DNA of 64,000 nt from positions 1,860,001-1,924,000 of the forward strand of contig NZ_JBFUPK010000001.1 of the NCBI RefSeq assembly GCF_041355105.1, written 5' to 3'. Shown here in pieces: positions 1-64,000 of this stretch (within the stretch, counting starts at the first letter, position 1; every line of letters begins with the position of its first letter). The notes under the pieces are model-generated. The model made no database searches. It was not told the DNA's origin and saw nothing but the letters and a program-made list of their open reading frames with translations. The position numbers and the translations under genes are program-made. The stretch comes from Terriglobus sp. RCC_193. Lineage in GTDB: Bacteria > Acidobacteriota > Terriglobia > Terriglobales > Acidobacteriaceae.

Positions 1-418
1 CGATATTGATCACGCTGCCACCATCGCTGAAGTGCTTGACTGCGGCCTGCGTCGTGAGGAGAACTCCGAGCACATTGAGGTGGAATGTCTTCTCGAACGA
101 TTCCGCAGTAATCGCTTCGAGCGGCGAGAATTCATAAATTCCCGAATTGTTCACCAGAATGTCGAGTCTTCCGTAAGTCTGTATAGCCGCGTCAATAATG
201 GCCTCCGCGCCGGCCGCGCCCGAAACATCTGCTGCAACAGCAACGGCTCTCCCGCCTGCGTTCGTGATCGAAGCGACGACTGAATCTGCGGCTTCCTTGT
301 TTTTGAAATAGTTGACGACGACAGCCGCACCCTCTGCGGCCAACGAAATTGCAATTCCAGCTCCGATGCCCTGCGATGCGCCTGTGACGACTGCTACTTT
401 TCCGGCGAGTTTGCTCAC
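1..418 (-). CDS. SDR family oxidoreductase (3' end outside window)
   Basis: The reverse strand encodes a short-chain dehydrogenase from a GTG codon at 416-418, with AGGAGA 7 nt upstream as ribosome binding site. The first ~139 residues are present and the C-terminus lies beyond position 1. The Rossmann glycine motif TGASQGIG starts near residue 12. A later LVNNSG matches the NNAG structural motif, with Ser replacing Ala. The catalytic Tyr-x3-Lys is outside the window, so the substrate cannot be judged. It is divergent from a TetR gene, an arrangement in which the regulator often represses its oxidoreductase neighbour. The SDR call is firm; the role is open. Confidence 0.88.
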   Translation of the reverse strand, partial: MSKLAGKVAVVTGASQGIGAGIAISLAAEGAAVVVNYFKNKEAADSVVASITNAGGRAVAVAADVSGAAGAEAIIDAAIQTYGRLDILVNNSGIYEFSPLEAITAESFEKTFHLNVLGVLLTTQAAVKHFSDGGSVINI

Positions 419-731
419 TGCGTTTCTCCTGATTGGTACTTGGTTATCCGCGCCTCCCTAACCAGGTCTTCGCGGGTGTTGGATTGATTTCGACTTCGTG
501 AAGCATGTCGAGATGTACTGGTAACCAGCCGAGAATTCGTCTGGCTTTGCCTGAAGAAGATTGGTTGTTGGAAGCCCAATAGTCGGCAATAGGCGGAGCG
601 GAGAAGAATGAGCGTAGTCGTTTCCTATCGCATGGCCATCTCTTTCTATTCTGTTCGGCATGGAATACAATTACGCATAGGATACGCGGGCGGCTGGAAA
701 AGTTTCACAATATATTCCGGGCGGGATAAAA
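419..731. promoter_or_regulatory. Divergent intergenic region, SDR / TetR
   Basis: This 313-nt gap holds the promoters of both flanking genes. No coding sequence with a credible family match is visible. The only small palindrome noted is CTGGT-A-ACCAG at 518-528, which could be an operator but is short enough to occur by chance. Confidence 0.4.
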
Positions 732-1370
732 ATGAGCAGAACAAAGACAACAGAAGCAAGAACGCTTGGGCGGCCTCGGGAGTTTGACATCGACGAGGCG
801 CTCGACAAAGCCATGGTTCTTTTTTGGGAGAAGGGCTACGACGGGACGTCGCTCGCAGAGCTTGCGGCAACGATGGGTATCACGAAGCCCAGTCTTTACG
901 CTGCATTTACTGACAAACAAACGCTTTTCGAAGCAGCGCTAACGCGGTATGCAGATGGTCCATACTCCTTCGCGGTCCGTGCACACTCATTACCAACCGC
1001 TCGTGAAGTAGTGAAAGCGCTCCTCGATGGAACGGTCAACGTTTCGACCTGTGCAACCGGCCCGCGAGGGTGCCTGTACACGCAGGCGACCATGGCGCAC
1101 GATGGCGAGATCCGGGATGCAGCAGCAGCAAACACCCGCAAAGGAGAACGAATGCTTGAAGCGCGCTTTCGCAAAGCACAGCAAAATGGAGAGCTTCCAC
1201 AACACGTCGATTGCGCCGCTCTCGCACGCTTCGTAACGACCGTTGCACTCGGCATCACGATCCGAGGCGTCATGGGAAGTTCCCGTGGTGAACTGAAATT
1301 AGTTGTAGACGAAGCAATGCAAGCCTGGCCGACGGCAGAACAGGCTGTTCATAAGAGAAAGAAGCGTTGA
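732..1370 (+). CDS. TetR/AcrR family transcriptional regulator
   Basis: This 212-aa protein has the TetR layout: a short basic lead (GRPREFD), an N-terminal helix-turn-helix around residues 20-65 (including ITKPSLYAAF, then DKQTLFEAAL), and a longer all-helical ligand-binding/dimerisation part. The start at 732 fits the family, in which the HTH begins about 15-20 residues in. It probably represses itself and the divergent SDR gene, as is common for such pairs. The ligand is unknown. Confidence 0.9.
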   Translation: MSRTKTTEARTLGRPREFDIDEALDKAMVLFWEKGYDGTSLAELAATMGITKPSLYAAFTDKQTLFEAALTRYADGPYSFAVRAHSLPTAREVVKALLDGTVNVSTCATGPRGCLYTQATMAHDGEIRDAAAANTRKGERMLEARFRKAQQNGELPQHVDCAALARFVTTVALGITIRGVMGSSRGELKLVVDEAMQAWPTAEQAVHKRKKR

Positions 1371-1720
1371 TTTCAAAACTCACGAGGCCCCGAAGGTCAG
1401 AGGAGGTCGTAGCAGAGTGATCCATCTCTGCAGCGCGGTACCGAGCTATTCAGCCGCCATGACATTTCATCGGTTCCCTCAACGAGCCTTCGGGAACTCG
1501 CTGGATAATTTCGTGCAGCAGGAATTGGTTCTAAGCTTGAGCTGAACCTCGCAGTGGCACTTAGTGCGCTCTAAATGGCGGCGAGGCGAGGACCATCTCA
1601 AGTCGAATCGAAGCACGCAACGTAGCGCGCCCGATGCAGACGGAGAGGAGCGACGAAAAAGCTGCGTCACAGTCACCTTTTTGAGGGCTTCGTGATTACT
1701 TTCTAAGCTGTTATTTTGAA
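1371..1720. other. Intergenic region without recognised features
   Basis: This 350-nt stretch lies between the TetR gene and the tRNA. Small open frames exist on both strands, but none shows a recognisable protein family or a convincing ribosome binding site. No terminator hairpin stands out. Confidence 0.4.
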
Positions 1721-1796
1721 TGGTGGACGCGGTAGGAATCGAACCTACAACCTGTCGATTAAGAGTCGAATGCTCTGCCAGTTGAGCTACGCGTCC
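1721..1796 (-). tRNA. tRNA-Lys (anticodon CTT)
   Basis: Read on the reverse strand, the 76-nt sequence folds as a tRNA. The acceptor arms GGACGCG and CGCGTCC pair, and the D arm is GCTC...GAGC. The anticodon loop reads CTCTTAA, giving anticodon CTT (lysine). The T arm is GTAGG-TTCGATT-CCTAC. A discriminator A and a genome-encoded CCA close the 3' end. The outermost anticodon-stem pair is a mismatch. No integrase or attachment-site repeat is seen nearby. Confidence 0.95.
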
Positions 1797-1938
1797 AGGT
1801 TGGGAACACGCTGAGATCGTACCGAAGACCAGAGGCCAACACGGCAGGGAGCGGGAGCTCCGTCACAGCTGCGTTACTTCGTAACTATAGCACACATAGG
1901 GGCATGCCTCAAAGGATGTGCATATGAGGAAAACCCTC

Positions 1939-3699
1939 TTAGAAGGTGAACGTCAGCCCTGCCTGCAATGCACGCGGCGTCTGCGCCAGATACAGCGTCT
2001 GCCCATCGGTCGAAAGATACGGCTGATACCCTTCCGCCAATAGATTCTGCAGATCGACTACTGCTTCCAATCCCTGTGGCACACCCGGCAGGCGTCCCAG
2101 TGACTGGCGCACAGAGCACGAAAGATACGCTCCATCATCACTGACGCGGAAGGCATCCACCGCCGTCAGCGTGCGTCCTGGCTGCCAGCGGTACGACGCG
2201 CGCAAGGTGGTTCCTGTGCGCAGAATTTTGCCATCAACAAATGCCGTTCCAGCGTACACACGATCCGGCGATAGCCCTGCGAGCACTTCACTCAGACTTC
2301 CCTGCTGCACGAAGGCCGCACGCAAAGCGCGCCCCGTAGCCATCTCCGCACCGAAACTCATGCTGTGCGTCACCGGCTGACGGAACGAAACACGTATGCC
2401 ACCGCTGGAGTAGTCCCTGCCCGCCACACGATAGGTTCCCGTCGTCGGGTCTGCGATAAAACCCTCTGCAGGGATTTCCGCCACTGCCAGCGTGCCTGTG
2501 CCGCTGATCAAGGGCGTCTGCAGTGAATCCTGATACAGCGCAACTTCAATAACACCCTCGCCTCGAATCTTCTTCGCGGCAGACAGCGCATGGTGGCTTC
2601 CTGTCTCCATGCGGAGATGCCCTTTGCGCATTACTGCGGCCGGAAGTGGTGCCTGTACGCGATCCAGGTCTTCAATGGATTCGGTGCCGCGCGATCGGGT
2701 CACTCCATAGGCCAGTATGAGACCGCCGGGACCATGCGCCTGCACGCGCAGGAACGGTTCCATAGCCACCGCATTCCCACTAAAATTCACTTCACGCAGA
2801 ACAGAGCCCACGTCCACGCGAATCATGTCTCCCAGCTCCATCCGTTCTGCGGAACGAAGGACGGCTCCCTGCAGCCCTGTCTGTCCCAGGCCGGAAGTCA
2901 GTTCCGGATGACCGCTGTAACTCAGGACCGTGCGTGCATATCCGTTCAGCATGGTGCGTCGCTGGAACCCGACACTCACATCGGCAGAGGGTGCAACAGG
3001 ATAGGGCGTCCTGGGCCCAGCCAGGTCCGCACGCAGCACGGAACCACTGCCATGTTCGTCCACCCGCGTCAGCACCAGCACCTGGTGCGTGCCACCACGC
3101 CCAAATCCGCCGTCGCTGCTCTTCAAAGAGAGACTGCCACCCGTTGCGCCACGGCGGCTTTCCTGGCGACTCGAAGAGATGCTTAACTGACCATCATTAT
3201 CGGTGTCGACGGTGTAGGTTTTCTGGTCTGCATACCGCAGCATGGGACGGCTGGCAGACGAACGCAGCGTCCACATCCAGTCATCGCTCGGCTCATTCAC
3301 CGTGCGGCGAGACGCGGGAATCCATCCGCTGGGGGCCAGCAAAGTGGACAATGTCATGTCCACAACGGTACGTCCGCCACGTGCCAGCACCAGGTGCTGA
3401 CGAACACTGGGCATCAGCAAGGCAGCGGTCGCTTTGATGTTGTATTGTCCGGGACGCAGGTTCAACCGGTAACGCCCACGCGCATCGGTCACGGCAGAGG
3501 CCACCAAGCCCGTGTCAGGGAGGATTGCTTCCACGAGCGCGCCCATCTGTGGAACACCCTCCGCGTCGCGGATCACGCCAGTGAGCAGGCCGCTTCCCGC
3601 TGCGTCCACCACGCGCCTCGACTGCGCATCCGCCCAGGGCGAACAGGCTAGCGCTGCCAGCGTAAGGAGCATTCCGGATTGCAACGTCGACTGCTTCAC
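1939..3699 (-). CDS. Secreted carboxypeptidase-regulatory-like protein, probable outer-membrane barrel
   Basis: This 586-aa protein begins with a signal peptide (residues 1-25, cut near ADA-QS). Residues ~38-115 form a CarboxypepD_reg-like Ig-fold domain (LLTGVIRDAEGVPQMGALVE, then DARGRYRLNLRPGQYNIKA). The remainder is rich in alternating hydrophobic, Gly and aromatic residues. It ends ALQAGLTFTF, and the terminal Phe is typical of proteins inserted by the BAM machinery. No TonB plug motif or catalytic motif is seen. Acidobacteria carry many such secreted CarboxypepD_reg proteins of unknown function. A beta-barrel or surface carbohydrate-binding role is inference. Confidence 0.65.
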   Translation of the reverse strand: MKQSTLQSGMLLTLAALACSPWADAQSRRVVDAAGSGLLTGVIRDAEGVPQMGALVEAILPDTGLVASAVTDARGRYRLNLRPGQYNIKATAALLMPSVRQHLVLARGGRTVVDMTLSTLLAPSGWIPASRRTVNEPSDDWMWTLRSSASRPMLRYADQKTYTVDTDNDGQLSISSSRQESRRGATGGSLSLKSSDGGFGRGGTHQVLVLTRVDEHGSGSVLRADLAGPRTPYPVAPSADVSVGFQRRTMLNGYARTVLSYSGHPELTSGLGQTGLQGAVLRSAERMELGDMIRVDVGSVLREVNFSGNAVAMEPFLRVQAHGPGGLILAYGVTRSRGTESIEDLDRVQAPLPAAVMRKGHLRMETGSHHALSAAKKIRGEGVIEVALYQDSLQTPLISGTGTLAVAEIPAEGFIADPTTGTYRVAGRDYSSGGIRVSFRQPVTHSMSFGAEMATGRALRAAFVQQGSLSEVLAGLSPDRVYAGTAFVDGKILRTGTTLRASYRWQPGRTLTAVDAFRVSDDGAYLSCSVRQSLGRLPGVPQGLEAVVDLQNLLAEGYQPYLSTDGQTLYLAQTPRALQAGLTFTF

Positions 3700-3902
3700 T
3701 GCGTAGGTGTGCCTTCTCTGCGTATCAGCCTCACCCGGAAGTTCTCATCTTGCGAACCCGGGAAAACGAAATACTTGCGGGCGAGCGGCGATGTCGTATC
3801 TTGCCTTTTCTCGTCCCTAAGAACGGGATTCCGATCTACGGAATCCGCCTGATGCACGTACCAGCCGAAGCCCTGCCCTGACGAACCAGCCTGCCCAGCA
3901 GT

Positions 3903-5669
3903 TTACTCCACAACAAAGTTCGCTGTCTGCGAAATCTGCTGCTTGGAAATGCCATCGTTCACCTTGATGGCCAATTGATACTTTCCAGGTGCCAGGCTTC
4001 CCAGCGGGAGGCTCTTTTCCAGGGTCACCTGATCGGCGTTCGGATTTGTCTTTGTGGTGGACTCCGTTGTGTCCAGCACCTGCTTGTTCGTATCCAGATT
4101 GGTCACCTGGTACTGAATTTCCGCGTTGTTCTGCTTGCTCTTATCGTCAATGCCCAGGTTGTAAACCTGCATCCAGAAGTTCAGGTTGCCAGCCTTCTTG
4201 AATGTAGCCGGAACACCGGGACCCGTGGTCACGCTCGGCATCACCTTGGTATTGCCGATCACAAAGGAGCCTGCACCAATTTCCTTTGACGGCACGCGCG
4301 TCATGCTGGAAGCCAGAATCAGGGACGATGCCGAGAGATGGTCATCGTCGTACTTCGGAACGTTCACCGACCGCTTCCACGTACCCACGTGGTCCGGGTT
4401 ATTTACGTCCTTGATGACGATGTCGACCTTGTACATGCCAGGACGCAGCGGTAACGCCTTCCAATACAGGTTGCGCTGAGCCTGCGTGCGTGCCAGAAAC
4501 TCACTGGGAACCGTAACATTTACAGTGTCTTCAAACGTCTGCACCACGCGGTGGTTGATGTTCGATATCTGCCCCAGGATGTTCACGGTACCGGTAGAAA
4601 TACCTTCCTTGGTATTGAATGTGATGTCCTGATTGCGGATTTGCAGCGTCACCGGCACCAGAACGGTATCGTTCGTCACCTTCACATAATCCGTGCGGAC
4701 GTCGAACAGGAACGGCGGCCCCTTCAGAATTTCTGACGAGGTCAGGTAATGCTCCATGTCCTTGAACTTGATGGGCGGCGCCGCCATGATCTTCGCGTAC
4801 AGGTTGATGCGATCAAACTGCTTGGACTGCTGCGAGGTCGACATCGGGCCGTTGCCAAGCTGCTCCAGACCATTGTTCATACGGTCTTCGCGCTTGGCGA
4901 TACCCATCTGCTCATACAGCGTGGCGCCTGCGCCAGCCACGTACTTCAGCGCGTCCTTTTCAGAACGGTCGATGGTCAGGTGGTAATCGTTGCACTGGCA
5001 GGTATCGACAAATTCCAGGTCGATGTTGTCACCGATACCTTCCAGGTAGCGGTAGTGCCACGTTTCAAACGGGAAGGTCGATGTGGTGCCGCCACCTTCT
5101 TCAATCGGGCGCTGGTAGGTTCCGCCGGACGGATGCGAATCAATTGAATCTGCCTTGCCAAACGCAATGTAGATATGGCCGCGGTCGGTCTTCCATCCTG
5201 GTTTACCCGCAGCGAAGTGTTCATTCGCGTAGGCGATACGGCGATAGTGCTCGTCCTTGTACTCGTTTTCCGGCGAATCCGGATTCGGGTTACGGCGCAG
5301 CCAGAAATTTTCGACAAAGTTTTCGCGTTCTTCGTCGTTCTTCAACTGCTTGAACGCCTGCATCTCCTGGTCCGTGATGATCCACACCACGTCCTGCTCC
5401 AGCCACTTCTTCCAGGTGCCGTCCGGCTTCAACTCGTTCTTTAGATATTTCTGCTGCTGCACGCGCTCGCGATCAGACAGGCGACGCTTCATTGGATCCG
5501 GCCGCTCTTCCGGCGGCGTGCTCTTGTTCACGGAGGGAACAGCTTCCTGCTGCTGTTGCTGCGAATCAGGCTGGGGCGAGGTCTGCGCGTGAGCGCTCCC
5601 GGTCATTACCATCCATCCACAGATCAGCGCCACTGCACCGATCTTTCCCTGCCAGACTGCCTTGCTCAT
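3903..5669 (-). CDS. GWxTD domain-containing protein
   Basis: The start is placed at the ATG ending at 5669 because the first residues then form a signal peptide (hydrophobic core VALICGWMVMTG, cut after AHA). The longer upstream frame only adds a non-signal lead. The 588-aa product has a Gln-rich linker (~36-60), and around residues 95-175 the family's hallmark GWKTDRG (158-164) followed by IYIAFG. The C-terminal half consists of predicted beta domains with SLPLGSLAPGKYQLAIKV near the end. GWxTD proteins are widespread in Acidobacteria; their biochemical role is unknown. It is divergent from the adaptor gene at 5933. Confidence 0.85.
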   Translation of the reverse strand: MSKAVWQGKIGAVALICGWMVMTGSAHAQTSPQPDSQQQQQEAVPSVNKSTPPEERPDPMKRRLSDRERVQQQKYLKNELKPDGTWKKWLEQDVVWIITDQEMQAFKQLKNDEERENFVENFWLRRNPNPDSPENEYKDEHYRRIAYANEHFAAGKPGWKTDRGHIYIAFGKADSIDSHPSGGTYQRPIEEGGGTTSTFPFETWHYRYLEGIGDNIDLEFVDTCQCNDYHLTIDRSEKDALKYVAGAGATLYEQMGIAKREDRMNNGLEQLGNGPMSTSQQSKQFDRINLYAKIMAAPPIKFKDMEHYLTSSEILKGPPFLFDVRTDYVKVTNDTVLVPVTLQIRNQDITFNTKEGISTGTVNILGQISNINHRVVQTFEDTVNVTVPSEFLARTQAQRNLYWKALPLRPGMYKVDIVIKDVNNPDHVGTWKRSVNVPKYDDDHLSASSLILASSMTRVPSKEIGAGSFVIGNTKVMPSVTTGPGVPATFKKAGNLNFWMQVYNLGIDDKSKQNNAEIQYQVTNLDTNKQVLDTTESTTKTNPNADQVTLEKSLPLGSLAPGKYQLAIKVNDGISKQQISQTANFVVE

Positions 5670-5932
5670 GCTGTTGCTGCTCCGCCAACCCAACCATATT
5701 TCGGGTAACTGTATTGTAAAGACCTCACACCAGCCGGGCAAGCGATGCCTTGGATGCGCCCGGCGCCGCTCTCGAAATCGGTGCTGTCACGTCAATTTAC
5801 GACTGCTATGATGGTTCCGCGACCGGTTCGAACCGCATCCCAGCGCAATTCCAGGGTGTAATTCAGGGAACCTTCCCGCGAATCCATCCGTATCCGTGCT
5901 GAAACCGTTTGCTGACGGATAGACGAATCTCT

Positions 5933-7339
5933 ATGAAAAAAGTCCTGTTGATTGTTCTTGGCGTCATCCTCCTCGCTGCCATAGTCGGAGGAACCATCTA
6001 CCACAGCCGATCCGGCGTTACTGCCGTCACCACTGCAAAGATCACACGGCAGGATCTAACGTCCGTAGTCACCGGCACTGGCCAGATCAAGCCGAAGAAT
6101 TACGTGAACATTGGCGCCACCGCTTTTGGCCGCATCACCCACCTCTATGTGCAGGAGGGCGATCATATTAAGAAAGGCCAGACGCTCGCGACCATTGAAA
6201 GCGTCCAGCCGGCCGCCACAGTGGCTGCTCAAGAGGCGAACATCGCGTCGATGAAGACGGACGTCAACAGTTACGTTGCCGCGGAAAAGACTGCCGAAGC
6301 CAACCTTGTCCAGGCGCAGGCAGATCTCGTGCAGAAGAAGTTCGACATAGAGCGCGCCCAACAGCTCTATGACGCAAAACTGATTGCCAAGCAGGACTAC
6401 GACGCCAAGAAGGCTGCTTACGACGTCAGCGCCGCGACCGAGCAACAGCGTCGGGCGGCTCTGGCTCAGGCCAAGGCACAAACCACCTCTGCCGTCAGTC
6501 ACGTTTCGCAACAGGTCGCATCGCAGCGCGTGAACTACGACCAGTTAGACCGCACCATCTCCCGCGCACCCTTTGACGGCCTGGTCACCAACGTCCCTGT
6601 CCGCGAGGGCGAAACCATGGTCACCGGTATCCAGAACGCACTCGGCTCTACGCTGATGACCGTCGCCGATATGTCCGTCGTCACGGCCGAGGTTAAGGTC
6701 GATGAAACCGACGTCGTCTTCGTAAAGAACGGTCAGGCCGTGGATGTCACCGTCGATGCCCTGCCCGGCAAGGTCTTTAAAGGCCATGTCACAGAAGTGG
6801 GCGATCAGGCGTTGCTGCGAACCACTGGTATTGCCACTTCGCAATCGACCACCGGCACGGAAGAGGCCAAGGACTTCAAGATCGTTGTCACCCTGGACAA
6901 CATTGACGGCCAGAACAACGAGTCACTCCGCCCCGGCCTCTCTGCCACGGCAAAGATCAGCACCGCTACAGTTACGCAGGCTGTCGTTCTGCCACTGCAG
7001 GCGCTCGTGTCACGCGATACGGCTGCAGAAGCCGTGCTGGCCAGGAATAACGGGAAGCCTGTGGAAAGCGCTGCCGATGCCGCACCGGCAGGAAGCTCCA
7101 AGTCCGCGCCAAAGGTGCAGGGTGTCTACGTTCTGCGCAATCAGGATGGCAAGCTTCGCGCTTACTTCACCCCTATCAAGACCGGCATTACCGCTCTGAC
7201 AGACATTGAAGTGCTGAGCGGTCTCAAGCCGGGCGATGAAGTCATCACCGGCCGCTACAAGGTTCTTCGCGAACTTACCAGCGGTACTGCCGTCAAGCGT
7301 GATAACAACTCCGACAAGGGCGATAGCAAGAGCTCCTGA
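5933..7339 (+). CDS. HlyD/MacA-type periplasmic adaptor subunit
   Basis: The start is set at ATG 5933 ([10 protein letters not shown]), giving a membrane anchor at residues 1-22; an upstream TTG would add eight unlikely residues. The 468-aa protein shows the adaptor pattern: a biotinyl-lipoyl half ([20 protein letters not shown], then E), a helical hairpin of Ala/Gln-rich heptads (~75-190), the second lipoyl half ([16 protein letters not shown]) and a beta-barrel. The low-complexity C-terminus is Ser/Asp/Lys-rich. It precedes a MacB-type ATPase by 20 nt and probably forms a transporter with it, but no permease gene follows. Confidence 0.88.
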
Positions 7340-7359
7340 GCATTACACTGAAGGACACT

Positions 7360-8109
7360 ATGGGTTCAGCAGCAAATTCCAGCGTATCGTGCGATCCCAA
7401 CGATGTGATCGTCACCAACGACCTTTGGAAGACTTACATCATGGGAGAGCAGGAGGTGCACGCACTTCGCGGCGTCAACCTGCGAATCCAGCGCAACGAA
7501 TATACCGCCATCATGGGTCCGTCCGGCTCAGGCAAGAGCACTCTGATGAATCTCATCGGTTGCCTTGATTCGCCAAGCAAAGGCTCCTATTGCCTGAACG
7601 GCCACGATGTCTCGCGTCTTACGGACGACGAACTGGCCCGCATTCGTAACAAGGAGATCGGCTTCGTCTTTCAGACGTTCAACCTGTTGGCACGCGCATC
7701 CGCTCTGCATAATGTGGAACTGCCGCTGATCTATAACGGCACACCCGCTGCCGAGCGCATCGAACGCGCGAAGTTTGTTCTGGAATCTGTCGGCCTTGGT
7801 TCCCGCATGGACCATAAGCCCAATGAAATGTCGGGCGGTCAACGTCAACGTGTGGCGATTGCACGCGCTCTGGTCAACAGTCCCTCCATCATTCTTGCCG
7901 ACGAACCGACCGGCAACCTGGATTCAAAGACCTCCATTGAGATCATGAATCTCTTTGAAGAATTGCATCGCCAGGGCAACACCATCGTGCTGGTTACGCA
8001 TGAACCGGAGATCGCTGATCACGCGAACCGCGTCGTCACCATTCGAGACGGCGTCATTGCAAGTGACAAGCTATCCCAAAAACTCATGTCTGTTACAGCT
8101 GATCTCTAA
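7360..8109 (+). CDS. MacB/LolD-type ABC transporter ATP-binding protein
   Basis: This 249-aa nucleotide-binding protein has Walker A (GPSGSGKST), Q-loop (FQTFNLL), signature (MSGGQRQRV), Walker B ([12 protein letters not shown]) and switch His (LVTHE). The EPTGNLD form is typical of the MacB/LolD/FtsE group that works with FtsX-fold permeases. ATG 7360 follows GAAGGA. It is co-directional with the adaptor 20 nt upstream. Its stop overlaps the stop of the opposite-strand glycosyltransferase by 4 nt, so no permease is in this operon; one must be encoded elsewhere. Confidence 0.93.
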
Positions 8110-8906
8110 CGGCCAGGAAAGTTCTGACGAATACGGAGCAGGTCGGTAAAGGAACGAACGAAGTCACCCAACTTTATCTTCGAGCCCGGTACATCGATCC
8201 ACGTCTGCAGCGGCAGTTCGTAGATAGGTCCGTCCGGGTTTAACCCTTCCGCACGCCACGAACTCAAAAAGCGCGCAAGAATCTCTACATCGAAGATCCA
8301 TCGCGACACAAAAGGTTGACGCAGCACCTGTTCCAATCGCGGTGTGACGCGAAACACCTTCGCCCCGCACTGCGAATCGTAGATAGCCAGTTTCAACATG
8401 AGCGACACGGTCGTGGCGAAGACGCGCCCTGCATAATGCCGCATGGGATTGCGTGACACATGCCGGCCCAACAGTCGAATGCGCGCGCCGAACACCATCT
8501 CCACTTCGGGACGCGCTTCCAGCACCTCGCGAAACTCAGGATATGCATCCAGCGGTGTTGCCAGATCCGCATCCCAGAAGCCCACAGTGCTTCCCGGCAA
8601 AGTCGCCATAGCCTGCAGCATGCCTTTGCGAACGGCTTCGGCCTTACCACCATTCGGCTGAATATCCAGTAAAGATGTCTGCCCCGGATGCGCTTCGCAG
8701 AAGGCTCGCAGACGCGTCAATGTACCATCGCGACTGCCATCATTCACAAACAACAGATGCACATCCGGCTGCGCCGCAAGAAACGCAGTGAATGCATCCG
8801 CATGAAAACGGAGCTCTTCGTTATAACAGGGCACTACCAGTGTGCAGCATGGAACCGGCGTCAGATCCATAGTGGCCGCCGCCTCCTCATGCAGCACAAG
8901 CATCAT
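8106..8906 (-). CDS. GT2 glycosyltransferase, dolichyl-phosphate glucosyltransferase-like
   Basis: This 266-aa GT-A enzyme shows LVVPCYNEE at the start of the fold, [10 protein letters not shown] for nucleotide-sugar binding, [10 protein letters not shown], and the metal-binding DAD in [13 protein letters not shown]. The later QCGAKVFR and FDVEILAR resemble dolichyl/polyprenyl-phosphate beta-glucosyltransferases. No C-terminal membrane segments are seen, unlike GtrB-type relatives. It lies 12 nt downstream of the histidine-kinase gene and is probably co-transcribed. The sugar donor and lipid acceptor are inferred from family only. Confidence 0.82.
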
Positions 8907-8918
8907 GCTAACGCAGCA

Positions 8919-10811
8919 CTAGGCTTGAAGCTCAGACGATTCGCAGGGCAGGAACAACGCAAATACCGTACCGTGCAACAGGGTGCCCTGCGCGGATCGA
9001 AATGTCAGCCTTCCGCAGTGGCGCTCCACGATCTGTCGCGAGATCCAGAGCCCCAGTCCGTTGCCATTCAGCTCCTTCGTGGTGAAGAACGGTTCGAACA
9101 ATCGCCGCTGCGTACACGACGACATACCTGTTCCTGTATCAGCCACGATGATTTTCACCCCGGCCTCTCCTGTCTCAGAATTCACTGCATCATGAGCACG
9201 TACGAACAGGCGCCCGCCGGTTCGCATCGCATCCATTGCATTCGAAATCAGGTTGTTCAATACCTGCCGGATATCGTTTTCAAAGCACAGGATGGATACC
9301 GCCGTACCATATCCGGCTTCCACATGAATGCCACTATTCAGCAGCCGTCCGGCGAACAGGTTCAGTACAGCATCTACCAGCTGCGCTGCCGTCACACGCG
9401 ATGGTTTATTCGCCTGCCGATGAAATCGCAGTGTCTGCGTGGCAATCTGCGAAACCCTTGCCAACTCGTCCTGCGCCAGGGATAGGTATGAGCGTGCCTC
9501 TTCTGGCAGTCGGTCCACTCCCTGCGCGAGGTACAACAAATTCGTTATCGCCTCCAGAGGGTTATTAATTTCATGCGAGATGGACGAGGCCAGCCGTCCT
9601 ACGGCTGCCAGCTTCTCACTCTGCACCAGTGCCCTCTCTGCCTTGCGCAACTGTGTCACTTCAAGGACGGCTGCACTGATCGCGCGCACTTCCCCTGCTT
9701 CGTCCAGAATCGGCGAGTAGTTCACGTTGAAAGATCGAACCTCGCCGGGTCTGGTCCGCAACTCCGTCTCGTAAAGCATGTCGCGAATCGCCTCGCCTTT
9801 AGCCACTCGCTCTCGAAACAGATTGGGGACTGCGGGTGCCATTACAACGTCTTCAATCCGCATACCCAGCAGCTCTTCCGGACGTATCCCTACGACCTCG
9901 CTCTGTCGATCATTCACCCGCAGATAGCGGAACTCCTTTGCATCAAAAAGCGCCAGACCGACGGGCGCAGTACGATACACCGCTTCCAGTTCCGCCTTCT
10001 GCCGTTCCGTCTCCGCTTTCTCCGCCAGTAGTTCCGCTTCGTACTGTTTCGAACGTGTGATATCGCGGAAGAACAACACCAGACCATCCAGCGAAGGCTG
10101 CGCCTCCAACCGGAACCACCTACAGAACGGTTCTGGGTAATACGCCTCGAACGTTGTGGCAACGCGATCATTCATCGTGCGATAGAAGTTTTCGACGAAA
10201 GGTGACCCATCATAGATCGTCTCTGGAAACATGTTCCACAGGCTCTGGTCCAGCAGTTTCCTACCATCCCCTTCCAGGATCTCCTTCGCGCGGCGATTCA
10301 GATACGTGTAGCGCCATTCCCGGTTCAGCACGGCAACCCCATCGGAGGTCGCTTCAAATACCTGCTGCAGCTCCGTGGTCAGCTTTACAGCTTCATCCTG
10401 CGCCTGGTGCAGCTCCGTTACATCGCTGAAGATCACAGCTATACCGCTGGAGATGGGCACAGCCCGCAGATGAACCCATATCTGGAATGGCGGATAGAAG
10501 AACTCCAGCTCCTCCATCACGCGCTGCTCCATCACGCGCCGGTATCTCTGCTCCTGCTCGGTCCCAATCGCTGCTGGAAACAGCTCCCAGTGTGTGGGAC
10601 CGTTCAGTTCTTCCGGCTTCAGACGGCTGATCGCCCTTCCCGTTTCATTGGCGTAGGTAATCCGCCATTCGCGGTCCATGAACAGCACACCATCTGGCAA
10701 CTTATCCAACACCCAGCGAAGGTCTGCAGTCACATCCGCAGCCATCACCGCCAGCTCCAACGCAGACGGTCTCGCCTCAGACTTCTGTTTGTCCTCAACG
10801 CCAGGTTTCAT
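8919..10811 (-). CDS. PAS-domain sensor histidine kinase
   Basis: This 630-aa soluble kinase has three PAS domains (about 30-135, 147-255 and 272-388), each led by a phrase such as LPDGVLFMDREWRITYAN. A HisKA dimerisation helix follows, with phospho-acceptor His413 in SISHEINNPLEA. The catalytic domain has N box NLISNAMDAM, G1 DTGTGM, F box FEPFFTTK and G2 GNGLGLWI. No transmembrane segment is visible, so it probably senses a cytoplasmic signal. No response regulator is adjacent, which makes it an orphan kinase. Its only operon partner is the glycosyltransferase downstream. Confidence 0.92.
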   Translation of the reverse strand: MKPGVEDKQKSEARPSALELAVMAADVTADLRWVLDKLPDGVLFMDREWRITYANETGRAISRLKPEELNGPTHWELFPAAIGTEQEQRYRRVMEQRVMEELEFFYPPFQIWVHLRAVPISSGIAVIFSDVTELHQAQDEAVKLTTELQQVFEATSDGVAVLNREWRYTYLNRRAKEILEGDGRKLLDQSLWNMFPETIYDGSPFVENFYRTMNDRVATTFEAYYPEPFCRWFRLEAQPSLDGLVLFFRDITRSKQYEAELLAEKAETERQKAELEAVYRTAPVGLALFDAKEFRYLRVNDRQSEVVGIRPEELLGMRIEDVVMAPAVPNLFRERVAKGEAIRDMLYETELRTRPGEVRSFNVNYSPILDEAGEVRAISAAVLEVTQLRKAERALVQSEKLAAVGRLASSISHEINNPLEAITNLLYLAQGVDRLPEEARSYLSLAQDELARVSQIATQTLRFHRQANKPSRVTAAQLVDAVLNLFAGRLLNSGIHVEAGYGTAVSILCFENDIRQVLNNLISNAMDAMRTGGRLFVRAHDAVNSETGEAGVKIIVADTGTGMSSCTQRRLFEPFFTTKELNGNGLGLWISRQIVERHCGRLTFRSAQGTLLHGTVFALFLPCESSELQA

Positions 10812-10919
10812 GAATGGTTTCCGGGGGATAACTGCACACAGTCTATGTCACACCTGCTGCAGAACGAAGTCACCTGTCAAACAAAAAATAGACAATGCCA
10901 CGGCAACATACAATGAATC

Positions 10920-11555
10920 GTGGTGGCGGACTTCACCCCAAAACAACGAATCCTCCTGGCCGTCATTCCTCGCGTGGCCAGTGGCCTGTTGCACCTGCTG
11001 GGTGCAACGTTGCGCTGGCAGCCCGCTTATGCGCCACTGGCGCGGCCTGCCGATGTGTATCCCACCGAACCCGAAGTCTACGTCTTCTGGCACCGTTGTC
11101 TTCTGTTGGCAGCGTGGCGGTATCGCAACCTTGGCATCCGCATTCTGATCTCAGACTCCTTTGACGGCGAGTTGATCGCGCGGCTGGTCCAACGACTTGG
11201 CTTCGTGCCTGTTCGCGGATCATCCTCACGCGGAGGCGCAGCGGCACTTCTGGCGGCCACGCGCGCCCGCACAGAAGGCCACAAGGTTGCCATCACTGCC
11301 GATGGCCCACGTGGTCCTAACTACGTCGCCAAGGAAGGCGCCGCCGCCATTGCCAATCGCAGCGGCAGCACCGCCTCCTGCTTTTATCTGCACCCGGTAA
11401 ATGCCTGGACGCTAAAAAGCTGGGACCGCTTCCTCATTCCCAAGCCCTTCAGCCGCGTCTGTATCGTCTGGGAAGCGCCGGTTGCCTCCCCCACGACTCT
11501 GCAGCTCCAGGAGTTGCTGGATGACGCGGTAAACAAAGCCGAAATGCCCATTTAA
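10920..11555 (+). CDS. DUF374 lysophospholipid acyltransferase-like protein
   Basis: This 211-aa protein begins at GTG 10920 (a second GTG follows directly). It carries the DUF374/LPLAT pattern: FWHRCLLLAAW where the HX4D-like motif of the family sits, SDSFDGELIARLVQRLGF, VRGSSSRGGAAAL, and ITADGPRGPNYVAKEGAAAIA. The family is related to acyltransferases of lipid A and phospholipid synthesis, and its members are usually 200-230 aa. The exact acceptor is unknown. A membrane-associated role is inferred. Confidence 0.82.
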   Translation: MVADFTPKQRILLAVIPRVASGLLHLLGATLRWQPAYAPLARPADVYPTEPEVYVFWHRCLLLAAWRYRNLGIRILISDSFDGELIARLVQRLGFVPVRGSSSRGGAAALLAATRARTEGHKVAITADGPRGPNYVAKEGAAAIANRSGSTASCFYLHPVNAWTLKSWDRFLIPKPFSRVCIVWEAPVASPTTLQLQELLDDAVNKAEMPI

Positions 11556-11608
11556 GAGCCACACCCTCAACCCAACTGCTTGTAACTTGCTACACTCGCC
11601 AAAGCAGC

Positions 11609-12313
11609 ATGAGCCAGGAAACCGCACTCGTCCTCTTTGAATTTGTGGCGCTGATCTTCGCCTTCACCTTCCATGAATTTGCACATGCATGGACGGCCTC
11701 CTACTTTGGCGACCAGACAGCGCGCATGATGGGTCGCGTCACGCTCAACCCGGTCAAGCATCTTGATCCGCTGGGCTCCGTGGTGCTTCCACTGCTCGCT
11801 GCCTTTACCCACATGCCCCTGCTGGGGTGGGCCAAGCCGACGCCCGTCACCACGCGCAATCTCCGCAACATCAAGCGCGACGACATGCTCGTCACCCTCG
11901 CTGGCCCTGCTTCCAACCTGCTGCTGGCTATCCTCTCGCTCATCCTGCTGTTGGCGATCAAGCACATCTTCCGGAGCGGCACCGACGCCGTATTCAACGC
12001 AGTCGATTTCCGTCATGGGCTGGTGGATGCTTCGCTCTCCGGAACCTCGGTGATTTACCCGCTGGCGCTGCTGCTTTATTGCTCCATCGTGATCAACGTG
12101 GTGTTGGCCATCTTCAACCTGGTTCCCATTCCTCCGCTGGACGGATCACGCATCCTGCGTCACTTTCTGCCGTACAACATCCAGCAGAAATACGACAACA
12201 TGACCGGCTTCATCAGCCTGGTCGTTTTCCTGGTGCTCATCCGTACGCCCATTCTCGGCTGGTTCTACATGCCGGTGCTCGCCATCTTTGATCATCTGAT
12301 CGTGCTTGCCTGA
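11609..12313 (+). CDS. Site-2 protease family (M50) membrane metalloprotease
   Basis: This 234-aa protein is almost entirely hydrophobic, with about five to six membrane segments. The zinc-binding HEFAH motif is at residues 22-26 in the first segment. The second metal-site motif appears as NLVPIPPLDGSRIL, a variant of the S2P NPDG/LDG motif. Its short form without PDZ domain resembles SpoIVFB/YwhC-like members. The substrate is unknown. It lies 53 nt after the acyltransferase and 44 nt before trpS on the same strand. Confidence 0.9.
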   Translation: MSQETALVLFEFVALIFAFTFHEFAHAWTASYFGDQTARMMGRVTLNPVKHLDPLGSVVLPLLAAFTHMPLLGWAKPTPVTTRNLRNIKRDDMLVTLAGPASNLLLAILSLILLLAIKHIFRSGTDAVFNAVDFRHGLVDASLSGTSVIYPLALLLYCSIVINVVLAIFNLVPIPPLDGSRILRHFLPYNIQQKYDNMTGFISLVVFLVLIRTPILGWFYMPVLAIFDHLIVLA

Positions 12314-12357
12314 TGCTTCTCTGAAAACGGCGCAGTTTCAGCTATTCTCAAAGAGGA

Positions 12358-13437
12358 ATGACCGAACAACTGAGCAAGCGTCGCGTCCTTAGCGGCATGC
12401 GCCCCACCGGGCGTCTTCATCTGGGCAACTACATGGGTGCCCTGTATAACTGGGTGCGCCTGCAGGAGCAGTACGACTGCTACTTCTTCATTGCAGATAT
12501 CCACGCGCTGACCACCGACTACGCCAACCCCGGCAACGTCGGGGCCAAGTCACGTGAAGTCGCGCTCGACTTCCTCGGAGCGGGCCTTGATCCTGAGCGT
12601 TGCACCATCTTCAAACAGAGCGACGTTCCGCAGCACAGCGAACTGAACACGCTCTTCGGTATGTTCACACCGCTTGGCTGGCTTGAGCGTGTGCCCACGT
12701 ACAAGGACCAGCAGGAGCAGCTTCGCGAAAAGGATCTCGCAACATTTGGCTTCCTCGGCTATCCTCTGCTGCAATCAGCAGACATTCTGCTTTACAAGCC
12801 GGATTTTGTTCCCGTTGGCCAGGATCAGGTTTCGCACGTCGAACTCACGCGCGAAGTCGCACGCCGCTTCAACCAGCTCTATGGCTCAGCAGTCACGCCA
12901 GAAGTCGCAGCAGCAGAATCCGACAAAGAGCTGATGAAGGCAGAGATCAGCGAAAACGTGCTCGAACGCCAGATACTTCCCGAGCCGAAAGTTTTGCTCA
13001 CGCCTTCGCCCAAGCTCCCCGGTCTTGATGGCCGCAAGATGAGCAAGAGCTATGGCAACACGCTTGGCCTGACGGAACCCGCGGATGATGTGCGTAAGAA
13101 GCTCCGCACCATGGTCACCGATCCAGCACGCGTTCGCCGCACAGACCCTGGCGATCCCGATGTCTGCCCTGTGGGCGATCTGCACAAAGTCTTCTCAACA
13201 CCCGAGACAATGGCGAAGGTGTACGAGGGTTGCCGCAGCGCCTCCATCGGTTGTATTGAGTGCAAAGGCTGGGTCGCTGACAGCGTCCTGCGCGAGATTG
13301 AACCCATCCGCGAACGTCGCGCGCACTACGAAGCGCAGCCACAACTCGTGACGGAAATCCTCGCAGCAGGCGCGCAGAAAGCACGTAACTTCGCGGAATC
13401 CACCATGGTGGAAGTCCGCAAAGCCATCGGCCTCTAG
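12358..13437 (+). CDS. trpS: Tryptophan--tRNA ligase
   Basis: This 359-aa class I aminoacyl-tRNA synthetase charges tRNA-Trp. The HIGH signature appears as HLGN at residues 21-24 (after MRPTGRL) and the KMSKS loop at 227-231. AGAGGA directly precedes the ATG at 12358. Its length is in the usual bacterial range (330-360). It abuts the convergent GntR gene end to end with no spacer and no visible terminator. Confidence 0.97.
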   Translation: MTEQLSKRRVLSGMRPTGRLHLGNYMGALYNWVRLQEQYDCYFFIADIHALTTDYANPGNVGAKSREVALDFLGAGLDPERCTIFKQSDVPQHSELNTLFGMFTPLGWLERVPTYKDQQEQLREKDLATFGFLGYPLLQSADILLYKPDFVPVGQDQVSHVELTREVARRFNQLYGSAVTPEVAAAESDKELMKAEISENVLERQILPEPKVLLTPSPKLPGLDGRKMSKSYGNTLGLTEPADDVRKKLRTMVTDPARVRRTDPGDPDVCPVGDLHKVFSTPETMAKVYEGCRSASIGCIECKGWVADSVLREIEPIRERRAHYEAQPQLVTEILAAGAQKARNFAESTMVEVRKAIGL

Positions 13438-14088
13438 TTACAACTGCGACTGCGCCCGCCGCAGGGCCTGCGACACAAACCGTATGTGACCGCGCACAGC
13501 CTCCACGGCTCCTGCTCGGTCACCTGCGGCAAAGTGTTCCGCGATTTCACTATGCGCCTTGGGTGTATCCGTCGATGTGATCTGATACGTCTGGCAGCGG
13601 CACAGCCACAGCTTGTCCTGAATGTTGGCATGGACACGGGTCAATTCTGCATTCCCTGCTGACTGCACAATCTGCGCATGAAATCCAATATCTTCCTCGA
13701 TGTGTGCTGCTTTGTCATCACGCAGCAGAATTTCCTTTGTCCGCTCCACGCTGGCACGCAGCCCCACAATAAACTCTTCCGTTAGCTCGGCATGCGTCGC
13801 AGCATAAACCTCAAGAATTTCGCGCACGGCGTACAAGTCTGCAATCTCTCGCTCAGAAAAAGTTCTGACATATGCTCCTCGCCGCGGTTCAATCCTGAGT
13901 AAACCCTCGCGTTCGAGAGAATTCATTGCTTCTCGTACCGGGCTCTTACTAATCCCGAGTTCACGCGCAAAGAATTCCTCTGTAAGCCTTTCTCCTCGCG
14001 TTATATCGCTGCTCAGGATGTGGCGCTTAATGCTCTGATGTGCGTGTTCCGTAAGGCTGGATGCGGTCTTTGGCTTGGGGGCTGTCAT
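13438..14088 (-). CDS. GntR family (FadR/FCD-type) transcriptional regulator
   Basis: This 216-aa protein has a winged HTH at residues ~12-75 (RLTEEFFARELGISKSPVRE, then LEREGLLRIEPRRGAYV). A helical FCD ligand domain follows, with the expected metal-binding Asp/His pattern (DIGFHAQI, then H in KAHSEIAEHF). FCD regulators commonly control sugar-acid catabolism. The divergent neighbour is a sugar-acid dehydratase operon, so this is its likely repressor. Confidence 0.9.
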   Translation of the reverse strand: MTAPKPKTASSLTEHAHQSIKRHILSSDITRGERLTEEFFARELGISKSPVREAMNSLEREGLLRIEPRRGAYVRTFSEREIADLYAVREILEVYAATHAELTEEFIVGLRASVERTKEILLRDDKAAHIEEDIGFHAQIVQSAGNAELTRVHANIQDKLWLCRCQTYQITSTDTPKAHSEIAEHFAAGDRAGAVEAVRGHIRFVSQALRRAQSQL

Positions 14089-14115
14089 GGAACCTTCGTT
14101 TCCACCCTTCTAAGT

Positions 14116-14140
14116 CGTGTAGTGCCAAAAAGCTTACACG
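14116..14140. promoter_or_regulatory. Candidate GntR operator (inverted repeat)
   Basis: CGTGTA at 14116-14121 and TACACG at 14135-14140 form an inverted repeat 28 nt upstream of the gntR start, in the gap shared with the dehydratase gene. The arms are short, so chance is possible. Confidence 0.3.
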
Positions 14141-14354
14141 CAGATCATGCCTTCTATCCGTGTCAATTGCCGAATCCTACATCCCATTCCCGATTTGGGC
14201 AGTACACTCCACACATCCACATAACTACAGCCGATCGCTCGCATTTCCCCCGGTACTTTATGCCCCGTACCCACGAAGCAACTGTCCTGAATTTCGCCAA
14301 TGACACTTCTCCGCAGGTACCATAATCCCGTCTGAATTTACACAGGGAGACGCA

Positions 14355-16322
14355 ATGACGTTGCAGCAGTTGCTGGACGGCGAAAGCTATTGGGAAACTC
14401 TTCGCACCCACGACGCCGGGCCGCAGGGCACACTTCCCATCACTCCGGAGATGCTGCTCCAGCAGCCTTCGGGGAATTTGTTTGGGCTTTCGCAAAATGC
14501 CGGTATGGGGTGGGACCCCGCCCGTCTGCGGGATCCGGAGTATCTCATCCTGAGTACCCATGGTGGCCTCCGTGCGGCGGATGGTACGCCCATTGCGCTT
14601 GGCTTCCATACCGGGCATTGGGAGGTGGGGCTGCTGGTGGCGGAGGCCGCACGCACTCTGCGTGATCGCCATGCTATCCCATTTGCCGGAGCGTGTACCG
14701 ACCCGTGTGACGGACGGACTCAAGGCACCGCTGGGATGCTCGACTCCCTGCCCTACCGGAACGACGCTGCGATGGTGCTGCGCCGCCTGATGCGGTCTCT
14801 GCCTACGCGGCGTGGTGTGATTGGCATTGCTACCTGTGACAAGGGTCTGCCTGCCATGATGATGGCGTTGGCCTCGTCCGGTGACTATCCCAGCGTGCTT
14901 GTTCCCGGCGGCGTTACGCTGCTGCCGGAGAGTGGTGAGGATGCAGGCAAGGTGCAGACCATTGGTGCCCGGTATGCACAGGGACAGATCAGCCTGGAGG
15001 ATGCCGCGGAGATGGGTTGTCGTGCGTGCGCGTCGCCGGGCGGCGGGTGCCAGTTCCTGGGTACTGCGGCTACGTCACAGGTCGTCGGCGAGGCGTTGGG
15101 ACTATCACTGCCGCATAGCGCGCTTGCTCCTTCCGGTCAGCAGGTGTGGCTGCGCGCTGCGGCGCAGTCGGCGGAAGCTATCCTGCGCATGACACAGCTT
15201 GGTATCGGCACACGCGACGTACTTACCGATGCTGCTATCCGCAATGCCATGGTGGTGCATGCGGCATTTGGTGGATCGACCAACCTGCTGCTGCACATTC
15301 CGGCTGTTGCCCATGCAGCGGGCCTTAAGCGTCCGTCCAGCCAGGACTGGATCGCCGTGAACCGGGCGGTTCCGCGGCTGGTGGATGCTCTGCCGAATGG
15401 GCCGATGGGTTATGCGACGGTGCAGGTCTTCCTTGCCGGGGCTGTTCCTGAGGTGATGCTGCATCTGCGCCGTGCCGGATTGCTGGATACTTCCGTCCGC
15501 ACTGTTACGGGTGAGACGCTGGAGACTAACCTGGATTGGTGGGAGCAGAGCGAACGTCGACGCGGGATGCGGCAGCGACTACGTAACCTGGATGGCATTG
15601 ATGCGGATGACGTCATCTTCTCCCCAGACGAAGCACGCGTACGCGGACTTACGTCCACTGTCAGCTTTCCCGTCGGCAACCTTGCACCGGAAGGATCGGT
15701 GATCAAGAGTACTTCCATCGATCCGAGCCTGATCGACGGCGATGGAGTCTATCGCCACACTGGACCGGCGCGTGTCTTCCTGACCGAAGAGGATGCGATC
15801 CGCGCTATCAAGGCTGGCGAAGTGTCCCATGGCGATGTGATGGTGATGATCTGCGGCGGGCCGATGGGCGCGGGGATGCAGGAGGTGTATCAGGTGACGT
15901 CTGCCCTGAAGAGCCTGCCCTTCTGCAAGCACGTTGCCGTGCTGACGGATGCTCGCTTCTCCGGTGTCTCGACAGGAGCGTGCATTGGGCATATCTCACC
16001 GGAGGCGCTTGCCGGCGGACCTATCGGCAAGGTGCGTGAGGGAGACACCATCTCCATTACCGTGAATCGCACCACTTTGAGCGCGTCCGTCGATCTGATG
16101 GGCGAAGGCGATGAGACGTTCTCCGTCGAAGAAGGTGCGCGTCGACTGGCGATGCGCAGTCTGCGTGACGACCTGCATCCGCATCCGGCCATGACCAATG
16201 ACACACGGCTTTGGGCCGCGCTGGTGCAGGCCAGTGGCGGCGTGTGGGGTGGATGCGTCTATGATGCGGATGCCGTCATAACCCAGCTTGCACGCGGCGC
16301 GAACGTCGCACTGAAGGAGTAA
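14355..16322 (+). CDS. yagF: Sugar-acid dehydratase, D-xylonate dehydratase YagF-like (IlvD/Edd family)
   Basis: This 655-aa protein matches what I recall of E. coli YagF nearly end to end: AGPQG near residue 21, QNAGMGWD, the Fe-S cysteines in [12 protein letters not shown] (114-118) and ATCDKGLPA (161), [11 protein letters not shown] (222-232), and C-terminal [20 protein letters not shown]. The family removes water from D-xylonate or related pentonates to give 2-keto-3-deoxy acids. GGGAG precedes the ATG. The next gene starts 4 nt after its stop, and the ribosome site of that gene (AAGGAG) lies within this reading frame. Together they form two consecutive steps of the oxidative pentose route. 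Confidence 0.9.
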
Positions 16323-16326
16323 CACC

Positions 16327-17148
16327 GTGAAGCTCTACCGAACCACCACAGGCATCTTCGTGGACGACAATGGAAGCACGTACCGCCTGAACACGACCGA
16401 TTGGGATGCTCTGCTGAACAGTGACGATCTACCTGCGCAGGTAAACGCGGCCAAAGGGAACGCTGAGGCTATCTCTGGTGACGTGCTTACGCCAGTGACG
16501 TCGCAGGAAGTGTGGGCTTCCGGCGTGACGTACTATCGCAGCCGTAATGCGCGCATGGAAGAGAGTCAGGCTGCGGGCGGCGGCGACTTCTATGACCGTG
16601 TCTACATTGCGGAACGGCCCGAGCTGTTCTACAAGTCGTCGCCGTGGCGCGTGATTCATCCGGGCGGCGAAGTGCGTATCCGCCGCGATGCTACATGGTC
16701 GATTCCTGAGCCGGAGTTGACGCTGGTGGCGAACAATAAGGGCAAGCTCATTGGCCTGACCATTGGCAACGATATGAGCTCGCGTGATATTGAGGGCGAG
16801 AATCCGCTGTATCTGCCACAGGCAAAGGTTTACAACGGCAGTTGTGCGATTGGGCCCTGCATCCTGCTGTGGAATGGACCGATTGATCGCGCAACGAAGA
16901 TTGCTCTGCAGATTCTGCGTGGCAATGAGACGGTTGTCAGCGGCAGCACAACGCTGGCGGAGCTGAAGCGCGATCCGGAAGAGTTGCTGCAATACCTTTA
17001 TCGCGAACTGGATTTTCCGACCGGAGCATTTCTGTTGACGGGCACAGGAATTGTGCCTCCTACGGAGTTCACCCTGTCGCATGGAGATGTGATCCGCGTG
17101 TCGATCGATGGGATTGGGACTTTGGAAAACAGAGTGGCAAGACGGTAG
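16327..17148 (+). CDS. FAH-family 2-keto-3-deoxy-pentonate dehydratase
   Basis: This 273-aa protein starts at GTG 16327, 8 nt after AAGGAG. It has a fumarylacetoacetate-hydrolase fold with metal ligands E128 and E130 (in IPEPELT) and D149 (in GNDMSSRD). [18 protein letters not shown] and YNGSCAIGP are typical of the group that dehydrates 2-keto-3-deoxy-D-arabinonate/xylonate to alpha-ketoglutarate semialdehyde. The dehydratase immediately upstream would make its substrate. The final aldehyde dehydrogenase and the sugar dehydrogenase are not in this window. Confidence 0.85.
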
Positions 17149-17172
17149 GGGTTCCCCTCCCCCCTGTTTTTC

Positions 17173-17269
17173 TAAAATCCTCTTTTGATTGGGGTTAGGG
17201 GTTTAGTGGCTGTAAAATCGTCTTGTTATTGGAGTTAGGGGCAAAATCGTCTTTCTAAAAGGGTTAGGG
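17173..17269 (+). repeat. Three degenerate ~29-bp tandem units
   Basis: Copies begin at AAAATC on 17174, 17214 and 17243 and end in GGGTTAGGG or GGAGTTAGGG at 17200, 17240 and 17269. Spacing between starts is 40 then 29 nt. They lie between the dehydratase stop and the terminator. Confidence 0.7.
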
Positions 17270-17292
17270 CCGCGCTTGGCGCGGCCCTTTTC
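17267..17292 (+). terminator. Rho-independent terminator of the pentonate operon
   Basis: A perfect 9-bp stem GGGCCGCGC / GCGCGGCCC with a TTG loop is followed by TTTTCT. It lies about 120 nt after the last gene of the operon. Confidence 0.85.
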
Positions 17293-17520
17293 TGTCCTGT
17301 TTCTATTTTAGTGGTTTGGTGGAAATACCATGCCAACTCTATTTCTTTTGGTTTGTTGGGGTTGGGTGGGTTGGGGGCTTGACAGCACTTCGGCACTTCG
17401 TGCGGTTCTCGACGCCTTCGGCGCGGTGCCAGCCATGGTCTTCTGAGGGCGCGCGGGGTTTGATTCATGCTCCTGTTTGTCTTTTTGGCCGCGCGGTTTT
17501 CTTTGGTTTGGGTTTCTTAT

Positions 17521-17540
17521 GGCACGGCTGAAGCCGTGCC
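17521..17540. repeat. Intergenic hairpin, GGCACGGC/GCCGTGCC type
   Basis: An 8-bp perfect stem encloses the loop TGAA. The identical 20-mer occurs at 37034-37053, followed in both places by CTT. Confidence 0.8.
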
Positions 17541-17590
17541 CTTCAAAGAAGACGCGCTTTGCGCGTTGGAGAGCGGTCTTTGCCGCTCTG

Positions 17591-17625
17591 CCCAGGTTAG
17601 CTTCGCGAACCTGGGGCACCCGGCT
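17591..17625. repeat. Intergenic palindrome CAGGTT...AACCTG, copy 1
   Basis: Arms CCCAGGTT and AACCTGGG (17591-17598 and 17608-17615) enclose AGCTTCGCG, followed by GCACCCGG. A second copy is at 17809-17838. Confidence 0.75.
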
Positions 17626-17677
17626 TTTTGATGCTGGTTTGTTTTGGGTTTCCTGGTGCGTTGTAGATGGTGTGGAG

Positions 17678-17722
17678 GAATGCAGGTCCTTCAGCTACGC
17701 TTCGCTTCGTTCAGGATGACGG
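17678..17722. repeat. Interspersed CAGGATGAC repeat, copy 1
   Basis: The sequence GAATGCAGGTCCTTC, then CTTCG and TTCAGGATGACGG, recurs with small changes at 59931-59970. It belongs to a dispersed non-coding family related by core to the CAGAATGAC elements at 21824 and 56855. Confidence 0.7.
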
Positions 17723-17808
17723 TCTTTGGGGCGTGGGAGCTTCGCTGGGTTCAGGGGGGAGGTCTTTGACCGTTTGAGCTTCGCTGGTCGCGCTTTAGCG
17801 CGATGGAG

Positions 17809-17838
17809 CAGGTTAGCTTCGCGAACCTGGGCACCCGG
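17809..17838. repeat. Intergenic palindrome CAGGTT...AACCTG, copy 2
   Basis: This copy has the same core as the one at 17591, with one G fewer before GCACCCGG. The 200-nt spacing and shared flank point to duplication. Confidence 0.75.
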
Positions 17839-17899
17839 TTTTGGCTGCTTCCGCTTCTTATCGTGTGGGCACCTGAATTGTTGCTGCGAGTGATGCCGG

Positions 17900-18652
17900 T
17901 TATGGCAGGAAGTCGAGCAGGGATGTGTTGAAGAGTTCTGCTGCTTCCACGTTGGAGAGGTGGGCGGCTGGTAGATTCAGCATCTGGCTGCCGGGGATTT
18001 GGCTTTGCAGAAACTGTGCGTCTGCGATGGTGCAGACCATATCCTGATCGCCTGCGATGACGAGGGTGGGTGCGGTGATGGTGGCGATTTCACTGCGCAG
18101 ATTGCAGGTGCGGAGGGCTTCGCAGCAGGCGGCGTAGCCTTCCACGTTGCTGGCCAGCATGCCTTCACGGATGGAGGCGATGACTTCCGGATGTGACGCA
18201 GCGAAGGGTGCGGTGAACCAGCGGGCGATGACTGCGTCAGCGATGGAGGCCATGCCGTTGGCGCGGACCTCTGCGATGCGCTTCTGCCAGCCTTCGTCTG
18301 TGCCGACTTTTGCTGCAGTGTTGCAGAGGATCAGCTTCTGGATGCGTTCCGGTGCGTGGATGCCAAGCCACTGGCCGATGACGCCGCCGAGAGAGATGCC
18401 GCAGAAGTGTGCACTGCGGATGCCGTGGTGATCGAGCAGCCGCAGCACGTCGTTGCCGAGATCAGCGACGGAGTAGGAGCCTGCGGGGGATGGGCTGTTG
18501 CCGTGTCCTCGCATGTCGTATCGGAGGACGCGGAAGCACTGCGTGAGCGCCTGCATCTGCGGTTGCCACATCTGCATGGTTGCGCCAAGCGATGTGGAGA
18601 GTACGACGCATGGGGCATCGTGCTGTCCCGTGAGTTCGTGGTGAAGGATCAT
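17900..18652 (-). CDS. pcaD: Alpha/beta hydrolase, 3-oxoadipate enol-lactonase (PcaD)-like
   Basis: The start is placed at the ATG ending at 18652 because the 250-aa product then begins at the first beta strand; upstream residues look non-coding. It shows SLGATMQMWQPQM (oxyanion region), DMRGHGNS, nucleophile Ser in GISLGG, LCNTAAKVGTDEGWQKRI, GDQD (acid) and AAHLSN (His). These match 3-oxoadipate enol-lactonases of the beta-ketoadipate pathway in order and spacing. No other protocatechuate genes are adjacent, so a related esterase role remains possible. Confidence 0.75.
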   Translation of the reverse strand: MILHHELTGQHDAPCVVLSTSLGATMQMWQPQMQALTQCFRVLRYDMRGHGNSPSPAGSYSVADLGNDVLRLLDHHGIRSAHFCGISLGGVIGQWLGIHAPERIQKLILCNTAAKVGTDEGWQKRIAEVRANGMASIADAVIARWFTAPFAASHPEVIASIREGMLASNVEGYAACCEALRTCNLRSEIATITAPTLVIAGDQDMVCTIADAQFLQSQIPGSQMLNLPAAHLSNVEAAELFNTSLLDFLP

Positions 18653-18858
18653 CTGGATTGCATAACCTGTCCGGCTAACGACTGAATGGTTTCGCCGGAA
18701 GGCGACGGCGCTGCAGATGTGTCTGGGCGCGCGGTGAGAGAAGCCACACAACCTGCACTGAAAAAGATGGCGGTCCTTGCACGAGAGAACATTCCGGGCA
18801 TGATGAATGCCACTATATCCCGCCCTGAGCCGAATGCAATTGGCACGGCTGGGAGCGT

Positions 18859-18894
18859 GCAAAAGCAACAAGGCCACCCACGGATGGGTGACCT
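18859..18894 (-). terminator. Terminator after the TonB_C-domain gene
   Basis: Read on the reverse strand, a 10-bp stem AGGTCACCCA / TGGGTGGCCT (one G-T pair) with a TCCG loop is followed by TGTTGCTTTTG. It lies about 48 nt beyond the stop of the gene at 18942-19358. Confidence 0.8.
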
Positions 18895-18941
18895 GAAATT
18901 GTGTGGCAGGTTTTGAGGCCCGCCCCTAAAGAAAGTGCAAT

Positions 18942-19358
18942 TTAGCGGAGTGCAACGTGCAGGGTGACCGGAACAGCAACCGGCTGACCGTCGAGCGTAC
19001 CTGCCTTGTAACGAACCTTGCTGACTGCGTCAGTTACCTTAGAAGCGGTCAACGCATCGATCGGGGAAACAACCTTCACATTCTCCGGTACGCCTGCTTC
19101 GTTCACGGTGTACTGCACGGTGACGTCAGAGGCATGAGTGGGAGCCAGCGAGCCAGCCAGCTTTACTTCCGTGAGACGGATGGGAGCCACGATGCCGCTG
19201 AAGATGCGCGGCTTGGCAGCGTTGATAGCACTGGCCTGGAATGCGAAGGCCGGAGCGTCAACAGAAGCGACCAGGTGCGAGATACCAGAGTGCAGGGCCT
19301 GGGCGGGAACGGCAACGGGGGCAACTGCGAGAAGAGCGGCGGCGAGGACTGAGCGCAT
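18942..19358 (-). CDS. Secreted small protein with TonB C-terminal-like domain
   Basis: This 138-aa protein has an N-terminal signal sequence (LAAALLAVAPVAVPAQA). Residues ~78-137 have the TonB_C pattern: VTVQYTVNEAGVPENVKVVS, then RYKAGTLDGQPVAVPVTLHV. It lacks the Pro-rich spacer and the non-cleaved anchor of a true energy-transducing TonB. It is therefore more likely one of the small periplasmic TonB_C-only proteins common in Acidobacteria. It has its own promoter and terminator, so it is monocistronic. Confidence 0.72.
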   Translation of the reverse strand: MRSVLAAALLAVAPVAVPAQALHSGISHLVASVDAPAFAFQASAINAAKPRIFSGIVAPIRLTEVKLAGSLAPTHASDVTVQYTVNEAGVPENVKVVSPIDALTASKVTDAVSKVRYKAGTLDGQPVAVPVTLHVALR

Positions 19359-19413
19359 TGGGTGATCTCCTTATTGGGTCGTCGTACGGATACTGTTGAT
19401 CGAGGCGTCCCTC

Positions 19414-19458
19414 GGTGTTCTCAACACCAAAATAAACCGAGCGAATAATCGCTGTCAA
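19414..19458 (-). promoter_or_regulatory. Sigma-70-like promoter with start-site hairpin
   Basis: On the reverse strand a perfect -35 TTGACA (19453-19458) is separated by 16 nt from TTTATT (19431-19436), in an AT-rich stretch. Just downstream, GGTGTT-GAG-AACACC (19414-19428) can form a hairpin at or near the transcript start. The leader to the ATG would be about 65 nt. Confidence 0.6.
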
Positions 19459-19540
19459 ATGATTTCTGAATTTATTTTATAAGTTTTGTTAATGCCTTAT
19501 TTTTCTTTGATTTATCTGTAGCGGTTCGGTTACCGATATG

Positions 19541-19576
19541 CAAACAGAGAGGCCGCCTTGCGAAAAGGCGGCCTCT
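19541..19576 (-). terminator. Terminator of the CocE/NonD hydrolase gene
   Basis: On the reverse strand a 12-bp perfect stem AGAGGCCGCCTT / AAGGCGGCCTCT with a five-base loop is followed by CTGTTTG. It lies 28 nt after the gene's stop. Confidence 0.8.
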
Positions 19577-19603
19577 GTGATGGGGTTGCTTCGGTATTGC
19601 TGA

Positions 19604-21649
19604 CTAGTTCTTCAGATCGACCGGGACGACGGGCAGGCTGATGAAGGTGGCCTTCCCTGCTTCGCGATAGACCTTCTGCGTGGCCTTCTCATAATCGGAG
19701 GGTTTTGCGTTGAAGATGTTGGGCACGTACTTCTGCGGGTTGCGATCGTAGAGCGGGAAGAGGGAGCTCTGGATCTGCACCATGATGCGGTGGCCCGGCT
19801 GGAAGACATGGTTCACGTTGGGCATGTCCCACTTGTAGGTGAGCGCTTCGCCGGACTTGAGCGGTTCCGGCTTTTCAAAGCTGGTGCGATAGCGTCCGCG
19901 GAAGATGTCCATGGAGATAGGCAGCTCATAGCCGTTCATCTCGCTGGTGTGGCCGTCCGGGAAGACGTCGATGAGTTTTACGACCCAGTCGCTGTCGGTG
20001 CCGCTGGTGCTGGCGACGAGGTTGACCTTGGGAACGCCGCTGACGCGGAGGGGTTCCTTCAGTACATCGCTGGTGTAGACGAGCACGTCCGGGCGACCGT
20101 CAATGAAGCGCTGATCGTGCATCAGCCAGGTCTGCCATCCGCTGTTTTCAATGGGGCGCGGAAGGAACGGGACGGGGTTTGCTGGGTCGGAGACGTACTC
20201 GTCGGCCTTGCCTGTGCCGGTGGGCGCGTCAAAGCTCAGTTTGCCGTTGGCGCCCAGGTAGAGCGGTTTGGGCTTCCAGTCGCAGCCGGATTCGCAGGAG
20301 AGCGGCCACTTGGTGGGTGTATCCCAGCGGTTCTCGCCTGTGTTGTAGATGTACACCGGTTTGATGTCGGCCTTGGTGGCGTTCTCGCGCAGATAGGTGT
20401 TGAAGAACGGAAGCTGCACGTTGTCGCGGAACCACGCGGTGGTATCGCCATCCCAGGTGAGCGGGCCGGTCTGCTTGCCTTCGCGATTGATCTGCGAGTG
20501 GAACCAGGGACCCATTGCGAGGATGTTCATGGTGTTGGTTTTGTCTTTGGGCTCCCATGCGGCGTAGGAGTGGTTGGCGCCGTACATGTCTTCCTGGTCC
20601 CAGAGGCCCTGCAGCCACATGGTGGGGACGGTCAGGTCAGCCTTGGCGATGAGCTTGTCCAACGCCTGCGACTGCCAGTAGGCGTCGTATGCGGGATGGT
20701 TTTCGACCATCTTCCAGAAGGGCAACTGCTCCTGCCCCTGCCAGCGAGCGAAGTCGCCGGCGGAGCCGAGCTTGCGGAAGTTTTCGTAGTCGTCACTGCC
20801 CTCGTGTGCGGTGCGTGCACCGGCTCCGCGCGCGGACGTTTGCCCGATGAAGTAATCGAGCATGCGCTGACGGAAGGCGCCGTACTGGAACCAGTCGTCG
20901 CCCATCCAGCCGTCGACCATGGGGCTTTCCGGGATGGCCGCCTTCAGCGCGGGATGCGGATGGAGCAGCGCCATGACGACGGTGAATCCTTCATAGGACG
21001 AACCGATCATGCCGACGCGTCCGTTGGATTCGGGAACGTTCTTCACGAGCCAGTCGATGGTGTCGTAAGCGTCCGTGGTGTCGTCTGCACCGGTGGGGTT
21101 CCAGGGGCCGACGGGCGGCGGCGTCATGAGGTACACGCCCTCTGAGCCGTACTTGCCGCGGACGTCCTGATAGATGCGGATGTAGCCGTCGCGCACGAAG
21201 ACCTCATCGCTGAGGTTGAGTTCATCCACCATGTGCGAGGCGGGCGGCTTCACTGCTGGTGGACCGGCGGGAGCACCTGCGCCGGGACGACGTACAGGGC
21301 CTGCCGGTGCGGCTGGCTCCGGTGTGCGAGCGGCATGGGCGCGGGCTGCGGCATTGTAACAGGTACGCGTCATCAGCATGGGCGCATTCTTCACGCCTTT
21401 GGGAATCACGATGACGGTGTAGAGTTTGGTGCCGTCGCGCATGGGGATCATGACCACGCGCTTTTCATAATCCAGCGGCAGGGGCGGCTGCTGCAGGGGC
21501 GCTTCATGCCTGGGCGGCGTGAACGTAGGCGGGATCATGTTCTTGTCTGTGGGCCGCGTACCGAGCGGCTCCTGGGCATGAAGCGTAGCGGCTGAAGCAC
21601 TGACCAGAACGGCCAGTGTCGCCATGGCAAGACGGCGTGTTACATGCAT
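19604..21649 (-). CDS. Secreted CocE/NonD (S15) family hydrolase
   Basis: This 681-aa enzyme has a signal peptide (TLAVLVSASAATLHAQ). An alpha/beta-hydrolase domain follows, with the early strand VVMIPMRDGTKLYTVIVIPK and nucleophile Ser in GMIGSSYEGF, flanked by YDTIDWLVKNVPESNGRVG. The C-terminal jelly-roll domain characteristic of X-Pro dipeptidyl-peptidase/glutaryl acylase/cocaine esterase members carries DSDWVVKLIDVFPDG. Residues ~115-140 form a Pro/Ala/Gly-rich insertion. Its length fits secreted family members of 600-700 aa. The natural ester or amide substrate is unknown. Confidence 0.88.
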   Translation of the reverse strand: MHVTRRLAMATLAVLVSASAATLHAQEPLGTRPTDKNMIPPTFTPPRHEAPLQQPPLPLDYEKRVVMIPMRDGTKLYTVIVIPKGVKNAPMLMTRTCYNAAARAHAARTPEPAAPAGPVRRPGAGAPAGPPAVKPPASHMVDELNLSDEVFVRDGYIRIYQDVRGKYGSEGVYLMTPPPVGPWNPTGADDTTDAYDTIDWLVKNVPESNGRVGMIGSSYEGFTVVMALLHPHPALKAAIPESPMVDGWMGDDWFQYGAFRQRMLDYFIGQTSARGAGARTAHEGSDDYENFRKLGSAGDFARWQGQEQLPFWKMVENHPAYDAYWQSQALDKLIAKADLTVPTMWLQGLWDQEDMYGANHSYAAWEPKDKTNTMNILAMGPWFHSQINREGKQTGPLTWDGDTTAWFRDNVQLPFFNTYLRENATKADIKPVYIYNTGENRWDTPTKWPLSCESGCDWKPKPLYLGANGKLSFDAPTGTGKADEYVSDPANPVPFLPRPIENSGWQTWLMHDQRFIDGRPDVLVYTSDVLKEPLRVSGVPKVNLVASTSGTDSDWVVKLIDVFPDGHTSEMNGYELPISMDIFRGRYRTSFEKPEPLKSGEALTYKWDMPNVNHVFQPGHRIMVQIQSSLFPLYDRNPQKYVPNIFNAKPSDYEKATQKVYREAGKATFISLPVVPVDLKN

Positions 21650-21823
21650 TGGAGACGTCCTCTGCGAATGTTTTAAATATGCCGGAATTATCGCAGGTGA
21701 ATAGACCTGGCGATAGCGTCTTTATACGTTTGCGTGATGGCAATTCTTGAATCGCAGTGTGGCAATGCACTTGAAAATTTTCTGCACGAAAGCCGGACAC
21801 TGCCCTGGTCGCCGAAAGTTCGC

Positions 21824-21851
21824 CGGGATTCTTCGCTTTGCTCAGAATGAC
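21824..21851. repeat. Interspersed CAGAATGAC repeat, single copy
   Basis: CGGGATTCTTCGCT followed by TTGCTCAGAATGAC matches the inverted-repeat arms at 56752-56780 and 56855-56883 with one or two differences. It lies in the 243-nt gap between the hydrolase and mlaF genes. Confidence 0.8.
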
Positions 21852-21892
21852 AGCTGCTTTTGCGACCGGGTGAAACAACTTGCTGCACTACG

Positions 21893-22864
21893 TTACTGCG
21901 GCAATACGAGTTCATCCATCGCCATAAATTCCTGTAATACCGGGTCCTGACTATGCTCCAGTTCTTCCAGCGTGCCGAAGAAACGGGCTTTGCCTTCATG
22001 CAGAAACAGCAGACGGTCCGCCAGTTTCTTTGCGAAGCGCATGTCATGCGTGACGACGATGCTGGTGAGGTGAAGCTGGCGCTTGAGGCGTTCGATGAGG
22101 TCGCCGAGGAGGTGGGCGATCAATGGATCGACCATGGTGGTGGGCTCGTCGTAGAGGATGGCTTCCGGCTGCGATGCGAGTGCGCGTGCGATGGCGACGG
22201 AACGTTTCATGCCGGTGGAGAGGTCGCTGGGCAGCAGGTCATCCATACCGGCCACGCCAACCATCTCCAGCAGGCCTTTCACGATCTGGCGGATCTGCTC
22301 TTCGTCGAGTTCGTTTTTTTCGCGCAGGGGGAAGGCTACGTTTTCGCCCACGGAGAACGAGTCAAACAGCGCGCCGTTCTGAAAGACCATGGTTACCTTG
22401 CGGCGAACCTCGAGCATTTCACGCTCGTTGAAGCCGCAGATGTTTTCTCCTGCAACGCGAATGGTTCCTTTGTCCGGCTTCAGAAAGCCCATCAACATCT
22501 GCAAAGAAACGGATTTGCCCACGCCGGAGCGGCCAAGGATGCAGAGCGTTTCACCAGGGCGAACGAAGAAGCTGACATCCTCCAGCACCTTGAAGCTGCC
22601 GAAGGATTTGTAGACGTGCTCGAAGGAGATGTAAGGCTTGTCGCCCTCTTCGATGTTGGTTTCGTTCTGCTCGGCGGCCTGCTCAAAGAACTCGCTGACT
22701 TCTTCGGCAACATCCTGCGAGACGGTATCGACCAGCGGTTTGTTCAACTCTTCTTCGCTGGTGTTCTCAGCAGTTGCATGCATGCTTTCGTGATTCGGCT
22801 GCAACTGCTCGATGTGTTCCGCGGGCCCTGTCTGCGAGCCATTTGCCTGTTTGCCGTCTGCCAT
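21893..22864 (-). CDS. mlaF: MlaF-type ABC transporter ATP-binding protein
   Basis: This 323-aa ATPase has Walker A (GRSGVGKS, 111-118), Q-loop (FQNGALFDSFSV), an unusual signature STGMKRSVAIARAL, Walker B (AILYDEPTTMVDP) and switch His (VVTHDM). FQNGALFDSFSV and DEPT..VDP are typical of MlaF/Ttg2A, which powers retrograde phospholipid transport. The first ~75 residues are an acidic, Glu/Gln/Asn-rich extension not usual for MlaF. No MlaE permease or MlaD gene is in the window. It sits 3 nt after mobA, at the end of a three-gene operon. Confidence 0.87.
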   Translation of the reverse strand: MADGKQANGSQTGPAEHIEQLQPNHESMHATAENTSEEELNKPLVDTVSQDVAEEVSEFFEQAAEQNETNIEEGDKPYISFEHVYKSFGSFKVLEDVSFFVRPGETLCILGRSGVGKSVSLQMLMGFLKPDKGTIRVAGENICGFNEREMLEVRRKVTMVFQNGALFDSFSVGENVAFPLREKNELDEEQIRQIVKGLLEMVGVAGMDDLLPSDLSTGMKRSVAIARALASQPEAILYDEPTTMVDPLIAHLLGDLIERLKRQLHLTSIVVTHDMRFAKKLADRLLFLHEGKARFFGTLEELEHSQDPVLQEFMAMDELVLPQ

Positions 22865-22867
22865 TCC

Positions 22868-23527
22868 TTATTCAGATGCGCGTTGCGGGAAAGTGTTCTC
22901 CGCGCGCAGCAACTCCTTCGCAGATTGAAAATCGTCCGGCGTATTGACGTTGGTGAACCAGATGGATGCCGTTATCTCATCTGTGATTTCTTCTGCGGGA
23001 AGAACATACATGCCTAACGGACAGATTGCGTCCGCAGCATCGCGTAGCACTGGCAACAGTGTACGTCGGCCCTGATGCAGCGCTTGTGCCATGACCTGGC
23101 GCGTGGAGCGGTGCAGCACCACAGGAAGAGGTTGCCGCTTTCCCGGCCCGTCGAAACAGGCGACGTTCGGTTTGCCATTGCCGGTGGCCTGATCCACCAG
23201 TTCCTGCATGGCGAATGCCGGCAGAAGAGGGACATCAACGGGCGCGATCAGCAGCCACTCTTCACGCGCATCGTGCAGTGCCGCATCCAGACCGCTGAGG
23301 GGGCCGCTGTCCGCGATGCGATCGACGACCACGCGGCCATAGGGAGCGAGATATTCGCCGTGTGCTTCGCTGCCGCAGAGGATGGAAACATCGCTGCACA
23401 CCTGTTCCAGTTTGCGCAGCGTGATCTCCAGTAACGTGTAGTCGTTGACACGCAGGAGCGATTTATCGCGGCCCATGCGCGAGCTTTGGCCACCGGACAG
23501 CACGTAGCCGCTGACGTTGGATTTCAT
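22868..23527 (-). CDS. mobA: Molybdenum cofactor guanylyltransferase
   Basis: This 219-aa enzyme transfers GMP to molybdopterin. It has the nucleotidyltransferase signature VLSGGQSSRMGRDKSLL at residues 9-25, DRIADSGPLSGLDAAL, and APVDVPLL with the metal-binding Asp. Its ATG overlaps the stop of the M20 peptidase gene (ATGA, 4 nt), which indicates translational coupling. Length is normal (about 195-220 aa). Confidence 0.92.
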   Translation of the reverse strand: MKSNVSGYVLSGGQSSRMGRDKSLLRVNDYTLLEITLRKLEQVCSDVSILCGSEAHGEYLAPYGRVVVDRIADSGPLSGLDAALHDAREEWLLIAPVDVPLLPAFAMQELVDQATGNGKPNVACFDGPGKRQPLPVVLHRSTRQVMAQALHQGRRTLLPVLRDAADAICPLGMYVLPAEEITDEITASIWFTNVNTPDDFQSAKELLRAENTFPQRASE

Positions 23528-24891
23528 TGGCCTGCGTGGACCAGGAAGCGCACGATGGATTCGGTACCGCGATAGAAGTTGCTGATGTTGAACTTCTCAT
23601 TGGGCGCGTGCAGATTATCGTCGGGCAGGCCGAAGCCCATCATCACCGTGGGCACGCGTAGCTGTCGTGCGAAGTCGCCCACGACGGGGATAGAACCGCC
23701 GCCACGCACGAAGACTGTCTCCTTGCCAAAGACTTCGCGCATGGCTTCCGTGGCCGCATGAATAAAGGGGTTATCTGTGCCGACGACGATGGGATCGCCG
23801 GAATGAATCAGACGCACTTCTGCAGATACGCCGCGTGGGACGATGGTGGCCACGTAATCGTGCAGCTTGCGAAAGGTGTCGGCAGGGGTCATGCCGGGGA
23901 CGAGACGCAGTGAAACTTTAGCCAATGCCTTTGCGGGGATCACTGTCTTTGCGCCTGCGCCGGTGAAGCCGCCGGGCATACCGTGCACGTCCAGTGTGGG
24001 ACGCGCCCAGGTACGCTCCAGCACCGAGTAGCCGGGTTCGCCGGTGAGTTCGCTGCTGCCCACTTCGGTTTCGCGATAGTGCTCCTCATCGAACGGCAAC
24101 GACTTCCATGCGGCGAGTTCCGCTTCCGTTGGCTTCTGAAGGCCGTCGTAGATGCCGGGGATGAGGATGCGTCCGTCTGCATCCTTCAGCTTTGCGATGA
24201 TCTGCGAGAGCGCCACGAACGGATTGGGGGCAGCGCCGCCGTACATGCCGCTGTGCAGGTCAGTCTTTGCGCCACGCACTTCAATCTCGGTGTAGATCAT
24301 GCCGCGAAGGCCGACGCACAATGTTGGCAAGTCGGGTGCGAACAGTTCCGTATCGCATACGAGCGCAACGTCGCACTTTACTTCTTCCGGGTGTACACGC
24401 AGATATTCGGCGATGCCTTCGCCTCCAACTTCTTCTTCACCTTCAGCGAGTACGCGGACATTCACCGGCAACGAACCACTCTTCAAGAGGGCTTCGAGCG
24501 CCTTCACCTGCATCCAGAGCTGACCTTTGTCATCGACTGCGCCGCGAGCATAGATGTTGCCGTTGCGCTCCACAGGCTCAAACGGAGGCGACAGCCATTC
24601 ATCGAGCGGGTCCGGCGGCTGCACATCGTAATGGCCGTAGCAAAGCACGGTTGGTTTGCCTGCGGCGTGCATGTGATCCGCGTAGACCAGCGGGTGACCA
24701 GCGGTTTCAATCAGCCGCACGTTTTCCATGCCGATGCGCTTTAATTCTGCAGCGAGGAACTGTGCCGCGCGGCGCACATCGCCTGCGTTTTCCGGCAATG
24801 TGCTGATGGAGGGGATGCGCAGAAACTGCTTCAACTCGTCCAGCGCGTTGGCCTTATTTGCTTCGGTAAATTGCAGCGCGGTATCCAACAT
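23524..24891 (-). CDS. M20 family dipeptidase
   Basis: The start is taken at the ATG ending at 24891 because GGAAGGA lies 9 nt upstream; a TTG six codons earlier is less likely. The 455-aa metallopeptidase shows CYGHYDVQPPDPLDEW and ARGAVDDKGQL (metal ligands His and Asp), EGEEEVGGEG (catalytic Glu), DLHSGMYGGAAPNP in the lid domain, and a late GGSIPVV. This pattern is that of the CNDP/DapE-like dipeptidases that take dipeptides or N-acyl substrates. It leads the operon with mobA and mlaF. Confidence 0.92.
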   Translation of the reverse strand: MLDTALQFTEANKANALDELKQFLRIPSISTLPENAGDVRRAAQFLAAELKRIGMENVRLIETAGHPLVYADHMHAAGKPTVLCYGHYDVQPPDPLDEWLSPPFEPVERNGNIYARGAVDDKGQLWMQVKALEALLKSGSLPVNVRVLAEGEEEVGGEGIAEYLRVHPEEVKCDVALVCDTELFAPDLPTLCVGLRGMIYTEIEVRGAKTDLHSGMYGGAAPNPFVALSQIIAKLKDADGRILIPGIYDGLQKPTEAELAAWKSLPFDEEHYRETEVGSSELTGEPGYSVLERTWARPTLDVHGMPGGFTGAGAKTVIPAKALAKVSLRLVPGMTPADTFRKLHDYVATIVPRGVSAEVRLIHSGDPIVVGTDNPFIHAATEAMREVFGKETVFVRGGGSIPVVGDFARQLRVPTVMMGFGLPDDNLHAPNEKFNISNFYRGTESIVRFLVHAGQ

Positions 24892-24960
24892 GCTTCTACG
24901 TCCTTCCAAATTTCTTATGTTCGTTGCAGAGAAACGGTGTGCAGGCGAACAATCAGATGC

Positions 24961-25743
24961 ATGGAAAGCACATCACAGACCGAGCAACAAACGCAAACAG
25001 GACAGACTTGGAATGCCAACCAGTACGCCGCCAATGGCCGTTTTGTGGCTGATCTTGCAAAGGATGTAGTCGCATTGCTGGCACCGCGATCCGGGGAACA
25101 CATCCTGGATCTGGGCTGCGGTGACGGCGCACTGACCGAGCAGATTGCGGCCATGGGAGCGGTCGTTATCGGCTGTGATGCTTCGGTGTCGATGCTGGAA
25201 TCGGCGAAGGAACGCGGGCTGAACACGGTGGCCGCGGATATGCGTTCGCTGCCGTTTCAGGGTGAGTTTGACGCGGTATTTTCTAACGCAGCTCTGCACT
25301 GGGTGACCGATCTGCCAGCCGTAGCGCAGAGTGTGCATCGGGCGCTAAAGCCGGGCGGACGTTTCGTTGCGGAGATGGGTGGGCTGGGCAACATTGCGGC
25401 CATTCGTGTGGCACTGCAAGCCGTGATGGCCAACTTCGCTATTGATGCGGAGAGGGATGCGGCCTCGCGCTATCCGTCGCGCGATGAGATGCGCGGCATC
25501 CTGAAAGAGGCTGGATTCAGCGTCACGAGCATCGAACTGATTCCCCGCCCCACGCTGCTCAAAAGCGGCATGGAAGAGTGGCTGAAGACCTTCCGCAATG
25601 GCATTCTGTGCAAGCTGTCGGAGACGGACAGGCAGTCTGCGGTGGACCAGGCCGTTGCACTGCTTCGTCCTGCGCTGTGTGATGCGGATGGCGTCTGGTG
25701 GGGCGACTATGTTCGTTTGCGCTTCTATGCCGTTCGCGGATAG
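24961..25743 (+). CDS. Class I SAM-dependent methyltransferase
   Basis: The start at ATG 24961 avoids overlap with the divergent peptidase start at 24891 and leaves a 69-nt promoter gap. The 260-aa protein has motif I HILDLGCGDGALTEQ, an acidic post-I residue in VIGCDASVSML, and FSNAALHWVTD. The last phrase resembles trans-aconitate and biotin-pathway (BioC-like) methyltransferases. The substrate is not determined by sequence. Confidence 0.85.
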   Translation: MESTSQTEQQTQTGQTWNANQYAANGRFVADLAKDVVALLAPRSGEHILDLGCGDGALTEQIAAMGAVVIGCDASVSMLESAKERGLNTVAADMRSLPFQGEFDAVFSNAALHWVTDLPAVAQSVHRALKPGGRFVAEMGGLGNIAAIRVALQAVMANFAIDAERDAASRYPSRDEMRGILKEAGFSVTSIELIPRPTLLKSGMEEWLKTFRNGILCKLSETDRQSAVDQAVALLRPALCDADGVWWGDYVRLRFYAVRG

Positions 25744-25877
25744 CTGCCATGTGATTGAATAACAAAGAAAGCGGAATCTTCTTAACAACTTTCCGCATCT
25801 TGCATGAAACGGCTGGCTCAGGCGAATTGCACACGCGCTGAATCTGTGCCCTTCGTTCCTTCAAGGAGAGCCTCATC

Positions 25878-27050
25878 GTGTCCGACCGGCCAGATTTCGA
25901 TCCATCCACACTCGTCATCCACTCGAATCGTAGTTACGAGAAACAATCGAACTCGATCCTGTTTCCGATTCACCAGACGGCGACGTATATCCACGAGAGT
26001 GTGGGTGTAACGAAAGGCTATGGCTACACGCGTGGCGCAAACCCGACCGTGAATGCGCTGGAGCAGGCCATTGCCGCCGTGGAAGGTACCGCTTCCGCGC
26101 TTTGCTTCCGCTCGGGTATGTCAGCCATTACAACGCTGTGTTTTGGATTGTTGAAGTCGGGCGACCATGTGCTGCTGTCCGACGTGATCTATGGCGGCAC
26201 CGCGCGACTGTTTCACCAGGTGCTGGGCCACTTTGGCGTGGCGTATGACTTTGTGGACACCTCCTCAGTGGAGGCAACGGAACAGGCGATTCGGCCGGAG
26301 ACGCGCCTGTTGTTTCTGGAAACACCCGCGAATCCCACGTTGAAGATCAGCGATGTGCGCGTGCTTTCTGACATGGCGCACCGGCACGAAAACATACTCG
26401 TCGCCGTGGACAACACGTTCCTGACACCGCTGCTGCAGAACTGCCTGGACCTGGGCGCTGACATCTCCATGATGTCCACGACGAAGTACATTGACGGGCA
26501 TAACGCGACGCTGGGTGGATCGCTGGCGACGCATGATGAAGCCAACACGGAGCGGCTGCGCTTTGTGCGCAAGATCATTGGCAGCATCCAGGCACCGTTT
26601 GATTCGTGGCTGGCGCTGCAGGGCATCAAGACATTGCCCGCGCGGCTTGCCATGCATTGCAGCCATGCCATGCAGATTGCACAGTGGCTGGAGAAACATG
26701 CTCACGTGGCAAAGGTGAATTATCCCGGGCTGGAATCGTTCCCACAACATGCACTGGCGGCAAAGCAGCAAAAGGACTTTGGCGGAATGATGTCGTTCGA
26801 ACTTCAGGCCACAACCGAACAGACGCTGCACTTTATTGAAGCGCTGAAGCTATGCACATGCGCTGAGAGTCTGGGCAGCGTGGAGACGCTGGTGACGCAT
26901 CCTGCTACTGCGTCGCACTGCGATATGCCACTGGAAGAACGCGACCGGCTTGGTGTTACCGACCGCCTGATCCGTCTTTCCGTTGGACTGGAATCACCGA
27001 AGGACCTGATTGCCGATCTTGAGCAGGCGTTTCAGGTTATTTTTGGCTAA
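25878..27050 (+). CDS. Cys/Met metabolism PLP enzyme (cystathionine gamma-synthase/lyase family)
   Basis: This 390-aa enzyme starts at GTG 25878 with AAGGAGAG upstream. It shows YTRGANPTVNALEQAIAAVE, FRSGMSAI, LSDVIYGGT, FLETPANPTLKI, and the PLP-binding Lys203 in STTKYIDGHN. The end ESLGSVETLVTHPA and RLSVGLE is typical. Members make or break cystathionine or add sulfide to homoserine esters; the exact reaction cannot be fixed by eye. The Glu/Ser choices resemble cystathionine gamma-synthase or PatB-like members. Confidence 0.88.
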   Translation: MSDRPDFDPSTLVIHSNRSYEKQSNSILFPIHQTATYIHESVGVTKGYGYTRGANPTVNALEQAIAAVEGTASALCFRSGMSAITTLCFGLLKSGDHVLLSDVIYGGTARLFHQVLGHFGVAYDFVDTSSVEATEQAIRPETRLLFLETPANPTLKISDVRVLSDMAHRHENILVAVDNTFLTPLLQNCLDLGADISMMSTTKYIDGHNATLGGSLATHDEANTERLRFVRKIIGSIQAPFDSWLALQGIKTLPARLAMHCSHAMQIAQWLEKHAHVAKVNYPGLESFPQHALAAKQQKDFGGMMSFELQATTEQTLHFIEALKLCTCAESLGSVETLVTHPATASHCDMPLEERDRLGVTDRLIRLSVGLESPKDLIADLEQAFQVIFG

Positions 27051-27057
27051 TACCGTA

Positions 27058-27660
27058 TTACTGATCCTGTAGAAGGCAGTGCCAGATGGCCTCCACGTCT
27101 TCGATGGCGCGCTGACGCGTCAACCTGTAGACCGTGGGGTGCGCAATCCATAGCGCGGCTGCGCCGTGAAGAGACTCCATCATGCGACGCAGTATGGTCC
27201 TGACGTGCGCAAGCGGAGTATCCGGCGGCAGCGCCTCCCGTACAATTCCCGCAATGCCCTCCAGGAACTGCTGGCCCAGGCGTTCGCGCGTGGCTACCAC
27301 CTCCGGGTCAGCATGCCGCACAAGAAAAATCAGTGAGTAGTGGTCAGGATACTGTTCCGCGAACTGCAGGACTGCCGCAATAAAACGTCGCAGCTTTCGA
27401 GTGGCGTCCGGCTCCGCGGCGATTTCGGCGTTGATGCGTGTTGCGAATTTTGTATATAGGTCCGCACAAATGTGTTGCACCAGCGCTTCCTTGTTCTCGA
27501 AATGACGATACATTGCCATCTGGGAACATCCTGCCTCCTGCGCCACGCGGCGCATGGAAAGCGCATCGTAACCACCCGAGGTAAAGAGATGAGACGCAGC
27601 CTGAACGATCTTCTGCTTTAGCGTGTCGGTGGAGTAGTCCTGGTCGGATGCTTTTTTCAT
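27058..27660 (-). CDS. TetR family repressor of the mdt-like efflux operon
   Basis: The start is set at the ATG ending at 27660 (MKKASDQD), since upstream residues fall inside the operator array. The 200-aa protein has an N-terminal HTH (LSMRRVAQEAGCSQMAMYRHFENKEAL) and a helical C-terminal domain. It is divergent from the efflux operon. Three palindromic sites lie in the shared gap, and its own predicted -10 (TATACT, 8 nt before ATG) sits inside one of them. Autorepression and control of the pump follow by inference. Confidence 0.9.
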   Translation of the reverse strand: MKKASDQDYSTDTLKQKIVQAASHLFTSGGYDALSMRRVAQEAGCSQMAMYRHFENKEALVQHICADLYTKFATRINAEIAAEPDATRKLRRFIAAVLQFAEQYPDHYSLIFLVRHADPEVVATRERLGQQFLEGIAGIVREALPPDTPLAHVRTILRRMMESLHGAAALWIAHPTVYRLTRQRAIEDVEAIWHCLLQDQ

Positions 27661-27669
27661 GCTGATCCA

Positions 27670-27684
27670 GTATACGCTGTACAC
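27670..27684. promoter_or_regulatory. TetR operator site 1
   Basis: GTATACGCTGTACAC is an imperfect palindrome overlapping the predicted -10 (TATACT on the reverse strand) of the TetR gene. Consensus of the three sites is GTWTACGSYGTAYAC. Confidence 0.75.
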
Positions 27685-27691
27685 AATCATT

Positions 27692-27706
27692 GTATACGGC
27701 GTATAC
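27692..27706. promoter_or_regulatory. TetR operator site 2
   Basis: GTATACGGCGTATAC is palindromic apart from its centre and starts 22 nt after site 1. TATACT at 27702-27707 could be the -10 of the efflux operon, so this site would block both promoters. Confidence 0.78.
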
Positions 27707-27715
27707 TCAAATTAA

Positions 27716-27730
27716 GTTTACGGTGTACAC
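27716..27730. promoter_or_regulatory. TetR operator site 3
   Basis: GTTTACGGTGTACAC starts 24 nt after site 2 and ends one base before the ATG of the first efflux gene. It occupies the place where a ribosome binding site would be expected. Confidence 0.7.
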
Positions 27731-27731
27731 A

Positions 27732-29156
27732 ATGAAGCCTGATGTTTCCATTACATGCCTTCTGATTACAGTGGGGGCGCTGCTGTGGTGTCCGGGGCCT
27801 GCTGCTGCGGCGCAACGTGTCTCCTGCGCAGCGGTGACGAATGTGCGCGATGCGGCACAGTGCATTGGTAGCACGCCCGCACTGCCGGTACAGGAGCTGA
27901 AACATGACCATATCTACACGCTTCCCGAACTGATCGACCTGGCCGAGAGCAATAGTCCTGAGGGAAGAATTGCGTGGACGCGGGCCAAGATGAGCCTGGA
28001 GCAGGCGGGGATTGCGCGCGCATCATATCTTCCGGTGCTTGCGTTTGCTGCGCAGGGCAGCGATGTGCGTGCGATTGTTCCCTTCCCCAAGCCACTGGCG
28101 CCACGCGGTTATGTGACGGTGGAACAGCCCGTTGCAGCAGCGCAGATGGAGCTGGAATATACGCTGCTGAATTTTGCGAGAGGCCCGAAGCTGGAGGCGG
28201 CAAAGGCCACGGAGTTGGCGGGTGCTTTAACGCTGAGTCGCACGCAGCAACAGATTGCTTATAACGTGGCCGCGCTGTATTACCGCGAACAACTGGAAGC
28301 AGGACGGCTGGCCGCAGCCAAGACGATTCTGCAGGACGCGGAGACGCTGCGCGATAACGCGCAGTCGCAGTTTGACAATGGACGCACCACGCTTCCTGAT
28401 CTTCAAAATGCGCAGGCGGGCGTGGCGGAAGCTCGATTCTCACTTGCCGCGGCTGAGGGTGCTGTGAAGAAGGCGAAGATTGCGCTTACGGAAGCTGTGG
28501 GGGTGGAGCCGTCTGTCGAAATTGAATTGCCAGTGCAAGCGGATGATGTCTCTTCCGACGTTGTGGATTCAAAGGTAGAGGAATTGATTCAGGCCGCGTG
28601 GAGTTCGCGCCCCGATCTGCTGGCGCGTGCGCAGGCGTTGAAGCGTGCGCAACAGAATACTCGCGTGGCCCATGCGGCTTATCTTCCTTCTGCGCGGCTT
28701 GCGGGTACGGGTGGACAGACTGCAACGTGGCCCACCGCGGACTTTGGCCAGCTTGGTTATGCCAACGTGACGACGTGGTCTGCTGCACTGTCGTTGAAGT
28801 GGGAGATATTCAACGGCGCGCGCAAACATGAGGTTGCTGCGACGCTGGCAGAACAACGCGCCGCTGCTGAAGAACAGCGCGCGACGAAGGATCGTGTGAC
28901 GCGCGAGGTATGGCAGTCTTACGTGGACTATCAGACAGCGGAAGAGCAACAGAAGGCCGCGCAGAGTTTTCTTGCTTCCTCGCAAATCTCATATGACTCT
29001 TCTCTGGATGCATTTCGTTATGGCGTGCGTTCGCTGGTGGATGTGGTGCAGGCGGAAAAACAACTGGCACAGGCGCGACTGGCCGTTGTGGATGCGAATG
29101 CACAGGTGGCGCTGAGCGCTGCTGCACTTAACTTTGCCGTGGGGGCCCGGCCATGA
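27732..29156 (+). CDS. mdtP: TolC-family outer membrane efflux protein (MdtP-like)
   Basis: The ATG at 27732 starts a signal peptide (CLLITVGALLWCPGPAAAAQ). The 474-aa protein shows the internal duplication of TolC proteins: long Ala/Gln/Glu-rich helices (for example DNAQSQFDNGRTTLPDLQNA and YDSSLDAFRYGVRSLVDVVQ) alternating with beta strands. No clear Shine-Dalgarno is seen, because operator site 3 occupies that position. It overlaps the next gene by ATGA. It is the outer-membrane channel of the pump encoded downstream. Confidence 0.92.
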   Translation: MKPDVSITCLLITVGALLWCPGPAAAAQRVSCAAVTNVRDAAQCIGSTPALPVQELKHDHIYTLPELIDLAESNSPEGRIAWTRAKMSLEQAGIARASYLPVLAFAAQGSDVRAIVPFPKPLAPRGYVTVEQPVAAAQMELEYTLLNFARGPKLEAAKATELAGALTLSRTQQQIAYNVAALYYREQLEAGRLAAAKTILQDAETLRDNAQSQFDNGRTTLPDLQNAQAGVAEARFSLAAAEGAVKKAKIALTEAVGVEPSVEIELPVQADDVSSDVVDSKVEELIQAAWSSRPDLLARAQALKRAQQNTRVAHAAYLPSARLAGTGGQTATWPTADFGQLGYANVTTWSAALSLKWEIFNGARKHEVAATLAEQRAAAEEQRATKDRVTREVWQSYVDYQTAEEQQKAAQSFLASSQISYDSSLDAFRYGVRSLVDVVQAEKQLAQARLAVVDANAQVALSAAALNFAVGARP

Positions 29157-29401
29157 AGCGACTTACTTTCTTTGCAGCCATTTTTCTCACCGGCTGCAAC
29201 CGCAACCCGAATGTAGAAATTGTGGGTTCGTACTTTCCCGGCTGGATGATTTCGCTGGTGATTGGCGTGGTGCTGACCATGCTGACACATCTGTTGATTC
29301 GCAGACGCTATCCCTCGCAGGACTTTGGACATCCTGCCCTGCTGTATCCCGCGCTGCTGACACTTTTCACATGCCTTCTCTGGCTCTTGCTCTTCGCATA
29401 A
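29153..29401 (+). CDS. ytcA: YtcA family lipoprotein
   Basis: This 82-aa protein begins with a lipobox LTGC (residues 12-15). Two membrane segments follow (about 29-48 and 61-82), with RRRYPSQDFGHPALLYPALL between and after them. In E. coli a similar small protein, YtcA, sits beside mdtNOP. The gene overlaps the outer-membrane channel gene by 4 nt and precedes the adaptor by 11 nt, so it belongs to the same pump operon. Its role is unknown; it may replace the DUF1656 protein found in related pumps. Confidence 0.8.
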   Translation: MKRLTFFAAIFLTGCNRNPNVEIVGSYFPGWMISLVIGVVLTMLTHLLIRRRYPSQDFGHPALLYPALLTLFTCLLWLLLFA

Positions 29402-29412
29402 GGACACACGCC

Positions 29413-30594
29413 ATGCCGGAATCAACGTTTCCCGTTCGACGCATTGGATACTTCATTGCCGCTGCTGCTGTTGTTGTGCTGCTGGTTGCCATCTGGTCTG
29501 TGGACCGCAATCCACGCACCGATGACGCTACGGTGCGTGCTAACGCCATTGCCTTTGCTCCTGAAGTGGAGGGGCGACTTGTGGCTCTGAATGTTCAGGA
29601 CAACCAGGCCGTTCGCAAAGGCGACCTGCTGTTTCAGATTGATCCGCGCCCGTATGAATACGCGCTGCAGCAGGCCCGCTCGGAACAGGCTTCGCTGGAA
29701 GGCCAGATTGACGATGAGCGCAGACGCATTGCCACGGAGAAATCTGCTGTGGGCACGGCGCAGGCGGGTGTGGCTGGTTCGCAGAGCAACATCTCCGCAG
29801 CAGAAGGTTCCGTGCTGGCCGCAAAGGCTGCGGTGGAACACGCACGCGCGGCGCAGTTGTCTGCAGACGCGCAGTTGAAGTATGCGCAGAATGACCTGAA
29901 CCGCATTGCTCCGCTGCTGGAGAAGCACTACGTCACCACGCAGCAGGTGGACCAGGCGCAGACCGCGGTTCGCGTGGCGCAGGAAGCGAGTCATCAGGCC
30001 GCGTCGCAACTGTTGCAGGCACAGGCGCAGGAAAAGATGGCTGTGGCGGCGAAGCAGGCCGCAGGTGCCAATCTGCAGGCAGCGCAATCAAAGGTGGGTG
30101 AGGCGCAGCACGCGGTGGACACGCTGGATACGTTGATTGCGCAACGGCCAGCGCGCGAGGCAAAGGTGCATCAGGCGGAATTGAACCTGACATGGACCAG
30201 TGTTCGCGCGCCGTTCGATGGTTATGTGACGAACATGAATATCTCGCAGGGTGCGTATGCCCATGTGGGAACGCCGATCTTCACACTTATCGACACGGGT
30301 CACTGGTGGGTGTTGGCGAACTATCGCGAATCGAAACTGAAACATATTCGCCAGGGACAACATGTGGACGTGTATCTGATGGACCAGCCGAGTCGCCGTT
30401 ATGACGGTGTGGTGGATAGCGTGGGGCGCGGCGTGTTTCCGGAAGATGGTGGCACGATCAATGGGCTACCGAATGTGGATCGCACGTTGAACTGGGTGCA
30501 TCTGTCGGCGCGCTTCCCTGTTCGCATTCGCGTGCTGAATCCCGATCCTGAGACATTCCGCATTGGCGCAACCGCTATCACGGTAGTTCGTTAA
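29413..30594 (+). CDS. mdtN: HlyD-family adaptor (MdtN/EmrA-like)
   Basis: The 393-aa protein starts at ATG 29413 after AAGGA. A single N-terminal membrane segment (IGYFIAAAAVVVLLVAIW) is followed by TDDATVRANAIAFAPEVEGR, the adaptor lipoyl half-motif. A very long Ala/Gln coiled coil (~85-240) comes next, then APFDGYVTNMNISQGAYAHVG for the second half. The layout is that of MdtN/EmrA/AaeA adaptors that link inner-membrane pumps to TolC-type channels. Confidence 0.92.
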   Translation: MPESTFPVRRIGYFIAAAAVVVLLVAIWSVDRNPRTDDATVRANAIAFAPEVEGRLVALNVQDNQAVRKGDLLFQIDPRPYEYALQQARSEQASLEGQIDDERRRIATEKSAVGTAQAGVAGSQSNISAAEGSVLAAKAAVEHARAAQLSADAQLKYAQNDLNRIAPLLEKHYVTTQQVDQAQTAVRVAQEASHQAASQLLQAQAQEKMAVAAKQAAGANLQAAQSKVGEAQHAVDTLDTLIAQRPAREAKVHQAELNLTWTSVRAPFDGYVTNMNISQGAYAHVGTPIFTLIDTGHWWVLANYRESKLKHIRQGQHVDVYLMDQPSRRYDGVVDSVGRGVFPEDGGTINGLPNVDRTLNWVHLSARFPVRIRVLNPDPETFRIGATAITVVR

Positions 30595-30601
30595 GAAAAC
30601 T

Positions 30602-32365
30602 ATGAGCCGCTTCGAGCGAATCTTCAGCACCATCCGATCGGAACTGCAGTCTTATCCGGGCCGCATGTCGGGGTCGTTGCAGGACACACTTTGCATGGTG
30701 TCGGCGCTGGTACTCGCCGATACTTTGCGTGTTCCGGGCATTGGGCTTGCGCTGGCTCTGATTCTGATGTTGCAGCGCGAAAGCCCCGGCGTGACCTTGC
30801 GCAATACGCTCCAGATCTGGGGCGGCGCGGCTGCTTCGTCGCTGGCGTGCTTTGTGTGGGTTCAGATGACGGATGGAACGGAGGTTTTCCGTTTTCTTGG
30901 CTTCCTGCTGCTGGTATCTTTCTCTGGCTTTTGCATGACAGCGACACGTATTCCGCTGTTCTTCACCATCTTTGGCTTCTATGGATTTGTAGCTCTGTCT
31001 GCGTGGGATACGCATCGGCCAGCGAATGCGATTGTGACCGCGACGCTCTACAACCTTGCATCACTCGCGCTAGCGCTGGGGGCTGCAAGCCTGATCAATT
31101 TCCTGTTACGTACACGGCATCCGGTGGATGCGCTTGCCGAGGAATTAACGAAGAGAATTCAGTTGCTGGCGCGTTTCCATCGTGAACAGGCAGAGATGCC
31201 GCGAAAGGCTGGTATGTCTGCGCTGCATCATCAACTGGTGCAATACAGCCATGCGGGTGACCTGAAGCTAAACCAACTGTATGAGGAAGTTCGCAGCAGA
31301 TTTCCAAGGCGGATGCCGCCGGGTGTTCACTTCCGCATTGGTGTGCTGGCCCGTGTGATGGAGGAGAGCAATCTTGCGGGCTTTGACACGGATGCCAACG
31401 CCGCCGAAGCGCATCTACGCATTGCGGAACAGTGCGACTTCATTCTTGACCAAAGTCTCAACAAACCACATTCACCTTCTGCCGATGCGCCGGAACGATT
31501 GCGCCGCATCTTTACCGAACTGAACCTCTACTGTGATGTGGCCCAGGAGGGCGTGACCATTCGCCATGATGCTCCGGCTCCTGCGAGAAGTTTTCGATTC
31601 TTTCATTCCGATGCCTTCACTTCACCCGATGCGGCGCTGTATGCATTGAAGCTGACTTTGAGCGCGAGTATCTGCTATGTGCTGTACAACGCGGTTGCAT
31701 GGCCGGGCATTTTGACGTGCGTTGTGACTGTGCTTTTTACGGGCCTGACTTCGACAGGCGCGATGAAGCAGAAGCAACTGTATCGGCTGGCTGGCGCGGC
31801 CATCGGTGGAGCGCTGGCGATTGTTGTGGAGTCGTTGCTGTTTCCGAACATGGATTCGATCACGTCGATGGTGTTGGTTACGGGTTCCGTTTGTCTTCTG
31901 TCGGCATGGGTGTCGCGTAGTCCTCGCATTGGCTACACTGGCGTGCAGATTGCGTTTGCGTTTTTCATTACCGATCTTGCAGGCTTTGGCGCTGCAAGCC
32001 AGATTGCACCGGCGCGCGATCGTGTTTTCGGCATTGCGCTGGGCATCCTGGTGATGTGGTTTGTGTTTGACCAGATATGGCCTGTGCGCACGTCACACGC
32101 GCTGGAGGCGATACGTAATCGTGTGGTTCACAATGCGGATGCGATAACCGCTTCGGCAAAAGCTTCTGCAATGGCAGCGATGCGTGCTGAGGTATCTGCT
32201 GATCTTGCGACCATGCAGACGCTGTTGCAGTCTGCATGGTTTGATTTTGGAAAAGACTATCGCGAGGAACTGTTGCGCAGTAGCCGGTTGGGACGCGAGA
32301 CGGAGGCGGCCGCTGCACGCTTCTACAGCAACATGCAGCAGGCGCTGGAAAGTCACCCGCGTTAA
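30602..32365 (+). CDS. mdtO: FUSC-family inner-membrane transporter (MdtO-like)
   Basis: This 587-aa protein has two hydrophobic blocks of about five to six helices each (residues ~30-170 and ~355-490), separated by a cytoplasmic region. This is the duplicated FUSC/aromatic-acid-exporter layout. The second block begins LYALKLTLSASICYVLYNAV. MdtO and AaeB are recalled relatives. It is the last gene of the operon, 7 nt after the adaptor, and its stop overlaps the convergent PfkB gene by 4 nt. Together with MdtN and MdtP it makes a three-part efflux system. Confidence 0.9.
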   Translation: MSRFERIFSTIRSELQSYPGRMSGSLQDTLCMVSALVLADTLRVPGIGLALALILMLQRESPGVTLRNTLQIWGGAAASSLACFVWVQMTDGTEVFRFLGFLLLVSFSGFCMTATRIPLFFTIFGFYGFVALSAWDTHRPANAIVTATLYNLASLALALGAASLINFLLRTRHPVDALAEELTKRIQLLARFHREQAEMPRKAGMSALHHQLVQYSHAGDLKLNQLYEEVRSRFPRRMPPGVHFRIGVLARVMEESNLAGFDTDANAAEAHLRIAEQCDFILDQSLNKPHSPSADAPERLRRIFTELNLYCDVAQEGVTIRHDAPAPARSFRFFHSDAFTSPDAALYALKLTLSASICYVLYNAVAWPGILTCVVTVLFTGLTSTGAMKQKQLYRLAGAAIGGALAIVVESLLFPNMDSITSMVLVTGSVCLLSAWVSRSPRIGYTGVQIAFAFFITDLAGFGAASQIAPARDRVFGIALGILVMWFVFDQIWPVRTSHALEAIRNRVVHNADAITASAKASAMAAMRAEVSADLATMQTLLQSAWFDFGKDYREELLRSSRLGRETEAAAARFYSNMQQALESHPR

Positions 32366-33312
32366 GCCTGCGTGAGGCCTCCATGGGCTGCGAGGAAAGC
32401 ATCGAGCAATGCTTTGTCGCGGAAGGCTTCTGTGCCACCGGAACGCTGCGTTGATAAAGCACCGCAGATGTTGCCGCAACGAGCGGCGGCAGCGGGTGAC
32501 ATGCCACGAAGATAGCCGAAGAGGAATCCTGTGTTGAAGCTGTCGCCCGCGCCCACCGTATCAACCGGCGTGACTGGCACTGGAGCGATTTCCTGCACAA
32601 CGCCAGCCGAACGTATGAGTGCTCCGCGACTGCCGCACTTCACCGCGACGAGTGGCACGATGTTTCCAAGCACTTCAATGGCTGCTTCTGCTGATGTGGT
32701 GCGTGTCATGCGGCAGGCTTCATCTTCGTTGGGCATGAAGATATCCACGAGAGGAAGCACGGTATCCAGAAGGCCTTCCCAGCGGCCATCGGGATCATCG
32801 TTCGTGTCGAGAGAGATGGTCAGTCCCGCGGACTTCATGCGGCGAAAGAGTTCCGGTACATCAGGACGCAGCGCGGTTTGCAGATAGAGCGATGAGAGAT
32901 GGAAGTGGCGCGCGTTGGAGAGGTAGTCCAGATCGAGATCGGCCAGCGACATCTTCGCCATGGTGCCGGGATAAGTGAGCGTGTGGCGCTCTTTGCCATG
33001 CGGCAGCATCAGCGTCACGCCGGTACTGCATGCATCGGTGTGGCGAGTACCACCAAGATCGACATGTGCTTCGCGCAGGCGTTGCAGAGCGATTTCGCCA
33101 AGTGCGTCCGGGCCAACGAGCGTGGTCATGGTGACGGAGACGCCGAGCGTGGAGAGATTGTGCGCGAGGATGGCGGACGAACTGCCGAGTGTCATGGCGA
33201 AGTTGTCCGCAAGCAGTTCCCTTTCGCACGGCATCTCTTTTGGCAAGCCGTAGAGCACGAGGTCGAGATTGATTTCACCGGCGATGGCTACATCGAAACG
33301 TTTGGTGCTCAT
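32362..33312 (-). CDS. PfkB-family carbohydrate kinase
   Basis: This 316-aa ribokinase-fold enzyme has GEINLDLVLYG at the N-terminus, GSSSAILAHNLSTLG for sugar binding, and the anion-hole/catalytic Asp motif DTVGAGDSFNTGF near the C-terminus. Its ATG shares one base with the stop of the SIS gene upstream (TGATG), so translation is coupled. The partner genes suggest phosphorylation of a keto- or amino-sugar derivative, but the sugar is unknown. Confidence 0.9.
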   Translation of the reverse strand: MSTKRFDVAIAGEINLDLVLYGLPKEMPCERELLADNFAMTLGSSSAILAHNLSTLGVSVTMTTLVGPDALGEIALQRLREAHVDLGGTRHTDACSTGVTLMLPHGKERHTLTYPGTMAKMSLADLDLDYLSNARHFHLSSLYLQTALRPDVPELFRRMKSAGLTISLDTNDDPDGRWEGLLDTVLPLVDIFMPNEDEACRMTRTTSAEAAIEVLGNIVPLVAVKCGSRGALIRSAGVVQEIAPVPVTPVDTVGAGDSFNTGFLFGYLRGMSPAAAARCGNICGALSTQRSGGTEAFRDKALLDAFLAAHGGLTQA

Positions 33313-34517
33313 CAGGCCTGCTCCGCTGCTGCGCCGTGAAGCTGAAATTTCTGTACTACGCGATTGATGACTCCGCTTTCAGACGGTGCATCTGGTTTCA
33401 ACCCTTCGTGCAGGCAGCGATAGAACGCGAGTACCTGTCCTGCGACGACATGGAGCAACGAGTGAAACGCAACGGATGTTTGGGAGAAGACTTCGCTCTC
33501 AATCACGATGTCTTCCTTGTGAACCAAATCATGCGGCACAGTGGAGCCAATGAAGATTTTCGCAGCGCCGAGTTCCTTCGCATTCAGTTCACGAATCAGG
33601 TCTTCTTCATAAGCGCGAACGAGCGGGTCTGCTGAGAGGAAGCACACGATCAATGCATCTTTGTGAATGGCGCTCATGGGGCCGTGGCGCAGACCGAGGT
33701 ATGTTTCCGCTACGGTCATGACACGGCCTGCGGTCATCTCTGTCATCTTCAATGCAGCTTCGCGTGCGGCGCCGAAGGTGGCGAGGTCTGCGAGATAAAA
33801 GACGCGTGAACACGTTTGCAACAATGGGGCACGGAATTGTTCAAAGGCTGTGGTGAGGATGGCCTCTGCCGCAATAGCGAGTCTTTCCGCTGAGGACACG
33901 TAGGCTTCCGTGTCTGCGTGCGACGCCATGCCGATGGCTGCGAGCACCATGTTGGTAAAGCTGCTGGTCATGACCAGGCTGCGGTCGTTGGTGCGCGCAT
34001 CCAGCGTGAGAGCTTTCAGGCGTCCATCGTGTGCGGCGGCCTTCGCGAGTTTTCCTTCCGCATTGCAGGTGATGGCGAGCTGGCGGATCCGTGCATCATC
34101 GTGCAGCATTGCCTGTAGCGCACCGACGCTCTCCGGGCTGTCACCGGAACGCGCGAAGTGAATCATCAACGCGGGCCGCGACTGCGGCAACAAGGATGTA
34201 CCATCCGTCAACAGCGCGCCCGAACCGATGGATTGTGCGGTTACCGGAAACAATCGCTGAAAGGCTGTGCGAGCGCATTCTGCTGCGTACTCTGAACTGC
34301 CGGAGCCGGTGAGGATGACAGCCTGCAATCCGTCGAGCATAGCGGTGTATTGCGGTAGTGCTGCCTTCACTCTGCTTGCAGTTTCACGCCATGTATCGGG
34401 CTGTTGCAGTATCTCTCGCAACGTGTCGCGCAGGCCGTCTTTCTGTTCTGCCTGCTGAAGTAGCTCTGTGATGGCGGTTGACTGCGACCACGAAGATGCG
34501 TTGCTGCCGAAAGACAA
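33312..34517 (-). CDS. Two-SIS-domain sugar-phosphate isomerase/deaminase (AgaS-like)
   Basis: A TTG start at 34515-34517 is supported by GGAG 8 nt upstream; the next in-frame ATG would delete the start of the fold. The 401-aa protein has two SIS domains: ILTGSGSSEYAAECA with HFARSGDSPES, and VFYLADLATFGAAREAALKMTEM with ETYLGLRHGPM. It matches the AgaS/GlmS-isomerase-like group that isomerises or deaminates sugar phosphates, without a glutaminase domain. It is coupled to a PfkB kinase and divergent from an amidohydrolase. Confidence 0.82.
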   Translation of the reverse strand: MSFGSNASSWSQSTAITELLQQAEQKDGLRDTLREILQQPDTWRETASRVKAALPQYTAMLDGLQAVILTGSGSSEYAAECARTAFQRLFPVTAQSIGSGALLTDGTSLLPQSRPALMIHFARSGDSPESVGALQAMLHDDARIRQLAITCNAEGKLAKAAAHDGRLKALTLDARTNDRSLVMTSSFTNMVLAAIGMASHADTEAYVSSAERLAIAAEAILTTAFEQFRAPLLQTCSRVFYLADLATFGAAREAALKMTEMTAGRVMTVAETYLGLRHGPMSAIHKDALIVCFLSADPLVRAYEEDLIRELNAKELGAAKIFIGSTVPHDLVHKEDIVIESEVFSQTSVAFHSLLHVVAGQVLAFYRCLHEGLKPDAPSESGVINRVVQKFQLHGAAAEQA

Positions 34518-34658
34518 TGCAGTGACTCCAAGTGCGGGATGGACTCGTTGAAACCAATGAGCCGCTCAGGAGCAAGGATAACGCAGCGTAGCGCATGTGT
34601 TGATGTATCTGGTTTACTTACTCTTGCCGCGACAGCAGGCTGGAGGACGAGCGCATCC

Positions 34659-35708
34659 ATGACGGAGCAGGATAAGTTTGTTGCATTGGTGAGTGCTACT
34701 GCAGAGGTTTCGCTTCCGTTGGGCGAGTTTCAGCCGAAGTCGGCACTGGTGACACCGGACAATACGCCGTTGATGCCGCGCTTTCCCGTGATTGATTATC
34801 ACAACCACCTGGACTCCATGCAGCCCGAGGATGTGTTGCGCATTATGGATAGCTGCGGCGTGGAACACGTGATCAACATCACGATGAAGGTGGGCGATGA
34901 GGCCATTGCCATTCTTGATCGTTACCATGCGGCGTCGCCGCGCTTCTCCAGCATTGGATGGATGGACTGGTCTGGTGTGGAACGTGATGACTTTGTGAAG
35001 GTCACGAAGGATCGTCTGCGGCGGCTTGTGGATCATGGCATTGTCGGCATCAAGTTCTGGAAGGACATGGGGCTTACGATTCGTGGCACGGATGGCAAGC
35101 TGCTGCGCATTGATGACGAGCGGTGGATTCCGATCTTTGAAGAATGCGAAAAGCTGCAATTACCGGTGATGTTTCATACGGCTGACCCGACGGCATTCTT
35201 TGATCCGATTGATCGTTTCAACGAACGGTATGAAGAACTGGCGGCGCACCCGGACTGGGGATTCAGCGATTCGCCAGTATCGAAGCGCGCGTTGCTGGAA
35301 CAGCGCAATCGTGTGATTGCACGGCACCCTGGCATTACGTTTGTGGGCGCGCACTGTGCGGAGAGTAGTGAAGACTTAGCGTATCTGTACGAACAGATGG
35401 ATGCGCTGCCGAACCTGATGGTGGACATCAGCGCGCGTGCTTCTGAGTTGGGACGACAGCCATTCCGTGCGCGTGAGTTCTTCCTGAAGTATGCGGACCG
35501 CATTCTGTTTGGCAGCGATCTGCTGCCGGAGACAGAGATGTATCGGCTGTATTACCGCATGTTGGAAACAGCGGATGAGTATTTCCCGTATCCTTCGCAC
35601 GCTTCGCGACAGGGACGATGGAATATCTATGGGCTTTCGCTGCCGGATGATGTTCTGCGCAAGGTGTATCGCGAGAATGCGCTGAAGCTGTTGCCGAAGC
35701 TGCGGTAG
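34659..35708 (+). CDS. Amidohydrolase family (amidohydro_2) protein
   Basis: The reading frame is open from an ATG at 34539, but the start at 34659 (MTEQDKFVALV) is preferred. GGAGG lies 12 nt upstream of it, and the earlier start would leave only 21 nt to the divergent SIS gene. The 349-aa protein has the TIM-barrel metal motif DYHNHLD near residue 45, MFHTADPTAFF, FVGAHCAE and, late, ILFGSDLLPETEMY. Such proteins hydrolyse or decarboxylate cyclic or carboxylate substrates. The cluster suggests a sugar-derived substrate, but this is unproven. Confidence 0.78.
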   Translation: MTEQDKFVALVSATAEVSLPLGEFQPKSALVTPDNTPLMPRFPVIDYHNHLDSMQPEDVLRIMDSCGVEHVINITMKVGDEAIAILDRYHAASPRFSSIGWMDWSGVERDDFVKVTKDRLRRLVDHGIVGIKFWKDMGLTIRGTDGKLLRIDDERWIPIFEECEKLQLPVMFHTADPTAFFDPIDRFNERYEELAAHPDWGFSDSPVSKRALLEQRNRVIARHPGITFVGAHCAESSEDLAYLYEQMDALPNLMVDISARASELGRQPFRAREFFLKYADRILFGSDLLPETEMYRLYYRMLETADEYFPYPSHASRQGRWNIYGLSLPDDVLRKVYRENALKLLPKLR

Positions 35709-36899
35709 TTACTGCACGGGATGGCCGCTGAGCGATGCGGGATGTCGCTGCAGCGGCCCGACGATGGGACGCGCGTACTGCAGGAATGCATCGTTGACCG
35801 CGAGGCCATCGTGACGCAGCCACTCCTGCGGTATGGCTCGGCGTGGGCCTGCGGCTTCTGTGAGTGGGAGCAATTCAAAAGCGGGATTACTGCCGATGGC
35901 GCGCAGAGACACCATGAATCCGCTGGTGCCTGCGGCCAGAGCGCGAACACATTCGCGACCTGTGAGTTCCGCATCGGCACGATCCTGCGCGGAGACATAC
36001 GGCGAGGCAGACCGAGCGATGAGGCCGGGCTTTTCACTGCGGCAGCGAAGGCCGAGATGCTCTGCCACCAGACCTGACAGGTGTTGGGCGACTCCGCCGA
36101 TCAGTGGGCGCATCGGTATCTTGCCGCCGGAGGATGGCACTTGTTCAAAGACCGGTGTGCCGTCCGCATACGATGTTCCCTCGGAGACGACGGCAACGGC
36201 CCAGCCGATGCGCTTCACTGTTGCATCGATGCGTTGCAGGAAGTTGTCCAGCACGAAGGGGATTTCCGGGATGCAGACGACGTGTGGCGCTTCGTCAGGA
36301 TGTTGTTTGGCAAGCATGGACGCAGCGGCCAGCCAGCCCACATCGCGACCCAGCGTTTCCATGATGGAGACAGGCTGCGGCAGGGATTGCAGGTCCATGG
36401 AAAGGTCCAGCAGCGACTGAGCTACATAACGCGCGGCGCTGCCAAAGCCCGGGCAACGATCCGTTGCACGGATGTCATTGTCTATGGTTTTTGGCGCGCC
36501 CATCACCTGCAGAGAGAAGCCGCGTGAGGCGCAGAACTCAAGGAAGCGATGCGCGCCGCCCATGGTGCCGTTGCCGCCGAGAAAGATCATGCGGCTAATG
36601 CCATGCGATTGCAGCACGTGGATGCAGTGGTCGAGATCTTCCTCGGTTGGTTTGAAGCGCGATGTGCCGAGTGCTGCGCCGGGGCTGAGACGGATGCCTT
36701 CCAATGCATCGGGTGTAAGAGAAGTGAGGCTGATCACATCGCCGGAGGACAGCCCTTTCATGCCGAAGCGTGCGCCGTAGATGCTGCTGAAGCGAAGCTG
36801 CTGCGCTTCGCGCACAATGCCTGCAAGGCTGGCGTTGAATACGGCAGTGGGGCCGCCGCCCTGCACGATCATCAGGCCATCGGAATGCATGGCTTCCAT
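35709..36899 (-). CDS. 6-phosphofructokinase family (PfkA-type) enzyme
   Basis: This 396-aa protein has the PFK fold signatures VQGGGPTAVFNASLAG (residues 12-27), FLGGNGT (106-112), PKTIDNDI (136-143, catalytic Asp pair) and METLGRDVGWLAAAS. The Lys in PKTIDND is typical of pyrophosphate-type enzymes, while the Gly after GGN resembles ATP-type. Position 110 is Asn where E. coli PfkA has metal-binding Asp103. The phosphoryl donor is therefore ambiguous. It could phosphorylate tagatose- or fructose-6-phosphate produced by the neighbouring SIS enzyme. Confidence 0.85.
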   Translation of the reverse strand: MEAMHSDGLMIVQGGGPTAVFNASLAGIVREAQQLRFSSIYGARFGMKGLSSGDVISLTSLTPDALEGIRLSPGAALGTSRFKPTEEDLDHCIHVLQSHGISRMIFLGGNGTMGGAHRFLEFCASRGFSLQVMGAPKTIDNDIRATDRCPGFGSAARYVAQSLLDLSMDLQSLPQPVSIMETLGRDVGWLAAASMLAKQHPDEAPHVVCIPEIPFVLDNFLQRIDATVKRIGWAVAVVSEGTSYADGTPVFEQVPSSGGKIPMRPLIGGVAQHLSGLVAEHLGLRCRSEKPGLIARSASPYVSAQDRADAELTGRECVRALAAGTSGFMVSLRAIGSNPAFELLPLTEAAGPRRAIPQEWLRHDGLAVNDAFLQYARPIVGPLQRHPASLSGHPVQ

Positions 36900-36999
36900 G
36901 CTACGACGCGGAATGCGAAGCGAACAGGGCTACACATGGAAACGCGGACTCGATGTATCTACTTATCACGATAGAAGTGGACTCGATCTGACTCACCTC

Positions 37000-37053
37000 A
37001 GCGGCTAAAGCCGCTTATCAAAGCACCTTTATCGGCACGGCTGAAGCCGTGCC
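37000..37053. repeat. Two adjacent intergenic hairpins
   Basis: AGCGGCT-AA-AGCCGCT lies at 37000-37015 and GGCACGGC-TGAA-GCCGTGCC at 37034-37053. The second is identical to 17521-17540. They lie in the 221-nt gap between the PFK and rfbG genes. Confidence 0.8.
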
Positions 37054-37120
37054 CTTACGAGTCGTACATCACAGCCAGGGCTTCAGAAAGCGCTGATGCG
37101 CATCTTCCGTCGGCCACGGC

Positions 37121-38209
37121 TTACGATTCGTTCACGGCGAGAGCTTCATACGCTTCGATCTGCTGCAGCGTGTAGCGCTGCATGTCTTCGCCGGATGCGT
37201 GGGCACGGAACCAATCCAGCGTCCAGTCCAGAGCATCGGCAAGATGCAGACGCGGACGCCAACCGAGTTCGGCGCGCGCGCGGCTGGAATCGAGTTTGAG
37301 ATAACCGGCTTCGTGCACGCCAGCGTCTTTGTCCAACACCCACGTTGCTCCGGTGGACCAAGTCTTTGCGAGATGATCGGCGATCCATGACACCGGACGC
37401 GCGTCGTCGTCGCTGGGGCCGAAGTTATACGCGGTGGCGTAGCGCGTGGCGTCTGATTGCAGAAGATGTTCGGCTAGGCGGATGTATCCGGCCAGTGGTT
37501 CCATCACATGTTGCCACGGGCGAATGGCATGGGGACGGCGGATGAGAACGGGCTCGCCTTTGAGAAAACCTCGAACTAAATCGGGGATCAAACGATCGTC
37601 GGACCAGTCTCCGCCACCAATCACATTCCCTGCACGTGCGGTTGCGATTGCGACATGATGTTCATTCCATTTTTCAACTGGAAAGTACGACTGGCGATAA
37701 GCGGCAGACACGAGTTCTGCGCATGCCTTGGAACTGGAGTAGGGGTCGTAACCACCGAGCGGGTCGGTTTCGCGATAGCCCCAGAGCCACTCCTTGTTTT
37801 CGTAGCACTTGTCCGTGGTCACGGAGACGACGGCGCGTACGGAAGGCGTGCGGCGCACGGAATCCAATAGACGGGCGGTGCCAATCACATTGGTTTCATA
37901 GGTGCCAATGGGATCAATGTACGAAGCCCGCACCAGCGGCTGTGCCGCGAGATGGAAGACGACTTCTGGCTGAAATTCCGTGATGGCTTTTTCGAGTTGT
38001 GCGCCGTTGCGAAGGTCGCCGCGCACGTCTTCTACTCGTGAAGGAATGCGCGCCGCTTCCATCAGGCTGGGATTCGTCCAGGGATCAAGCGCATAACCGC
38101 GCACCTCTGCACCAAGCGATGTGAGCCAGAGCACAAGCCATCCGCCCTTGAATCCGGTGTGGCCGGTTAAGAAAACGCGGCGTCCTGCCCATTTGCTGCT
38201 TGCTGTCAC
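37121..38209 (-). CDS. rfbG: CDP-glucose 4,6-dehydratase
   Basis: The start is placed at GTG 38207-38209 because the 362-aa protein then has the family's length (about 357-365) and begins just before FLTGHTGFKGGWLV, the NAD-binding motif. AGGGA lies upstream. The SDR Tyr-x3-Lys is in YDPYSSSKACAE, and TDKCYENKEWLWGYRE is typical of RfbG. It converts CDP-glucose to CDP-4-keto-6-deoxyglucose. It follows rfbF by 28 nt, and the two steps are consecutive. Confidence 0.94.
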   Translation of the reverse strand: MTASSKWAGRRVFLTGHTGFKGGWLVLWLTSLGAEVRGYALDPWTNPSLMEAARIPSRVEDVRGDLRNGAQLEKAITEFQPEVVFHLAAQPLVRASYIDPIGTYETNVIGTARLLDSVRRTPSVRAVVSVTTDKCYENKEWLWGYRETDPLGGYDPYSSSKACAELVSAAYRQSYFPVEKWNEHHVAIATARAGNVIGGGDWSDDRLIPDLVRGFLKGEPVLIRRPHAIRPWQHVMEPLAGYIRLAEHLLQSDATRYATAYNFGPSDDDARPVSWIADHLAKTWSTGATWVLDKDAGVHEAGYLKLDSSRARAELGWRPRLHLADALDWTLDWFRAHASGEDMQRYTLQQIEAYEALAVNES

Positions 38210-38237
38210 AGATTCCCTTTCGCGTTCGGGGGCTTGC

Positions 38238-39008
38238 TTACCAGGTCTTCCAGGGAGCCTTGCCTGATTGCCAGAGCTCTTCCAGATGCTGCTTGTCGCG
38301 CAGCGTATCCACGGCGTACCAGAAACCGTGATGCTGGTAGGTGTGCAGGTCGCCCTGTGAGACGAGCGTTTCAATCGGCTCGCGTTCAAACATCTGCGCG
38401 TCGTCGGTCACGGTATCCAGCGCGGATGGTTCCAGCACGAAGAAGCCGCCGTTGATCCACCCACCTTCGCCCGAAGGCTTTTCATGGAAGCCGGTGACCT
38501 GCGTTCCGTTCAACTGAAGTGCGCCGAACCGCGCCACGGGCTGCACGCTGGTGAGCGTTGCCAATTTGCCATGTTGCCGGTGAAACACTATCTCAGCCGT
38601 GATGTCGACGTTGGAGACACCGTCGCCGTAGGTCATGCAGAACGGCTCATCGGGGTTCAGGTATTTGCGGATGCGTTTCAGGCGGCCGCCGGTGCCGGTG
38701 TCGTCGCCGGTATCGACCAGCGTGACCGTCCAGGGTTCTGCGACGGAGGCGTGGACCGTCGTCTTGTTCTGCGGCAGGTCGAAGGTGACATCAGAGGTAT
38801 GCAGGTAGTAGTTGGCGAAGTACTCCTTGATGACGTAACCCTTGTAGCCACAGCAGATGATGAAGTCGTGGATGCCGTGCTGCGAATACATCTTCATGAT
38901 GTGCCAGAGGATGGGGCGACCGCCGATCTCCACCATGGGCTTGGGCCGCACGGAAGTTTCCTCTGCGAGACGGGTGCCTAATCCACCCGCAAGAATGACT
39001 GCCTTCAT
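38238..39008 (-). CDS. rfbF: Glucose-1-phosphate cytidylyltransferase
   Basis: This 256-aa nucleotidyltransferase starts MKAVILAGGLGTRLAEETS, with the CTP-binding motif. RPKPMVEIGGRPILWHIMK, YGDGVSNVDI (metal Asp) and WINGGFFVLEP match RfbF along its length. It makes CDP-glucose, the substrate of the rfbG product encoded downstream. The pair feeds CDP-dideoxyhexose or other deoxysugar synthesis for surface polysaccharide; no later-step gene follows. Confidence 0.95.
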   Translation of the reverse strand: MKAVILAGGLGTRLAEETSVRPKPMVEIGGRPILWHIMKMYSQHGIHDFIICCGYKGYVIKEYFANYYLHTSDVTFDLPQNKTTVHASVAEPWTVTLVDTGDDTGTGGRLKRIRKYLNPDEPFCMTYGDGVSNVDITAEIVFHRQHGKLATLTSVQPVARFGALQLNGTQVTGFHEKPSGEGGWINGGFFVLEPSALDTVTDDAQMFEREPIETLVSQGDLHTYQHHGFWYAVDTLRDKQHLEELWQSGKAPWKTW

Positions 39009-39205
39009 GTGGTCTCGATTCCCTCGAAATCTGATTGTACGCCCGGAGCTTTGCCCCTAAGACCAGGCGGAATCTACACAAACAATCACGGTTAAGCTTT
39101 AGAAGAGGATAGTTTCGCGTTTCCGGCGCATCTTACCTCTGGAATTGGCCCGTGCCTGGGTTTTGCACTTTCGCAGAGAGCCGCAAACAGGTACAAACAC
39201 AGGAG

Positions 39206-40093
39206 ATGAATGCTCCCCGCGGGGAGCTGCAGCACCGCATGAATCGCCGACCGAGCCACCATCCCGAAGAAGACGAGCCGCCCCACGATCACGATGTCAG
39301 TGGGTCGGAGGACGAACTGGGCTCAACAGACATGGAAGAGGCTGCGGAAGAGATAGAAAATTCCCCGGAAGCGCAACAATCTGACCCCGACGGTGTCGGA
39401 GAGGATATGGGTACGCTGGCACTGAATCCGGGGATGCTGGGCGGTGCGATCGTCGATCAGGACGTTCGCGGTAAGGGACTGGCGGCTGATCTGAATGCAG
39501 TGGCCACGGCCGGCAAAGCTGCGGAGACGGGCGATGCGGATGTGATGCTCCGGCTGAAGGCAGGCGAACTGGACTGCTTTGAGTACCTGATGAACAAGTA
39601 TCGCCGCCCGATTGTTCACTTCATGTTCCGCATGGTGCATAACCAAGCGGTGGCGGAGGAGATGGCACAGGAGGTGTTTCTGCGGGTGTATCGTGCCCGC
39701 GAGACCTATCGCGCTGAGGCTCGGTTCACGACGTGGCTGTATCGCATTGCCACGAACCTGGCGGTGAACTACGCCCGCGACACGAAGAACGAGCGGACCG
39801 CTCCGACCATCCATCTGGATGAGCCGGATCCGGAAACCGGCAGCATGCATGACGTGGCGGATGGAACGCCCAACGTGGAAGCCGACCTGCTGCGTGAGGA
39901 ACGGATGAAGGCGATCAAGGCCCATGTGATGGCCTTGCCGGAACGCCAGCGCATGGCCGTGCTGATGCACAAGTACCAGGAGATGGATTACAAGCAGATT
40001 GGCGCCGTACTGAAGTTGAGCGAGTCTGCGACGAAGTCACTGCTGTTTCGCGCCTACCAGACGCTGCGCGAGCGACTTAAAGAGTTTGTGTAA
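39206..40093 (+). CDS. ECF-type sigma-70 family sigma factor with acidic N-terminal extension
   Basis: Several starts are possible. ATG 39206 is used here because AGGAG directly precedes it; ATG 39239 and GTG 39152 are alternatives. About 105 residues of acidic, Pro/His/Glu-rich low-complexity sequence come first. Sigma region 2 follows (FEYLMNKYRRPIVHFMFRMV, then EEMAQEVFLRVYRARETY), and after it sigma-4 (LPERQRMAVLMHKYQEMDYK). This resembles RpoE-group ECF factors. The next two genes encode a membrane protein and a DUF3106 protein. Confidence 0.88.
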   Translation: MNAPRGELQHRMNRRPSHHPEEDEPPHDHDVSGSEDELGSTDMEEAAEEIENSPEAQQSDPDGVGEDMGTLALNPGMLGGAIVDQDVRGKGLAADLNAVATAGKAAETGDADVMLRLKAGELDCFEYLMNKYRRPIVHFMFRMVHNQAVAEEMAQEVFLRVYRARETYRAEARFTTWLYRIATNLAVNYARDTKNERTAPTIHLDEPDPETGSMHDVADGTPNVEADLLREERMKAIKAHVMALPERQRMAVLMHKYQEMDYKQIGAVLKLSESATKSLLFRAYQTLRERLKEFV

Positions 40094-40120
40094 CGTAAGT
40101 AAGATTTGAGGGATATTGCG

Positions 40121-40525
40121 ATGTTTTCTGCCAAGAAAAATTCGGTGAGCGATGAGCAGGCCATGAAGGAGATGATGGCCCTGCTGGACGACTGGAAGGC
40201 TCCGGAGCCGTCGCCGTGGTTTGACGGCAAGATGATGGCGCGGTTCCGAGAGGAGACGCAGCGACCGCCGGAGAGCCTGTTTGCGCGGCTGCGCGATCGC
40301 TGGCTCTTTGGTAACAGCAACTTCATGAAGCCAGTGATGGTGGGGTCGCTTGCCCTGCTGCTGGTGGGCGTAGGCGGCGGATATCTTGAGATGACACACC
40401 TCTCCGCACCCGCATATCCCGCTTCCATTTCAGCGACTGTACAGGATCTGCAAATACTGGATAACAACGATCAGGCGATCCAGGGGATGAGCCAACTGCT
40501 GGATGATGACTCGCCACAGGGATAA
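40121..40525 (+). CDS. Small single-pass membrane protein, candidate anti-sigma partner
   Basis: The start at ATG 40121 has GAGGGA 8 nt upstream. The 134-aa product has a charged cytoplasmic-like N-terminal part (WKAPEPSPWFDGKMMARFRE), one membrane segment around residues 72-90 (VGSLALLLVGVGGGYLEM), and a short acidic tail. It has no zinc-finger HC motif, so it is not a classical zf-HC2 anti-sigma. Position 27 nt after the sigma gene suggests a regulatory partner; this is inference from context. Confidence 0.65.
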   Translation: MFSAKKNSVSDEQAMKEMMALLDDWKAPEPSPWFDGKMMARFREETQRPPESLFARLRDRWLFGNSNFMKPVMVGSLALLLVGVGGGYLEMTHLSAPAYPASISATVQDLQILDNNDQAIQGMSQLLDDDSPQG

Positions 40526-40579
40526 ACCACTATTTTCACTATTCTCTGTATATAGCTGTAATAACGGGTGTTGCAAGAA

Positions 40580-41386
40580 ATGATACCGCTTTACTCCATT
40601 GCTACTTCCAAGCTGCGGCAGACTGCTGTCGCGGCCCTGTTTGTGGCGTTGGGGATGACCTGCGTAGCCCAGGGAAAGCGGGGTCAGGCATCTTCTGGCG
40701 GTGGTGCACCTCATCCACAAAGTTATGGGGGAGGAGCTCCTCATGCGCCGAATTATGGCGGTGGCGGAGTTCCTCATCCACAGAGTTACGGCGGCGGCAA
40801 TGTTCCTCATGCGCCCAATTACGGTGGCGCTCCTCGCTCTCCGAACAATGGCGGCGGCTCGAACGGCATGTACGGTGGACGCCCGGGCGGAATGCCTCAA
40901 CAGGGTGGGCAGCCTGGTCAGGGAGCGACGATTGGACCGCAGCGGCCGCGTGGTGAACATCTGGACCAGTGGATGCAGCAGCACCAGAACATGAGCCCGC
41001 AGCAGCAGCAGCGGGCCCTGCAGAAGGAGCCGGGATTTAACCAGCTTCCTCAGCAGACGCAGCAGAGGATGCAGGAGCGCCTGAACCGGTTGAACAGTAT
41101 GCCGGCACAGCAGCGGGAGAAGGTCATCCAGCGTGGCGAAGCCATCGAACGACTGTCGCCGCAGCAGCGCGTGCAGGTACGTGGCGCCATGGGACAGTTG
41201 GGCGCTCTGCCGGAGGACCGTCGCCGGGCGGTGGCTCGCAGCTTCCGCGAACTGCGCTCGATGCCGCCGGAGCAGCAGAACCAGATGTTGAATTCACCCC
41301 AGTATCGCCAGCAGTTCAGCGATCAGGAGCGTGGCACGCTGGGTAATCTGCTGTCGGTGAGCCCCATGTTGCCGCAGAACCAGTAG
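40580..41386 (+). CDS. DUF3106 domain protein with Gly/Tyr-rich repeats
   Basis: The ATG at 40580 is taken as start; a GTG at 40568 would add four residues. The 268-aa protein has a signal peptide (to about residue 30). Next comes a repeat block ~42-95 made of two ~20-residue units built from PHPQSYGGG and PHAPNYGGG. A Gln/Arg-rich DUF3106 domain (~125-255) follows, with recurring phrases such as LNSMPAQQRE and LRSMPPEQQNQML. The third gene of the sigma-factor cassette, it is probably periplasmic. Function unknown. Confidence 0.75.
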   Translation: MIPLYSIATSKLRQTAVAALFVALGMTCVAQGKRGQASSGGGAPHPQSYGGGAPHAPNYGGGGVPHPQSYGGGNVPHAPNYGGAPRSPNNGGGSNGMYGGRPGGMPQQGGQPGQGATIGPQRPRGEHLDQWMQQHQNMSPQQQQRALQKEPGFNQLPQQTQQRMQERLNRLNSMPAQQREKVIQRGEAIERLSPQQRVQVRGAMGQLGALPEDRRRAVARSFRELRSMPPEQQNQMLNSPQYRQQFSDQERGTLGNLLSVSPMLPQNQ

Positions 41387-41635
41387 GGTCTGCCAGCGGT
41401 TGACCATGACGCTTTTTGACAGGTAGAATGGGAAACGTGACAATTCCTGTCCAGACCTGTTGTTGCTGCCGCTGTTCGTAGCCGAGCGCGCCGGGTCACC
41501 CTTTCCCTTCTTTCATTTCTCTGCGCCGACGCTACGCCCCGCACATGCGGAGTATGCGCGCTGGTCGCTCATTCCCTCCGTTGCATCGGGACACGCTTCT
41601 CGCGCATCCACACGCTTCTGGAGAGCACGACAACC

Positions 41636-42928
41636 ATGACCACCAAGACATTCACGACCGCCCTGATCGCCGTAGCCCTCACGGCCTCCATTGCCACGGC
41701 GCAGCGTCCTGCACGACACTGGGCCGGTACCGCCGTAGTAACCAATAACGGCGACGACATTACGACGAAGATCCCGGTGGAACTGGACCTGTCCGCGCCT
41801 GCGAAAAATGGCTCGATCACCGGCACGTTTCTGAATGGCGACCTGCGCTCGCCTTCCAGCCGGGGCACCCTTACCGGATCGCACCTGAAGCTGCAGTTCC
41901 ACTCCTTTGCACGCACGCTGGAGGGAGATATTCATGGCGACACGTTTACCGGTACGTTTGGCGGCGCACGCATCAAGAAGCCCTATGCTGTGACCCTGCA
42001 TCGTGATGCGAACGGAAGGCCCGCGACGGTGTTTGCCGCAGCGTCGAAGGCCACTGGATCGCGCAAGGGTGCTGCCATTAATGGCACATGGGAGATTGCG
42101 CTGCCCAACAAGAGCGAAAAGGGCGAAGATGCATGGACGATGACCGTGGCGCCTTTCCGCGGCGATGGCGAGATCCGCGTGGTGATCCAGCGTATTGACG
42201 GCGATAGTGGCGCGCTGTTCGGCCGGTTTGATGAGGCCGCGGGTGAATACCACGTGAGCCGTTTTGGCGATTTTGGCGCTACGGGTTACACCATTCGTCC
42301 AAATGCGGATGGCACGCTGCAGGTGACGAATCAGCGTGATCCGAAAGAGAACAACGTAGCTCGTCGACCGGAGGACGCACGCAAGGAAAAGCTGGCGCCT
42401 CCAACGGAAGCGACGGAACAGACCACGCTGGTGAACCCCGCGGAGCCGCTGCGTTTTCAGGGACCGAATCTGACCGGGCAAACCATCAGCAGCACCGATG
42501 CGGAGTTCAAGGGCAAGGTGGTGATCGTGGCCATTGGCGGTAGCTGGTGCCCGAACTGCCACGACGAAGCGCCCATGCTGGTGGAGTTGTACAACAAGTA
42601 CCACCAGCGCGGATTGGAAGTTGTGGAACTTTCGTTTGAAGAAGGCGACCAACTGAAGAACCCGGAACGGCTGCGCGCGTTCGTGACTAAGTACAAGATT
42701 CCCTACACGGTGCTGCTGATGGGCACGCCGGATGATCTGAACGACAGACTGCCGCAGGGTAAAAATCTGAACGCGTGGCCGACATCGTTCTTCATTGGCC
42801 GCGATGGCCTGGTGAAACAGATTCATGCCGGATTCAGCGGACCCGCGACGGGACAGGCCTATGTCGATCTGCGCAAAGAAACGTTTGCGCTGGTGGAGAA
42901 GCTGCTGGCAGAGCCTGCGGCCCGCTGA
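41636..42928 (+). CDS. Secreted TlpA-like thioredoxin-domain protein
   Basis: This 430-aa protein has a signal peptide (ALIAVALTASIATAQ). Residues ~25-250 form a beta-rich N-terminal region of unknown function (repeated GTWEI/GTF-type phrases). A thioredoxin-fold domain from about 275 carries the redox motif WCPNC in GGSWCPNCHDEAPML and the cis-Pro loop NAWPTSFF. It resembles TlpA/ResA-type thiol oxidoreductases of the periplasm. It stands alone, with 249 nt upstream that hold no other gene. Confidence 0.88.
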   Translation: MTTKTFTTALIAVALTASIATAQRPARHWAGTAVVTNNGDDITTKIPVELDLSAPAKNGSITGTFLNGDLRSPSSRGTLTGSHLKLQFHSFARTLEGDIHGDTFTGTFGGARIKKPYAVTLHRDANGRPATVFAAASKATGSRKGAAINGTWEIALPNKSEKGEDAWTMTVAPFRGDGEIRVVIQRIDGDSGALFGRFDEAAGEYHVSRFGDFGATGYTIRPNADGTLQVTNQRDPKENNVARRPEDARKEKLAPPTEATEQTTLVNPAEPLRFQGPNLTGQTISSTDAEFKGKVVIVAIGGSWCPNCHDEAPMLVELYNKYHQRGLEVVELSFEEGDQLKNPERLRAFVTKYKIPYTVLLMGTPDDLNDRLPQGKNLNAWPTSFFIGRDGLVKQIHAGFSGPATGQAYVDLRKETFALVEKLLAEPAAR

Positions 42929-42929
42929 T

Positions 42930-43475
42930 TCAGTCGATCAGGTCTTCCAGAGAAACCGCATTTGCGAACGAGCCGTTGCGCCACAGCAGCGGCTCGTCAG
43001 CGTTTGGGGAGAAGCGGATGTCCTCCACGGCGCCGATGAAGACGGTGTGGGTGCCGTAGTCCACGGAAGCTTCTGATTTGCAGAAGAGGGTGACCACGGC
43101 GTCGGCCAGGTAGGGCACGCAGGTGTGGTGCGTCTCCCATTCGCCGAGGCTGAAGCGCTCCTCACCCTGAAGCTGGCCGCTGAAGGGCAGCACCAGACTG
43201 GTATGGGTGTTGGAGAGCAGGTTGACGCTGAAGCGACCGCTGCGCTGGATGGCCTGCCAGACGCCCGCCTCACGATTGACACCGACGGCGAGTGATGGCG
43301 GGTTGGCAGCGACGCTCATGACGGCGGTTGCCACCATGCCTGCGCGGCTCTCGTGGTCACCCGCAGCCACAATGGTGACAGTGGCCACCAGACGGCGCAT
43401 TGCCTGCCGAAAGCCTTCGATCAGCTCTGGGGATGCGGGGAGGTCGGAGCTTCGGTTTGCGTCAATCTCAGTCAT
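42930..43475 (-). CDS. Flavin reductase family protein
   Basis: This 181-aa protein has the FMN-binding split-barrel pattern: FRQAMRRLVATVTIVAAGD, AGMVATAVMSVAANPPSLAV, FSVNLLS, and DYGTHTVFIGAVEDIR near the end. Such proteins reduce FMN/FAD with NAD(P)H for partner monooxygenases, but none is adjacent. It is divergent from a MarR regulator with a 133-nt gap, so MarR control is likely. Confidence 0.9.
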   Translation of the reverse strand: MTEIDANRSSDLPASPELIEGFRQAMRRLVATVTIVAAGDHESRAGMVATAVMSVAANPPSLAVGVNREAGVWQAIQRSGRFSVNLLSNTHTSLVLPFSGQLQGEERFSLGEWETHHTCVPYLADAVVTLFCKSEASVDYGTHTVFIGAVEDIRFSPNADEPLLWRNGSFANAVSLEDLID

Positions 43476-43608
43476 TTCAAAGGGTGGGAACCGGCAATTG
43501 CACGTATTTACCGCCTAACGATTGCCATTGTAACGAGAAGCGATGTAGTGTGTTGTGGGTTCGAGTGTAGTTCCCTTTTCCTCGAACCTGTAGGGAGTTT
43601 TGCAGCAC

Positions 43609-44073
43609 ATGCGTAACATCACGCCTTCGGTACAAAAGACGGTCAAACTGGCCGCCGAACTTCGCCCCTCCATTCTTCGCCTTAGCCGTCATCTTCGCCG
43701 GGAGGCTCTCCGCGGTGGAAGCTCCTCCGTGGATATGCAACTGCTGGGCACACTTCGAGAAGAACCCGGCCTGGGTGTATCAGAACTGGCAGACATGGAG
43801 CAGATGAGCCGTCCGGCCATGAGCGCCCATATCAAGCGACTGATGCAGTTGGGTTATGTTCAGCGGGAAATAGCAAAGGGAGAGGTGGACCGCCGCCGTG
43901 TGGGGCTTTCCATCACCCGAACCGGAACACAATATCTTCGCGCGGTGAGTGAACGCCGCGCAGACTGGTTGGCAGAACGCCTCTCTGAACTGGGGGCTGA
44001 GGAACGCAGCGCGCTGGATCGGGCCACAAAGTCGCTGCGGCTGATCCTGGAATCCGCGGGCGAACCCGTTTAA
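43609..44073 (+). CDS. MarR family transcriptional regulator
   Basis: The 154-aa protein starts at ATG 43609, with GGGAG upstream at a slightly long distance; an in-frame TTG three codons earlier is less likely. The winged HTH carries LGVSELADMEQMSRPAMSAH, then LGYVQREIAKGEVDRRRVGL, the wing with conserved Asp-Arg-Arg. It is divergent from the flavin reductase gene, a pairing common for redox- or phenolic-responsive MarR proteins. Confidence 0.9.
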   Translation: MRNITPSVQKTVKLAAELRPSILRLSRHLRREALRGGSSSVDMQLLGTLREEPGLGVSELADMEQMSRPAMSAHIKRLMQLGYVQREIAKGEVDRRRVGLSITRTGTQYLRAVSERRADWLAERLSELGAEERSALDRATKSLRLILESAGEPV

Positions 44074-44233
44074 GAAGTACCTGCCGCCGCCGAGGATGCA
44101 CTTTGCATTCTTGCAGCAAAACTGCATCCCGGCGCAGCGGCATGGCAAGGCCCCTGGTTTCCCCCCTCGTAGCGAATTTCTCTGAATTTCGTACCGCACT
44201 TTCCTCAGCCCCTGAAAGATCGCACAAGGCCCG

Positions 44234-45187
44234 GTGGGCGATACTGATGTCGTGAGCGACACGACCGCAGAACTGGAACAGGAACAGTCCGTGACGGCTG
44301 AGGAACAGGCTGCACCCGCAGCAGAGCCGCTGGTTCTGCAATCGCCGCCCGTGCCCGAGCCGCCTAAACCGGTGAAGAAGAAAGAGCCCGCGCCCTCGAA
44401 AGAAGAGGTTTCGCAGTCCCCTTTTCTGCTGACCGTAGGCAAGGTGTATGAAGGTCCTCTGGATCTGTTGCTGGACCTGATCCGCAAGCAGTCCATTGAC
44501 ATCTACGACATTCCGATTGCAAAGATCACCGCGCAGTTTCTGATGTACACGGAACAGATCAAGCAGACGGATGTGGACTCCGCGGGCGACTTCATCTACA
44601 CCGCCGCGCTGCTGATCCATATCAAGAGCAAGATGCTGCTGCCGCGCGAGGCTTCCGGCATTGCGGCTGGCGAAATTGAAGATCCACGTCGCGAGCTGGT
44701 GGAACGCCTGCTGGAGCACGAACGCTTCAAGGCCGCTGCGCAGATGCTGATGCAGAAGCAGCAGATTGAAGATGCCACGTGGACGCAGCCCGGTATCCGC
44801 GAGTTCAAGGAACAGGCCAGCGCGGAACGCGAGATTGCCGCGGATACCGACGATCTGGCACGTGTGTTCCAGGAGATTCTGGAGCGGCTGCGCACGCGTC
44901 CTGTGCTGAACGTGAACGAAGAGACGGTCACGGTGGCGCAGATGATTGAATACACGAAGCGTCGCCTGATGCTGGAAGACAAGCCCACCAGCCTGCGTCG
45001 ACTGCTGGCGAACACACATTCGCAACAGGCGCTGATCTGCATGTTCCTGGCAATGCTGGAGCTGGTGCGCCTGCAGGCGATCATGCTGCGGCAGAGCGAT
45101 AAGTTCGGCGACATCCTGATCAAGAAGACAGATGAGTTTGACGAGGTGCTTGCGCACCAGGAACGCATGCGCGACGACTGGCGCTAA
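44234..45187 (+). CDS. scpA: Segregation and condensation protein A
   Basis: This 317-aa kleisin has an acidic/Pro-rich N-terminal extension of about 65 residues. The ScpA core follows: YEGPLDLLLDLIRKQSIDIY, then IPIAKITAQFLMY, AGDFIYTAALLIHIKSKMLL, and a C-terminal winged helix. The start may be GTG 44234 (AAGG upstream) or GTG 44252. ScpA bridges the SMC dimer and ScpB in chromosome condensation. ScpB is 1.2 kb away, beyond two opposite-strand genes, instead of directly downstream. Confidence 0.92.
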   Translation: MGDTDVVSDTTAELEQEQSVTAEEQAAPAAEPLVLQSPPVPEPPKPVKKKEPAPSKEEVSQSPFLLTVGKVYEGPLDLLLDLIRKQSIDIYDIPIAKITAQFLMYTEQIKQTDVDSAGDFIYTAALLIHIKSKMLLPREASGIAAGEIEDPRRELVERLLEHERFKAAAQMLMQKQQIEDATWTQPGIREFKEQASAEREIAADTDDLARVFQEILERLRTRPVLNVNEETVTVAQMIEYTKRRLMLEDKPTSLRRLLANTHSQQALICMFLAMLELVRLQAIMLRQSDKFGDILIKKTDEFDEVLAHQERMRDDWR

Positions 45188-45205
45188 CGCGGTTCCTGCT
45201 GGCCT

Positions 45206-45730
45206 TTATCGCGCGTAACGTGTGAAGAGGTAATCGCGCGACTGCACCGCCTGATGGCAGTGGAAGCACTGGTTCGCCGGGTCCTTGACGGAGTTCGGTG
45301 TGTTCGCGCTGGCAAACTGTGCATAGCCCCAGCCGCCGGTTGCCTTGAACTTCTCCGCGTCTTTGATCATTAACTGGATGTTGGTTGGCTCTCCTGCGAT
45401 GAAAGACTGCTCGCGACCGAAGGTGCGGTTGTTTTCCTCAGAAGGCGTATAGGCCCAGGCCACGCGCACGATCATGGCGCCATCGGGAAATGTTTGCGCA
45501 CCGTTGCGATACGCAGCTACTGCCACATCGTTGCCCAGGATGGCACGGATGTCGTTCAGCGCGCCTGCTTCATGCGCAACGGAGATTAGTTTCCAGTCGC
45601 GGTAGTCGCCGGGAAGGCTGATGGCAGGTATGTCTGCGTTTCGCGCGTAGACAGCAGATGAGAAACAGGCGCCACCTATCAAGATCAAGCCGGATACGAC
45701 TGCAGTCATACGTGTGTTGATTTCCTTCAT
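45206..45730 (-). CDS. Cytochrome P460 family protein
   Basis: This 174-aa protein has a signal peptide and, near its C-terminus, a c-type haem motif CFHCH (CXXCH). The body carries LPGDYRDWKLISVAHEAGAL, then FPDGAMIVRVAW and TGGWGYAQF, which match cytochrome P460. Known members oxidise hydroxylamine or detoxify NO, using a haem cross-linked to a Lys; whether this one does so cannot be read by eye. It lies with the macro-domain gene inside the otherwise conserved scpA-scpB neighbourhood. Confidence 0.82.
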   Translation of the reverse strand: MKEINTRMTAVVSGLILIGGACFSSAVYARNADIPAISLPGDYRDWKLISVAHEAGALNDIRAILGNDVAVAAYRNGAQTFPDGAMIVRVAWAYTPSEENNRTFGREQSFIAGEPTNIQLMIKDAEKFKATGGWGYAQFASANTPNSVKDPANQCFHCHQAVQSRDYLFTRYAR

Positions 45731-45774
45731 CGATCCGCCTTTCTATGTGCTGCTCTTATTTTGCAGGTTCGGGT

Positions 45775-46296
45775 TCAGCGAAGGAGATTGCAGTACAGGG
45801 CGTGCGTCTCTTCGTTGTAAGCGCAGAAGATGACCTGTTCCACACCGCTGCCCTGGAGCGCTTGGTTTACCGTTGCCACGGCGATGCGTGCGGCGCGATC
45901 GGGTGGGAAGTGATAGATGCCGGTGCTGATGGCGGGAAAGGCGATGGAGCGGACGTCGTATTCGCGGGCGAGCTCCATGCAGCGGCGATAGCAGCTTGCC
46001 AGCAGAGCATCGGCGCGTTCCTCTGCGGCTGTTCCACCGCGAGCGACGCTCCAGACCGGGCCGACGGTGTGAAAGATCCACTTGGCGGGCAGGCGGAAGC
46101 CGGGTGTGGGGACGGCGTCGCCGGTGGCGCAACCGCCAAATTTTGCCGTTGCGGCCAGCAGTTGCTGTTCGCCAGCAGCGCGGTGGATGGCTCCGTCGAC
46201 GCCTCCGCCACCCTTCAATTGCTGGTTGGCGGCGTTCACGATCGCGTCCACCTGCAGGGTGGTAATGTCCGCCAGAATGCTGTCTAACCTGCCCAC
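45775..46296 (-). CDS. ymdB: Macro domain protein, O-acetyl-ADP-ribose deacetylase-like
   Basis: This 173-aa single-domain protein has the macro signatures DAIVNAANQQLKGGGGVDGA (ADP-ribose binding and catalytic Asn/Asp region) near residues 17-36, and SIAFPAISTGIYHFP further on. It is similar to MacroD/YmdB enzymes that remove O-acetyl-ADP-ribose or mono-ADP-ribose. It is divergent from scpB by 95 nt and sits upstream of the P460 gene on the same strand. Confidence 0.92.
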   Translation of the reverse strand: MGRLDSILADITTLQVDAIVNAANQQLKGGGGVDGAIHRAAGEQQLLAATAKFGGCATGDAVPTPGFRLPAKWIFHTVGPVWSVARGGTAAEERADALLASCYRRCMELAREYDVRSIAFPAISTGIYHFPPDRAARIAVATVNQALQGSGVEQVIFCAYNEETHALYCNLLR

Positions 46297-46391
46297 GGGT
46301 CGCCCTCCCTCCCCCTTGGATGCGGCAATACAGGTACACTGCTCTGAGGCCGCTGTGCGCAGCCGCCGAACCCTTTAAGCCCTGAGAACGA

Positions 46392-47582
46392 ATGAGTCTT
46401 AAGTCGAAGATCGAAGCCGTCATTTACGCCTCGGAAGAGCCTGTTACTCTTGCCCAGCTTGTTGGCCTGCTGGCCGGTGAAGCACAGGACGAACTGGACA
46501 CACTTGCCGCTGACCAGGCAATGCTGCCGCTGGACGAGGGCTACGCTGAGTTCACGCCATCCGAAGAGACGGGTGAGGACGCCGCGCCAGAGGTTGCAGA
46601 AGCGGTAGAAAGCGCCGCTGAGAGCGAAGCTGCCCCAGGCGACGAAAACGTCGTTGCAGAAGAAGCCCCGGCCTTGCAAGCGGAAGAATCAACCGAAGCT
46701 GCTCCCGCAGACGAGCAGGCGTCAGAAGCGACGGAAGAAGCCGCGTCCTCAGAAGATCAGGCAGCGGAACCGAGCGACGTCGATCCCGAGGAAGACAAGC
46801 GGATTCAGCGTGACCGCGAAAAGGCCGTGCGCGAGCACATTCGTCGCGTGGTGGACGCGCTGATCCGCGAGTATGCCGAGAGTGATCGCGGCATTGAGAT
46901 TCGCGAAGTGGCCAGCGGTTTCCGCATGGGCACCAAGCCGGAATATCACGATGCGGTGCGCGGCTTTGTGAAGAGCCTGAAACCGCCGTTGAAGCTGACG
47001 CTGCCCGCGCTGGAAACACTTGCTGTTGTGGCGTACAAGCAGCCGGTAACGGCAGCGGAAATCTCAGAGATTCGTGGTGTGGATTCTGCCGGCGTGCTGG
47101 GCGGATTGATGACACGCAAGCTGATTGCCACTGCGGGCCGCAAGCAGGTCATCGGTCGACCGATGCTGTACAAGACCACGCGCGACTTCCTGCTGCGCTT
47201 TGGCCTGAAGGATGTGAACGAACTGCCGTCCATGGAAGAGTTCGAGCGCATGGCAGGCGAACTGGTTGAGCAGGAAGACCTGCCGATGGAATCGCCAGAC
47301 GCCATCATCGAAGAGGCCAATGCACGCGGCGATGCGGAGATGCTGCGTGAAGCTGCGGAAGCTGATACCGATGTTGCTACGGGTGAAGAGGAAACTTCTG
47401 CCGCCGAACCAGACGAAGCGCAGGTAGAAGAAGTTTCGGTTGAAGAGGATGCTGCTTCGCCAGAGGAATCGGAAGTTCCTGTAGCTGCCTCAGTAGAAAT
47501 CGCAGTGGAAGAAACAGTAGTCGTGGTTGAAGAAGCAGAAGCGGCCGAAGTAGATCAGGACGGCGAAACACAGCCGTCCTGA
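46392..47582 (+). CDS. scpB: Segregation and condensation protein B with large acidic insertion
   Basis: This 396-aa protein begins KSKIEAVIYASEEPVTLAQL, the first winged helix of ScpB. A ~100-residue Glu/Ala-rich insertion (~30-140) interrupts it before RRVVDALIREYAESDRGIEI. The second winged helix has LPALETLAVVAYKQPVTAAE and GRPMLYKTTRDFLLRFGL. A further ~110-residue acidic tail ends the protein. Normal ScpB is about 180-260 aa. The core is intact, so SMC binding is likely. The acidic parts are probably disordered. Confidence 0.9.
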   Translation: MSLKSKIEAVIYASEEPVTLAQLVGLLAGEAQDELDTLAADQAMLPLDEGYAEFTPSEETGEDAAPEVAEAVESAAESEAAPGDENVVAEEAPALQAEESTEAAPADEQASEATEEAASSEDQAAEPSDVDPEEDKRIQRDREKAVREHIRRVVDALIREYAESDRGIEIREVASGFRMGTKPEYHDAVRGFVKSLKPPLKLTLPALETLAVVAYKQPVTAAEISEIRGVDSAGVLGGLMTRKLIATAGRKQVIGRPMLYKTTRDFLLRFGLKDVNELPSMEEFERMAGELVEQEDLPMESPDAIIEEANARGDAEMLREAAEADTDVATGEEETSAAEPDEAQVEEVSVEEDAASPEESEVPVAASVEIAVEETVVVVEEAEAAEVDQDGETQPS

Positions 47583-47591
47583 TCCACCGGT

Positions 47592-48626
47592 TTATTCGGC
47601 TGCAATTTCCATGACGATGCGGCCGTCGATTTTGCCTGCAATCATGCGGTCGAAGATGCTGTTGATGTCTTCCAGCTTCTCCGTGGAATAGGTGGATTTC
47701 ACCAGCCCCCGAGCGGCAAAGTCGAGGCATTCCGCCATGTCCATGCGCGTGCCGACGATGGAGCCGCGCAGCGTCTTGCGTTGCAGCACGAGGTCAAAGA
47801 TGGAGACGGGGAATTCTCCCGGCGGCAGGCCCACCAATGACATGGTTCCCATGCGACGCAGCAGGTTAACGCCAAGTGTGAATGCCGCAGGAGAAACCGC
47901 CGTGACCAGCGCGCCGTGGACTCCGCCGCCGGTTGCGGCGATCACCTTTCCGGCAACTTCGGGTTCGTTGGCATCCACGACAATCTCCGCTCCCAGCCGC
48001 TTCGCCAAATCGAGCTTGTCCTGCGCCACATCCACGGCTACGACATGCATTCCCATCGCCCTGGCATATTGCACCGCCAGATGTCCCAGCCCGCCAATAC
48101 CGGAGATGGCGACCCACTGGCCGGGTTGAACATCGGCTTCCTTCAACCCCTTGTAAACCGTGACGCCCGCGCACAGAACGGGAGCGATGGGTGAAAAACC
48201 GATGCTCTGCGGCAGATGCGCTACATAATTCGGGTTCACCAGAACGTATTCCGCAAAGCTGCCGTTGACGGAGTAGCCGCTGTTTTTCTGGTACGGGCAG
48301 AGCGTCTCCCAGCCTTTGAGGCAGTATTCGCAGACACCGCAGGCGCTATGCAGCCAGGGAACGCCGACGCGGTCGCCTTCGCGGAGGCCTTTCACGCCTG
48401 CGCCCACAGCAGCCACGTATCCCGCGCCCTCATGACCGGGAATGAAGGGGACGGCAGGCTTCACCGGCCAGTCGCCATGTGCGGCGTGCAGGTCAGTATG
48501 GCAAACGCCGGTGGACATGACCTTCAACAAAGCCTGTCCGGGACCGACCTCCGGTACGGGAACCTCCTCCACGCTGAGCGGACTGCCGAACTGCCGCACC
48601 ACTGCCGCTTTCATCGTCTTTGCCAT
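47592..48626 (-). CDS. adhP: Zinc-dependent alcohol dehydrogenase
   Basis: This 344-aa MDR enzyme has catalytic-zinc residues in GVCHTDLHAAHGDW and PGHEGAG. Structural-zinc cysteines are in CGVCEYCLKGWETLC, and the NAD-binding motif is GIGGLGHLAV. The pattern is that of AdhP/AdhT ethanol-type dehydrogenases. It is convergent with scpB (9-nt gap) and divergent from rluB. Confidence 0.93.
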   Translation of the reverse strand: MAKTMKAAVVRQFGSPLSVEEVPVPEVGPGQALLKVMSTGVCHTDLHAAHGDWPVKPAVPFIPGHEGAGYVAAVGAGVKGLREGDRVGVPWLHSACGVCEYCLKGWETLCPYQKNSGYSVNGSFAEYVLVNPNYVAHLPQSIGFSPIAPVLCAGVTVYKGLKEADVQPGQWVAISGIGGLGHLAVQYARAMGMHVVAVDVAQDKLDLAKRLGAEIVVDANEPEVAGKVIAATGGGVHGALVTAVSPAAFTLGVNLLRRMGTMSLVGLPPGEFPVSIFDLVLQRKTLRGSIVGTRMDMAECLDFAARGLVKSTYSTEKLEDINSIFDRMIAGKIDGRIVMEIAAE

Positions 48627-48724
48627 TGCCCATTTCCCTCCTTACGACCCAACTTACGCCCACATGAACGATAAGACTGTGACGGGAAGCACGAAACTGT
48701 CAGAAAAACGGGCGATAATAGAAC

Positions 48725-49678
48725 GTGATGAATAACGTACGTAAGACCGCCGTGAAGGCAGCCAGACCCGCCAAGAAGTCCACCGTTCCCGCAAAAGAGG
48801 AACCGGTAGGGACTCGACTGCAAAAGATCCTTGCCGATGCCGGCATAGCATCGCGCCGCAAAGCCGAAGAACTGATCCTGGAAGGCCGCGTTCAGGTGAA
48901 TGGCGAGACCATCACCGAACTTGGCACCCGCGCCGACGCCGCCAAAGACCACATCCGCGTGGATGGGAAGCTGCTGCAAGGGCCGCAGGAACACCGCTAT
49001 TTCATGGTGAACAAGCCGCGCGGCTATGTGACCACCATGAGCGATCCGGAACGCCGCGAGACGGTTGTCGATCTGCTGAAAGAGTCTGCCCGACTTTCCG
49101 GTAAGAAGCTGGATACGCGTCTGTATCCGGTGGGCAGGCTGGATTACAACTCCGAAGGTCTGCTGCTGATGACGAACGATGGAGACCTTGCCAATTCGCT
49201 CTCCAAAGCTGCGAACTCCGTCGAAAAGACGTACCTGGTGAAGGTTGCCGGACGTCCCACAGGAGAGGCGTTAGAGCAGCTTCGCAGCGGCGTGATGATT
49301 GATCGCGGACGCCTGGCAGAGACGCGTGGCAATCGCCGTGACCGTGTTCTGACGGCACCGGCAAAGGTGACGCTGGCGCGCGGTGGCGAAAATCCGTGGT
49401 ACGAAGTGACCCTGACGGAAGGCCGCAATCGCCAGCTTCGCAAGATGTTTGAAGAGATTGGGCACCATGTGGAGAAGATTCGCCGCATCGGTTACGGCGC
49501 CCTGGTGCTGGATATTCCTACCGGCGAGTTCCGCGAACTGACGCCGGGCGAAGTGCAGGCGCTGGGTCGTGCTGCCGCTGGCAAGAAGGTAGAACGGAAA
49601 CACAAGCTGCCGGAAGCTGCCCGCCTGAAACAGCCGGGACAGAAGACCGGCAGTCGCGGCGCGCGTCCGCGTTTCTAA
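48725..49678 (+). CDS. rluB: rRNA pseudouridine synthase (RluB/RsuA family)
   Basis: The start is GTG 48725 or the ATG immediately after it. The 317-aa protein has a basic Lys/Ala lead, an S4 RNA-binding domain (residues ~29-75: RLQKILADAGIASRRKAEEL), and the catalytic core with Asp in YPVGRLDYNSEGLLLMTND, then GRNRQLRKMF. A basic Gly/Arg tail ends it. RluB modifies 23S rRNA. The gene order scpA-scpB-rluB is conserved in many bacteria, here with insertions. Confidence 0.93.
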   Translation: MMNNVRKTAVKAARPAKKSTVPAKEEPVGTRLQKILADAGIASRRKAEELILEGRVQVNGETITELGTRADAAKDHIRVDGKLLQGPQEHRYFMVNKPRGYVTTMSDPERRETVVDLLKESARLSGKKLDTRLYPVGRLDYNSEGLLLMTNDGDLANSLSKAANSVEKTYLVKVAGRPTGEALEQLRSGVMIDRGRLAETRGNRRDRVLTAPAKVTLARGGENPWYEVTLTEGRNRQLRKMFEEIGHHVEKIRRIGYGALVLDIPTGEFRELTPGEVQALGRAAAGKKVERKHKLPEAARLKQPGQKTGSRGARPRF

Positions 49679-49703
49679 ACACTGCCCCGCTTAACGGTAT
49701 GTA

Positions 49704-49748
49704 TCAAACCCACCCACAGCAGTCTATGAGGGTGGGTTTTGATTTCTA
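49704..49748 (+). terminator. Terminator of rluB
   Basis: AAACCCACCC (49706-49715) pairs with GGGTGGGTTT (49730-49739) over a 14-nt loop, and TGATTTCT follows. Confidence 0.75.
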
Positions 49749-49817
49749 CTCTGCAAAAAGTCGTGCCACAAAGCGCAACGCTGCACCCTCTTCCTGAGAA
49801 CCACCATCCAAACGCGC

Positions 49818-50666
49818 ATGAGCATCCAGAAGACATTCCTCCTCGGTGGCGATCTTGAAATCAATCGCCTTGGTTATGGCGCAATGCGAATCACCGGCGA
49901 GGGCATCTGGGGGCCACCCAAGGATCACGACGGCGCCATCAAGGTGCTGAAGAAGGCCGTGGAACTGGGCGTGAACTTCATTGATACGGCCGACAGCTAT
50001 GGCCCGTATGTGAGTGAAGACCTGATCGGCGAAGCGCTGGCGCCGTACAAGAAGGGTTTGGTCATTGCCACCAAAGGCGGGCTGGCACGCACCGGCCCGA
50101 ACAAGTGGCTGCCCCTGGGACGCCCCGAATATCTTGAGCAGGAAGTGCTGATGAGCCTGCGCCGCCTGAAGACCGATGTGATTGACCTGTGGCAGCTTCA
50201 CCGCATTGATCCGAAGGTGCCGGTAGAAGAATCGCTGGCGCCCATTGTGGAGTTGCAGAAGCAGGGCAAGATCAAACACATTGGCCTGTCAGAAGTGAAG
50301 CCGAAGGAGATTGATCAGGCGCGCAAGGTGGCCAACATTGTCTCCGTGCAGAACGAATACAACCTGAGCGAACGCAAGAGCGAAGACTCTCTGAATTATT
50401 GCGAGAAGAACAACATCGCCTTTATCCCGTGGTTCCCTGTGGCATCCGGCAAACTGGCAAAAGAAGGCGGCCCACTGGAGACCGCGGCCAAGAAGCACAA
50501 TGCGACCGTATCGCAGCTTTCACTGGCGTGGCTGCTGCATCGCAGCCCGGTGATCCTGCCGATTCCGGGAACAACGTCGATCCAACACCTGGAAGAAAAT
50601 GTGAAGGCACAGGATGTGGAGCTGAGTGACGCGGAATGGAAAGAGTTGGAAGCCGCCGCGAAGTAA
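49818..50666 (+). CDS. Aldo/keto reductase
   Basis: This 282-aa TIM-barrel oxidoreductase has the tetrad residues Asp and Tyr in NFIDTADSYG, Lys in VIATKGGL, and His in LWQLHRID. The NADP-binding end includes PIPGTTSIQHLEEN. It is most like the YdbC/YeaE-type group. It is followed by a shared terminator and a convergent AraC gene. Confidence 0.92.
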   Translation: MSIQKTFLLGGDLEINRLGYGAMRITGEGIWGPPKDHDGAIKVLKKAVELGVNFIDTADSYGPYVSEDLIGEALAPYKKGLVIATKGGLARTGPNKWLPLGRPEYLEQEVLMSLRRLKTDVIDLWQLHRIDPKVPVEESLAPIVELQKQGKIKHIGLSEVKPKEIDQARKVANIVSVQNEYNLSERKSEDSLNYCEKNNIAFIPWFPVASGKLAKEGGPLETAAKKHNATVSQLSLAWLLHRSPVILPIPGTTSIQHLEENVKAQDVELSDAEWKELEAAAK

Positions 50667-50684
50667 CCTCATTCGCATACAAAA

Positions 50685-50720
50685 CAAGTCCTGCTTACCC
50701 GGAGGCAGGACTTGCTTTTA
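50685..50720. terminator. Bidirectional terminator, AKR / AraC
   Basis: CAAGTCCTGC (50685-50694) and GCAGGACTTG (50705-50714) form a perfect 10-bp stem. CTTTTA follows on the + strand and TTTTG on the - strand, so it can end both convergent transcripts. Confidence 0.85.
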
Positions 50721-51614
50721 GTGTCGTCGCATCCATTCGCCGGGGGTAGCGCCTACACGTTGGCGAAAGGCGCGTATAAAGTTTGTTGCGGAAGTGAATC
50801 CCGTTTCACGGGCGATTTCCGCAATGGTTAATTTTCCTAACTGCAGCAAAGCTTTTGCTCGTTCCATACGCCGCTCCAGAAGGTACTGGTGCGGCGTGAT
50901 GCCGGTGGTTTCGCGGAAGAGCCGTGCAAAGTGAAACGGACTCAGTTCTGCTTCTGCGGCGAGTTGTTCCAGCCGCACGTCTGTATGCAGATGCGTCTCA
51001 ATGAACTCTAGGACGCGACGTAGCCGCGCCAGTGGGATGCCTCCACGCATATCTTTCAGCGGGACAGGCGAAGCAGCATGACGGCGCAGCAACGTTTGCG
51101 CCAGCGACATGCCGAGCAGTTCTCCGTAGAGCGATCCCGCAGGCCAGCCTGCCTCTGCTTCCCTGCCCATCTCCGTCAATAAGGCTCGCAGGCCTTCGTC
51201 ATGCAGATGCCATTGCATGGCGATGTGCGGTGAACGGCTGAGGCAGGCCTCTTCCGCGGCGCGTTGCATAACTGCGGGTGTTACAGAAACAATCAATCGC
51301 TCCGACGTGCCTTCCCAACGCAGACGATCCCGCGTGCCCTCCGGCAGAAGGATCAGCGAACCAGCGTGTGGCTGCTCGACTGCATTGCGGCCCTCGCACC
51401 ACCACTCCATCTCGACGTCGCCGCGCAATTGCAGATGCATGCACAGGCTGCCGTGGTCGTGCTCGGGCACTTCTACGGAACCTACCGTGTGCCGCTCCAG
51501 TACGATGCCCTTCCACGGCGAGTCAGAAGACGTAAGACGTGGTCGTCCTGCCAGCAGAGGTTCTTCTCTGCTGTTGCGCACCACAATCACGCGTTCTGTG
51601 GCGGATGCAGCCAT
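50718..51614 (-). CDS. AraC family transcriptional regulator
   Basis: The start at the ATG ending at 51614 gives 298 aa; upstream starts only add residues unlike the family. The N-terminal cupin-like sensing part carries VPEHDHGSLCMHLQL. The C-terminal ~100 residues hold the double HTH: DVRLEQLAAEAELSPFHFAR, then GFTSATNFIRAFRQRVGATP. Ligand and targets are unknown. A small secreted-like ORF and an ADOP permease lie beyond. Confidence 0.85.
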   Translation of the reverse strand: MAASATERVIVVRNSREEPLLAGRPRLTSSDSPWKGIVLERHTVGSVEVPEHDHGSLCMHLQLRGDVEMEWWCEGRNAVEQPHAGSLILLPEGTRDRLRWEGTSERLIVSVTPAVMQRAAEEACLSRSPHIAMQWHLHDEGLRALLTEMGREAEAGWPAGSLYGELLGMSLAQTLLRRHAASPVPLKDMRGGIPLARLRRVLEFIETHLHTDVRLEQLAAEAELSPFHFARLFRETTGITPHQYLLERRMERAKALLQLGKLTIAEIARETGFTSATNFIRAFRQRVGATPGEWMRRH

Positions 51615-51707
51615 GCTTCTACTATGCGCCAAACGTGCAGCGGATGCAGTTCGCCGCAAGATTTGCATATTGCCAAGCTGCCGCACAGCTATACCGGATA
51701 CAGCGAG

Positions 51708-51890
51708 GTGAATTCACCATGGCAGACATTACGAAACAATTCAGCGAAGGCTTCATTCTCACCCGTTGGCATTACGCCGCCGAAAAAGAACCGCGAACGC
51801 ACCGCGGCACGCTACATCACCGGTATGCTGGCGCTTACGGTAGCGAGTGCTGCCGCGATGTTCGCGTTTATCCTGTCGCGTGTGTTGTAG
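51708..51890 (+). CDS. Small membrane protein ORF, possibly frameshifted
   Basis: From GTG 51708 a 60-codon frame ends in a clear membrane helix (MLALTVASAAAMFAFILSRV) after a basic stretch (PPKKNRERTAARY). However, the good ribosome site GAGGTG fits an ATG at 51719 in another frame (MADITKQFSEGF), which then runs on into unlikely sequence. A single +1 shift near the A-run at 51781-51787 or slightly before would join the good start to the membrane helix. It is either a real short gene from GTG, a frameshifted gene, or a sequencing error. Confidence 0.4.
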   Translation: MNSPWQTLRNNSAKASFSPVGITPPKKNRERTAARYITGMLALTVASAAAMFAFILSRVL

Positions 51891-51899
51891 ATCGCGTTC

Positions 51900-54524
51900 C
51901 TACTCTGTACGCAGGGCCACCATCGGGTCCACAGCAGCAGCACGACGTGCGGGTATCCAGGTTCCAGCCACTGCCAGCAACGGCAGCGTACACAAGACCA
52001 GCGCGAACGTGATGGGGTCGTACTGGGACGTGTAGAACAACTGGCTCCTGGCGAGTCTTGCTGCTCCAAAGGCCAATGGCAGTCCCACACCGATGCCCAG
52101 CGCCGCCAACGCACATGCCTGCCGCAACACCATCCAGATGACATCGCCGCGGTCTGCGCCCAGCGCCATACGAACGCCGATCTCCTGCGTCCTGCGGGAC
52201 GTTGCGAACGAGAACACGCCATAGATGCCGATGACGCAAAGAAGCAGCGCCGCGGCTGCAAACGTGCCGAACAGCGTCAATGCGAATCGCGGTCCTGCAT
52301 AGCCATAACGATCCAGCAACTGGCGCAGCGAGAGAATGTCGCTGATGGGCTGATCCTTGTCCATGGAGGTGATGATCTGCCGCACCGTTTGCACAAGGCT
52401 TTCCGCAGGAACCGCGGTGGAGATCACGAACGTGTCCATGACCGGAGATACGGTGTACGGCATGAAGAGATGCGGGAATGTTTGCTGGTAGCCGGGATAC
52501 GCTGGCAGATTGCCTACGACTCCGACAATGGTGAACGTTGTGGTCTCCGCGTCTTCATTTTCGAATAGCTCAGACCGTACCAGTCGTACTGTCTGTCCGA
52601 GCGGGTCTTTGCCGGGGAGATACTTCTTTGCAAAATCGTCCGTCACCACAGCGTCATGCGCACCCACGGAGATTTCGCGCTCGTCAATAAAATGCCCCTG
52701 CAATAACGGCAGGCCGGAGATGGAAAGATAGCTTGGTGTAACCAGATGCAGGTTGCTGACGTGGCTTGAATCCACCGGCAAGTTACCCGTTTGAATCTGG
52801 CTTCCGTAGCCCGAGAGAAAGGGTAGTTCAGAATCGAGCGTGACAGCGCGCACGCCGGGAACATGGTTCACCCGCTCCAACGCCTCACGAAAGAAGCGAA
52901 GTTTGTCTTCCGGTTTGGAATAGCGATGGCTCACAAGCGGCACACGCATCATGAGGGTATGTTCGGGAGGAAAGACGACAGGCACTTTTTCGACAGCGAT
53001 CATGGAACGCATCATCAGTCCGGCAACCGTGAGCAGCGCAAGCGACAACGCAATCTCCGCAACGACAAAGCCGCTGAGAAGACGACGATGACCGCGACTG
53101 CCGGTACTGCGCATGCTGGTGAGAACGCCGGAAAGACGCGGGTTTGCACTGTGCCACGCCGGCGATGCGCCAAAGAGAATGACCGCAAAGACAGCTATGC
53201 CAATGGAAGTCAGCAGCACAGGCACGTTCAACGAGATAAGCGCTTCGTCGGGAATGGTATCGGGCGGGACAAGCCGCAACATGGCCTGCAGACCACCGTA
53301 TGCAAAGAGCAGAGCCACCGGCACAGAGAACAATGCCAGCAATAGCGACTCCACCATGACCTGTCGCACCAGACGGAGGCGTGATGCACCAATGGCCGCA
53401 CGAAGAACAAATTCATGTTCCCGTTTGACAGCGCGTGCGAGCAACAGACTGGACACATTCACGCAGGCAATCAGCAGCAGAACAAACACCGCACCCAGCA
53501 GCAGATAGAGTGTCCCGGCAAGACCGGACTGGAACATCTCATTGAAGCGCATGATGCCGAACCGAATCCCCTTGTCATAACGCCGCGGATCGGACTGAAT
53601 GAAGTCCTGGAAAACGGGTGTGAATTGCGACGAGGCCTGCGCCTCCGTAACACCGGGCTTCAGTCGGCCGACCAGTGTGAAGTGGGAGTGGCCTGCAATC
53701 ATGGGCTGCGGAATGATCGCCACAGGAAGGTACACGTCTGCCCCGCGCCACAGAAATCGTTGCGGCATGACACCGATGATGGTGCGTGCATGACCGTCGA
53801 CATTGATGACCTGGCCCAGCACCGATTCGCTTGCGCCGAAGTGCGATTTCCAATAGCGGTTGCTGAGGATGGCTACCTCTTCATGCCCCGGGGAAACATC
53901 CTGCTGCGTGGAGGCACGGCCCAGCATAGGTTGCACGCCGAGAACATCAAACGTGTTGGTAGTGAGGTAATTCCCACGTATCTGCTGCGCTTCTCCAGCG
54001 CCCGTCAGGGTGACGCTGCCGACTGTGGATGCTGTGACTCCACTGAAGATGCTGGTCTTCTGTTCCAGTTCCAGAAATTGCGAAGGCGTATAGGAATCCC
54101 AGTAGCAACGGCCAAGGCGTGGAGAGCATAACTTCGGAGTGGCCAGCGTGTGGACATCCTTATACGGAAACGGGTCCACCAGTACGCCATAGGCAACGCT
54201 GAATACTGCCGTGGCTGCTCCGACACCCAACGCAAGCGTAAGTACGACGATGGCCGTGACGCCACGTGACTTCCAGAGTTGCCGCAGAGCGAACGCAACA
54301 TCCGCCCAGAGCGATTCCACCGTTTGCCATTGCCATGCTTCGCGGCCGCGCTGCTCCGTCAGCAATACGTTGCCGAATTGTTTGCGCGCAGCGTGCTCCG
54401 CATCTTTGCGCGACATGCCGTCTTCCATCAGTTCGTCGACCTTCTCTTCCAGATGTTCCTGCACGGAGAAGGAGAGATCGTCATAACGGCGACGACGCGA
54501 AAAGAGCTGCCTGAGCCAACGCAT
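51900..54524 (-). CDS. ADOP-type MacB-like ABC transporter permease
   Basis: This 874-aa protein begins with a cytoplasmic helical region (residues 1-70, HLEEKVDELMEDGMSRKDAE), the mark of acidobacterial ADOP permeases. Two MacB_PCD/FtsX units follow: first membrane segment ~88-108 (VLTLALGVGAATAVFSV), periplasmic domain, then helices near 360, 410 and 445. The second half repeats the layout and ends WIPARRAAAVDPMVALRTE, the typical MacB C-terminus. It has no ATPase domain and no ATPase gene adjacent. The PadR regulator lies 9 nt upstream in the same operon. Confidence 0.9.
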   Translation of the reverse strand: MRWLRQLFSRRRRYDDLSFSVQEHLEEKVDELMEDGMSRKDAEHAARKQFGNVLLTEQRGREAWQWQTVESLWADVAFALRQLWKSRGVTAIVVLTLALGVGAATAVFSVAYGVLVDPFPYKDVHTLATPKLCSPRLGRCYWDSYTPSQFLELEQKTSIFSGVTASTVGSVTLTGAGEAQQIRGNYLTTNTFDVLGVQPMLGRASTQQDVSPGHEEVAILSNRYWKSHFGASESVLGQVINVDGHARTIIGVMPQRFLWRGADVYLPVAIIPQPMIAGHSHFTLVGRLKPGVTEAQASSQFTPVFQDFIQSDPRRYDKGIRFGIMRFNEMFQSGLAGTLYLLLGAVFVLLLIACVNVSSLLLARAVKREHEFVLRAAIGASRLRLVRQVMVESLLLALFSVPVALLFAYGGLQAMLRLVPPDTIPDEALISLNVPVLLTSIGIAVFAVILFGASPAWHSANPRLSGVLTSMRSTGSRGHRRLLSGFVVAEIALSLALLTVAGLMMRSMIAVEKVPVVFPPEHTLMMRVPLVSHRYSKPEDKLRFFREALERVNHVPGVRAVTLDSELPFLSGYGSQIQTGNLPVDSSHVSNLHLVTPSYLSISGLPLLQGHFIDEREISVGAHDAVVTDDFAKKYLPGKDPLGQTVRLVRSELFENEDAETTTFTIVGVVGNLPAYPGYQQTFPHLFMPYTVSPVMDTFVISTAVPAESLVQTVRQIITSMDKDQPISDILSLRQLLDRYGYAGPRFALTLFGTFAAAALLLCVIGIYGVFSFATSRRTQEIGVRMALGADRGDVIWMVLRQACALAALGIGVGLPLAFGAARLARSQLFYTSQYDPITFALVLCTLPLLAVAGTWIPARRAAAVDPMVALRTE

Positions 54525-54533
54525 GGTGAACTC

Positions 54534-56702
<2,169 letters not shown>

Positions 56703-56713
56703 CCAGGACAAGC

Positions 56714-56749
56714 CAGCTTTGGACTCGGTTTAAGACAAGTCCAAAGCTG
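56714..56749. repeat. 12-bp hairpin after pyrG
   Basis: CAGCTTTGGACT (56714-56725) and AGTCCAAAGCTG (56738-56749) form a perfect stem 11 nt beyond the pyrG stop. There is no following T run, so it may protect the mRNA 3' end or act as an imperfect terminator. Confidence 0.7.
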
Positions 56750-56751
56750 CC

Positions 56752-56883
56752 GTCATTCTGAGCGTAGCGAAGAATCCCGAGGCATTCTCACGCAGCGGGA
56801 CACACCCCGCTTTTTACGAGAAAGCCACCCGCTTCTCCGGTGGCCGATGCATTGTCGGGATTCTTCGCTGCGCTCAGAATGAC
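56752..56883. repeat. Inverted pair of CAGAATGAC interspersed repeats
   Basis: Two 29-nt arms (56752-56780 and 56855-56883) are inverted copies with a single mismatch. The 74-nt interior holds smaller hairpins (AGCGGG...CCCGCT and CCACC...GGTGG). A third, single copy lies at 21824-21851. The whole unit resembles a small non-autonomous palindromic repeat element without any gene. Confidence 0.8.
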
Positions 56884-56939
56884 AAGGCCCAAAAAGCCGC
56901 ATCCTCCGGGCACGTTGTACGATCAAAAGAGAGATACAG

Positions 56940-57368
56940 ATGTTGAAGCTGAGCCAATCCGACTACGAAGCACTGCGCATGCATGGCGAGGAGACGTATC
57001 CGCATGAGTGTTGCGGCATTCTCCTGGGCCACGCGGGCGAGGTGAACCAGGTGGTCGAGATTATGCGTGCAGGCAACACCCGCACCGACTCCGCCCACAA
57101 CCGCTACCACATTGCGCCGCAGGAACTGATCAAGGCGCAGCGTGAGGGACGGAAGAAGGGGCTGGACATTGTCGGTTTCTATCATTCGCATCCCGATCAT
57201 CCGGCACAGTGGTCCGTTACGGACTTTGCCGAAGCCCACTGGTTCGGTTGTAGCTACGTCATCACGGCCGTAGCGCAGGGCAAGGCCGAGGTGACGAATG
57301 CATTTCTTCTGCGCGGCACCAGCGAAGAGGACAAGCGGTTTGAAGACGAGGAAGTTGTCGTCGGCTAG
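56940..57368 (+). CDS. JAMM/MPN+ metalloprotease (Mec-like)
   Basis: This 142-aa protein is a single JAB1/MPN+ domain. The catalytic Glu is E23 in PHECCGILLG, and the zinc motif is H82-S-H84-x7-S92-x2-D95. It is similar in size and motifs to mycobacterial Mec+, which cuts after the Gly-Gly of the sulfur carrier CysO. The next gene, 62 nt downstream on the same strand, encodes a CysO-like domain fused to its activating enzyme, so that protein is the likely substrate. All zinc ligands are present, so the enzyme should be active. Confidence 0.92.
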   Translation: MLKLSQSDYEALRMHGEETYPHECCGILLGHAGEVNQVVEIMRAGNTRTDSAHNRYHIAPQELIKAQREGRKKGLDIVGFYHSHPDHPAQWSVTDFAEAHWFGCSYVITAVAQGKAEVTNAFLLRGTSEEDKRFEDEEVVVG

Positions 57369-57430
57369 TTCACTTCACCCGGAACACCCCGCTGCATCTC
57401 ACAATGTGCAGCAGTCATCCAAAGGAAGTT

Positions 57431-58924
57431 ATGACGATTCTGATTCCAACCCCGCTGCGTGGTTTTACGGACAACAAGTCCACCGTTGATGTAACCGCAG
57501 CAAACGTCAAAGAAGCTCTTGCTGCGCTGACAGAAGCGCATCCCGCCATTAAGGGCCACCTGTTCACCGCCGAAGGCAAGCTGCGCTCGTTCGTGAACGT
57601 TTATGTAAACGACGACGATATCCGCGATCTGCCCGGCAAGGACGAGACGGCGCTGAACGCTGGCGACGAAATCTCGATCATTCCGTCGATTGCCGGTGGC
57701 GCACCCGCCATTGCGGAAGAGGCCATCGCCGAAGAACTGCCGACGCTGACGAACGAAGAAATTGCCCGCTACTCGCGCCACCTGATCCTGCCGGAAGTGG
57801 GCATGGACGGCCAGCGCAAGCTGAAAGCAGCGAAGGTGCTCTGCGTTGGCACGGGTGGACTGGGCGCGCCGCTGGCTCTCTATCTTGCAGCAGCAGGCGT
57901 GGGCACCATCGGACTTGTTGATTTTGACGTGGTCGATGAGAGCAATCTGCAGCGCCAGATCATCCACTCGCAGTCCACTGTGGGCATGCTGAAGGTGGAC
58001 AGCGCCGAGCAGATGCTGAAGGGGCTGAACAAGAACGTCAACGTCGTGAAACACAACACGATGCTGACCTCTGCGAATGCCCTGGAAATCTTCAAGGATT
58101 ACGACGTCATTGCAGACGGCACGGACAACTTCCAGACGCGCTACCTGGTGAACGATGCCTGCGTTCTGACGGGCAAGCCGAATGCCTACGGCTCCATCTT
58201 CCGCTTTGAAGGACAGGCTTCTGTCTTTGCCACGGAAGAAGGTCCCTGCTACCGCTGCCTGTACCCCGAACCGCCGCCGCCGGGGCTGGTTCCCTCGTGC
58301 GCGGAGGGTGGCGTACTTGGCATTCTGCCGGGTCTTGTGGGTGTGATTCAGGCAACGGAAGTGATCAAGCTGATCCTTGGCATTGGTGAACCACTGATCG
58401 GTCGTCTGCTGCTGGTGGACTCGCTGGGCATGACTTTCCGCACGCTGAAGCTGCGTAAGAACCCGAACTGCCCCGCCTGCGGCACGCATGAGATCAAGGA
58501 ATTGATTGATTACAACCAGTTCTGCGGCATCACTGCTCCCACCGAAGTCGGGCCGCTGGAAGTGGCTTCGCATGGCGTGGTGACCGGACTGGAAGACAAG
58601 GACGGCATTCCGCAGATCAGCGTGGAAGAGCTGAAGGCAAAGCGCGAGGAAGGCAAGGCGTTCATCCTGGACGTACGCGAGCCGCATGAGGTGCAGATTG
58701 TCTCCATTGGCGCTCAACTGATTCCTGTGGGAGAGCTGGAGCAGCGCATTGGCGAGATTGCTTCGCACAAGAACGATGAAGTGCTCGTGCATTGCAAGAG
58801 CGGTGCGCGTTCGCAGAAGGCTTCGCTCATCCTGAAGAACGCCGGTTTCACCAACGTGAAGAACGTTGCGGGCGGCATTCTGGCATGGGCGGATCGCATT
58901 GACCCGAGTCTGCCGAAGTACTAA
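57431..58924 (+). CDS. CysO/MoaD-like carrier - MoeB-type E1 - rhodanese fusion
   Basis: ATG 57431 follows AAGGA; the 497-aa protein has three domains. Residues 1-90 are a ubiquitin-fold sulfur carrier with FVNVYVNDDDIR and the ending IIPSIAGG (Gly89-Gly90), like mycobacterial CysO. After a 17-residue linker comes a MoeB/ThiF domain (GTGGLG 140-145, zinc cysteines 273/276 and 347/350, catalytic-type Cys290 in SCAEGGVLG). The C-terminal rhodanese has active Cys455 in HCKSGARS. The fusion thus carries the carrier, its adenylating enzyme and its sulfur donor. The di-Gly is internal and would need cleavage to work. Confidence 0.93.
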   Translation: MTILIPTPLRGFTDNKSTVDVTAANVKEALAALTEAHPAIKGHLFTAEGKLRSFVNVYVNDDDIRDLPGKDETALNAGDEISIIPSIAGGAPAIAEEAIAEELPTLTNEEIARYSRHLILPEVGMDGQRKLKAAKVLCVGTGGLGAPLALYLAAAGVGTIGLVDFDVVDESNLQRQIIHSQSTVGMLKVDSAEQMLKGLNKNVNVVKHNTMLTSANALEIFKDYDVIADGTDNFQTRYLVNDACVLTGKPNAYGSIFRFEGQASVFATEEGPCYRCLYPEPPPPGLVPSCAEGGVLGILPGLVGVIQATEVIKLILGIGEPLIGRLLLVDSLGMTFRTLKLRKNPNCPACGTHEIKELIDYNQFCGITAPTEVGPLEVASHGVVTGLEDKDGIPQISVEELKAKREEGKAFILDVREPHEVQIVSIGAQLIPVGELEQRIGEIASHKNDEVLVHCKSGARSQKASLILKNAGFTNVKNVAGGILAWADRIDPSLPKY

Positions 58925-58943
58925 TCCGCTTCCATTTCAAGCA

Positions 58944-58978
58944 AGAAGGGCGTCCTCACGGATGCCCTTCTCTTTTGC
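58944..58978 (+). terminator. Terminator of the JAMM / carrier-E1-rhodanese operon
   Basis: AGAAGGGC (58944-58951) pairs with GCCCTTCT (58964-58971) and CTTTTG follows. Confidence 0.75.
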
Positions 58979-58981
58979 TGT

Positions 58982-59377
58982 TCACGATGAATGCACGAAG
59001 GCAGTGGATGGTCCGGAGGACACACCATCCCGTTCCCCTAATTCCATAGAGGCAATCTGCCCATCGCGCATGGCAAAGATGTGGACTACCTGACTCTCCG
59101 ATAGCAGATCGCCTTGCAGGCTCTTAACAACCTGATGCACGCAAACACGGAAGCTGCCATCCTCCTGTTCCGTTATCGCGAGCGGTTCCACGCAGGGATC
59201 AAACTCCTGCCACTGCCGCGTCCAATAGGCACGAATCTCATCCTTGCCGACGACACTGCCACCCTCGGAAGCCTTGGGCCAGCGCACGTCCTCCGTCATC
59301 AGATCCAACGCGCTATCAACGTCGCGGCGGTTGAATGCGGCATATGCCTGCCGCAGAACTGCATCCGTCTCCGTCAT
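58982..59377 (-). CDS. SnoaL/NTF2-like protein
   Basis: The start at the ATG ending at 59377 gives 131 aa; the longer frame overlaps the upstream gene. It has the cone-shaped NTF2-like pattern AVLRQAYAAFNRRDVDSALD, then MTEDVRWPKA, YWTRQWQEF and VVHIFAMRDGQIASMEL. Such proteins are cyclases, isomerases or binding proteins; the function cannot be assigned. It follows a secreted relative by 4 nt. Confidence 0.82.
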   Translation of the reverse strand: MTETDAVLRQAYAAFNRRDVDSALDLMTEDVRWPKASEGGSVVGKDEIRAYWTRQWQEFDPCVEPLAITEQEDGSFRVCVHQVVKSLQGDLLSESQVVHIFAMRDGQIASMELGERDGVSSGPSTAFVHSS

Positions 59378-59381
59378 GAAT

Positions 59382-59837
59382 TCACTTTCCGCCGCACGTC
59401 TTTGTACCCGTGTCGGCCACGCTGGCGATCTTCCATGTGCCGTCGACTCGCACCATGTTGAAGAGATCCGTGCCGCAGTGATCCACTTTGCCATCCACAA
59501 GGAAATCAAACGGGGCCCAGACGACTGCGAGATCGTTGTCGATGCGAACCAGCGGGTCATGAATCCGTTCTTCGATCTTCGTTGTGCCGGGTTTGCCAAC
59601 ACGCGTTGCAAAGTCCGTAAAGGTCATCTGCGCGGCTTTGCCATCGCGCATCAGGACCATGGTTCCACCGGGTAGTGTCGGGGCCGCAATGGCGGCGGCA
59701 TCGCGCTTCGCCATGCCGTCAAACATCGCCTGGATGGGCGCCAATACCGCCTGCTCAGCAGACTGCGCGTGTGAGGGAGAGGCCGTCAGGCAGAACAGCG
59801 CTGCCGCCGAGGAGATTTGCATTCTATTCCGCATCAT
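59382..59837 (-). CDS. Secreted SnoaL/NTF2-like protein
   Basis: This 151-aa protein has a signal peptide (SSAAALFCLTASPSHAQ) and an NTF2-like domain (VLAPIQAMFDGMAKRDAAAI, then LAVVWAPFDFLVDG, then WKIASVADT). It sits immediately upstream of a cytoplasmic relative, so the two are probably co-transcribed. Substrate unknown. Confidence 0.8.
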   Translation of the reverse strand: MMRNRMQISSAAALFCLTASPSHAQSAEQAVLAPIQAMFDGMAKRDAAAIAAPTLPGGTMVLMRDGKAAQMTFTDFATRVGKPGTTKIEERIHDPLVRIDNDLAVVWAPFDFLVDGKVDHCGTDLFNMVRVDGTWKIASVADTGTKTCGGK

Positions 59838-60200
59838 GCGGACGATTGTAGCGCCGGTGGTGGCTCGGATTCCTTATCGTTGCAAAGATCGGCTTCCCGG
59901 AGCATTCCCAATGGCACAAAGAAATGCAGGTCCTTCGACTTTCACTTCGTTTCGCTCAGGATGACGGCCTTCGGCCGTACGAGCTTTGCTTCAACGCAAG
60001 GAAACGCTCTATGCGCATATGAACTTCTTGTGGATACAACCGACGACGGTCTATTCACGTACGAACTCCGCCTGCGTACAGGGATGATCCTGGCGTATGA
60101 ATCCTGCTAAGGATGCTCCGTACGTGAACTTCAGAATCGCCGTTGGTTCTGGCTTCCGATATGCTGGCAGTGGATTCTCAATGTGAAGGGAAATATCAGC
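59838..60200. other. Intergenic region with repeats
   Basis: This 363-nt gap contains the second copy of the CAGGATGAC repeat (59931-59970) and an inverted pair TTCACGTACG (60054-60063) / CGTACGTGAA (60119-60128). No credible gene is seen. It must also hold the promoters of the two divergent flanking genes. Confidence 0.6.
59931..59970. repeat. Interspersed CAGGATGAC repeat, copy 2
   Basis: GAAATGCAGGTCCTTCG, then CTTCG and CTCAGGATGACGGC, repeats the element at 17678-17722. Confidence 0.75.
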
Positions 60201-60650
60201 ATGACACGCAGACTCGCAGCACTTACCGCTTCCATGCTCCTGATGCCCGCTGCCGTTCTCGCTCAGCAGGCGCCTGCCGCCGCTCCTGTGCCGCCTACGG
60301 AAAAGGTGCTGATCCACGTTCACTCCAACGATCCCAAGGTGTGGCAGGCTTCGCTGGATAAGGCGAACAGCATCATGTCCACCGCACCGAAAGGCACCGC
60401 CGTGGTGGAGATTCTGGCCACGGGTGACGGTTTGAAGCTTGTGAACAAGGACTTGCAGGGCCAGAGCATTGTCACGGGTTCGCTCGATAAAGATGTCAGC
60501 TTCGTGGCCTGCCATGCATCCATGAAGGCCAACCACATGGAGATCAGCCAGCTTCACTCCGGCGTTGGCACAGTACCCTCCGGTGGCCGCGAGAAGGTCA
60601 TGAAGAAGGCAGAAGGCTGGACCGTGCTGGACGAAACGGAAGCCAAGTAA
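60201..60650 (+). CDS. Secreted DsrE-like protein
   Basis: The start at ATG 60201 has AGGGA upstream. The 149-aa protein has a signal peptide (ALTASMLLMPAAVLAQQ). A DsrE/DsrF-like fold follows: VLIHVHSNDPKVWQASLDKA, then VVEILATGDGLKLVN, FVACHASMKAN with the conserved Cys, and a C-terminal VPSGGREKVMKKAEGWTVL. Relatives are sulfur-transfer or binding proteins. A secreted form suggests a periplasmic role, but no partner is adjacent. Confidence 0.75.
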   Translation: MTRRLAALTASMLLMPAAVLAQQAPAAAPVPPTEKVLIHVHSNDPKVWQASLDKANSIMSTAPKGTAVVEILATGDGLKLVNKDLQGQSIVTGSLDKDVSFVACHASMKANHMEISQLHSGVGTVPSGGREKVMKKAEGWTVLDETEAK

Positions 60651-60668
60651 ATTTCCCTATGAATGGAG

Positions 60669-60700
60669 AAATGCCCGGCTGTTCGCCGGGCATTTTTCAT
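60669..60700. terminator. Terminator, DsrE-like / DUF6496-like
   Basis: AAATGCCCGGC (60669-60679) and GCCGGGCATTT (60685-60695) form an 11-bp stem over TGTTC, followed by TTC. On the reverse strand TTTCTCC follows, so it may serve both convergent genes. Confidence 0.85.
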
Positions 60701-60716
60701 TTAAAACACGAAAGAA

Positions 60717-61142
60717 TTATGCCGCTGATTTGTGAACATGCAGGCCGCGTTTCCTTGCGGAACTCTTGGCCTGTTTTGACAAGGATGCGTGGCTGGCGGC
60801 TGACTTCGACTCTTTCTTCAGTGCGGTCAATCTTGCGCGCCCGCGCTTCGTGTGGCCTTCCTCGCCTGTCTGCGGATGCGTTTGACCCTTTTCCGTATCC
60901 TGTTCCGCCTTGTGGCGTGTCTCGGCTGAAGTGGTTCCCGCAGAAGGCGGACTTAACGGAATCCCTGCGCGCCGAGCCTTGCTGAGACCAATGGCAATGG
61001 CCTGCTTGGTGTTGCGCGCTCCGTGCTTGCCTTCGCGGATGTGATCCACTTCCTCATGAACAAATTCACCCGCAGCGGTGGAAGGCGACTTCCCTTCCTT
61101 CAAATCCTCGTTTGCGGCTTGCATTGTGGCTTTTTCCGGCAT
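60717..61142 (-). CDS. Basic DUF6496-like protein
   Basis: AGGAGGT six nt upstream fixes the start at the ATG ending at 61142. The 141-aa protein is very rich in Lys, Arg, Ala and Glu. The N-terminal half has GKSPSTAAGEFVHEEVDHIR, then GKHGARNTKQAIAIGLSKAR, the pattern of DUF6496. The C-terminal half is Lys/Ser/Ala-rich like histone-H1-type tails. A nucleic-acid-binding or stress role is a guess from composition. Confidence 0.72.
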   Translation of the reverse strand: MPEKATMQAANEDLKEGKSPSTAAGEFVHEEVDHIREGKHGARNTKQAIAIGLSKARRAGIPLSPPSAGTTSAETRHKAEQDTEKGQTHPQTGEEGHTKRGRARLTALKKESKSAASHASLSKQAKSSARKRGLHVHKSAA

Positions 61143-61241
61143 TACGATACCTCCTCTCCTCGCATACATTGGGATGCGGCATAGAAGCTATCGCGTGCGC
61201 TGAAGAAGGATGGCAGCCATGCGACGAAGTGCGTCACACAG

Positions 61242-62531
61242 CTACTTTTTCAATGCGGGCAACAGCGGCTTCAGCGTTCCGTCATTCGGCGCAGGTTTCA
61301 GATCCAGCAGCTTTGCCACGAAGTCGTATATATCCAGGTTACTGAAAGAAGGCAGCTTTACGCCCTTACGAATGTCCGGCCCGGTGGCCAGGAAGAAGGC
61401 TTTCATCTGCGGCATACGCGTCACGTCGTAACCGTGATCCGCCAGGTCTTCACGCGGGCTTGTGGCATGGGGATGCGCAATGTAGGGCCCGTTGGGAATC
61501 ACTACGGGATCGCCGTTGCGCGGGTTGTCGCGCAGGTGCAAATAGGCAGGAGTATCTTTGCGGCGGTAGACCGTGAAACGTGGATCAGGATGTGCGCGGA
61601 ACTGCTCGTACAGCGATTGTGCTTCTGCATCCGTCTTCGGATAGAAGGACCACTCGACGACCTTTGTATCTTTCAGATCGACGTACTGGTCCCACTGAAT
61701 CCAGTTGTTATCGTTCAGGATCATGCCGTGGTCCGACACGATGATGAGGTCAATTGGCAAGCCTGTGGCGTTCAGACGCGCACGCAGTTCGCCCATGAGG
61801 GCGTCCACAATATGAACGGCTTCATGTTCCTGCATGGAGTCCGGACCGTACCAATGGCCAGCGTGATCGGTAGTGGGCATATAAAACGTGATCAGGTGCG
61901 GTCGTTGCGCAGCGGGTAATTTCAACCATACCAGGACCTGCTCGATACCGACGTGGCCGTCCAACTGATCTTCAAATTTCGCATAGTTGTTCGGGCGGTG
62001 ACCTGCGACCTCCGCCTCAGACCCCGGCCACATGAATGTTGCCGCACGCATGCCCTGTTGCCGCGCCAGCGACCATAGCGGCACCCCACCGTACCATGTA
62101 CCGTCCGAGCTCGTCTTCGGGTCCTTGTACTGATAGGTCTCATCGCGCACGGGATCGTAAAAGCTGTTACGCACAATGCCGTGGTGCTCCGGCAGCAATC
62201 CTGTCACAAGCGTCCAGTGGTTGGGAAACGTCAGCGATGGATAGGAGGGCAACATGCCATTGGGAGCGGTGGCTCCCGCCTTCACAAGATCATCCAGATG
62301 CGGTGCGCCGTGCAGCTTCGGGTAGTCGTAACGGAAACCATCGAGCGACACCAGCACCACATAATGCTGCTTCATGGCATGGGCATTGTTCGGTGCACCG
62401 CCCGTGTCCACGATAAGATTCGGCATGGGATGGGCCGAACCGTACGCCGGGTGCTTTGCCTGCGCGGCAAGATTCGCGGTGGCCAGAATAAAAGCGGAAG
62501 CTGCGACAAGTGTGCGAAAGACGGAAAACAT
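61242..62531 (-). CDS. Secreted nucleotide pyrophosphatase/phosphodiesterase-like (alkaline phosphatase superfamily)
   Basis: This 429-aa protein has a signal peptide (ALILATANLAAQA-type). The NPP-family metal-binding set is present: VSLDGFRYDY (first Asp), nucleophile Thr in PSLTFPNHW, YMPTTDHAGHWYGP, and VSDHGM. It resembles bacterial NPP enzymes that cut phosphodiesters such as nucleotides or phospholipid head groups. The C-terminal PSFSNLDIYDFVAKLLDLKP is typical. All metal ligands appear intact. Confidence 0.9.
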   Translation of the reverse strand: MFSVFRTLVAASAFILATANLAAQAKHPAYGSAHPMPNLIVDTGGAPNNAHAMKQHYVVLVSLDGFRYDYPKLHGAPHLDDLVKAGATAPNGMLPSYPSLTFPNHWTLVTGLLPEHHGIVRNSFYDPVRDETYQYKDPKTSSDGTWYGGVPLWSLARQQGMRAATFMWPGSEAEVAGHRPNNYAKFEDQLDGHVGIEQVLVWLKLPAAQRPHLITFYMPTTDHAGHWYGPDSMQEHEAVHIVDALMGELRARLNATGLPIDLIIVSDHGMILNDNNWIQWDQYVDLKDTKVVEWSFYPKTDAEAQSLYEQFRAHPDPRFTVYRRKDTPAYLHLRDNPRNGDPVVIPNGPYIAHPHATSPREDLADHGYDVTRMPQMKAFFLATGPDIRKGVKLPSFSNLDIYDFVAKLLDLKPAPNDGTLKPLLPALKK

Positions 62532-62594
62532 GGGTTATTAGCAGTGTAGCGACAGTGTCGGGTTCAGCCGTTCTCTGTGACGTCTTTGACGGGG

Positions 62595-62933
62595 CTAGCT
62601 CGTTTGCAGATCGAAAATCTTTTCCATGGGAAGCCACTTTGCGCTGGCGTCGGCTCCGGGATCGCTCTGCTGATACTTCGCCATCTCCGACTCCCACCGC
62701 ATAACCACAGGGTTGGCGCGGTCCATCTCTGCCTTGCGCTCCATGGTGAAATCATCGGTGGTCTCCATGATCATGACCATGCGGTAGCCATCACGGAAGA
62801 TCTGCATACCGGTCACTCCGGCAGCACGGATGGACTCCAGAATCTCTGGCCACACGGCCGCATGACGCTGCACATACTCTTCCATCAACACGGGATCGGG
62901 CCGCATCTTCAACGTCAGACAAAAGCGCTGCAT
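62595..62933 (-). CDS. rhaM: L-rhamnose mutarotase
   Basis: This 112-aa dimeric alpha/beta-barrel protein has the family pattern EYVQRHAAVWPEI (Tyr20, His24) with FRDGYRMVMIMET and a late Trp-rich VMRWESEMAKY. It interconverts anomers of L-rhamnose or the similar L-fucose. Its neighbours favour a deoxysugar pathway. It is divergent from the lactonase gene, with a 93-nt gap. Confidence 0.9.
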   Translation of the reverse strand: MQRFCLTLKMRPDPVLMEEYVQRHAAVWPEILESIRAAGVTGMQIFRDGYRMVMIMETTDDFTMERKAEMDRANPVVMRWESEMAKYQQSDPGADASAKWLPMEKIFDLQTS

Positions 62934-63026
62934 CTGTACCCTCGTCTTTCTTGTACGTCTCAGTGTTTAACATTCTGCGGGCCTGCGGGACAATCGGCCT
63001 ACTGAATTGCTATCCTCATCCTCCGC

Positions 63027-63881
63027 ATGACGGAGACCGACTACTCGCAGCGAATTGATAGCCACCACCACCTCTGGCACTACACGCCAGAGGAATACGG
63101 CTGGATTGGCGATGACATGGCGCCACTGCGCCGCGATTTTCTGTTGGATGATCTGCGACGAGAGCTGGCTGATACGGGCGTGGATGGCACCGTTGCTGTG
63201 CAGGCACGACAGACCTTGGAAGAGACACAGTGGCTGCTGGAACTTGCAGAGGGTGATAACTCGCCTGTTCGCGGTGTTGTGGGATGGCTTCCCATTGCGA
63301 GCACTCGCTTCCCCGCTGTCCTGGAGTCCTTTCGTGACTCTAAACACTTATGCGGATTGCGACACATTGTGCAGGCGGAACGTCCGGGATTTCTGGATGG
63401 CGATGCCTTCAACCAGGGCATCGCTCATCTGCGGGACACGGGGCTGGTCTATGACATCCTCATCTACGCACGCCAACTGGAAGAAGCCACGCGTTTCGTA
63501 GACCGTCATCCGGCGCAGTCGTTTGTGCTGGATCATATCGCCAAGCCGGATATCCGCAATCATGGTTTTGCCGCATGGGCAAAGGCTTTTCGCGAACTTG
63601 CGCGACGTGACAACGTTTCCTGCAAACTCTCCGGCATGGTTACAGAAACCGACTGGAACCATTGGTCGTCTGCGGAACTGCATCCTTATTTCGAAACTGC
63701 GGTGGAAGCATTCAGCCCGAATCGACTCATGATGGGTACGGACTGGCCTGTGCTTACCGTTGGCTGCACCTATTCCGGTTGGTGGAAGACGGTAGAAGAT
63801 TGGATCGCTGCTCTGAGTTCGCAGGAGCGCAACATGATTCTGGGCGGAACTGCTACACGCGTTTACGAATTACGATCTTGA
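63027..63881 (+). CDS. Amidohydrolase, L-fucono-/L-rhamnono-lactonase-like
   Basis: This 284-aa TIM-barrel protein starts with the metal motif IDSHHHLWHY. It has GLRHIVQAERPGFLDGDAFN, VLDHIAKPDI and MGTDWPV, the pattern of L-fuconolactonase/L-rhamnono-1,4-lactonase. These open the lactone made by sugar dehydrogenases in the non-phosphorylating deoxysugar route. The mutarotase gene beside it supports this. Confidence 0.85.
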   Translation: MTETDYSQRIDSHHHLWHYTPEEYGWIGDDMAPLRRDFLLDDLRRELADTGVDGTVAVQARQTLEETQWLLELAEGDNSPVRGVVGWLPIASTRFPAVLESFRDSKHLCGLRHIVQAERPGFLDGDAFNQGIAHLRDTGLVYDILIYARQLEEATRFVDRHPAQSFVLDHIAKPDIRNHGFAAWAKAFRELARRDNVSCKLSGMVTETDWNHWSSAELHPYFETAVEAFSPNRLMMGTDWPVLTVGCTYSGWWKTVEDWIAALSSQERNMILGGTATRVYELRS

Positions 63882-63935
63882 ACGCCCTCGTAAGAACAAA
63901 TATGTTGCACCTTTGATCATTTCCAGGGAGAAACC

Positions 63936-64000
63936 ATGGCATTTGCAAGTCAGCTTCCCGAATCCCGGCAGGATAACTCCGGCGCACCGCTGCTGCCGGC
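63936..64000 (+). CDS. Partial CDS at window end, unidentified
   Basis: An ATG at 63936 follows AGGGAG. The first 21 codons read MAFASQLPESRQ..., too little to classify. Position 54 nt after the lactonase, in a deoxysugar cluster, fits a permease or dehydrogenase of the same pathway. This is inference only. Confidence 0.55.
   Translation, partial: MAFASQLPESRQDNSGAPLLP

Follow-up and report, generated by a model that had tools for sequence, protein, structure and literature searches.

The closest described counterpart of the genes considered here is the mycobacterial CysO-CysM-Mec+-MoeZ pathway, which consists of a sulfur carrier, a cysteine synthase, a JAMM metalloprotease and an E1-rhodanese. 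MoeB/MoeZ chemistry requires a free carboxyl group on the last glycine of the carrier, and the CysO-cysteine bond would be a Gly-Gly-Cys linkage through the cysteine amino group. In the QbsE/QbsD and HcyS/HcyD pairs a JAMM protease trims residues lying past the carrier di-glycine; these tails are short and contain no fused enzyme. The trimming of ubiquitin precursors by deubiquitinases provides a parallel. The following is taken from the accessible parts of four published articles. Mec+ hydrolyses CysO-cysteine (PMC3227635). MoaX, for which the need for a free last-glycine carboxyl has also been argued, is cleaved at the Gly82-Ser83 bond by a protease that is not named there, and Gly81 is needed for this (PMC4326299); in Deinococcus the MoaD-MoaE protein is cut by the JAMM protease DRJAMM (PMC8832034). 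Iyer et al. (2006) described an operon type, 4c, containing ThiS/MoaD, E1-rhodanese, JAB and cysteine synthase genes in Solibacter and Rubrobacter and suggested that the JAB protein may free a fused ThiS/MoaD, an idea that has therefore been in print since 2006 (PMC1779556).

Here we describe a locus of the soil bacterium Terriglobus sp. RCC_193 found in a window of 64,000 nucleotides, the whole stretch of DNA that was analysed. With the mycobacterial pathway it has in common a carrier, an E1-rhodanese, a JAMM and a cysteine synthase, and in relatives genes of these kinds stand side by side, but the carrier is fused ahead of the E1-rhodanese with its di-glycine internal, and cysM lies apart. 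The gene set is also that of operon type 4c, Acidobacteria included, whereas the carrier-E1-rhodanese fusion and a link between carrier tails and JAMM are not described in the accessible part of that article (PMC1779556). With MoaX and the Deinococcus MoaD-MoaE protein the locus shares a carrier whose internal di-glycine needs a cut to work, made in Deinococcus by a JAMM; as far as the accessible text goes, the fused partner there is an acceptor enzyme, MoaE, whereas here it is the activating enzyme (PMC4326299, PMC8832034). No three-part fusion or rule about carrier tails was named in the titles and abstract openings that were searched; most subscription journals lie outside that search, and print elsewhere is possible. 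What is chiefly new is that, across the sampled Acidobacteriota genomes, extended carriers go with a Mec-type JAMM.

The locus in Terriglobus sp. RCC_193

As the original prediction had it, the 497-residue protein joins a carrier domain containing Gly89-Gly90, a MoeB-type E1 domain and a rhodanese domain containing Cys455, and the Pfam matches are all above cut-off (Table 1). An alternative in-frame ATG at 57404 would give a protein of 506 residues. The carrier domain resembles the solved chains 4n6e (ThiS/MoaD family) and 3dwg_C, and the chains nearest to the E1 part are E. coli MoeB (1jw9) and Uba4 (6yub). The layout, ThiF with CxxC pairs followed by a rhodanese with an active cysteine, is that of MoeZ, MoeBR and Uba4. 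Cys455 (codon 58793-58795) is conserved in all 24 fused proteins that were aligned, as are the E1 cysteines Cys273/Cys276, Cys347/Cys350 and Cys290, the last of which aligns with the SCxE cysteine of Uba4. Compared with the curated NCBIfam families, the fusion lies over the cut-off for the MoeB entry PRK08762 (490.3 against 449 bits) and under that for the MoeZ equivalog PRK07878 (491.4 of 647 bits); we take it to work like MoeZ though outside this equivalog.

The JAMM gene directly upstream was correctly predicted to be intact. The metal-site residues Glu23, His82, His84, Ser92 and Asp95 (Glu + HxH-x7-S-x2-D) are all present, each is conserved in 34–35 of 35 aligned JAMM sequences, and the nearest solved chain is 2kcq. 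The true start of the pyrG gene is probably downstream of the listed open-frame start. Between pyrG and the JAMM gene (window 56752-56885) there is an inverted repeat of the type GTCATTCTGAGCG...AAGAATCCCG, and a similar sequence is intergenic in locus L012 (L and G numbers denote loci and genomes, G000 being that of RCC_193 itself). Two antisense open frames of 475 and 470 residues, opposite the fusion and pyrG, were taken for mirror frames.

Table 1 Features of the locus and of further carrier genes in the same genome (positions without a locus number are those of the window)
Feature	Position	Strand	Evidence or remark
pyrG (CTP synthase), presumed from its sequence	54771..56702	+	Open frame at the site where most relatives carry cysM; context only
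JAMM/MPN+ metalloprotease (Mec-like), 142 aa	56940..57368	+	Prok-JAB 83.6 bits (cut-off 25)
Carrier-E1-rhodanese fusion, 497 aa	57431-58924	+	62 bases 3' of JAMM gene
ThiS/MoaD/CysO-like carrier domain, residues 1-90	57431..57700	+	PF02597 residues 3-90, 46.4 bits, above cut-off
Di-glycine Gly89-Gly90 inside the protein, with the predicted cut after Gly90	57695..57700	+	Present in 37/37 fused loci
Variable linker, residues 91-104	57701..57742	+	2-31 residues across 36 fused loci
MoeB/ThiF-type E1 adenylyltransferase domain, residues 105-352	57743..58486	+	ThiF residues 114-349, 272.9 bits, above cut-off
Rhodanese domain, residues 397-487	58619..58891	+	PF00581 52.4 bits, above cut-off
MoaX-like MoaD-MoaE fusion, internal Gly-Gly (GG-SPSRIEL...)	L101 3407-4129	-	
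Threonine-synthase-like PLP enzyme gene and carrier ending GGCM	L099 1447-3058 (G000:C1 about 283.4-285.1 kb)		Carrier directly 3' of the enzyme gene
ThiS ending GGGRS	L103		

Recurrence of the fusion

A single unbroken match over residues 1-497 was found in 10 other genomes of the genus, at 75-98% identity, and therefore the fusion is no sequencing accident. For T. roseus (L004) the identity is 86%; in at least five genomes of the same genus the carrier is in a separate frame. One scan of genome contigs gave at least 581 stretches encoding relatives, the best 80 of which are mostly from Acidobacteriota, with others from Rubrobacteraceae, Anaerolineales, Bacteroidetes, Ignavibacteria, Kiritimatiellae, Elusimicrobia, KSB1 and Armatimonadetes. 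Among the matches listed there are 104 distinct E1-rhodanese relatives, the carrier being fused in 37, separate in 58 and absent from the locus in 9; two with a run of N inside the gene (L008 and L116) were labelled fused by hand. The original prediction asked for the three-part fusion to be sought in other Acidobacteria, where it has now been found repeatedly, so that the arrangement is not a singular one. The fusion is a variant, arising again and again, of the known cysM-mec-cysO-moeZ group of genes.

In a tree of the 104 sequences (110 rows before removal of duplicates; L001-L003 and L084-L104 unused) there are at least 10 switches between fused and separate carriers, a count to be read with care as the method was quick and many forks are open; the starred branches force four for the fused label. 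A JAMM gene lies in the examined stretch of 35 of the 37 fused loci and none was seen in that of the other two. One locus, L033 (3572-4264), has a natural JAMM-carrier fusion in one open frame ending in GGR, with the E1 separate. No docking of JAMM and carrier was seen in an AlphaFold2 model of this protein, a weak model with pTM 0.51 and residues 88-134 below 50.

Conservation of the di-glycine

The di-glycine is retained in all 37 fused and all 58 separate carriers (95 in total); fused homologues lacking it, which had been named beforehand as counting against a cut at this position, were looked for and numbered 0 of 37. The first residue beyond it in the 24 aligned fused proteins may be A, S, T, L, I, V, G or R. 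The fusion has an internal Gly-Gly at a domain border, as is typical of cleaved carrier fusions of the MoaX type. Amongst the separate carriers, 55 of 58 have a tail after the di-glycine and three stop at it, so that trimming would be required for the majority of the unfused members as well. Carriers in two relatives (L064 and L131) end in GGC and would equal the CysO-cysteine adduct, if the bond in the adduct is Gly-Gly-Cys through the cysteine amino group. AlphaFold2 applied to the 24 fused sequences gave a mean pLDDT of 82.5 and a pTM of 0.66, with residues 87-100, the di-glycine included, below 50. This fits a flexible linker; the model says nothing on cleavage.

Three observations argue that the di-glycine would be freed by the JAMM: it is kept while the residues that follow vary, it sits in the model in a linker of low confidence, and related fusions are cut at this place (MoaX, and MoaD-MoaE by DRJAMM, in the accessible parts of PMC4326299 and PMC8832034). 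A fused carrier that is never cut might instead serve as a docking or regulatory domain, the E1-rhodanese acting on other carriers such as the GGCM carrier, MoaD or ThiS. The genome does encode other carriers and, according to the accessible part of PMC3227635, the mycobacterial E1-rhodanese activates several, but a docking domain has no evident need for the Gly-Gly that is so strictly kept, and the other three carriers of the genome are extended too, so that some cutter would be required anyway. We consider this explanation unlikely, and it was rejected as the main reading on the conservation of the di-glycine.

Carriers and E1/JAB genes elsewhere in the genome

The genome of RCC_193 contains four carriers over the ThiS cut-off, all of which have residues past the di-glycine (Table 1). 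A separate CysO and MoeZ doing the work in the same genome would have spoken against the original prediction. A separate CysO-like carrier, ending in GGCM, is indeed present; a second E1-rhodanese was not found in the genome, where two other E1 proteins have no rhodanese match. We speculate that the threonine-synthase-like enzyme encoded next to the GGCM carrier may be a carrier-dependent sulfhydrylase acting on a homoserine derivative. Further threonine-synthase-like genes are present at L092 and L093. There are two JAB matches in the genome, the JAMM of the window and one in L100, where an E1-like gene, a gene that we read from its sequence as E2-like and a JAB gene stand in a row (1765-4228) as a bacterial ubiquitin-like gene group.

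Extended carriers and Mec-type JAMM

The extension of all four carriers in a genome with a JAMM gave the idea that a Mec-type JAMM permits extended carriers. It was examined in a set of 119 Acidobacteriota genomes, each at least 90% complete, that were scanned for Prok-JAB. From these, 36 with at least 65 bits were taken as JAMM-positive and 42 as JAMM-negative, the latter made up of 20 without a match and 22 whose matches are weak, reaching 25.8 bits at most, with three just over the cut-off of 25. The weak matches lie in frames of 230-340 residues and we take them to be RadC. Left out of the 119 were intermediate hits, further JAMM-positive genomes and four unlisted genomes without a match, and 7 of the 42 JAMM-negative genomes gave no usable carrier. 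The rows not counted were matches ending before the last profile column (including L329 and L330), many of which lie in long frames that are presumably RelA/TGS-like, three JAMM-positive rows in frames of 626-646 residues, and the unclear L328.

Carriers of the ThiS, MoaD and CysO types are extended in 83 of 120 cases in JAMM-positive genomes and in 0 of 73 in JAMM-negative genomes, where all 73 stop at the di-glycine. The 120 clear JAMM-positive rows comprise 37 carriers ending at the di-glycine, 47 with tails and 36 fused, with one further row unclear. An extended carrier is present in 35/36 JAMM-positive against 0/35 JAMM-negative genomes (Fisher p = 1.7e-19) and, by family, in 23/24 against 0/22 (p = 5.8e-12), kinship making both p values too small. 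Sorted by end motif, the extended carriers number 15/28 against 0/23 for ThiS-like, 23/33 against 0/25 for MoaD-like, 36/45 against 0/5 for CysO-like and 9/14 against 0/20 for other motifs. The JAMM-positive and JAMM-negative genomes differ in ancestry; in the five families with both kinds, four run in the expected direction and one is a tie. Since 37 of the 120 JAMM-positive carriers end at the di-glycine, as does the sole carrier read in the JAMM-positive genome G061, extension is permitted and not required.

A small sample of Actinomycetota, in which 68 of 91 listed rows were read, from 25 of the 27 genomes with matches (completeness figures not given), shows 32 of 57 carriers extended in JAMM-positive against 1 of 11 in JAMM-negative genomes, or 19/20 against 1/5 by genome (p = 0.002). 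The one exception is a tail of two residues in G190, a genome with a weak JAB hit only, for which completeness is not given. Two of the 23 unread rows are in JAMM-negative genomes (G190 and G214), two genomes with matches ending at column 71 only were left out, and G197 was counted as JAMM-positive on a partial hit of 42 bits.

The partners to which carriers are fused vary and are, as we read them from sequence, E1-rhodanese, MoaE, ThiG-like, rhodanese alone and cysteine synthase. In L342 (G201, Actinomycetota) the carrier continues after GG into cysteine-synthase-like sequence, and those of L275, L260 and L181 continue into rhodanese-like sequence with no E1 between.

Cleavage after Gly90 by the JAMM is a well-supported prediction, because extended carriers are confined to JAMM-bearing genomes in the Acidobacteriota sample. 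Another protease could make this cut, leaving the neighbouring JAMM only to free cysteine from the carrier, and the protease acting on MoaX is indeed unnamed in the accessible part of PMC4326299. The absence of any extended carrier from the JAMM-negative Acidobacteriota argues against it, as do the JAMM genes in the examined stretches of nearly all fused loci and the cleavage of such a fusion by DRJAMM (PMC8832034, accessible part), and we think it improbable.

Cysteine synthase and the sulfur acceptor

According to the original prediction no CysM-type cysteine synthase is adjacent and the sulfur acceptor is open. The first statement holds in the window, where pyrG is upstream, but not for most of the relatives examined. 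Clustering of the neighbouring frames gave cysteine synthase as one dominant neighbour (47 loci). In a BLAST-based count of loci with JAMM and at least 700 bases upstream (12 loci with shorter flanks and those lacking JAMM left out), cysM precedes JAMM on its strand by no more than 250 bp in 27/34 fused, 35/37 separate and 0/2 no-carrier loci; a cysteine synthase neighbour is thus found in 62 of the 71 loci having carrier, JAMM and enough flank. In T. roseus cysM, JAMM and the fusion follow each other in a row. In RCC_193 and two near kin (L106 and L107) cysM is absent from this place.

The RCC_193 genome itself has eight PALP matches. BLAST pairs only one of them with the operon CysM, namely L094 (G000:C2:1633869-1634726). 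This ortholog shares 88% identity with the CysM of T. roseus, and so the cysM gene that was to be sought elsewhere in the genome is present. From their sequences we take six of the other matches to be dehydratase-like, threonine-synthase-like or TrpB-like; the eighth is weak. As cysM is the usual upstream neighbour in relatives and an ortholog exists elsewhere in this genome, the L094 CysM is a strong candidate and most likely the acceptor enzyme, which the original prediction had left open. Either O-phosphoserine or O-acetylserine may be the substrate of CysM; its nearest solved relatives are of the cysteine synthase A kind when a single sequence is compared and of the B kind when a profile is used. 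No serine acetyltransferase over the TIGR01172 cut-off was found in the genome of RCC_193 (best 91.9 of 210.65 bits), though there may be a divergent one.

Between carrier and E1-rhodanese genes there are short frames with many cysteine codons, for example ...STCCCCCPLCCCR-stop (L052 4256-4436, L054 303-481, L058 4256-4407, L020, L074, L083 and others). Leaving out L008, L011, L116 and regions under 60 bases, at least four Cys in eight codons are found in 14 of 55 regions upstream of E1-rhodanese genes compared with 8 of 1650 shuffles; the comparison regions gave 2/54 downstream, 0/42 upstream of JAMM and 0/36 upstream of fused carriers. Polycysteine leaders responsive to cysteine have reportedly been found in an earlier study, and the frames resemble these. 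Folding of the carrier-to-E1 regions supported no attenuator hairpin, the mean z being +1.06 in 15 Cys-rich regions, which are less structured than their shuffles, and -0.78 in the 34 remaining regions.

A further possibility is that the JAMM is an isopeptidase in ubiquitin-like tagging of the archaeal SAMP kind and the free carrier a protein modifier instead of, or besides, a sulfur carrier. The best-scoring NCBIfam name for the JAMM is desampylase (NF041370), at 85.8 of 130 bits and so under the curated cut-off, and the E1 matches the SAMP-activating UbaA, also under cut-off (341.2 of 450 bits). Against this stand the cysteine synthase neighbours, on which an archaeal-type tagging system was rejected as the main reading, and the Cys-rich frames before the E1 gene, which hint at cysteine control in some relatives. 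There is in our view little chance that tagging is the function.

Proposed mechanism

The architecture, the conservation of the di-glycine, the gene neighbours and the association of JAMM with extended carriers are read directly from the genomes; the cleavage, the cutting enzyme, the thiocarboxylate and the acceptor are what we infer. The 497-residue protein would be a precursor. With a free carboxyl required on the last glycine, the fused chain as made could not be loaded. The JAMM would hydrolyse the peptide bond after Gly90 to give a CysO-like carrier (residues 1-90) with a free di-glycine and an E1-rhodanese (residues 91-497). The E1 would then adenylate the freed carrier, the rhodanese Cys455 would provide persulfide sulfur, and a CysM-type cysteine synthase would use the carrier thiocarboxylate to make cysteine, which the JAMM would also free from the carrier. 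We put the probability of this scheme as a whole at about 75%.

If the CysO-cysteine bond is Gly-Gly-Cys through the amino group, it is of the same kind as Gly90-Ala91, and processing of the fusion would therefore need no new activity. The JAMM should therefore cut the precursor by its native activity, and tails and fusions would cost little once it is present, which would explain frequent fusions with different partners. JAMM would then act as a general carrier maturase, in whose presence any sulfur carrier would tolerate a C-terminal tail or fusion and such extensions would accumulate. A stronger version, for which we see the chances as even, is that one Mec-type JAMM is the obligatory maturase for all sulfur-carrier pathways of the cell (cysteine, molybdopterin, thiamine and that of the threonine-synthase-linked carrier), its native reaction having made the loss of a stop codon after the di-glycine harmless. 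If so, loss of JAMM would block all four pathways together, an evolutionary ratchet by which a peptidase that releases cysteine became a processor of precursors in general.

An isolated fusion thus becomes a testable rule, that tails and fusions on carriers are dependent on a JAMM of the Mec type. Should it hold, genomes would be readable for JAMM-dependent sulfur-carrier pathways, many annotated ThiS, MoaD and CysO genes would encode precursors, and the trimming of carrier precursors by JAMM would become directly testable in culturable Terriglobus. The genome comparisons suggest that it is the JAMM that lets such masked carriers exist.
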